From assembly GCA_028274925.1 (NCBI GenBank), contig JAQCNR010000457.1, positions 1 to 37,323 of the forward strand: a stretch of DNA of 37,323 nt, written 5' to 3'. The notes beneath the pieces are model-generated. The model did no database searches. It had not been told where the DNA came from and worked only from the letters and a program-made list of their open reading frames with translations. Origin of the DNA: Halovenus sp. GTDB lineage: Archaea; Halobacteriota; Halobacteria; Halobacteriales; Haloarculaceae. Both the position numbers and the translations under genes were made by a program. This document shows, one piece after another, positions 1-37,323 of this stretch; the stretch's first letter is position 1, and each line of letters starts with the position of its first letter.

Positions 1-216
1 GCCGGTGACAGTGACCAGGCGCGTGTACAACAAAGGACGGCGTGCACGAAATGTGGCGAAGACGTCGAGCAATCCCACGTCTACTGCCCGAACTGTGGTG
101 AAAAAACGTCCCGCCGAGTCTTCTGTGAGTGCGGGGACGAGATCCGGTCTGATTGGTCGCACTGCCCGAGCTGTGGCCGACGAACCCCCGCTGCGGACGT
201 TCTCGAACAGCCATGA
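1..216 (+). CDS. C-terminal part of a double zinc-ribbon protein (5' truncated by window; probable CdrL-type cell-division regulator)
   Basis: Frame 1 is open from base 1 to TGA at 214-216: ...CTKCGEDVEQSHVYCPNCGEKTSRRVFCECGDEIRSDWSHCPSCGRRTPAADVLEQP*. Four CxxC/CxC knuckles; lies upstream of an RHH gene and ftsZ. The ORF-track call at 5..226 is a different frame. Confidence 0.7.
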   Translation, partial: AGDSDQARVQQRTACTKCGEDVEQSHVYCPNCGEKTSRRVFCECGDEIRSDWSHCPSCGRRTPAADVLEQP

Positions 217-221
217 ACTGC

Positions 222-275
222 CGTAAACACGTCGCGGCGGCTGTTTACGTGCGTAAACACGCCCGTGTCTTACGC
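222..275 (+). terminator. Two tandem stem-loops after the zinc-ribbon gene
   Basis: cgtaaaca (222-229)/tgtttacg (242-249) perfect 8-bp arms; gcgtaaacac (251-260)/gtgtcttacgc (265-275) imperfect arms. Confidence 0.35.
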
Positions 276-328
276 TGACCAGTAGTTTTATTAACCTTGG
301 GTCTGTGGTTACGTCTGCGTAAGTCGGT

Positions 329-394
329 CGTCTTACACAGCGCGGGTCGATGTGACCGGCCCGACGCCTTCTGGCGGTTCTGCTGTGTAAGACG
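329..394 (+). promoter_or_regulatory. Perfect 13-bp inverted repeat in promoter/leader of the RHH-ftsZ operon
   Basis: cgtcttacacagc (329-341) and gctgtgtaagacg (382-394); further gtcttac copies at 267-273 and 422-428; AT-rich tttatta near 286 may be the TATA element. Confidence 0.5.
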
Positions 395-448
395 CATGGA
401 CGGGCTGTAAACTCCGTCCTCGTCTTACCACAGGGGAAACTAACAACA

Positions 449-661
449 ATGGAGCGTGTGACACTGCGGATTCCGAAAGAGCAGATCGAAGAGGTAGAGC
501 AAATGGTCGACACCGGTGAGTACCCGAACCGAAGCGAAGCAATTCGCTCGGCGGTGCGGGAGATGCTCGCGGAGCAGGATACCGGCAAAGAACGACCGTC
601 AGAAAAACGTAAACGGCGCAACAGCCAGCGGCAGAAAGACCGCTCGTGGGCCAAGGTGTAA
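449..661 (+). CDS. cdrS: Ribbon-helix-helix (CopG/MetJ-type) regulator, CdrS-like
   Basis: [42 protein letters not shown]: canonical RHH; directly upstream of ftsZ as in the haloarchaeal cdrS-ftsZ2 operon. Confidence 0.85.
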
Positions 662-663
662 CG

Positions 664-1851
664 ATGCAGGATATCGTCAACGAAGCCCTCGAACGTGATG
701 AACAGGAGCAGAAACAGATGGACGATGCCGACGGCTTCGGCGACCCACGGATCGTCATCGTCGGCGCGGGCGGTGCCGGAAACAACACGGTCAATCGGCT
801 GTACAACATCGGTGTCGACGGCGCGGAGACCATCGCGATCAACACCGACAAACAGCACCTGCAGATGATCGAGGCCGACACGAAGATTCTGGTTGGCAAA
901 TCCCTGACCAACGGTCTCGGTGCTGGCGGCGACCCCTCGATGGGCGAGCGCGCAACCGAGATGGCGCAGGGAACGATCAAGGAGGTTCTCGGCGAAGCAG
1001 ACCTGGTGTTCGTCACCGCGGGCATGGGTGGCGGAACCGGGACCGGCGCGGCGCCGGTCGTCTCCAAGATCGCCAAAGAACAGGGTGCCATTGTCGTCGG
1101 GATGGTCTCGACGCCGTTCAACGTCGAGCGCGCCCGGACGGTCAAGGCCGAGGAAGGGCTCGAACGACTCCGCGAGGAAGCGGATTCGATCATCGTGCTC
1201 GACAACAATCGGCTGCTCGATTACGTCCCGAACCTCCCAATCGGCAAAGCCTTCTCGGTGATGGACCAGATTATCGCCGAGACGGTCAAGGGAATCTCCG
1301 AGACAATCACCCAGCCGTCGCTCATCAACCTGGACTACGCGGATATGACCTCGATTATGAACCAGGGCGGCGTCGCGGTGATGCTCGTCGGAGAAACACA
1401 AGACAAGAACAAGACCGAAGAGGTCGTCAAGGACGCGATGAACCATCCACTTCTGGATGTCGACTACCGCGGCGCGAGCGGCGGACTGGTCCACATCACC
1501 GGCGGCCCCGACCTAACCCTGCAGGAGGCAGAGGGGATCGCCCAGAATATCACCGAACGACTCGAGGCTAACGCCAACGTCATCTGGGGCGCCCGGATTC
1601 AGGAAGCCTACAAGGGCAAAGTGCGGGTCATGGCTATCATGACCGGCGTCAAGAGCGCACAGGTGCTCGGCCCGACGACGCAGAAACAGGCCGACAAATC
1701 CCGGCAGGCAATCCAGGGCGTCGACGAGAGCGACGAGGCCTTCGACGCGTCCAACAACTTCCAGCAGACCAACCAGGAGTTCGGTGAGACTGACGGCGGC
1801 CACGAAGAAGTCGAAACCCAGAACGGACTCGACGTCGTCCGAACTGAGTAA
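664..1851 (+). CDS. ftsZ2: Cell division protein FtsZ (FtsZ2 type)
   Basis: [25 protein letters not shown] tubulin signature, NLDYADM. MQDIV start at 664 preferred over 646. Neighbours (RHH, ncsA) match the ftsZ2 locus. Confidence 0.95.
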
Positions 1852-2013
1852 CGAGTCACTGACTGCACTCCCATTTTTCGACGCCGTTTTTGTTCACTGA
1901 ACAGTGAGACGTGTGAGACAACAGCCGTCTGACAGTGTCGACAGTCTGACTCGGTGTGAGACAATCAAAATGGTCCCGTTAGTACCCGCACAACTCCGGG
2001 GTTCGAGCGCCGA

Positions 2014-2994
2014 TCAGACTGCTTCGAGTGTCTCCAGCAAATCACACTTCCGACAGAACTCGCCGGTCGTTGGACTGCCGCAGTTCTCACACTCGTCGAT
2101 GTCTTCTGAGCCGTCTCGATACGCCGCCGAGGCAAGCCCGGCAAGTTCCTCGTAGCCAGCCATAATCGAGTGTCGCGTTCCGGGATGATTCTCTTCGAGT
2201 TCGTACAGCAGTTCCTGCACCTCGCCGCGGAAGGCCTCGTCAGCGTGAGGACACTCCGTCATGTGCGCGGGGAGGTCACGGAGGTGCGCGTACAGCGCAA
2301 CCTCCTTTTCGGGAACGTCCCGCAGTGGCTTGGCGCGAGGGATGAACTCCTCAGGTTCGTCACGAGTCTGACTCGAATCGGCGCCGTCGAACGGGCCGAT
2401 ACTCGAGTCGAACTGTTGTGACATCTTTCTGATATTGCCCTCGAAGAAATTCATGAGCGCCGTCTCGGCTTCGTCATCAAGATTATGACCAGTCAGAAGT
2501 TTGTCAGCGTCGAACTCCTCTGCATATTGGGAGAGAATGTCTCGTCGGAAGACCCCGCAGTACGCACAGGCCGCCATATTGTGTGGGTCGTCCTCGACAA
2601 CATCGTCCATCTCGATGCCGAACTCCTCTGCGTAGGAGACAGTTTCGTGGCGAATGTCCAGCGTCTCGGTCAGTTCCTCGCAGGCTTCGATGCTCTTGTC
2701 ACGGTAGCCCTCGATACCCTCGTGAATCGACAGCGCAATCAGTTCGACGCGAGGGTCTTGGGTGAAGGTTTCGTCGAGAATCTGTGTCAGCACGACGCTG
2801 TCTTTGCCGCCAGAGAGGCCGACAACCCACGTTTCGGGGTCTTCGACGGTTGCATCGTTGGGTAACAGGTTGTCCTCACGGATGCGGCTCAGGACCCGTT
2901 TTTCGACCGAGGCACAGAAATGCTCCTCGCACATATGCAGGCCAGAATAGGCGGCGTGCATCACTGCCTCGCCCGAACACTTGTCACACTCCAT
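2014..2994 (-). CDS. ncsA: tRNA 2-thiolation protein NcsA (TtuA/Ncs6 family)
   Basis: PP-loop GLSGGKDSVVL, N-terminal CDKC and C-terminal CENCGSPTTGEFCRKCDL zinc sites, internal CAYCG. Confidence 0.9.
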   Translation of the reverse strand: MECDKCSGEAVMHAAYSGLHMCEEHFCASVEKRVLSRIREDNLLPNDATVEDPETWVVGLSGGKDSVVLTQILDETFTQDPRVELIALSIHEGIEGYRDKSIEACEELTETLDIRHETVSYAEEFGIEMDDVVEDDPHNMAACAYCGVFRRDILSQYAEEFDADKLLTGHNLDDEAETALMNFFEGNIRKMSQQFDSSIGPFDGADSSQTRDEPEEFIPRAKPLRDVPEKEVALYAHLRDLPAHMTECPHADEAFRGEVQELLYELEENHPGTRHSIMAGYEELAGLASAAYRDGSEDIDECENCGSPTTGEFCRKCDLLETLEAV

Positions 2995-3078
2995 TGGCTC
3001 TGGGTAATCGATTGGCTCTGTTGACCCTTTCGACTCCGGTGCACCATCGTTTTGTCTGCTGACCTGCTATCAGGGACT

Positions 3079-3729
3079 ATGGAATCGTGGGACCGCAAGC
3101 GAGCGATTGACCGTGTCGAGGCAGTCCTCGAAACCGTCGAGACTGAGCCACTGGCGGTCCCGGTTCGTGAGGTGTGGGTCTACGGCGACGTGGCACTTGG
3201 CCTCGACCCCGTCGAGCGCCTCGATATCTATCTGACGAAGGATATTCTGTTGCACGACGATGCCGACCGGGAAGCAGAGTTCGTCGAGGAGTACGGGATT
3301 CAGAGTGTCGGCAAGACCGTTCGCGCGGAGTGGGCCGACCAGTACCCCGAGCATCTCCGCGCGACCGCTGGCGGCCACGCCGCGCCCGAGAAGTGTCTCG
3401 CTGCGCATTTGCTGGGGGACGAACCGGTCCACCTGGAGGTCTGCAATGCAAGTTTCGAGGACAACGTTCGCCAGCGACTCAAGGGGGCACTCGCACAGGA
3501 CAACTACGAACAGATTCTCGACCCTCGCGGCGTCTGTCTCTGGAAGGAGGGGACCCGCTCCGAGGACGCGATCGAGAAACTCCGCGCCGGTGAACTCATT
3601 TTTCCGACCCTGCCCGAGGCGCTGGAGATGCTTGGTGCCGACGCCGACACTGCGAAGGAGGCTGCCGAGGCACTCGCAGCGGCCCGGGAGTCACAAGAGG
3701 GACAGTCGGTTCGTGGCGACGTGCTCTAA
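3079..3729 (+). CDS. Conserved haloarchaeal protein of unknown function
   Basis: MESWDRKRAIDRVEAVLETVETEPLAVPVREVWVYGDVALGLDPVERLDIYLTKD...; start 3079 chosen within ORF 3052-3729. Confidence 0.75.
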   Translation: MESWDRKRAIDRVEAVLETVETEPLAVPVREVWVYGDVALGLDPVERLDIYLTKDILLHDDADREAEFVEEYGIQSVGKTVRAEWADQYPEHLRATAGGHAAPEKCLAAHLLGDEPVHLEVCNASFEDNVRQRLKGALAQDNYEQILDPRGVCLWKEGTRSEDAIEKLRAGELIFPTLPEALEMLGADADTAKEAAEALAAARESQEGQSVRGDVL

Positions 3730-4515
3730 TCAGAGGGTGGCGACAGTCACGTAGAAGGGAATCGTCTCTGTCCGCTGGTACGATCCATCCTGGAGTTGTT
3801 CGATTGCTTCACGGCCAATTGCCCGCCACTGTGACCGCAGGTCGTCGAACTCGTCTGGTGTTGTCTCTCCAGCGAGAATCGTCTCGCGGTTGGTCTCGAT
3901 TCCTGCGCCGCTGGCTTTCCGGCGGATGGATTCGAGCGCTTGCTCGGAGTACGGCGGCTCCGTGATCCGCTGGTGGTCGTACCGGCTGACTCCAAGCACG
4001 TCCAATCCCGCGGCAGCGAACAGGTCACTCGCCTCGCCCATCGTCACGTCTGTGTCGACGCCGTCGAAGTACAGTGACCGGGCCCGCTTTGCCAGCACGG
4101 CTTCACCCTCGACAGTCGACTCGACGGTGACGGTGCTGTTGTCCGGTTCGATGACGGCCACGCGGTCACGAGAGACGCGAGCGAACTCTTCGAGTGCCCC
4201 GACAGGGTCGGGCAGGTTCACCAGCAACGCCTGACAAACTACGAGGTCGAACGCTCCCGAGCGGAACGGAAGCCGCGTTGCGTCTCCCAGTGCCCGCGGC
4301 GGGTCGACGTGTTCGAGTAGTTCTCGGTCGGCGTCGAGAGCGAGGACCTCGCCGGGCGTTTCGGCCCGCAGAACTTGCGTGAGTTCGCCGGTTCCAGCGC
4401 CGACATCGAGGACGCGCTCGCGACTGTCTAGCGCGAGGTCAGCCAGCGCTGCCCGGGAATCGTCCCACATTCCGGCGCGGGTTGTCTCCAGATATTCGGC
4501 AGTGAACCGGCGCAC
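3730..4515 (-). CDS. Class I SAM-dependent methyltransferase
   Basis: VLDVGAGTGELTQVLR motif I, LALDAD, FDLVVCQALLVNL. Confidence 0.85.
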   Translation of the reverse strand: MRRFTAEYLETTRAGMWDDSRAALADLALDSRERVLDVGAGTGELTQVLRAETPGEVLALDADRELLEHVDPPRALGDATRLPFRSGAFDLVVCQALLVNLPDPVGALEEFARVSRDRVAVIEPDNSTVTVESTVEGEAVLAKRARSLYFDGVDTDVTMGEASDLFAAAGLDVLGVSRYDHQRITEPPYSEQALESIRRKASGAGIETNRETILAGETTPDEFDDLRSQWRAIGREAIEQLQDGSYQRTETIPFYVTVATL

Positions 4516-4553
4516 AGCCTCCCTTGCCGACTGGTGAGTAAAAGAAGCCGGGT

Positions 4554-5075
4554 TCAGAACAACTCGCGAAACGAGTCGGCGTCTTCCATCGCTGTCCCGA
4601 CGGCTGCTGCCATCTCGTTTTCGTCGGTGTGCTCAGCTTCGAGCGCTGCCGTGACAGCGTCTGGGAGCGCTGGGCGCGGTGCGGCCTCGTGGCGGCGAAT
4701 TCGCTCGGTCTTTGCCGTCTGCTCGTGGACTGCCGCTAACATTGGTCGCCCGCGGAGATACTCGAAGCGGTCGAGAATGAGCACGCCGCGCTCTGTGAAC
4801 CCGTAAAATGTGCCGGGGAGGTCTCGCTGTTGCTGGCTCTCGCCGAGTTCGTAGCGCTCAATCAGCCCCAGCTCAGAGAGTTCGCCGAGCTGGTCGATCA
4901 CCGCCGACTCGCTTTTCTGGCAGTAGTAAGCGAGTTCGGCGAGCGAGGGCAGGTGTTCAGGGTGGCCAAGCACCGTCTGGATGATTCGGTGGCGGGTCTC
5001 CTGTGCGAAGGCCGCGTGGAGTTCGCGCTGGGTCTCGAACGGCGAGAGATGCTCGCCCGGCGGAATCTCGTCCAT
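4554..5075 (-). CDS. Winged-HTH transcriptional regulator
   Basis: TRHRIIQTVLGHPEHLPSLAELAYYCQKSESAVIDQLGELSELGLIERYE: wHTH pattern. Confidence 0.75.
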   Translation of the reverse strand: MDEIPPGEHLSPFETQRELHAAFAQETRHRIIQTVLGHPEHLPSLAELAYYCQKSESAVIDQLGELSELGLIERYELGESQQQRDLPGTFYGFTERGVLILDRFEYLRGRPMLAAVHEQTAKTERIRRHEAAPRPALPDAVTAALEAEHTDENEMAAAVGTAMEDADSFRELF

Positions 5076-5239
5076 ACATCTCTGTTCTCTCGGACGTTCA
5101 TATATTTGGTGTAACTAACTTACTAAAACCAAGCTAGTTAGTTGCGACTCGTGTACTCGTTGACTCGCTCCGCTATCGCTTGCTGACCCAGAAACGGAGG
5201 CCGGGGTTTTAGAACGTTCAGGGCCGTTAGTACACGAAG

Positions 5240-7120
5240 ATGTCCGAACAGGAACATAGCGTACTCGAAAGTCTCGCCAGTTTGCCGACACTGGCACACC
5301 CGACAGCGTCTCCGGACGGCGAAGAGGTCGCAGTCTATTATGACGTAACCGGGCGTAACGAACTGCACACGATCGACGCGGACACGGGCGAGCGAACACA
5401 GTGGAGCGAGGGGGAAGTGCCACGGAACGCTCGCTGGTATCTCGAGTGGGGGGCCGACGGCGATACCGTCTACTTCCACCTCGACGAGGGGGGCAACGAG
5501 CAAAACGACCTGCACGCCATCCACCGAGACGGTACCACCGAACCGGTCGTCGAGATGGAGGGACAGGTGTCGCTGCAGTCGGTCGGCGACGACAGCGAGA
5601 CACTCATCGTCGGGTCGAGTCGTGACGGTCAGATGAACCTCTACCGACACGACCTCCCCAGCGGAGAGACGACGAAAATCACGAACTACGAGCGTGCCGC
5701 CGGCGGCGCGAAACTCTCACCGGACTGTACACAGGTCGCGTACTCGACCAACGAGAGCGACGACTACGACAACCGCGACGTCTACATCGCCGATGTTGAC
5801 GGCTCGAACGCCCGAAATCTCGAACTCGGCGAAGACGGCGCAGAGAGCGCGCCCTACGACTGGAGTCCCGACGGCGAGCGTCTGGTCGTCGCCGACAACA
5901 CCGAGGACCTCGGCCGCATTGGCGTCTACACGCTGGCGGACGACGAGGTTCGCTGGCTGGGCGACGGCGAGTACGAGGAGGAACCCGAGGCGTTCTTGCC
6001 AGATGGCGAGCGCGTCCTCGGTACCCGCCAGCGCACTGCCGAGACGATTCCAATCGTCTACGACCTCGAAACGGGCGAGGCGACCGAGTTCGACCTGCCG
6101 GAAGGTGTCGCTTCGTTCGGCATGGCTGGCGACGCAGTCCTCGACGACGACCGCGTCATCCTGACGCTCACTACCCCGACGACCCGACCGGAACTGCTGG
6201 CATACGACGTCGACACCCACGAGACTGAGACGCTCGTCGAACCCGACTACGGTCCGTTCTCACCGTCGGACTTCGCCGACGCCGAGTACTTCCGGTTCGA
6301 GTCTGATGGCATTCCAGAGACTCGCCAGGCCGCCCTCGAACACGACCCCTACGACGAACTGGAAATCGAAGCGATGCTGTACGACTCCGGCGTTCGTCCG
6401 TCGCCGCTCATCGTCAATCCACACGGCGGCCCGCGTGCGCGAGACACCAAATCGTTCGACCTCTACACACAGGTACTCGCCTCGCTTGGCTTCTCGGTAC
6501 TGCAGGTCAACTACCGTGGCTCGACCGGCCGGGGCCGGGAGTTCGTTGAGGAGTTACTCGACGACTGGGGCGGCGCGGAACAGGGCGACGTTGCCATCGC
6601 GGCCGAGCACGTTCTCGCGGAGTACGACTGGCTCGACGAGGACAGCGTCGTCGTCTTCGGTGGCTCCTACGGTGGCTACTCGGCGTACTGGCAGATGGTC
6701 CAGTACCCCGACCTGTACGACGCTGGTGTGGCGTGGATTGGGCTGACCGACCTCAACGATATGTTCGAGAACACGATGCCACACTTCCGGACGGAACTGA
6801 TGGAGAAGTATCTCGGCACGCCCGAGGAGAATCCTGACCTCTACGAGCAGCGCTCGCCGATCACATACTACGAGAACCTCGATTCGCCGCTGTTCATGCT
6901 CCACGGCGTCAACGACCGTCGGGTGCCTGTCTCGCAGGCGCGCCTCTTCCGTGACAAACTCGAAGAGTCGGGCTACGAGGCCGGCGAAGATGGCGACTTC
7001 GAGTACCGCGAACTCGGCGAGGAAGGCCACGCGTCCTCGGACCAACAGCAGAAACTGCGGATGTTCGAGTCGCTGGCTGATTTCCTCGACCGACGAATCG
7101 GGACGGAACGAACGCTGTAG
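5240..7120 (+). CDS. S9 family peptidase (acylaminoacyl-peptidase/prolyl oligopeptidase-like)
   Basis: N-terminal beta-propeller-like repeats; catalytic domain with NPHGGPRARD, FGGSYGGYSAYW, LHGVNDRRVP. Confidence 0.92.
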   Translation: MSEQEHSVLESLASLPTLAHPTASPDGEEVAVYYDVTGRNELHTIDADTGERTQWSEGEVPRNARWYLEWGADGDTVYFHLDEGGNEQNDLHAIHRDGTTEPVVEMEGQVSLQSVGDDSETLIVGSSRDGQMNLYRHDLPSGETTKITNYERAAGGAKLSPDCTQVAYSTNESDDYDNRDVYIADVDGSNARNLELGEDGAESAPYDWSPDGERLVVADNTEDLGRIGVYTLADDEVRWLGDGEYEEEPEAFLPDGERVLGTRQRTAETIPIVYDLETGEATEFDLPEGVASFGMAGDAVLDDDRVILTLTTPTTRPELLAYDVDTHETETLVEPDYGPFSPSDFADAEYFRFESDGIPETRQAALEHDPYDELEIEAMLYDSGVRPSPLIVNPHGGPRARDTKSFDLYTQVLASLGFSVLQVNYRGSTGRGREFVEELLDDWGGAEQGDVAIAAEHVLAEYDWLDEDSVVVFGGSYGGYSAYWQMVQYPDLYDAGVAWIGLTDLNDMFENTMPHFRTELMEKYLGTPEENPDLYEQRSPITYYENLDSPLFMLHGVNDRRVPVSQARLFRDKLEESGYEAGEDGDFEYRELGEEGHASSDQQQKLRMFESLADFLDRRIGTERTL

Positions 7121-7122
7121 AA

Positions 7123-7659
7123 TCAGCTGGTCAGTGACACGCCGTCGCCGCCATAGATGCGCTCGGCGAACAGCAGTGCAACGAGCGCGAAGATAATCAC
7201 CGTGTACGAACTGGCGGCGAGCATGGCGTCGGCGAGGGTCTCGTACTCCCCGGTTCGGAAGATAATCGCTTTCCTGACCATCGCAATGACGCCGGTATAG
7301 ATAACCAGCCTGACGATACGGCGGGTCTCACTCTCTTCGACGTACGCCAGCACCGTCTGGTACACCTCGACGATAATCAGCAGCAACAGGCCGGTGTCGA
7401 TGAATCCGATGACAACGAGTGGGTCGGTAATCGTGCCGTTCTGGACGGCGTCGAGAATCTGCAGCGTAAGGTCGACCACACCGATTGCGAATAGGACGGC
7501 AAACACTGTCGCCGCGGCGAGTTCAGTCCCGCGGACGAAACTGCCGACGACGATGGTGTACTTCTCGGAGATTGCTTCGCCGGTCTCGGCCAGTGGCCGC
7601 GGCGTCTCTGGGTCGACCGTGTCGGTCTCTTCGGCCGAGGACTGTTCGCTACCCTCCAT
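7123..7659 (-). CDS. PsiE-like four-TM membrane protein
   Basis: Four hydrophobic segments with LLLIIVEVYQTVLAYVEES and RKAIIF, resembling phosphate-starvation-inducible PsiE. Confidence 0.65.
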   Translation of the reverse strand: MEGSEQSSAEETDTVDPETPRPLAETGEAISEKYTIVVGSFVRGTELAAATVFAVLFAIGVVDLTLQILDAVQNGTITDPLVVIGFIDTGLLLLIIVEVYQTVLAYVEESETRRIVRLVIYTGVIAMVRKAIIFRTGEYETLADAMLAASSYTVIIFALVALLFAERIYGGDGVSLTS

Positions 7660-7758
7660 CGTTTGGTGTACCCGGCGTCTCTGGTTGACAACTCATCTAC
7701 TCGTATATTGGCTTTCTCGGGTATAACGTGTGGGGTCGGTTACAACTCGTCGGGAGAC

Positions 7759-8586
7759 TCAGGCCCGCAGTTCCTGCACCCGGTCGATGTTCCACTCGTA
7801 GCTCTTGCCGTCCTCGGTTGGGGTCTCGAGAGCCAGCGGCACGACAAGAATCGCCTCGAGGTTGAGGAAGGCCCGCATTCCCTCCTCACCAATCTTCCCC
7901 TCGCCGATGTGGGCGTGTTCGTCTTTGTTCGTCCCACAATCGTGCTTGGAATCGTTCAGGTGAACGTAGGCAAGTTTGTCGAAGCCGACCACCTCGTCGA
8001 ATTCGGCGAGTGACTCCTCGACAACCTCGCTTGAGGAGAGGTCATAGCCCGCGGCGAAGGCGTGGGCAGTATCCAAACAAACCTCGATGTCGGCCTCTGT
8101 CCGGTCGATAACTCCGGCGAGATGCTCGAACTCGCCGCCGAGTTTGGTCCCGCTGCCGGCGTCGGATTCGATTAGCAGTGTCACGCCATCGGGCATCTCC
8201 AGCGAGTCGACAACCTCGGCTGCATTGTCGAGTCCACCCTCGACGCCCGCGCCGGTGTGCGCACCGAGATGAACGTTGACGTACTCGACGCCGAGTTGGT
8301 TGGCAGCGTCGAGTTCGGCTTGCATACTCGAAAGTGATTTTTCGCGGAGGTCCTCTTTCGGCGTTGCGAGGTTGACGAGATACGCCGAGTGGATGACCCA
8401 CGGGCTAACGTCCGACTCGGCTGACCCATCTCTGAACTGCTGTGCCTCGTCGGCTTCGATTGTGGGTTCCTGCCAGACTTGCGGCGAGGTGGTGAAAATT
8501 TGTCCGCAGTTGCCGCCGACATCGAGTTGTCGCTGGACTGCGTTATCGACTCCGCCCGCCACCGAAACGTGTGCGCCTACCTGCAT
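7759..8586 (-). CDS. nfo: Deoxyribonuclease IV (endonuclease IV, AP endonuclease)
   Basis: [66 protein letters not shown]. Start set to 8586. Confidence 0.92.
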
Positions 8587-8625
8587 ACCCAACACAAGGC
8601 CGGCGGCGGGCATAGTGGCTTCGGC

Positions 8626-9438
8626 TTACGCGAGCGGGTCGGTCCGGTCGCGGTTCCACGCAGACGAGTCGTATTTTTGCTCGGCAATCTCACGCGCTCG
8701 GTCGAGTTCGCCGTCTGTCCACTGACCAACATCGGCGTCGGCCCACTCCCCGAGTGCGTCTTCGAGGTGTTCGACAGCCACCTCCCGGTCGATTCCAGTC
8801 TGCTCGCGAATCGAGGTCACACGCTTCCGGAACTGCTCGGCGTCCACATCCGCGCCGTCGAACACAGCGAGGTGTCGCTCTGGCTGGACTGCGTACGACA
8901 GCGACCCGTGCTGGATGATGGCCTCGCGCTGGCGGTACTGGGCGTTGCCGCTGATTTTCTGGCCACCGGCAAGAATGTCGTGGGCCGGGTTGATTGCTCG
9001 GAGATAGCAGGCCGGGTGGTAGATTGCGTCGTGCTCGCTCTCGGCGAAGGCTGCGTCGACGCCCATGCGCTGGAAGGCGTCGAGAACCGGTTTGCAGAGC
9101 AGTTCGTAGCTCTCCATCAGGTTGCCGGGCAACTCATCAGCCGGGGCGATAATCGAGTATGAGATGTCGCCGTCGTGGTCGTGGTAGATGCCACCGCCGC
9201 CGGTCTGTCGACGCGTGACGGTAACTCCCTCGTTCTCACAGTACTCCCAGTCAATAGAGTCGGGCGATTGGCGGTAGCCGGCGCTGAGTGTGCTCGGGGT
9301 CCAGCGGTAGACACGCACTGTCCGTGGGCCGCCCGCTGCCGCCGTTTCGGCGGCCACCTCGTCCAGCGCCATCTGCGTCGGTCCTGGGCAGTTCTCCTCG
9401 GGAACCAGCCGCCAGTCCCGGTCCGCGAGCGTGGTCAT
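8626..9438 (-). CDS. Lipoate-protein ligase A / BPL-LplA family protein
   Basis: MTTLADRDWRLVPEENCPGPTQMALDE...RVYRWTPSTLSAGYRQ...RRQTGGGGIYHDHDGDISYSI...KISGNAQYR. Upstream extension in the ORF track is spurious. Confidence 0.85.
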   Translation of the reverse strand: MTTLADRDWRLVPEENCPGPTQMALDEVAAETAAAGGPRTVRVYRWTPSTLSAGYRQSPDSIDWEYCENEGVTVTRRQTGGGGIYHDHDGDISYSIIAPADELPGNLMESYELLCKPVLDAFQRMGVDAAFAESEHDAIYHPACYLRAINPAHDILAGGQKISGNAQYRQREAIIQHGSLSYAVQPERHLAVFDGADVDAEQFRKRVTSIREQTGIDREVAVEHLEDALGEWADADVGQWTDGELDRAREIAEQKYDSSAWNRDRTDPLA

Positions 9439-9519
9439 ACCCTCAGTATGAGACCAACTCTGAAAGGCGTGTCTCCGCCGACCGAAAGCCGCAAATCCTC
9501 TCCGGGGCAGGTATCCGGT

Positions 9520-9918
9520 ATGACAGAGTTCGATTACGAGACCGAAATCGACGTTCGCTTCCGTGACCTCGACTCGATGGGTCACGTCAACAACGCCGTC
9601 TACGCGACGTTTCTGGAACACGCTCGAACACTGTACATGGACGACGTCTTCGGCGACCGACCGGAGGAAATCAACGTCGCGCTGGTCAACCTCGAAATCG
9701 ACTTTCGCCGCCAGGTCCGCTTTCGCGAGACAGTCACCGTCGGCGTTGGCGTCACCGAACTCGGGGACTCGAGCGCGACGATGGCCTACGAGGTGACGAC
9801 CGGCGACGAACCCGCGGCGACGGGCGAGACAGTGTTGGTTGCAATCGACGACGAGGGCAACTCCCGGCCCCTGCCCGACGCGATTCGCGAGCACGTCGTG
9901 GAGTTCGAGGGGCTGTAA
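9520..9918 (+). CDS. Acyl-CoA thioesterase, hotdog fold (4HBT-like)
   Basis: DVRFRDLDSMGHVNNAVYATFLEHAR motif. Confidence 0.9.
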   Translation: MTEFDYETEIDVRFRDLDSMGHVNNAVYATFLEHARTLYMDDVFGDRPEEINVALVNLEIDFRRQVRFRETVTVGVGVTELGDSSATMAYEVTTGDEPAATGETVLVAIDDEGNSRPLPDAIREHVVEFEGL

Positions 9919-9961
9919 CTCGGCGGTCGGATTTTTATCTCCGCGGCGTGTCTGCTGGTGT

Positions 9962-10930
9962 ATGCCACGGGGGATTCTCGTCCCTAACGACGAGCCAGAT
10001 GTCGCATCGTTTGCCGACCGCGCGGAGTCACTCGGCTACGACTCGCTGTGGACGGGTGAACTCTGGACCCGCGACGGGTTCATCGCGCTAACAGAGGCCG
10101 CCACGGAGACCGAGACCATCGACCTCGGGACAGCAATCGCCAACGTCTACGGGCGCTCGCCCGCGACGCTCTCGCAGGCGGCGGCCACACTCGACCGTGT
10201 TTCTGGTGGTCGCGCCCGCCTCGGCCTCGGCACCTCGACACGGAAGGCAGTCGAAGATCTGCACGGGATGTCTTTCGACAATCCGGCACGGCGCCTCCAC
10301 GAGACCGCCGAACTCGCCGGGAAGTTTCTCCACGACCCCGGCCGAGTTTCCTACGACGGCGAGTACTTCGAGGTCACTGACTTCCCGGCACTGGGTGCAG
10401 ATGTCCCGGTGTACACTGCGGCGCTGGGGCCAGCAACGCGGCGGGCAACCGGCCGCGTCGCTGACGGCTGGCTGCCACACAACGTTCCGTTCGGCCGCCT
10501 CGAAGACGCCTTCGAGACCATCGCGGAGACAGCCCGCGAACAGGACCGCGACCCCGAGGAGATCAGGGTTGCGCCGTACATCCCCGCCGCAGCCAGCGAC
10601 GACCCCGACCGAGCGCGGGAGACAATCCGGGGCCACGTCGCCTACTACGTCGGCAGCGGCGACGGCTACCGCAAGGCAGTGGCCCAGCAGTTCCCCGACG
10701 CCGCCGAGGCTGTCGCGGACGCGTGGGCGGACGGCGAGCGCGAGCGCGCACGCGAAGAGGTTACTGAAGAGATGGTTGCCGCGCTGGGTGTCGCAGGAAC
10801 ACCAGACGAAGCCCGCGAGCAGTTCGAAGAGCTCGAAGCGATGGACGTCATCGACGACGCGCTGGTCGTCATTCCAAACTCGACACCGCAGAAAATCAAG
10901 AAACAAACCGTCGAGGCGCTGGCCCCGTAG
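9962..10930 (+). CDS. LLM-family F420-dependent oxidoreductase
   Basis: MPRGILVPNDEPDVASFADRAESLGYDSLWTGELWTRDGF...TIDLGTAIANVYGRSPATLSQAAATLDRVSGGRARLGLG. Confidence 0.9.
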   Translation: MPRGILVPNDEPDVASFADRAESLGYDSLWTGELWTRDGFIALTEAATETETIDLGTAIANVYGRSPATLSQAAATLDRVSGGRARLGLGTSTRKAVEDLHGMSFDNPARRLHETAELAGKFLHDPGRVSYDGEYFEVTDFPALGADVPVYTAALGPATRRATGRVADGWLPHNVPFGRLEDAFETIAETAREQDRDPEEIRVAPYIPAAASDDPDRARETIRGHVAYYVGSGDGYRKAVAQQFPDAAEAVADAWADGERERAREEVTEEMVAALGVAGTPDEAREQFEELEAMDVIDDALVVIPNSTPQKIKKQTVEALAP

Positions 10931-11326
10931 TTATCGGTGGCTGTACATCCCGGCTTCAGGGGTGGAGTCGGTGTAGCCCTGGAGTCCGCCGGCGAGCACA
11001 CAGAGACCGGCGAGCACCGTCACGTACACACCGACACTGGGTGAGAGCTCACTTGCGCCGACGACGCCGAAGCCTTCGGCGAGCGTGTAGCCTGCGACGC
11101 CGGCGGTCACGACCCCGAGTGCGATTGCGACCAACTGTGCCGACGCGGTCCAGTCGGCGACGTACAGCAGTCCAACGACGAGGATGCCGACCAGCAGCGC
11201 GACAATCTCTCGGGGCAATCCAAGCCCGGCACCGGAACTCCCCCACGGTAGTACTGCGCCGACAACGGCGAGTAGACCGCCGAGGAGAACGAGCTTCTCA
11301 CCGATCGATAACTCAGCAAGACCCAT
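10931..11326 (-). CDS. Small integral membrane protein, unknown function
   Basis: 131 aa with four predicted TM segments; stop abuts the stop of the convergent LLM gene. Confidence 0.65.
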   Translation of the reverse strand: MGLAELSIGEKLVLLGGLLAVVGAVLPWGSSGAGLGLPREIVALLVGILVVGLLYVADWTASAQLVAIALGVVTAGVAGYTLAEGFGVVGASELSPSVGVYVTVLAGLCVLAGGLQGYTDSTPEAGMYSHR

Positions 11327-11416
11327 GGGGTCAGATTCCGAACCGCCGCACTAAACGCTTACTACACACTCAGAGTTTTAGTTGGTGACGAGTACCGTTG
11401 TCGAGTGACTGCAAAC

Positions 11417-11651
11417 AACCAGAAAGCCCCCGCCCGCTTGACCGTCCGGGGCTCGCTGCGGTCCAGTGGGTCCTTGCGTCGCCCGGGACGGACCAAGCGG
11501 ACGGCCCCTTTCAGTCCCACCCGCGGTGGCCTGCGACACGAGCAATAGGGTGGGACTGAAAGGGGCGGCGTGCTCCGGGAACCCCGACGAAGTAAGCACC
11601 TACTGGAGCGCAGCGAGTCGCGGGACCGGAGCACGCCGGGGCTTTCTGGTT
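11417..11651. mobile_element. MITE-like non-coding palindromic element, 235 bp
   Basis: Perfect 14-bp TIRs aaccagaaagcccc (11417-11430)/ggggctttctggtt (11638-11651), flanked immediately by direct repeats ctgcaaac (11409-11416) and ctgcaaac (11652-11659); internal perfect 19-bp inverted repeat. Confidence 0.8.
11504..11566. repeat. Perfect 19-bp inverted repeat with 25-nt loop (central arm of the element)
   Basis: gcccctttcagtcccaccc (11504-11522) and gggtgggactgaaaggggc (11548-11566). Confidence 0.9.
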
Positions 11652-11744
11652 CTGCAAACTCCCAACAGCCACACATTCACCCACCACACATCCACAAACT
11701 CACCAAGCGTGTCCGTGAAGTACGTCGGGACATACTAGAGGGTA

Positions 11745-13793
<2,049 letters not shown>

Positions 13794-13849
13794 CTTATGT
13801 CAGATAATCTTAAATACTTTCAATATCGCCCACCGGCCTTACAGTAGGC

Positions 13850-14755
13850 ATGGAGCGTCGTGACGTCTATGGTGGGGCAATCGCCATGGCTGGACTCGTG
13901 CTCGGAGCGATCCAGCTCGTGCAAGGTGGACAACAAATTTCGTCACTCACTGGTCTCTCGCAGTCGGAGTTGGTGATCGTTTTTGCGTTCGAGACAGTTC
14001 CGTTTGCCATCATCGGGCTGAGTCTCGTCTACGTCGGCTACTGGCTAACCGGCCAGCCGAGCTTCGAGCCAGACCTCTCTCGGATTCTCGCGTGGGCAGC
14101 CGGGAGCGCAGTGCTGTTCGCCTCGATTGCGGCCCTCATCCTGTTTAGCCAGCAGGTTGCGCTCAATACCCTCGCACAGGGACAGTACATCACGATGAAT
14201 CTCGTCACCGTCGGCACGGTGGTCGGCGCGCTCGTTGGCGTCTACGACGCACAGAGCCGACTCCGTCAGCGCGAACTCGAAGCCGAGCGTGACCGAATCG
14301 AAGCCTTCGCTGGCAAAGCCGCCGACATCAACAACTACGGCCGAGAACTCAACCGAACGCGGTCGGTCGACGAGGTCAGCGCACTCTGTATCGAAGCGAT
14401 CCAGACGTTGCTTGGACTGACAGAAACCGCTCTCATTGCCGTCGAGGGCGAGGAAGCAACTGTTATCGACAGCACAATTATCAACGCCGACCGCGCGGCG
14501 CTGGTTTCCCTCGCCCGCGAGGGAGTGGCCCAAGAGCAGGCAGAGGCGGTCGTCCGCGAAGACGCACCGACTGAAGACCGACTGCTCTCGATGCTCGTCA
14601 CGGCTCACGACGACAGTGGGATTGTCCTCCTCGCACCGGCGAGTGGAACCGACGGCTTCGACGAGGAGGACCTGCAGTTGCTGGAGTTACTCGTCTCACA
14701 CGCCGGGACAGCGCTGGACCGGATTCACGACACCACACAAGAAGCCTCGGCCTGA
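13850..14755 (+). CDS. Membrane-anchored GAF-like sensor protein without visible output domain
   Basis: Multi-TM N-terminus, coiled linker (RLRQRELEAERDRIEAFAGKAADINNYGRELNRTRSVDEVSALCIEAIQTLLG), then GAF-like region to DEEDLQLLELLVSHAGTALDRI. Confidence 0.65.
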   Translation: MERRDVYGGAIAMAGLVLGAIQLVQGGQQISSLTGLSQSELVIVFAFETVPFAIIGLSLVYVGYWLTGQPSFEPDLSRILAWAAGSAVLFASIAALILFSQQVALNTLAQGQYITMNLVTVGTVVGALVGVYDAQSRLRQRELEAERDRIEAFAGKAADINNYGRELNRTRSVDEVSALCIEAIQTLLGLTETALIAVEGEEATVIDSTIINADRAALVSLAREGVAQEQAEAVVREDAPTEDRLLSMLVTAHDDSGIVLLAPASGTDGFDEEDLQLLELLVSHAGTALDRIHDTTQEASA

Positions 14756-14756
14756 C

Positions 14757-15854
14757 TCACTCGCTGCCCTGCAAGACAAGTGACCGACAGAGCGCGTCAG
14801 CCCCGTCTCGGTTGCGAATCCGACGCTGACGAGTTGCCCCACTCTCTGCTTCGTACAGCTCACGCAGACCAGAGACACCGAGACGGTCGCTCTCTCGCTC
14901 GACGAATTCTCCAAGTGAAATTGTTCCCTCGGCCGTCTGGTCGATGAAGGATGCGTCGTGGCCGTGGCGGATGGCACGCCACTTGTTCTCGTCGAGAATT
15001 TCCCGCCGGTGTCGATGGCCTGTTTCGCCGTCCTCGTATCGCGCACAGAGGTCGAGAACGAGCGCGTGGACGTACTCGACAAAGGCGAGAACAACGTCGG
15101 GGTCGTGCTGGCCGTCCGGTGTTCGCACCTCGACGGTGCCGTGTTCGGAGTGGGGTCGGACGTCGTACCAGAGTTCGCCCCGGTCGTCGATGGCGTCAGT
15201 GTCGAGCATCCGGCGCTCGAAGCGGTCGAACTCCTCGTAGGAGTCGAAGACCGTCGGCATCCCCGTGTTGGGGAGCGCCTCGAAGATTTTCGCACGGGCG
15301 GAGTGTAACCCGGTATCGAACCCGTTCCAGTACGGCGAATTTGCCGACAGCGCGAGCAGCGGCGGGAGATACCAGCGAATTTCGTTTGCGACCCAGACGG
15401 CCTTGTCGGCGTCGTCGACACCGACGTGGATGTGGAGGCCGGCGGTCGTGTTCCGGTGCTGTGGGTACTGGATGCGGTCGAGTTGGGATTTGTAGCGTGG
15501 CTTTTCGGCGTGTTCAAGTTCACGCCAGCGAGCCAGCGGATGGAGTCCTGCCGCCGCGATACCGTAGCCGTGGTCCTCGGCGTGGTCGAGCAGCGCGTCG
15601 CGGATCGCAAGTAGGTGCTGTTCGGCGTTGTCGATATCCTCGATCAGCGGGGTCTGCGTCTCGATGACGCACTTGAACAGTTCGTGGTCGAGTCGGCCTT
15701 CGAGTATCTCCGGCGGCGTCGACCCGTAGACCAACGCATCAGCTCCGGAGGTTGGCCGACCCTCGCTGTCGACGACGAAACACTCCTCTTCGATTCCGAG
15801 TGTGCCCATCCGACTGAAATTCTCTGCGTCACCGCGGTCCATCTGTTCTCTCAC
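14757..15854 (-). CDS. gshA: Glutamate-cysteine ligase (haloarchaeal GshA, GCS2 family)
   Basis: [26 protein letters not shown]-type motif ([15 protein letters not shown]), [31 protein letters not shown]. Confidence 0.9.
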
Positions 15855-15896
15855 TGATTGTGCGTCGCCCGGCTAAAACATTCCCCTCCGCCGTCG

Positions 15897-16586
15897 CTAC
15901 TCCTCACGCCAGACACCCGGTTCGACGAACTGCTCGGACTGGCGGTGTCGGTTGCGCTCGGCGAGTTCACCCCACTCCGCAAGTCCTGTCTCGATCTGCG
16001 CTGGGTCGAAGCCAATCACGTCGCCCACAGCGCGCAGTTCTCGCGGTGCGCGCAGGTGGAGATGTGAGTGCGGGTCGGCGCTGACGACGTAGTCGGTGTC
16101 GTGGGCCTCGACAATCTCACGCAGTTTCCGGAGTTGGCGAAGCCGACGGACACGGCTGCCGCCAGAATCACGGAGCACGTCTGCGAGGCTGAACTCGACC
16201 CGGACGCCGTTTCTGGCCGCAGCCTTCGCCAGCACGTGGTTGAAATCGCCGTCTCCAATCATCGGGTGCGCGAGCACGTCGACCATCGGCTGTTCGACTG
16301 CGAAGCGATTGATTTCGGGTGTGCCGCCGTGGACCGCGACAATCTGCTGGTGGTCGCGGTGTGAACTGACGAAGCCACTCGCCTGTGCGGGGTCGTCGGC
16401 GCGAATCTCCACGCCCGGCACGATGTCGATTCCGTAGGTATCTGCAATCGTCTCTGGGTCGTAGGAGGCAGGCTCGTCGCCGTGATTGCGGACGACCAGT
16501 CCCTCGAAGCCGTATTCGCTGGCCGTCAGCGCTAGCCGTGCAACGGTGCTCGTCCCGTCCGGGTGGGCGTGGACGGCCTCGTACAT
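15897..16586 (-). CDS. rnp3: RNase P protein component 3 (Rpp30, PHP-like fold)
   Basis: MYEAVHAHPDG...GFEGLVVRNHGD...IVPGVEIRADDPAQASGFV...QQIVAVHGG...DVLAHPMIGDGDFNHVLAKAAARNGVRVEFSLADVL. TGATG overlap with the upstream gene. Confidence 0.88.
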   Translation of the reverse strand: MYEAVHAHPDGTSTVARLALTASEYGFEGLVVRNHGDEPASYDPETIADTYGIDIVPGVEIRADDPAQASGFVSSHRDHQQIVAVHGGTPEINRFAVEQPMVDVLAHPMIGDGDFNHVLAKAAARNGVRVEFSLADVLRDSGGSRVRRLRQLRKLREIVEAHDTDYVVSADPHSHLHLRAPRELRAVGDVIGFDPAQIETGLAEWGELAERNRHRQSEQFVEPGVWREE

Positions 16587-17017
16587 CACAACTCCGAGAG
16601 TAGCTCTTCGACGTTCTCGACTGCCGATTCCTTCTTGGCGGGGTAGGCTTCGACCTTGCCGCGCAGGGTGATTCCGTCACCGAGTTCGACCCGACCGTTG
16701 AATGCTGCCTGCTTGTCGAGCGTGAGGAAAAACGCACAGTTCTCGTTGACACGCTCGTCGAGTTCGTCGACGACTCGTGAGAAGTCCTCGTCAGCAAGGT
16801 CACCGAGCGCGTCCATCACGGCTCGCATTCCACTTGCACTCTCGACCCGGGCAGAGAGCACCAGAATCCGGTCGCCGTAGTGGCCTTCTGATTTGGCGCG
16901 CTGGATCTCGAACTCCTCGGGCAACAAGAGTCGCAGGGCGTCTTCGACCCGCTTGTCGTCCTCCGTCACGTAACAGAAGGCCCTGAGATCGACGTAGTGA
17001 AGCGGGATCGAAGCCAT
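16586..17017 (-). CDS. RNA-binding protein (COG1325, predicted exosome-associated)
   Basis: MASIPLHYVDLRAFCYVTEDDKRVEDALRLLLPEEFEIQRAKSEGHYGDRILVLSARVE; start 17017 chosen. Confidence 0.8.
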   Translation of the reverse strand: MASIPLHYVDLRAFCYVTEDDKRVEDALRLLLPEEFEIQRAKSEGHYGDRILVLSARVESASGMRAVMDALGDLADEDFSRVVDELDERVNENCAFFLTLDKQAAFNGRVELGDGITLRGKVEAYPAKKESAVENVEELLSEL

Positions 17018-17021
17018 CGCG

Positions 17022-17201
17022 TTACTCGGCTGCTTCGATGTTGTCTTCGGGGATACCCGCTTCCTGACCGTCCTCGAAGCTGATCGTGTAGTTCTCGTCG
17101 CCAAACATCGTTTCCGAGACGCGGGTAATCTCGCCGGTCTCGCCGTCGTACTCGCTGTGCTCGTCGTGGAGAATGACGTGGTCTCCTTTCTCGAAGCTCA
17201 T
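17022..17201 (-). CDS. Small 59-aa acidic protein, SH3/DUF1918-like
   Basis: Not in the ORF track (below 60 aa). Translation: MSFEKGDHVILHDEHSEYDGETGEITRVSETMFGDENYTISFEDGQEAGIPEDNIEAAE*; four bases from the next gene's start. Confidence 0.75.
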   Translation of the reverse strand: MSFEKGDHVILHDEHSEYDGETGEITRVSETMFGDENYTISFEDGQEAGIPEDNIEAAE

Positions 17202-17253
17202 ACCTCAGCGTTGACGACCGGTAGGTAAAAATCGACTGCATTGCTTTCGGCGC

Positions 17254-18561
17254 TCACCGGTCTGCAACCAGAACCACTCGCACGTCATTGACATTTGTCC
17301 CGGTTCGGCCCGTCTCGACGACGGCATCACGCTCAGCAAGATAGCTGTGAACGTCGTTTGCGTCGAGTGCCTCGCGGACGCGTGACTCGTCTTCGATGGA
17401 TTTTGCCTCGAGCAGTGCGCCAGCGACACCACTTGCGCCGTCGAGGCCGTCGGTGTCGACAGCGGCCACAACTCCCGCGTCCAGTTCGAGTGCGGCGGCG
17501 AGGGCGAACTCCTGGTTTGGTCCACCTACGCCATCGCCGTCGACTGTCACTGTGGTTTCCCCGCCCGAAACCAGTGCGACTGGCAGTGAAAATGGTTGCT
17601 CGTGTGCGCGACAGCTTTCGGCAATCCCAGCGTGAACCTGCCCAACATTGCTGGCCTCGCCTTCGATTTCGTCCCCGAGTATCGCCACCGGATAGCCAGC
17701 TACCTCCAGCGACGCGGCCGCCACCGTCAGTGCTGTCCTGTTGTCGGCGAGGATGTGTGTGTCGACGTGCTCGAAGTATTCTTCGCCCGGCGCTGGCGTC
17801 TCTGCTCGCTCACCCCGCTCGCCAGCCGCAAGTATCTCGGTAACTGCTGCTGGCGGCTCAATCTCGTCTCGCTCCAGCACTGCCACGGCGTCGCCATAGC
17901 TCGTCTCGTCGGGAGTGAGCGGCCCGCTCGCAATGACATCTTCCCGATTGCCGACCACGTCGCTGAAGAGCAACCCGACAGTTGTCGCCGGAGCGAGCGC
18001 CTCGGCGAGTTGTCCGCCCTTGGTTGCCGAGAGGTGTTTGCGGACTGCGTTGAGTTCGCCGATGGTCGCGCCGGCCGCCAGCAACTCGTCGGTGACTTCG
18101 CGGAGGTCCGACAGCGCCAGTCCATCGACAGGTTGAGCCAGCAGCGCGCTGCCGCCACCGGTGATGACGACCAGCGCGAGCGTCTCAGTTCCCGCGTCTC
18201 GGGCGCAATCGAGGACCCGCTCGGTTCCCGTCACGTTGGCCGCCGACGGAAGCGGATGTGTGCCCTCGAATACCTCGACTGTCTCGGTGTCGACGGGGTC
18301 GTCTGTCACGACGACGCCACCGTCGAGTGCGTCGCCGAGGACCGCTTCCAGTGCAGCGGCCGCCGTTGCTGCCGCGTTGCCGCCGCCGAGTACCACGACT
18401 CGGTCGAATCCAAGCGAGTACTCGCTGTCACCGACCGAGAGGAGGTCATCTTCGACGGTGACGGCGTCGGCGATGACGGAGCGAGGGTGTGCGGCGTCGA
18501 TACCGGCCTCGATGGCACGGCTGACGGCGGCCCGAGGCCCACCCGAGTCGTCTTCGCTCAT
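17254..18561 (-). CDS. Glycerate 2-kinase (MOFRL family)
   Basis: VVLGGGNAAATAAAALE, VITGGGSALLAQPV, VSGGETTVTVDGDGVGGPNQEFALAAAL, DTDGLDGASGVAGAL. Start set to 18561. Confidence 0.9.
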   Translation of the reverse strand: MSEDDSGGPRAAVSRAIEAGIDAAHPRSVIADAVTVEDDLLSVGDSEYSLGFDRVVVLGGGNAAATAAAALEAVLGDALDGGVVVTDDPVDTETVEVFEGTHPLPSAANVTGTERVLDCARDAGTETLALVVITGGGSALLAQPVDGLALSDLREVTDELLAAGATIGELNAVRKHLSATKGGQLAEALAPATTVGLLFSDVVGNREDVIASGPLTPDETSYGDAVAVLERDEIEPPAAVTEILAAGERGERAETPAPGEEYFEHVDTHILADNRTALTVAAASLEVAGYPVAILGDEIEGEASNVGQVHAGIAESCRAHEQPFSLPVALVSGGETTVTVDGDGVGGPNQEFALAAALELDAGVVAAVDTDGLDGASGVAGALLEAKSIEDESRVREALDANDVHSYLAERDAVVETGRTGTNVNDVRVVLVADR

Positions 18562-18648
18562 ACTGGTTGGTGGGCGGGCACCCACAAGACAGTCGCGGCT
18601 GGCAGGAGAATCGCGTCCTTCTTGTACACCCTGTCCGACGGTCTGGGT

Positions 18649-19335
18649 ATGTCTCTACGGGTGGTCGAGCGCCTCGGGTTGGCTGACGTGATGACGCTGG
18701 CAAACGCTGTCGTTGGGGTGGTCGCAATGGCCGCCGCAGTGCTCGGCGAGGTGCAACTCGTTGCCCGACTCATCCTGCTCGCGGCCGTCGCCGACGGACT
18801 CGATGGAATCATCGCCCGGGCTCGCGGTGGGACGGCCGTCGGGCCGTATCTCTACTCGACAGCCGATATTGTCTCCTTTGGCACGACACCAGCGCTGTTC
18901 ATCTTCGCCGCTGCGAACAGTGTCTGGGGGCCGCTTGGCTCTGAACCGCTGCTCTTCGCCGCCGCAACGGGAGTCGCCGCAATCTTCGTCGTCTTCTCGC
19001 TGGTCCGGACGGCCCTGTACACAGTCCACGTCGACCCCGACGAGAACAGGCCCGGTATCCAGAACACGCTGGCGTCGTCCATCCTCGCTGCCGCGTATCT
19101 CGCCGGGTTGACTGCTGTGCCGGCACTGCTCGCGGCGTCAGTCGTACTCTCGGTGCTGATGGTCGCGCCCGTTCCGTATCCGAAACTTGCTGCCCGGGAC
19201 GCACTCGCGATGGGGGTTGTCCAGATGGGCGCGATTCTCGTCCCGACCGTTGCCGGGCGTGTGCTGCCGCGGGCGCTGCTGGTCGCTGCGCTGGCCTATC
19301 TCACGCTCGCACCGCGATTCTACTGGGAGGAGTGA
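18649..19335 (+). CDS. pssA: CDP-alcohol phosphatidyltransferase family, archaetidylserine synthase-like (PssA)
   Basis: ADGLDGIIARARGGTAVGPYLYSTADIVSFG motif plus multiple TMs. Real start 18649; the longer ORF from 17596 is antisense to glycerate kinase. Confidence 0.8.
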   Translation: MSLRVVERLGLADVMTLANAVVGVVAMAAAVLGEVQLVARLILLAAVADGLDGIIARARGGTAVGPYLYSTADIVSFGTTPALFIFAAANSVWGPLGSEPLLFAAATGVAAIFVVFSLVRTALYTVHVDPDENRPGIQNTLASSILAAAYLAGLTAVPALLAASVVLSVLMVAPVPYPKLAARDALAMGVVQMGAILVPTVAGRVLPRALLVAALAYLTLAPRFYWEE

Positions 19336-19337
19336 AC

Positions 19338-20498
19338 TCAGGACTCTTCGGTATCCTCGCCTCCATCGCTCTCTGCCACCACATCCTCACCCGTGCTTCC
19401 CGCTGTTGTGCCGGAAGTTGCAAGTACACTGTCCCCATCAGCAGGCGGTGTGGGTGGCTCGTACTGGTAGGTCGTCTCGTCGAGTAACACCGCGAAGATG
19501 TCTCGGGATGGGTCTTCGATAACCCGTCGGTTGCTGTCGATTGCGACATCGACGAGCCCTTCCAGCGAGTCGACCGCAACAGTTCGACCGTCCATCGCGT
19601 CGGGCGGAACCCTTCCCTGGGTCAGCCACTCGTCGAAGGTCTGGAGCTCGGACTGAAAGTCAATCCACTCGCGTTCGCTCTCTGATACCGTTGCCCACCC
19701 GCTGGCCCGGCTACCGACGACGCCAGCGAGTCCGAGCACGGAGAGCACCACTACTAACGGACCGCCGACAGACCGTAGTGGGCCATAGCTTGCCACAACG
19801 CGGACCGGTTCGGTCTGACTGCCACTATTCGTTACTGCAGAGTCAGTCGCGACACTGTAGGTTCCACCACCTGTCTGGATTGTAAGGCCATCGGTGATTG
19901 TTTTGTTAACCGGCTGGCCGTTACGCTGTCCGGTGAGCTGCAGGGTCGTCTGGACGGACACCTCCGACTCACCTGGTGTTCCGCCGAGTTCCTCCTCGAT
20001 TTCATTGATTCGGCGCTGCTGGTCGGTCACGTTGACCGAAAAGGGAACGGCAAATTCCTCATTCGGCCCAAGTTGCTGCGTTCTTTTCGTTGTGAGCGTC
20101 TGCTCGTCGCGCCAAAACTCAGTGTTTTCGCCGACGGAGCGAAGCACCAGCGTCAGCGTTGCGTTCGCTGTGAGCGACCCGCTTGCCGACGCATCGTAGC
20201 TGTATTGAAATGTGCCGTTAAGCACCGGGGCGATTGACTGTAAGTAGACGCTCTGGTCGGTCAGTGTCTCCCCCACGGTGAAAACGGGTGTCTGGGTCTG
20301 AACCGTGGCTTCGTGTGTGTACGTCGCTGTCGAACGCCAGTTCGACCTTTCCTCTTGTTCAATCTCTGTCCCCGGGTCCACATGGGCGGTATAAGTCACG
20401 AACCCGCCAAGTACAGAGAGCAGGAACAACCCTGCCACGAGGATGGCCACATTGTCGGCGATAAGCAGCCGCAGCTGTCCCAACCACCTACGCATCAT
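19338..20498 (-). CDS. DUF5305-like membrane-anchored extracellular protein
   Basis: N-terminal TM (IADNVAILVAGLFLLSVLGGFVTYTAHVDPG), beta-rich extracellular region, second TM (GGPLVVVLSVLGLAGVVG), cytoplasmic acidic tail. Confidence 0.7.
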   Translation of the reverse strand: MMRRWLGQLRLLIADNVAILVAGLFLLSVLGGFVTYTAHVDPGTEIEQEERSNWRSTATYTHEATVQTQTPVFTVGETLTDQSVYLQSIAPVLNGTFQYSYDASASGSLTANATLTLVLRSVGENTEFWRDEQTLTTKRTQQLGPNEEFAVPFSVNVTDQQRRINEIEEELGGTPGESEVSVQTTLQLTGQRNGQPVNKTITDGLTIQTGGGTYSVATDSAVTNSGSQTEPVRVVASYGPLRSVGGPLVVVLSVLGLAGVVGSRASGWATVSESEREWIDFQSELQTFDEWLTQGRVPPDAMDGRTVAVDSLEGLVDVAIDSNRRVIEDPSRDIFAVLLDETTYQYEPPTPPADGDSVLATSGTTAGSTGEDVVAESDGGEDTEES

Positions 20499-20540
20499 TT
20501 TTAACCACTCCTTCGTCGGATAAATGAATTGTGCTGTTGC

Positions 20541-21668
20541 TCACGATGACCACCATGACCCGCGCGTGCGACTCCGCTCTCTCAATCGTCCGCCGCCAAG
20601 CAGCCAAATTCCAACGAGATAGAACGGGACGGCAACGAGTAGGTTGATGACGATAATCGGTGTCCACGGGTGGAGACGGTATAGCCGTTCGATGACCGGT
20701 GTCGGGAGCACACGCAGATACCGGTACTGCTGGACGAACGCGCGGTACTGACCCGTCTCTTCGGGCGCCGAGATAGTGACTTCTACGGTGGCAGCTGACC
20801 GACCCTCGACCGAGAGCTGTCGTGGCTGTGCGTCGATACGCTCGCCAGTCGGTTCGAGAAAGACGACTGTCGGGATAACTCCAGTATTCTGGACTGTGTA
20901 GTTGAGCGATTCTGTACTCCCTTGTTCGATGACAGTCGGCGAGTCGCTCTGAAACTCTGCGCTAATGATACCAAACTCCTGGGCTCCAGCAGGAACAATC
21001 ATCGATGCCGTCACACCGGCGATGACGACCAGCGTCAACACGCCCATCAGCTTATACGCACTTGTGCCGGTGTCACGGCTACGGTCCCGACTTCGCTGCT
21101 GATCTGACTCGAACCGTCCGGCGACAGCGTACAGCACGACTGACACTCCGAGGAGGAGGTATCCGACCCCCTGCAATCCGAGAAACGCACGCGATCCGAA
21201 TATCTGTGCGAGCCAAATCTGGAGTGACCTCACTGCCGACTGAATCCACAGTATTGCAGCGCCCAGAAACGGAATCGTCAGCACCGACCCACCGGGACGC
21301 CACGCGACGGCTTTGACCTCTGCCTCGGACACCGGCGGCTCTCCACCGTCTTGGTCGGTGAACGGATTGTTATCTCCCTGCGTGATGTACCCCTCGTCGG
21401 TCACGTCGACGACGCGGTGTGTCGTCAGCCCGCCGCCCTGGATTTCCTCGGACTCGAAGACGATGACGTCACCCTCATCCACATCGTCGGCGAGTTCCGG
21501 CGGCACCGCGACGAAGCCGTCCCCGACATCGATTGTTGGCTCCATACTCTCGGACGTGACGAAGCTCAACAGAATCGGCTGGCCGAGCACCTGGCCGACG
21601 AGCAGCGCGAGTATGACGACTACGATGGCAATCTGAAACGCGCTCCAGAGTGTGCGTCGGAGTTCCAT
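20541..21668 (-). CDS. Signal peptidase I (S26B/SipW-like) with a long C-terminal membrane/beta-sandwich extension
   Basis: VTSESMEPTIDVGDGFVAV (catalytic Ser), GGGLTTHRVVDVTDEGYITQGDNNPFTD (catalytic His box), followed by about 220 extra residues with several TMs and a CARDB-like segment. Confidence 0.88.
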   Translation of the reverse strand: MELRRTLWSAFQIAIVVVILALLVGQVLGQPILLSFVTSESMEPTIDVGDGFVAVPPELADDVDEGDVIVFESEEIQGGGLTTHRVVDVTDEGYITQGDNNPFTDQDGGEPPVSEAEVKAVAWRPGGSVLTIPFLGAAILWIQSAVRSLQIWLAQIFGSRAFLGLQGVGYLLLGVSVVLYAVAGRFESDQQRSRDRSRDTGTSAYKLMGVLTLVVIAGVTASMIVPAGAQEFGIISAEFQSDSPTVIEQGSTESLNYTVQNTGVIPTVVFLEPTGERIDAQPRQLSVEGRSAATVEVTISAPEETGQYRAFVQQYRYLRVLPTPVIERLYRLHPWTPIIVINLLVAVPFYLVGIWLLGGGRLRERSRTRGSWWSS

Positions 21669-21727
21669 TATTACACCCAACCGACCTTTGGTAACTACAG
21701 TTCGACAGCTATTGGCTCGACGATCGC

Positions 21728-22459
21728 CTAGCTCTCCTCACACGAATCCCCGTAGTGAGTTCCGTCGATTTCGACACAGGCAATAGCGTCTATATTACCC
21801 GTATTCTCTTTAACCTGGTTCTTGAGATTCTTATTAGGCTTGAACTCCCCGGTCTGGGTCTGTTCGTTCCCGTCAGTATCGACGTAGGTGACTGTCGCGT
21901 TCCGGCTCTGGCCTCCGGTTATTTTTGCGTCGCCATTTCCAGTGTATTCGACAAGCTCTCTTTGATTCGACGAATTTTGGCTCGACGAATTCCCCGCCGC
22001 ACACGTTACGGTGAACGACCGCTCTATGGTTTCGCTGTCGCCCTCCACTGTCGCACTGACAGTGTCTCCGGTGACCGTCACTGTGGCAGTGACCTCGGCT
22101 TCTGCCGCCGGCCTACAACTTGTTACGTCAGCCCTGACCCTTCCTGCCTCGCCGGAGGAGATTGTCGGATATTCCGGGGGACCAAACTGAATATCGTTGT
22201 CATCGGTTACGATGCCGACGTCAGTCACCTCAACTTCCTGCGCGAATCTATTCGATATGTCGACGATTTCGATAGTCTCGCCCGACTCGATTTCACTTTT
22301 GTCTGTAGTATTGTACCCGATGAACGCACTTTCATCGTCCGCAACATCGACAGAGATGGCCCGGTCGGCCGTCGTCGAGCTGAACCCGAGGCTGCCGGAA
22401 ACAAGCAGGAGTCCAGCCGCAACCGCCAGCCCAATGCTCAGGAGTCGTACAGTGTTCAT
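21728..22459 (-). CDS. Secreted DUF1102/TasA-like protein (Sec signal peptide)
   Basis: MNTVRLLSIGLAVAAGLLLVSGSLGFSSTTADRAISVDVADDESAFIGYN; the DRxISVxVxxDxxA segment matches the protein at 23921-24604. Confidence 0.65.
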   Translation of the reverse strand: MNTVRLLSIGLAVAAGLLLVSGSLGFSSTTADRAISVDVADDESAFIGYNTTDKSEIESGETIEIVDISNRFAQEVEVTDVGIVTDDNDIQFGPPEYPTISSGEAGRVRADVTSCRPAAEAEVTATVTVTGDTVSATVEGDSETIERSFTVTCAAGNSSSQNSSNQRELVEYTGNGDAKITGGQSRNATVTYVDTDGNEQTQTGEFKPNKNLKNQVKENTGNIDAIACVEIDGTHYGDSCEES

Positions 22460-23070
22460 ATTGTCAGACCAGCGTTCGTTCGGTTCCCGTCTCGACTCTG
22501 CGTGACTTTACCGTTGCCGCCACTCGATAATTCTGTACTGTGTTACATATAAATGCGGACGATATTTTACGCTCGGATACAACAATTCTGTGATACAAAA
22601 ACCTATGACAGTGTTTTCCGAAAACGCAACTCCAATGTAGCCGATACTCAGCCTGTCAATCGTTGGTATTGGTGGAAATTATACTTGTAACGAACTATTT
22701 GATTTATTACCGTTTAGCCGCAGGGAACAGCCGACTTGTCTACTTCAGGCAGGGACAGATGGGGTTACGGGCTATTTTTTGTCAAACACGAGATAACACT
22801 GCGCTGATTCAGACCAAGCCTGTTGGTCCCTTCTCGGCCAGGAGTCGATTTAGTGATGGCCTGACATCAGGAGCGCTCGCTCATGAGCTCACTCTCACGG
22901 TGCCTGTCAGTTCTCAGATTGGGGCTGTTGGGTCTCAGGGAACCTGCGAGACTCAGCCGGATTCGTTCAGGTGGCTTGATACAATTGGGATATGGCATGT
23001 AACAAAGAATGAGTTCGTCGGTGCTTGCATGGCCTGGCACGCGGCGAACAAAACAACGGTGACGATAACA

Positions 23071-23787
23071 ATGGAACGACGCAAATTCTTGATCGGCGCA
23101 GGATCGCTCGCTGCTGGCGGGGCAGCTGCACTAGGTAGTGGCGCGTTCACGAGTGTCGAAGCACAGCGAGAGATTGAATTAGCTATCCAGCCGGATGGCG
23201 AAGGTGCATACCTTGACTTTGGGAATACTAGCCAATATGCAAATAAGAGCGGAGGTACGCTCAGTCTCACCTTTGATGAACAAGCTAATACTTCAGGAGG
23301 TAAGGGAATAAGTTCCCAAGCGAACAGTACATTTGAGGGCGTGTTTAGTGTCTATAACAACGGTACGCAGGAGGTCAGCATTAATATTCCAACTGGTTCG
23401 GACCCAGAGAATTCTCCAGGGGTAGCCTCAACTCAGTTCTTAGTTGCGGAGGGCGACTCATTGAGCGACGACCCTTACGGATATAAATATGGAACAGGGC
23501 CAGTTGAAGTAGATTCAGTTGATATTTCATGGCCAGGTGAGACTATCCCAGAAAACAAACCTAGCAACCCAGTTCCGGAGACAGGAACTGAGGGTAATGT
23601 CAGTGGAACGCGTGTTAGGACAGAGTATCAAGGCCTTCGCTATCCTGGCGGACAGGCTGTGGTTGGAGTTGGCCAATCCGTGAGCGTTGACGTGAGATTT
23701 ACCGTTTCAAATCCGCGTGAGCAAGAGAATGACTTCGGAACAGAGCCATTCATCATTGAAGCTGAAGCAACTAATCAGAGTCAATAA
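23071..23787 (+). CDS. Tat-targeted DUF1102-type secreted protein
   Basis: MERRKFLIGAGSLAAGGAAALGSGAFTSVEAQREIELAIQPDGEGAYL; start 23071 within the longer ORF. Confidence 0.75.
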   Translation: MERRKFLIGAGSLAAGGAAALGSGAFTSVEAQREIELAIQPDGEGAYLDFGNTSQYANKSGGTLSLTFDEQANTSGGKGISSQANSTFEGVFSVYNNGTQEVSINIPTGSDPENSPGVASTQFLVAEGDSLSDDPYGYKYGTGPVEVDSVDISWPGETIPENKPSNPVPETGTEGNVSGTRVRTEYQGLRYPGGQAVVGVGQSVSVDVRFTVSNPREQENDFGTEPFIIEAEATNQSQ

Positions 23788-23920
23788 CGTCACTTGAAGC
23801 ACTGACTGTTAGAATAGCTAAACGTGCCTTTAGCCAGCACCGAGCAGTGTTCGAATCGATAGAACCCACGCCAGCGTATGTTGGTTTGATTCCGTCGGTG
23901 GGTCTCCGGAGGAACGAACG

Positions 23921-24604
23921 ATGAAACGACGCAAATTCCTAATCGGCGCGGGGGCGCTCGCCGCGGGAGGAGCAGCCGCGTTGGGGAGTGGCGCGTTCAC
24001 CTCGGTTGAGGCTGACCGCGACATTTCGGTCGAAGTCACGGGTGACAACAACGCCCTTGTTAGACTCACGCCGGTTGTCCACCGAATCGAGAATGTCCCC
24101 AACGAAGACCGACCGGTCTACTTCGACGGCGGAATCGAAGACGGCACACTTGGAATCGATACGTCACGGTCACTGGCGAGTGGTGTCAACGCCAATGCGG
24201 TTACGTGGCTCGGGACGCCCAATTTCGACGAGCAATCGGGATGGGTTGGGATTAACGAGGATAATATCGACTGGGCCGGGGATCATACGTACACTCCTCG
24301 CGCCGCGTTTGGGATTGAGAACCGAGGAACGCAGGAGTACGACTTAACGTTTGAGTACCAGTACGCCAATGACCCCGGCGACTCGGAGATTACCTTCGAG
24401 TTTTATGACGGAGCAGCACCGGCATTAGGTAACTCATTTCCGCGCAAGATTGGGACGCTCACAGGAAATAATTCGGTGAGTGTCAAGGCCGGAAGCAGCG
24501 GTAACTCGTTCAGAGTTGACAAACGAATCTTCAGCTCGGTCAGAATAGATACTGGAGCGGTGGGCGACGACCTTTCGGGAGCACTCACAATCAGAGCAGA
24601 ATAA
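23921..24604 (+). CDS. Tat-targeted DUF1102-type secreted protein (paralogue of preceding gene)
   Basis: MKRRKFLIGAGALAAGGAAALGSGAFTSVEADRDISVEVTGDNNALVRL; signal region nearly identical to the preceding gene. Confidence 0.8.
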   Translation: MKRRKFLIGAGALAAGGAAALGSGAFTSVEADRDISVEVTGDNNALVRLTPVVHRIENVPNEDRPVYFDGGIEDGTLGIDTSRSLASGVNANAVTWLGTPNFDEQSGWVGINEDNIDWAGDHTYTPRAAFGIENRGTQEYDLTFEYQYANDPGDSEITFEFYDGAAPALGNSFPRKIGTLTGNNSVSVKAGSSGNSFRVDKRIFSSVRIDTGAVGDDLSGALTIRAE

Positions 24605-25053
24605 TCGTAACTCCATAGCTGCCAGACATTCACAAAATCTGTGAATGTAATCCACACCGCTGCAGTTGAACTCGGGGTCAGCGATCATGCGGAAGTTGTG
24701 CTCGTGATTGATGCACTTGGGATTTAGTCTGTCTCGTTGTTCTCGTAAATATTTAAATAGTGACAATCAAAGATAATGTAACTCTGTAGGCAAATTAACA
24801 CCAGTCCATTCCTGATAGTTAGACTGCATCACTCTGGACGGTCTATAATTCTCGGCCAGAAGTCCCAATGGAAGATTGCATACCCGATTACTATTTATTC
24901 ATAAGTACTAGCAGATAACATTAATATAGCTACTATTTGTCCAAGGCGCAACTACATATAAAAGTATTTTACTCTATTTTCATTGCTGATTTTGATACCA
25001 GTCTAGTAATTTATACTCCATACGACCCACGTCAGACATATATCAATCTGAAT

Positions 25054-25638
25054 ATGAGTGCCAGCCAACAGCCAGTCGGTCGACAGCAGGATGGCGACAC
25101 AGACGAAATCTCCCACGACGAGTGTTTCGAGCTGTTGAGCAACCACCGTCGCCGTTTTACCCTGCACCATCTCCGGCAGGCTGAGAACGGCACGGACCTT
25201 GGCGAACTAGCCGAACAGGTCGCTGCATGGGAAAACGAGGTTCCACTCGAAGAGATATCCTACGACCAGCGAAAGCGCGTCTACACGTCTCTCCAGCAGG
25301 TCCACCTTCCTCGGATGGACGATATGGGTGTGGTGGAATTCGACGACAGGGAGGGAACGGTGACGATGGGGCCCGCTGCCGAGGAACTGGACATCTATAT
25401 GGAAGTCGTCAGCGGAAAGGATGTCCCGTGGGGCTATTTTTATCCTGGGCTTGCGGCTGTGAACTTTGCTGTCGTGGGCCTCGCCGCGGGCGGCGTGCCC
25501 GGATTCGACGCCTTTTCTGGACTCGGCGTTGCCGTCTTCGTCGCGACGACGTTTCTCGTTGCCTCGCTCGCACACCTGTACGTTGCTCGCACGGAGATGC
25601 GTCTTGGCTCTGATGGCGACCCACCGGAGGTAGGCTAG
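25054..25638 (+). CDS. wHTH regulator with two C-terminal TM helices (DUF7344-like)
   Basis: DECFELLSNHRRRFTLHHLRQAENGTDLGELAEQVAAWENEVPLEEISYDQRKRVYTSLQQVHLPRMDDMGVVEFD then two TMs; start 25054 chosen. Confidence 0.8.
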   Translation: MSASQQPVGRQQDGDTDEISHDECFELLSNHRRRFTLHHLRQAENGTDLGELAEQVAAWENEVPLEEISYDQRKRVYTSLQQVHLPRMDDMGVVEFDDREGTVTMGPAAEELDIYMEVVSGKDVPWGYFYPGLAAVNFAVVGLAAGGVPGFDAFSGLGVAVFVATTFLVASLAHLYVARTEMRLGSDGDPPEVG

Positions 25639-25641
25639 TAA

Positions 25642-26520
25642 CTACCCGGTTAGCTCGACGTAGACGAAGACGACGATGAACGAGAGCGAGAACCCCAATA
25701 GATGGACGTAGACGTCCAGCACCCCGGTGTCGAGGGTGACAATCTCACGGAATCCGATGAAGGGATAGGAGACGATGAGGCCGAGGCCAGCCCCCGCGAG
25801 TTCGGCGTACCCGAACCGGTCGAAACGCTCTCTGAGCGCTGCGTTCTGCAGGTGCGAGCCTCGACGGACCCAGAGGGTTACGTAGCCGATGCCAAGGCTG
25901 ATCGAGGCGGCCCCAATCTGGAGGCGCCACGCCCGGCCTGGCAATGTAATGAGTGCAATCACGCCAGATATCACGAACAGTACTGCCGGTGCGTATCGGT
26001 TGTTCTCTGTCTCGAGAAATTGGTGTCCGATATAAGTGACCCACGCGACACAGAGCAATCCAAACAGTCCTGCGTTGAGCCCAGAAAAGCCCAGTATTTC
26101 GCGCTGGCGCGGAAAGAGCAGTTGCATCCCCGAGAGCGCGAACGGAAAGACCGCAAGCAGCGTCACGAACATTCCTCGAAACAACTGTCGCCGGTCGCTG
26201 AGTATACAGAGCAGATAGGTAACCGGAGCGACAGCGAGATAGACGGCGAGATTTCCAAGCAGGTGGAGTTGCTGTCGGTGGACGAAATGCGAGAGATACG
26301 CCGTCCGAACGGTGGGGTTTCCACGCTCGAATACGAACTGCTCACAGGTTGGAGCTGGAAGCAAAAATACGACGACGAGTACCAGCGCCACAGGCATAAT
26401 TGCCGCTAAATCAACTGGGGATGTCGCTCGCACAACTGCTCGCCGAAAGCCCTTCCCGTTGATCTTTGTCATCGTTGTCTGGTCTGACTCCCCGACTTTG
26501 CTGTCGCCCTGCGTTGTCAT
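25642..26520 (-). CDS. Rhomboid-family intramembrane serine protease (candidate rhombosortase-like)
   Basis: SHFVHRQQLHLLGNL (HxxxN, TM2-like), LGFSGLNAGLFG (GxSG, Ser at 26083-26085), DVYVHLLGFSLSF (C-terminal TM His). Multiple TMs. Confidence 0.82.
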   Translation of the reverse strand: MTTQGDSKVGESDQTTMTKINGKGFRRAVVRATSPVDLAAIMPVALVLVVVFLLPAPTCEQFVFERGNPTVRTAYLSHFVHRQQLHLLGNLAVYLAVAPVTYLLCILSDRRQLFRGMFVTLLAVFPFALSGMQLLFPRQREILGFSGLNAGLFGLLCVAWVTYIGHQFLETENNRYAPAVLFVISGVIALITLPGRAWRLQIGAASISLGIGYVTLWVRRGSHLQNAALRERFDRFGYAELAGAGLGLIVSYPFIGFREIVTLDTGVLDVYVHLLGFSLSFIVVFVYVELTG

Positions 26521-27491
26521 AGTGCGCGTCGTACTGCAGATGCTGTTCCAACGCCGAGTACCAGCCCGACGACCAGTACGAGCAGCCAGTTCAGCCCCCC
26601 GATTGCGGCCTGGCCGGACTGGAACGATTCCCCGAGTTCGGTGACTGAACCGGCGGCCTCTGCGCCAGCGCCGGGTTCTGAGTCTTCACCAACGCCCGTC
26701 CCGTCCTCAGCATCGGACTCGGGCGACGGCTCTGGTACGTCGGCCGGACCCGCAACGTCTGGTGGCGTTCCGTCTCCGCCGCCGTCACCTGTTCCGTCTC
26801 CGTCGTCGTCACCCGCTTGGTCTCCACCATCGTCACCCGTCTGATCTCCGCCGCCGTCACCTGTTCCGTCTCCACCATTGTCACCTGCTTGATCTCCACC
26901 GCCGTCACCCGCTTGATCTCCGCCGGAGTCCTCGGGTGACCCAGGTGCGCTATCACCACCGGACGGTCCGGATGTGTCGACTGGCACCTGCTCGAAGTCG
27001 CTCCCTCCACTATCGCTGGTGACGACAATGAAAAACCGGTCAAACTGCTCAATCTCCTCGGCGGCCCCTCTCGTATCGATGAGGACACCGACGCGAACCT
27101 CTTCACCCCCTTCGAGCGTCACCCCGGTCTCCTTACTCTCGATTGTCTGGCCTGGGTCCGCTCCGTGGTAGAACTCGACACCCGACACAGGTGTCTCGAA
27201 CCAAACGGTTGCAGTTGGCGAGCCGGTGTACTGAACGCGAAACACGCGGTCGAACCTTGTCACTGCCTCCCTGTTGACCCCGATTTTTGTGCCGTCCTCT
27301 GTGGTCTGAGTAAAATCGAGGCGCATGCTGCCGCCAGTCTGGACGGCATAGTCGCTGTTCGAACTCGTGGTTGGGGAGAGTTCGAGGTCAGCAGTGCTCA
27401 CTGGCTCTTGGCCTGCCTGACTGCCGGCTGTCGGGAACAACAGCAGACAGACGCCAACGAGGGCTACCGCCGTGAGTGCTGCTCGCCTCAT
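26517..27491 (-). CDS. Secreted protein with Gly/Asp-rich stalk and GlyGly + TM + Arg-Arg C-terminal anchor
   Basis: N-terminal signal peptide, beta-rich domain, 8-aa tandem repeats, C-terminus AAIGGLNWLLVLVVGLVLGVGTASAVRRAL*. Stop overlaps the rhomboid start (ATGA). Confidence 0.8.
   Translation of the reverse strand: MRRAALTAVALVGVCLLLFPTAGSQAGQEPVSTADLELSPTTSSNSDYAVQTGGSMRLDFTQTTEDGTKIGVNREAVTRFDRVFRVQYTGSPTATVWFETPVSGVEFYHGADPGQTIESKETGVTLEGGEEVRVGVLIDTRGAAEEIEQFDRFFIVVTSDSGGSDFEQVPVDTSGPSGGDSAPGSPEDSGGDQAGDGGGDQAGDNGGDGTGDGGGDQTGDDGGDQAGDDDGDGTGDGGGDGTPPDVAGPADVPEPSPESDAEDGTGVGEDSEPGAGAEAAGSVTELGESFQSGQAAIGGLNWLLVLVVGLVLGVGTASAVRRAL
26766..26924 (-). repeat. Tandem repeat encoding degenerate 8-aa units (GGDQAGDx)
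   Basis: GGDQAGDG GGDQAGDN GGDGTGDG GGDQTGDD GGDQAGDD DGDGTGDG GGDGT: about 6.5 units of 24 bp. Confidence 0.85.
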
Positions 27492-27562
27492 ATCCTGTGT
27501 ATACGTAATAAAAGCTACACAAAAATCATAGTATTACGCTGCCTGAGACGAATCTGGGACAG

Positions 27563-28150
27563 TCAGAACCGCTTGGCACCGTCTGGTAACAGCGCGTCGA
27601 TGTTCTCGACAGTCGCCTCGAGATACGGATCGTCATCGCGTTCGGTTAGTTCAACTGAGTCCCGAAGTTGGCCGAACTCCTCTCGCAACTCGGTATAGCG
27701 CTCGCTCTGTTGAAGCTGCTCGTAATTTAGTTTGGCTTCGAGCGTCGCTAGCTTCGAGCCGAGTTCGACAATCTGTTGAATCTGTTCGTCCAATCGGTCT
27801 CGTTTGAGCATTCGCTCGACAGCATCGTTCAATTGCGCCCCAGAGACCGGTTTGACAAGATACTCGTCGAAATCGAGAGTTACCATATCCATGTCTGGGT
27901 CCACGGCCGTGACCATAACGACCCAGCAGCCGAGTTCACGCTCTCGGACACGTTCTAGCACCTCGTCGCCGTTCATCTCTGGCATCCGGCGGTCGAGCAA
28001 CATGACATCGACAGCCGTATCGAGTTTCTCGAGCGCCTCTTGCCCCGAATTTGCGGTTTGAGTCGTGTACGTATCATCCAACTGTTCCCGATACGTTCCG
28101 ACGACATCTGGCTTGTCGTCGACGATCAGAACCTCCGGATCCCCTGTCAT
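27563..28150 (-). CDS. Response regulator with HalX C-terminal domain
   Basis: EVLIVDDKPDVVGTY...VDVMLLDRRMPEMNGDEVL...YLVKPVSGAQL receiver domain plus HalX-like coiled C-terminus. Start 28150. Confidence 0.88.
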   Translation of the reverse strand: MTGDPEVLIVDDKPDVVGTYREQLDDTYTTQTANSGQEALEKLDTAVDVMLLDRRMPEMNGDEVLERVRERELGCWVVMVTAVDPDMDMVTLDFDEYLVKPVSGAQLNDAVERMLKRDRLDEQIQQIVELGSKLATLEAKLNYEQLQQSERYTELREEFGQLRDSVELTERDDDPYLEATVENIDALLPDGAKRF

Positions 28151-28490
28151 CGGTCGAGATATATATCTCCTGATAATTAACCGTTCTGATAAACCGACGG
28201 CTATAGTCGTCAGCACAAGGGAAAAGCAGGGGGTTGCCCCCCAGCGTGTGACACTACGGAGCCAGATGGCTCCAATATTTCATATGAGGGCCAGAAGAAT
28301 AAGACTGCTGGCTGGCTCTCAATTCTGATTTTGGCCGTTCTAGGCGATAGTTGGTCCGGTTTGAGCGGTTGCTATCCGCTAGGTCGTTCGTGGTGGTCTG
28401 AAGAGAGACCGATATGGAAAACTACCGTCGTCGGCTTGTACAGCAGTTTGCCCCGCAGTTATATACTCACAGAGAGTAAGTGAGCTATCC

Positions 28491-29288
28491 ATGGCAATTC
28501 GTGATCTTCTCAGGGGTGAGGTACCCGAGGAAGAACTCGAAGGACTCGCGGCCGAGGCCGCTGCCCGTCACGACGAGTCCTTCGACGATGTCCGCTTGCT
28601 CGACGCGGACAACTGGCTGTCGACGCCAGCCGTGGTCAACGAGCAGTTTTTCATCAAGATCATCAGCGGGCAGAATACGCTCGTCCACGGGCTGTTGACT
28701 ACTGGTCGAAATATCGGTGTCTTCGCGAGCGGATCGGAGGGGTTTTTCCAGCGATTCGAGACACCGTACGCGATGGCCGAACACGAACTCGAATCGACGA
28801 AAAAAATGCAGGAGCTGGGCGTCAATTCTCCCGAACCGCTGGAAGCCTTCGAGTACGACGGCTACGGTGTCGTTGTGCTTGAGTATCTCTCCGATTTCAA
28901 GACGCTCGATGACCTCGACACCGAGGCTGTCGAGGCCGCCGTCCCGGACCTGTTTGCCGCCCTCGCAGAGATGCACGCTGCCGACCTTGTGCACGGGGAC
29001 CTGCGGGCAGAGAACGTCCTGATCGCCGACGGCGAACTGTATTTCATCGACGCGACGAAGGTGAACGAGAACGGTATTGCCGACGCACGGTCGTACGACA
29101 TTGCCTGTGCGCTGGCCGCGCTCGAACCGATAATTGGGGCTGGCCCGACTGTCGCCGCCGCCAGCGACTACTACGACGACGACGTGCTGACTGCGGCTGA
29201 GGGCTTTCTGGACTTTGTCAACATCCGTCCGGACCACGACTTCGACACGCTGGCGATCAAGGGCGAACTCGACAAACAGCTGAGCTGA
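28491..29288 (+). CDS. Atypical RIO/ABC1-like protein kinase
   Basis: FFIKIISGQ, MAEHELESTKKMQELGVNSPEPLEAFEYDGYGVVVLEYL, LVHGDLRAENVLIADGELYFIDATKV. Confidence 0.75.
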   Translation: MAIRDLLRGEVPEEELEGLAAEAAARHDESFDDVRLLDADNWLSTPAVVNEQFFIKIISGQNTLVHGLLTTGRNIGVFASGSEGFFQRFETPYAMAEHELESTKKMQELGVNSPEPLEAFEYDGYGVVVLEYLSDFKTLDDLDTEAVEAAVPDLFAALAEMHAADLVHGDLRAENVLIADGELYFIDATKVNENGIADARSYDIACALAALEPIIGAGPTVAAASDYYDDDVLTAAEGFLDFVNIRPDHDFDTLAIKGELDKQLS

Positions 29289-29361
29289 GCCGCCAGAGCT
29301 GTCTCGAAACCGACAGCTGCCGTAACCCACAACTAAATACTCCGGCTTGTAAGGTGCGAGC

Positions 29362-30366
29362 ATGACAGACAGAGACGTATTTCTCTCCGTCGGCGCACAG
29401 CCCTCGCTCGACGCGATGGTCGACCAGATTGAATTCGCCGAAGAACTCGGCTACGACTTCGCCTGGGCTCCGGAAACGTGGGGTCGTGACGCCGTGACAC
29501 TGCTCGCGACGGCCGCACACCGGACCGACGAAATCGGGCTTGGGACGAGTATTCTCAACGCCTACTCCCGGTCACCCTCGCTGCTGGGTCAGACTGCCGC
29601 GACGCTACAGGAGGCCAGCGACGGTCGCTTCCGCCTCGGTGTCGGCCCCTCAGGCCCAATTGTCATCGAGAACTGGCACGGGGCGGACTTCGGGAATCCG
29701 CTCCGGCGGACCCGCGAAACAGTTGAGATAATCAAGCAAGTTCTCACCGGCGAGGAAGTTTCCTACGACGGCGAGTACTTCGAACTCGATGGATTCCGAC
29801 TGCGCTCTGCCCTCCCAGAGACGACTCCGAAAGTCGACGCTGCAGGGTTGGGACCGAAGGCTGTCGAGATGTGTGGTCGCTTCGCCGACGGCTGGCACGC
29901 GACCACCTTCACCCACGACGGGTTGGCCGACCGGATGGACGACCTGGAGCGAGGGCTCGAACTCGGTGACCGCGACCACGAGCAGTTCCGCACGACGGTG
30001 TCGGTGACCTGCTGTGCGCTGGACGACTCCGAACACGCTCGGGACCTCGTTACGCAACACGTCGCCTTCTACATCGGTGGGATGGGCACGTACTACCGCG
30101 ACAGCATCGCTAGGCAGGGCCACGAAGACCTCGCACACTCGATTCACGACGCCTGGCAGGACAACGAACGCGACCACGCCCAGCAACTCGTCAGAGACGA
30201 ACTGCTCTCGCAGATGGATGTCGCCGGAACGCCGAAGGAAGCCCGCGAACAACTCGCAAAATACGAGGCCATCGACGGTGTCGACGCGGTCTATACGTCC
30301 TACCCGCGCGGTGCAAACGTCGACGAAATCAAACAGACGATGGAGGCGCTCGCGCCCGACCGCTAG
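29362..30366 (+). CDS. Coenzyme F420-dependent oxidoreductase, LLM family (NP1902A-like)
   Basis: MTDRDVFLSVGAQPSLDAMVDQIEFAEELGYDFAWAPETWGRDAVTLLATAAHRTDEIGLGTSILNAYSRSPSLLGQTAATLQEAS. Confidence 0.9.
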   Translation: MTDRDVFLSVGAQPSLDAMVDQIEFAEELGYDFAWAPETWGRDAVTLLATAAHRTDEIGLGTSILNAYSRSPSLLGQTAATLQEASDGRFRLGVGPSGPIVIENWHGADFGNPLRRTRETVEIIKQVLTGEEVSYDGEYFELDGFRLRSALPETTPKVDAAGLGPKAVEMCGRFADGWHATTFTHDGLADRMDDLERGLELGDRDHEQFRTTVSVTCCALDDSEHARDLVTQHVAFYIGGMGTYYRDSIARQGHEDLAHSIHDAWQDNERDHAQQLVRDELLSQMDVAGTPKEAREQLAKYEAIDGVDAVYTSYPRGANVDEIKQTMEALAPDR

Positions 30367-31079
30367 TCGCCAGCGGCACTCGACCGCGTAGCCGTCTCCT
30401 CGCGAGTCTCGCGCACGAACGCGGTGAAGTTCTCGAACAGTTTCTTCGTCCGGCAGGCAGCGGCGTAGTTCTCCTCGGTGACGCCGTCGAGTACCGACTG
30501 CCGGCGTTCGGCCGACAACTGGTCTTTGCCGTCGGTAATCTTGCGGGCGGTTTCCATGTCGTACTCGGGGTGGAACTGCACGGTGAAGACGGAGCCGTGC
30601 CGGAAGCCGTGGATTCCGTAGTCGTTGGTCGCCAGTAGCTCTGCGCCCGGTGGTAGCTCCTCGACGCGGTCGGAGTGCGTCGTGAAGGCTGTGAAGCGCT
30701 CGTCGATACCGTCGAACAGCAGCGACTCGCCACTGTGTTCGATCTCCCGGTAGCCAATCTCGTACTCGTCCATCCCCGCGACGCGGCCGCCGAGCACGTC
30801 GGCCAGTAGTTGGTGGCCGTAACAGACGCCAAGAAAGGGCATCCCGGTCTCGATTGCGTCGCCGACCCAGCGCTTCAACGCACCAATCCACGGTTCGTCC
30901 CAGTACACTGAAGCGCGGGAGCCGGTGAGGACCGCAGCGTCGAACTCGAAACTGTCGGGGAGGTCACCCTCTGTGACGTTGTACTCCACCAGGTCGGCGT
31001 CCAGTTCCCGCCGAAAGTTCCGTCGGGTGTGGTCGCCGTCGTGGGCTGCGTTCAATAATGCGATGCGCAGTCGACTCAT
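30363..31079 (-). CDS. Class I glutamine amidotransferase-like protein
   Basis: AVLTGSRASVYWDEPW, MPFLGVCYGHQLLADVLGG (nucleophile Cys), VFTVQFHPEYD. Convergent stop shared with the preceding gene (ctag). Confidence 0.88.
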   Translation of the reverse strand: MSRLRIALLNAAHDGDHTRRNFRRELDADLVEYNVTEGDLPDSFEFDAAVLTGSRASVYWDEPWIGALKRWVGDAIETGMPFLGVCYGHQLLADVLGGRVAGMDEYEIGYREIEHSGESLLFDGIDERFTAFTTHSDRVEELPPGAELLATNDYGIHGFRHGSVFTVQFHPEYDMETARKITDGKDQLSAERRQSVLDGVTEENYAAACRTKKLFENFTAFVRETREETATRSSAAGD

Positions 31080-31144
31080 TGGGTTAGTTACTGGACACGC
31101 GGACTTAAGTAACTCACCGGCTGCGAGTTCTGCCGGACTCGCGG

Positions 31145-31921
31145 TCACGCCGAGCGGTGGTCGTCGAGAAAGCCAGCAAGCCGGTCGGTCACCGCTCGGG
31201 CGTGTTCGACGTGAGCGAGATGTCGGCCCTCGACGGCCTCGAACTCGCCACGGGGCAAGTCTTCGGCCAGTTCACGACCAACCTCGGGGTCGATAACTGG
31301 GTCCTCGACGCCGTGGAAGACCAGCGCTGGCGTCGTGAGTTCGTACAGGGGGCCGGCGTCGAAGGACTCGACGGCAGCAATCTGTGCGTCCAGTCCCTCG
31401 GCGTGGTCATCCCCAATGCGCCACTGGAGTATCTGCTCGAAGGCGTCAGACTCTCGAAATGCCTGTGAGAACGCACCCACCGATGCGTCCCGGAACTGTG
31501 CCGCAGTCGCGCCCTCACCTGGGTGCAGTGCCCGAAGCGCCGCACTATCGACATCGTCTCCCAGTGGTGCGGTCCCAACGAGCGACAGCGAAGCAGCGCG
31601 GCCGTATTCGCGGGCGTATCTGAGCGCTATCATCCCACCGAGGCCAGCGCCGACGAGGTGGGCACGTCTGGCCGAGCTATCAGCAAGAATTGCTTCAAGA
31701 TCGGCAGCGAGTCGGTCGACATCGTATGGTCCTTCGGGCGCGTCGGACCGACCCGTCCCTCGCAGGTCCCACGCCAGTGTCCGGTACGGTCCGGCGAGTC
31801 CGTCGTACTGACCGGCCCACTGCCACGCCCCAAATCCACAGTCACCTACGAAGGCAACGCATTCGCCCTCGCCCGCAGTCTCGTAATAGAGGTCGGCACC
31901 ATCGTCGGTCGTCACGTACAC
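31145..31921 (-). CDS. Alpha/beta-hydrolase fold protein with altered nucleophile elbow
   Basis: YRTLAWDLRGTGRSD, HLVGAGLGGMIALRYA (Ser position is Gly), ALVFHGVEDPVIDPEV, EGRHLAHVEHA. Start uncertain (GTG 31921 or ATG 31983). Confidence 0.82.
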   Translation of the reverse strand: MYVTTDDGADLYYETAGEGECVAFVGDCGFGAWQWAGQYDGLAGPYRTLAWDLRGTGRSDAPEGPYDVDRLAADLEAILADSSARRAHLVGAGLGGMIALRYAREYGRAASLSLVGTAPLGDDVDSAALRALHPGEGATAAQFRDASVGAFSQAFRESDAFEQILQWRIGDDHAEGLDAQIAAVESFDAGPLYELTTPALVFHGVEDPVIDPEVGRELAEDLPRGEFEAVEGRHLAHVEHARAVTDRLAGFLDDHRSA

Positions 31922-32009
31922 ACCACTCCTTCGAGTGCGGCAGGCAAATGCGTACTGGACCAGTTGGAAAGTCACAACTGACATGTGACAGTGTACCGAT
32001 TTCCGCTGT

Positions 32010-32504
32010 ATGTCAGCAGACGATACCGACACTGCGACGCTCACTTCCTCGTATACGGAGATGACTGAGATGCTGTTGCCCAACGACACGAACGCGCTGG
32101 GCCGCGCGCTAGGTGGTGTGGTGCTGCACTGGATGGATATCTGTGGCGCGATTGCCTCGCTACGCTTCTCGAATCAGGCCGTCGTTACGGCGTCGATGGA
32201 CCACGTCGATTTCAAAGCGCCAATCGACCTCGGCGAAATCGCCGTTATCGAGGCCTACGTCTACGACACCGGCCGAACGAGTGTCAACGTCAAAGTCGAC
32301 GTCCACGCGGAGAACCCACGGGCTGGCGACACCCGCGAGACAACCTCCTCGTTTCTGACCTTTGTCGCGATTGACGACAGTGGCAATCCAACAGCGGTTC
32401 CGGATTTGCTCTGTGAGACGGACAACGAACAGGCACTCCAAGAACAGGCCAAAGCCGAGCGCAAAGCAGAACTTGAAGCCCTCGTCGAACGACTCGACGA
32501 TTAA
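32010..32504 (+). CDS. Acyl-CoA thioesterase (hotdog, BFIT/YciA-like)
   Basis: LLPNDTNALGRALGGVVLHWMDICGAIASLRFSNQAVVTASMDHVDFKAPI. Confidence 0.92.
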   Translation: MSADDTDTATLTSSYTEMTEMLLPNDTNALGRALGGVVLHWMDICGAIASLRFSNQAVVTASMDHVDFKAPIDLGEIAVIEAYVYDTGRTSVNVKVDVHAENPRAGDTRETTSSFLTFVAIDDSGNPTAVPDLLCETDNEQALQEQAKAERKAELEALVERLDD

Positions 32505-32971
32505 TCCCAGTACGCTGTCTCCGCGTCTATCGGAAAATAACCCTCGAAGGAACGTTCTTCACGACCGCCCGGCGGCGAACCAACGTAGACACCGAACATC
32601 TCCTTGTCCGGGTAGATTGTTACGTCTGGCTCGTTCATCGTTGAGATGGCGAGATACCGCAGTGGGTCGTCGCTGTCGTTGACGACGCGGTGGCCGCCGG
32701 ACTCATCGGCCGGAAACGAGCAGAATGTGCCGGCGCTAATCTCTTCTGTGCCATCGGCTGCCCGAAGTTGCCCCTCGCCAGCGAGCACGTAGATGGCTTC
32801 CTCGTTGGCGGTGTGGTAGTGGTAGGGCCACGACCGCTCACCAGACGGCAGTTCGTAGAGACTACAGCCGAGTTGGTCAGTCTCTGCGGCCGTGCCGAGT
32901 TCCTTCCGGCGAAAGGTTGCCTCCTCTTTATCGTAGGTTTCCCAGTCGAGGTCGGATTCGTCAACCTGCAT
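32501..32971 (-). CDS. Cupin-domain protein
   Basis: SWPYHYHTANEEAIYVLAGEGQLRAADGTEEISAGTFCSFPADESGGHRVVNDSDDPLRYLAIS. Stop overlaps the preceding gene (ttaa). Confidence 0.88.
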   Translation of the reverse strand: MQVDESDLDWETYDKEEATFRRKELGTAAETDQLGCSLYELPSGERSWPYHYHTANEEAIYVLAGEGQLRAADGTEEISAGTFCSFPADESGGHRVVNDSDDPLRYLAISTMNEPDVTIYPDKEMFGVYVGSPPGGREERSFEGYFPIDAETAYWD

Positions 32972-33010
32972 ACTGGGCCCGTCAACGGCCACAAAAATGT
33001 AGCTGTGGGC

Positions 33011-34309
33011 TCAGTCGTACTTTTGCTGAACTACATCTGCGAGTCCGCACTCTTCGAGCAAGTCGATTGGTGTTAGCATCGACAGTTGGACGACGCCAGG
33101 GAGGCGGGCAATCTCGACGCCGCCGGTGAAGGTACACCGCCCCCGGACTTCGCCTTCGGTAATTCCGAAGAGGTTGCTGGCGCGCTCGAAGGCATTTTCA
33201 GTGGCAGCGTTGATCGTCTCGCCGGAGCCAACCACCTGCAGCGGTGCTGCCTCACTCATATCGACCCCGTGTTCGGCGGCGAGGTTTCGTCCAGTCTCCA
33301 GTTCCTCGTCGCTGTATGGTTTGGCGATGTCGGGCAGGTCGGATTCGTTCGGCAGCAGAATCGGCCCGTCGAGTCCGACATCTTTGATTACTTCGACGGA
33401 GAGTTTCGTCTTGCCGCTCACATCGGTGGTGTGTAGCGACAGTTCGCCGTCACCCTGGTTGGCGTGGAGGTCACCGACGTACAGCCCTGCCCCCTCGATT
33501 TCGACCGGACAGATGAGTGTCGCTCCCGGCCGCACGTCGTTCGAGTCGAGGTGGCCGTCAGTGCGTGCTCGCAGCGCTTCCTGGTCTTCGAGTCCCCATT
33601 CGTGGTCAGCACCGACGAGGAACTGCCCGAAGTCACCAGCGTTGTGGCTGTCGGGGAACTCCACGGCGGGTGTCGTCCCAATATTCCCGATGAACGGCCG
33701 GAGGTGACCGAGCGCGCCGGGCATCTCCGACGGTTTGTACAGCAGGATTGGGTGCTGGCGAGAGTTCTCTGGAATCGCCATCGCCTCCTCGGCATTCTGT
33801 GCGAACTCCTCGGCCGCGTCGTTGTCGAGAGTCAGCCCAACTGTGTGGTCGTCGTCGAAGGCGACGGTGTAGCCGAACTCGAACCCAAAGGAGGAGGCGT
33901 TTGCGCCGCACTCTGCACACCGAATCGCGTCTTCGCCTGTCCCCTCGACGACGCTGTCGGGCCACTCGGTTCCACACTCCGGGCAGCGGTGGTCGACGAA
34001 TGGGTCGTCGCCGAAGGCGTCCTCGTTTTCGTCCATCGACCCTGTCGAGGTTGCGACGCTCGTGACGTCCACCGCTTCGATGTGGACAATCAGTGCGTCG
34101 CCGGGTCTTGCTCCCTCGACGTAGATTGGCGCTGTCACCTCGTGGCCGCCGCGAAACTCCGGTGTAATCATCGGCCCCCAACAGGCCGGCGGCGTGTGTG
34201 TCCGCACTGTTCCCCCGTCTGCGACGGTCCCACTCCACTCCTGGTCTGGACCGACGAGTCCTTTCGTGAACTGGTCGACTTCCAGTTCCTGTTGCACTTG
34301 GCGTGACAT
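33011..34309 (-). CDS. Acetamidase/formamidase family protein with zinc-ribbon-like insert
   Basis: GPDQEWSGTVADGGTVRTHTPPACWGPM, EVTAPIYVEGARPGDALIVHIE, CPECGTEWPDSVVEGTGEDAIRCAECG, GDLHANQGDGELS. Start 34309. Confidence 0.88.
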   Translation of the reverse strand: MSRQVQQELEVDQFTKGLVGPDQEWSGTVADGGTVRTHTPPACWGPMITPEFRGGHEVTAPIYVEGARPGDALIVHIEAVDVTSVATSTGSMDENEDAFGDDPFVDHRCPECGTEWPDSVVEGTGEDAIRCAECGANASSFGFEFGYTVAFDDDHTVGLTLDNDAAEEFAQNAEEAMAIPENSRQHPILLYKPSEMPGALGHLRPFIGNIGTTPAVEFPDSHNAGDFGQFLVGADHEWGLEDQEALRARTDGHLDSNDVRPGATLICPVEIEGAGLYVGDLHANQGDGELSLHTTDVSGKTKLSVEVIKDVGLDGPILLPNESDLPDIAKPYSDEELETGRNLAAEHGVDMSEAAPLQVVGSGETINAATENAFERASNLFGITEGEVRGRCTFTGGVEIARLPGVVQLSMLTPIDLLEECGLADVVQQKYD

Positions 34310-34426
34310 AGTGTGGTATACGAACACAAGCAGCATAATGATTGGTGCTTCCCCTCCCTGTGCTCGTTTCCGAAGGTATTTTGCCCTCGGTTGAGTACAA
34401 CAGACAACTGAGCGATTCGTAGAACT

Positions 34427-34783
34427 ATGAGCATCTTCAAAGAGAAAGTCGACGAGGAGTATCTCACCATTTCAGAAACCAAAGAGATTCTCGAAGATAT
34501 CGAGATGGAGCGCGCTGACGACGAGGACCGCGAGATGCGGTACGAACTCTCTCGCGCTATCGAGCACGTCAACCGCTTTGCCGACCTCTCGCCGTCGGAC
34601 GCTCAGGAGTTCGTCGAGGAACTGCTCGAACTGGAGAAAGTCGACGACAAGACGGCCCACAAGATTGTCGACACACAACCGCTCGACCGCGACGAACTCC
34701 GCGCGCTGTACGCCCAAGAGCGGTACTCACTGTCCGGTGACGAACTCGACGACATCCTTGATGTCGTCAAAAAATACGCCTGA
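34427..34783 (+). CDS. rpoF: DNA-directed RNA polymerase subunit F (Rpo4/RPB4)
   Basis: MSIFKEKVDEEYLTISETKEIL...AHKIVDTQPLDRDELRALYAQERYSLSGDELDDILDVVKKYA. Confidence 0.93.
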   Translation: MSIFKEKVDEEYLTISETKEILEDIEMERADDEDREMRYELSRAIEHVNRFADLSPSDAQEFVEELLELEKVDDKTAHKIVDTQPLDRDELRALYAQERYSLSGDELDDILDVVKKYA

Positions 34784-34824
34784 CTGACGCGTAGTTTTTT
34801 GATGGTATCGCTCGCAGAACAGGT

Positions 34825-35634
34825 ATGTCGTTTGACGAGCCAGCAACAGCGATGTACCGCGAGCGGGCAGACACACTCAGCGCCGAGGCCGGCAGCGGTC
34901 CCGAACTGCTTTGTGCCCACGGCACCCTGATGGACCGGACGATGTTCGACCCACAACTCGACGGCTTGTCCGACGAGTACCGGGTCGCTGCGTACAATCT
35001 CCGCGCCCGGACCGAACGCGCCTTCGACCCCTACGACCTCGATGACCTCGTCGAAGACTGTCGCGCGATGATGGACGGACTTGGGATGGACAAACCCGTG
35101 CTCGCTGGGATGTCCATGGGTGGGTTCATGACGCTGCGACTGGCGATCAACTATCCCGACGAAATCTCTGGGCTCGTTCTCATCGACTCCACGTCGAAGC
35201 CCCACACTGACGACGATATCGAACTCTATCGCGGGATGATCGAACAGGGCCGTGACGACGACGGGATGGAACTGAGCATGGCCGAAACAGTCACACACTT
35301 CCTGTTCGGCGAGACCACACTCGAACAGAACTCGGACCTCGTCGAGTCGTGGGTCGACCGCTGGCGCACCTACCCCGGCGAGTCGGTCTATCAGGAGGTC
35401 TATTCGTGGCTCGAACGACCCGACGTGACCGACGAACTCCACGACCTCGATATCCCGACGCTGGTCGTCCACGGCGAGGAAGACGCCTCGATCGACTACG
35501 AACGTGCCAAACCCACCGTCGATGCACTCGACGCAGAGACGGCGCTGATTCCCGAGGCTGGCCACTCCTCGAACCTCGAACAGCCAGCCGTTGTCAACGA
35601 CGCGATTCGGTCGTTCCTCGGCGACGTGTACTGA
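34825..35634 (+). CDS. Alpha/beta-fold hydrolase
   Basis: LLCAHGTLMDRTMFDPQLDGLSDEYRVAAYNLRAR, VLAGMSMGGFMTLRLA (intact GxSxG), LVVHGEEDASIDYE, EAGHSSNLEQP. Confidence 0.92.
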   Translation: MSFDEPATAMYRERADTLSAEAGSGPELLCAHGTLMDRTMFDPQLDGLSDEYRVAAYNLRARTERAFDPYDLDDLVEDCRAMMDGLGMDKPVLAGMSMGGFMTLRLAINYPDEISGLVLIDSTSKPHTDDDIELYRGMIEQGRDDDGMELSMAETVTHFLFGETTLEQNSDLVESWVDRWRTYPGESVYQEVYSWLERPDVTDELHDLDIPTLVVHGEEDASIDYERAKPTVDALDAETALIPEAGHSSNLEQPAVVNDAIRSFLGDVY

Positions 35635-35681
35635 CCCGTTCCGAGTAACTGATACCGGTCGAACCCGTAGCACTGAGTATA

Positions 35682-36068
35682 ATGGGTCTCGATCTGACGC
35701 GTCGTCGACTCCTCCAGTCTGGGGCCGCGCTATCCGCTGTTGGAGTCGCAGGCTGTTTCGGTGACGACATCACCGAGGGGGAAGTTCGGGCGGAAGTTGT
35801 CACTGTCAATCCAACCGAACTCGACGAACCGGTCGAGGGAACAGTCGACGTGACTGCGCTCGTCGCGAATCATCAGCAACCGGCAGACCTCAAAGTCATC
35901 ATCGAGGCGGTTGACCTCGACAAAAAAACCGACGAGGGCCGACAGGCGATTACGGCAATGACCTCTCTCGTCGCGCAATTCGACCAGGAAGAACAGCGTG
36001 AGGTCACGACCGAAATCGAGCCAGGACCCACAGCCGACGGCCTGTTGGGCCGGGTCGAACCGGCTTAG
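35682..36068 (+). CDS. Tat-exported lipoprotein, unknown function
   Basis: TRRRLLQSGAALSAVGVAGCFGDD: twin-arginine plus lipobox Cys; beta-rich remainder. Confidence 0.75.
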   Translation: MGLDLTRRRLLQSGAALSAVGVAGCFGDDITEGEVRAEVVTVNPTELDEPVEGTVDVTALVANHQQPADLKVIIEAVDLDKKTDEGRQAITAMTSLVAQFDQEEQREVTTEIEPGPTADGLLGRVEPA

Positions 36069-37045
36069 ACCCCGGGAACGTTCTCTTCGGCTTCGAGCAG
36101 TTCGTGATAGCGGTTACGAATCGTCACTTCGGAGATGTTCGCAACTTCACTCACTTCGCTTTGTGTTACCTTCTCGTTGGTGAGTAGCGACGCGGCATAC
36201 ACTGCGGCCGCAGCCAGTCCGACCGGCGATTTGCCCGAGTGGACGCCCTGCTCTTTGGCGTTCTGGAGCAACTGCCGAGCACGTCGCTCGACTTCCTCCG
36301 AAAGTTCTAGGTCCGAGACGAACCGTGGGACGTAACTCTCGGGGTCGGCCGGCTTGATTTCCAGACTCAGTTCTCGGACGACGTAGCGGTAGGTCCGGGC
36401 AATTTCGTCTTTGTCGACCCGCGACACCGTCGTCAACTCGTCGAGCGAGCGCGGTGTCCCGGCTTTCCGGGCCGCAGCGTACAGCGACGCAGTCGCGACA
36501 CCCTCGATAGAGCGGCCGGGCAGGAGGTCTTCCTCCAGCGCACGGCGGTAGATGACACTCGCGGTCTCACGGACATTCTCGGGGAGGCCGAGGGCGCTTG
36601 CCATCCGGTCAATCTCGCCCAGCGCTTGCTTGAGATTGCGTTCTTTGGAGTCGCGGGTGCGGAACCGTTCGTTCCACGTCCGCAGTCGTTGCATCTTCTC
36701 GCGCTGTCGGCTGGACAGTGCGTTCCCGTAGGCGTCTTTGTCCTGCCAGCCGATGTTCGTCGATAGTCCCTTGTCGTGCATCATGTTCGTCGTCGGTGCA
36801 CCGACGCGGGATTTTTCGTCTTTTTCTTTCGAGTCGAAGGCCCGCCACTCCGGACCGGGGTCGATTTCGTCCTCCTCGACGACCAGCCCGCAGTCCTCAC
36901 AGACCGTCTCACCGTGTTCGGCGTCCGAGGCGAGGTTGCCACCACACTCCGGACAAACGAGCGTCTCTTCTTCCTCGCTCTCCTGTTCTTCAGTTTCTTC
37001 GCGCTCGCTCTCGCGCGCATACCGTCTTGTTGTCGTGTCAGTCAT
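36065..37045 (-). CDS. tfb: Transcription initiation factor IIB (TFB)
   Basis: CPECGGNLASDAEHGETVCEDCGLVVEEDEIDPGPEWRAF zinc ribbon, two cyclin-like repeats, SPVGLAAAAVYAASLL, SEVANISEVTIRNRYHELL. Confidence 0.96.
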   Translation of the reverse strand: MTDTTTRRYARESEREETEEQESEEEETLVCPECGGNLASDAEHGETVCEDCGLVVEEDEIDPGPEWRAFDSKEKDEKSRVGAPTTNMMHDKGLSTNIGWQDKDAYGNALSSRQREKMQRLRTWNERFRTRDSKERNLKQALGEIDRMASALGLPENVRETASVIYRRALEEDLLPGRSIEGVATASLYAAARKAGTPRSLDELTTVSRVDKDEIARTYRYVVRELSLEIKPADPESYVPRFVSDLELSEEVERRARQLLQNAKEQGVHSGKSPVGLAAAAVYAASLLTNEKVTQSEVSEVANISEVTIRNRYHELLEAEENVPGV

Positions 37046-37323
37046 GTTGGTCTCTGCTGGTGAATGGGGAGTTCACGGAAAACGTCCAGCGGTAGATTTA
37101 TGTTAGTGGCCAGAACGTATAAACCCTTTCCCGATAGTTTCTTTTCGAACCCGACTTCCGTTGAAGACTCTTGGAGACGGACCCAAATTCAGTTGTAGCA
37201 CTCCAATTTATATACCACTACTTACTGCACAATAATACTCTCTTTGGTGTACTCTCTGACCGGAAACATATTACAAAAACCTCTTTAGTCCAGATATAAA
37301 TGGAAAGATCGTATGAACGATAA

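Follow-up and report, generated by a model that had tools for sequence, protein, structure and literature searches.

Rhomboid proteases, sorting tails and fimbriae

Rhombosortases are bacterial proteases of the rhomboid family, paired with proteins that carry a GlyGly-CTERM, in which a glycine motif is followed by a transmembrane (TM) helix and a basic tail. Bacterial rhombosortases that have a single target usually adjoin the target gene (PMC3237569). In Vibrio cholerae, VesB is cut so that its second glycine is exposed and then modified (PMC6219818). Archaeal surface proteins can also end in a tripartite tail, the PGF-CTERM, which is handled by archaeosortase A, a protease family unrelated to the rhomboids. 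Haloarchaea have rhomboids too. Rho1 and Rho2 of Haloferax volcanii have been tied to surface phenotypes; their natural substrates have yet to be identified, and the accessible part of the account describes no dedicated neighbouring substrate (PMC11985538). An open-access literature search returned no report of an archaeal rhombosortase, nor of a link between a rhomboid and the fimbrial protein TafF.

The Tat-fimbriae of haloarchaea (TafA, TafC, TafE and TafF; Natrinema J7-2, 9p0a) resemble the system described below in their TafA/E/C/F-like proteins, SipW-like peptidase and beta-sandwich subunits. Beta-sandwich fibre subunits are likewise found in archaeal bundling pili (AbpA, 7ueg) and encoded by the Bacillus tapA-sipW-tasA operon. 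The latter has its own dedicated peptidase, SipW. Neither the Bacillus operon nor AbpA-type operons are known to include a rhomboid.

A TafF-like protein and a rhomboid in a fimbrial cluster

The window, which is the whole stretch of 37,323 nucleotides of Halovenus sp. DNA that was analysed, encodes a 324-residue protein (26517..27491, minus strand), the candidate substrate, followed by a 292-residue rhomboid protease (25642..26520, minus strand). The stop codon of the first gene and the start codon of the second share an ATGA in the DNA. A preliminary description of the locus had given both reading frames, which agree with the sequence to the base, the ATGA overlap and a Gly-Gly at 26595..26600; the glycines prove to be residues 298 and 299, and the arginines of the tail residues 321 and 322. 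The architecture that it proposed for the first protein, a signal peptide, beta-domain, stalk and IGG-TM-RR tail, is borne out by the sequence and by an AlphaFold model built with 20 sequences in the alignment.

All parts of this protein are encoded on the minus strand. The signal peptide covers approximately residues 1-26 (27414..27491), as read from the sequence and from an N-terminal hydrophobic helix (residues 2-18) in the model. It is followed by a beta-domain (residues 36-172; 26976..27386) modelled mostly as high-confidence strands, and by a low-complexity Gly/Asp stalk (residues 176-297; 26601..26966) which has a pLDDT below 50 and cannot be aligned across homologues; the model is disordered from residue 176 to 299. 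Hydrophobicity and a model helix at residues 300-323 define a C-terminal TM helix (residues 300-320; 26532..26594). It is abutted by the predicted cleavage region, Gly298-Gly299 (26595..26600), and leads into a basic tail, Arg321-Arg322 (26526..26531), recognised from column conservation, so that the C-terminal end reads QAAIGGLNWLLVLVVGLVLGVGTASAVRRAL. Because the model helix starts at residue 300, the two glycines are placed at its outer end.

The TafF profile NF052523 matches the protein with an E-value of 4.8e-11 and 42 bits, below the equivalog cut-off of 420 bits. The best PDB fold match of the model is the Tafi pilus of Natrinema (9p0a, E 9.7e-4), and the Pyrobaculum bundling pilus is also among the matches, these Tafi/AbpA-like folds corresponding to the beta-domain. 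Together with homologues that neighbour rhomboids elsewhere, this profile and fold evidence indicates that the protein is homologous to TafF but a separate equivalog. The canonical Haloarcula-type TafF differs at its C-terminal end, where there is no Gly-TM-RR tail, and of the six loci of this kind that were examined (L140-L145), only two have a rhomboid of the family described here in the vicinity.

Upstream of the pair is a HalX response regulator (27563..28216, minus strand; PF00072 and PF08663); in three related loci (L038-L040), the pair likewise comes after a similar regulator of about 192 residues. Convergent with the rhomboid is a DUF7344 protein with C-terminal TM segments (24937..25638, plus strand; PF24035, 109 bits), a probable regulator whose gene is found in most loci of the rhomboid family. 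Two proteins with Tat signals are encoded on the plus strand: a TafA/TafE-like pilin (23921..24604; NF052522 E 4e-15, NF052520 E 1e-11), which matches by sequence the Tafi pilin of known structure from Natrinema sp. J7-2 (9p0a, E 1.6e-8), and a TafE-like protein (23071..23787; NF052522 E 9e-17), whose start is inferred from the profile match. On the minus strand follow a TafC/TafE-like fimbrial protein (21728..22459; NF052521 E 5e-11), a SipW-like signal peptidase I (20541..21680; TIGR02228 70 bits, above its cut-off; NF046067 SipW 42 bits) and a DUF5305 membrane protein (19338..20498; PF17231, 209 bits). All Taf scores fall under the equivalog cut-offs, so the cluster is related to the published Taf cluster without being identical to it. 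With Tat-signal TafA/E-like pilins, themselves under those cut-offs, and a SipW-like peptidase nearby, it is nevertheless of Tat-fimbria type, and its gene content places the pair within a tafi/TasA-like cluster for Tat-fimbriae. The preliminary description had recognised a real pair while overlooking both this fimbrial setting and the TafF-like identity of the substrate.

An intact catalytic set in an enlarged rhomboid

The motifs expected of a rhomboid had been pointed out in the preliminary description and are all found: HxxxN (H86 and N90; 26251..26265), the serine motif G-F-S146-G (G144 to G147; 26080..26091) and a catalytic-type H273 in a YxHxxG context in the last TM segment (25702..25704), all on the minus strand. 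They are invariant in 60 to 62 sequences across the family (H86 60/60, N90 60/60, S146 62/62, H273 61/61). The structural model (pLDDT 88, pTM 0.86) has E. coli GlpG as its top PDB folds, with a Foldseek probability of 0.99-1.00, an E-value of only about 0.1 and a TM-score of about 0.5 to the target. The catalytic set of the superfamily (HxxxN, GxSG, TM His) is therefore present, in what is predicted to be a rhomboid fold. The Pfam rhomboid family PF01694 does not match the window protein, and matches six of 13 family members, at best with 7e-5.

The spacing of the catalytic residues is unusual. The Ser and His helices of the canonical six-TM core are about 55 residues apart, and two generic haloarchaeal rhomboids have 56-59 residues between Ser and His; in this family the distance is 119-163 residues (median 132). 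Compared with the generic proteins, approximately 70 residues have been added between the two helices throughout the clade, which agrees with a pair of extra helices seen in the model. The same long spacing is found in a sister group (L032-L037). This is a topology variant, with the protein still inside the superfamily, and because of the insertion the geometry of the active site is uncertain. Pseudoproteases are common in the rhomboid superfamily, and the departure from the six-TM core might suggest a catalytically dead protein that serves the TafF-like protein as a chaperone or in quality control. Inactive rhomboids, however, as a rule lose residues such as the Ser, His and HxxxN that are invariant here, making this a very improbable account.

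Two further features of the sister group may be mentioned. In the genus of the window, one locus (L036:5948-7351, minus strand; G016:C355) encodes a 467-residue protein in which a receiver domain of the response-regulator type (residues ~9-128) is fused to a sister-group rhomboid. In L034 and L037, sister-group rhomboids adjoin proteins ending ..TTPSGATK..RVPDSLANQEAVS[IL], two of them in tandem in L037, and these are possibly a different partner.

The preliminary description spoke of an archaeal rhombosortase-like pair. In support of a true rhombosortase that came from bacteria and acts on a GlyGly-CTERM protein, one may cite gene adjacency like that of the bacterial single-target systems (PMC3237569) and weak, sub-threshold matches to the rhombosortase model TIGR03902 in every one of the 13 proteins in the first family alignment. 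The window rhomboid, however, scores 20.2 bits against an equivalog cut-off of 84, and its match ends ahead of the part containing the His. Since two generic rhomboids encoded in the same genome reach 27-29 bits, more than the paired one, the match carries no specific information, and membership of TIGR03902 was rejected. The window tail has no match to the GlyGly-CTERM model TIGR03501 (cut-off 15.5 bits); a homologue in G020 barely passes at 15.8 bits, over the hydrophobic and basic part of its tail. The window tail also lacks the Ser-rich context of a GlyGly-CTERM, the candidate target belongs to a fimbria, the rhomboid is longer by ~70 residues between Ser and His, and every relative found is haloarchaeal. 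A bacterial origin of this kind is hardly credible. What stands of the earlier proposal is a conserved, dedicated pair, present in many genera and with intact catalytic residues; what does not is membership of the bacterial families. By the tests available, the archaeal pair resembles the rhombosortase system in anatomy and gene logic and is not a member of it.

Conservation of the pair

When GTDB genomes were scanned with the rhomboid sequence as the only bait, 67 loci were recovered, all of them haloarchaeal, of which 62, including the window, have a called rhomboid. The immediate upstream gene on the same strand encodes a TafF-like homologue in 43 of these 62, and the downstream gene a SipW-like signal peptidase in 40; fimbrial cluster genes are present in 51. 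A profile search (A3) that was swamped by the PGF-pre-PGF domains of unrelated surface proteins was left out of these counts. Gene calls were made with a simple codon-usage script, so errors are possible in single start sites and in a few of the calls. The pairing covers Halovenus, Haloarcula, Halorubrum, Halobellus, Haloplanus, Halolamina, Halobacterium and Natronosalvus. In a tree, the rhomboid clade is old and extends across Halovenus, Haloarcula, Halorubrum and others, and most of its branches carry the pairing. Among 400 genomes of the order, 169 have a match to a family or sister-clade rhomboid at E<=1e-10. From its distribution in these genomes, the pairing of TafF-like protein and rhomboid is real and old.

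The co-occurrence that had been predicted is therefore seen in most loci, and the exceptions are a minority. Some family rhomboids lie in Taf clusters with no adjacent Gly-TM-RR TafF (L041, L042, L142, L143), some have no Taf cluster within the stretch covered (L043, L051, L055, L066, L071), and in Halomicrobium-type loci (L089, L148, L150) the adjacent TafF-like protein was called without a C-terminal TM segment. These exceptions weaken a strict one-to-one rule. A second rhomboid paralogue of Halovenus-type genomes (L041-L043) has no Gly-TM-RR neighbour and is convergent with a DUF5305 gene in L041 and L042.

It is conceivable that the rhomboid does serve the fimbrial cluster and yet cuts another of its membrane proteins, such as DUF5305 or the DUF7344 protein, or else a misassembled subunit, with the TafF-like tail being a permanent anchor. 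The first part of this alternative draws on the four Taf-cluster rhomboids without a Gly-TM-RR neighbour, two of which adjoin DUF5305, and the second on the plain TM segments of many TafF homologues in loci that lack a rhomboid. This alternative accords poorly with a tail that is kept beyond an unalignable stalk, that was found a single time in each tested genome, next to the rhomboid, and that is different when the rhomboid is absent. We consider it unlikely, while giving it some weight.

The C-terminal tail

The preliminary description expected GG and RR to be conserved. In the columns of the window alignment Gly299 is glycine in 24 of 26 sequences and Gly298 in 17 of 26, the latter position being mostly Gly, Ser or Ala; Arg321 is found in 26 of 26 and Arg322 in 22 of 26. 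RR and the membrane-proximal glycine are thus kept and the first glycine is variable: in this alignment, good conservation is confined to that one glycine and the arginines, and a double glycine is not strict.

A Gly-TM-basic tail is present in 52 of 59 rhomboid-adjacent TafF-like proteins and in seven of 24 non-adjacent ones (Fisher p 3e-7, uncorrected for relatedness); one of these seven, L064, sits in a rhomboid locus. Among the non-adjacent homologues, three have PGF-CTERM tails (L151, L165, L171) and several others plain TM segments or other ends. No rhomboid-adjacent TafF-like protein has a PGF tail, a count that leaves out a convergent PGF-CTERM protein of 2748 residues in L031, which probably matches only by way of a domain held in common. 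In that locus, the genes for the large protein and the family rhomboid (L031:257-8503 and 8500-9378) overlap by four bases.

A Halorubrum-type tail profile, which does not detect the window tail, found in each of four genomes a single strong match, the neighbour of the rhomboid (7.8e-19, 1.4e-18, 4.9e-15 and 1e-11), the next best being 0.008 or weaker. The marks of a single-target system are accordingly seen as adjacency in 43 of 62 loci and uniqueness in these four genomes with the Halorubrum-type tail. In Halorubrum salinum (L078:2111-7665), two tandem proteins of 1306 and 508 residues lie ahead of the rhomboid, and each has a TM-Arg tail of the EPAGLG type, so that more than one substrate is possible.

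Could the tail be a diverged PGF-CTERM processed by archaeosortase A, with the rhomboid incidental? The genome of the window encodes archaeosortase A, many homologues read EPGGFG..TM..RR, and 19 of 26 match the PGF-pre-PGF domain, which normally stands ahead of a PGF-CTERM. Halorubrum-type tails hold both EPGGF and LGGL, and the window IGG can be aligned with either; the EPGGF string is also present in a rhomboid-less locus, L161. A direct scan with the PGF_CTERM model (TIGR04126), however, gave no match at E<10 for seven rhomboid-linked tails, while true PGF tails, used as positive controls, scored 1e-8 to 1e-13; the PGF-CTERM reading of the tail was rejected on this basis. The window tail has no PGF, and in Haloferax a permuted PGF motif reportedly blocks archaeosortase processing. 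We regard processing by archaeosortase A as quite improbable. That 19 of 26 homologues have PGF-pre-PGF although the tails lack a PGF_CTERM match suggests, from sequence comparison, an exchange of tail type during evolution. Beside archaeosortase A, the window's genome contains four other rhomboids, which makes the paired rhomboid an extra and dedicated one.

A model for processing of the TafF-like subunit

The explanation that we favour, as probable though well short of firm, is a dedicated pair, rhombosortase-like and separately defined in archaea, in which the rhomboid would cut the TafF-like subunit at the boundary between glycine and TM helix. An N-terminal signal would direct the export of the TafF-like minor subunit, and its C-terminal Gly-TM-RR tail would keep it in the membrane with type I topology. 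The rhomboid would recognise this tail and cut at the membrane or slightly outside it, with Gly298-Gly299 as the likeliest site. Cleavage may release the subunit, or pass it on for incorporation into the fimbria or re-anchoring, while the SipW-like peptidase encoded in the cluster would trim N-terminal signals. Cleavage, its site and its consequence for the subunit are all inferred. In type I TM helices, the outer end is where rhomboids prefer small residues. Cleavage at Gly298-Gly299 would fit the TafF-like protein, with its type I topology and such residues in that position, and the intact active-site motifs of the rhomboid.

A bolder version, which we think unlikely, sees a transferase-like haloarchaeal rhomboid sortase of separate origin that would cut at the glycine, hand the subunit over to a lipid or to another fimbrial subunit, anchor the fibre, and be interchangeable in evolution with archaeosortase and PGF-CTERM.

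Implications

On the favoured explanation, a rhomboid beside a membrane-anchored fimbrial protein probably trims its tail. This suggests that fimbriae of this type have two membrane proteases of their own, each dedicated to one end of the subunits. Those who study haloarchaeal rhomboids name the identification of natural substrates as future work (PMC11985538); the pairing with a TafF-like protein provides a specific, conserved and testable substrate candidate for haloarchaeal rhomboids. If the proposal is true, it would bear on how fimbrial fibres are anchored or released, and rhomboid-plus-tail sorting, which in the literature found is described for bacteria only, would be extended to the archaea.
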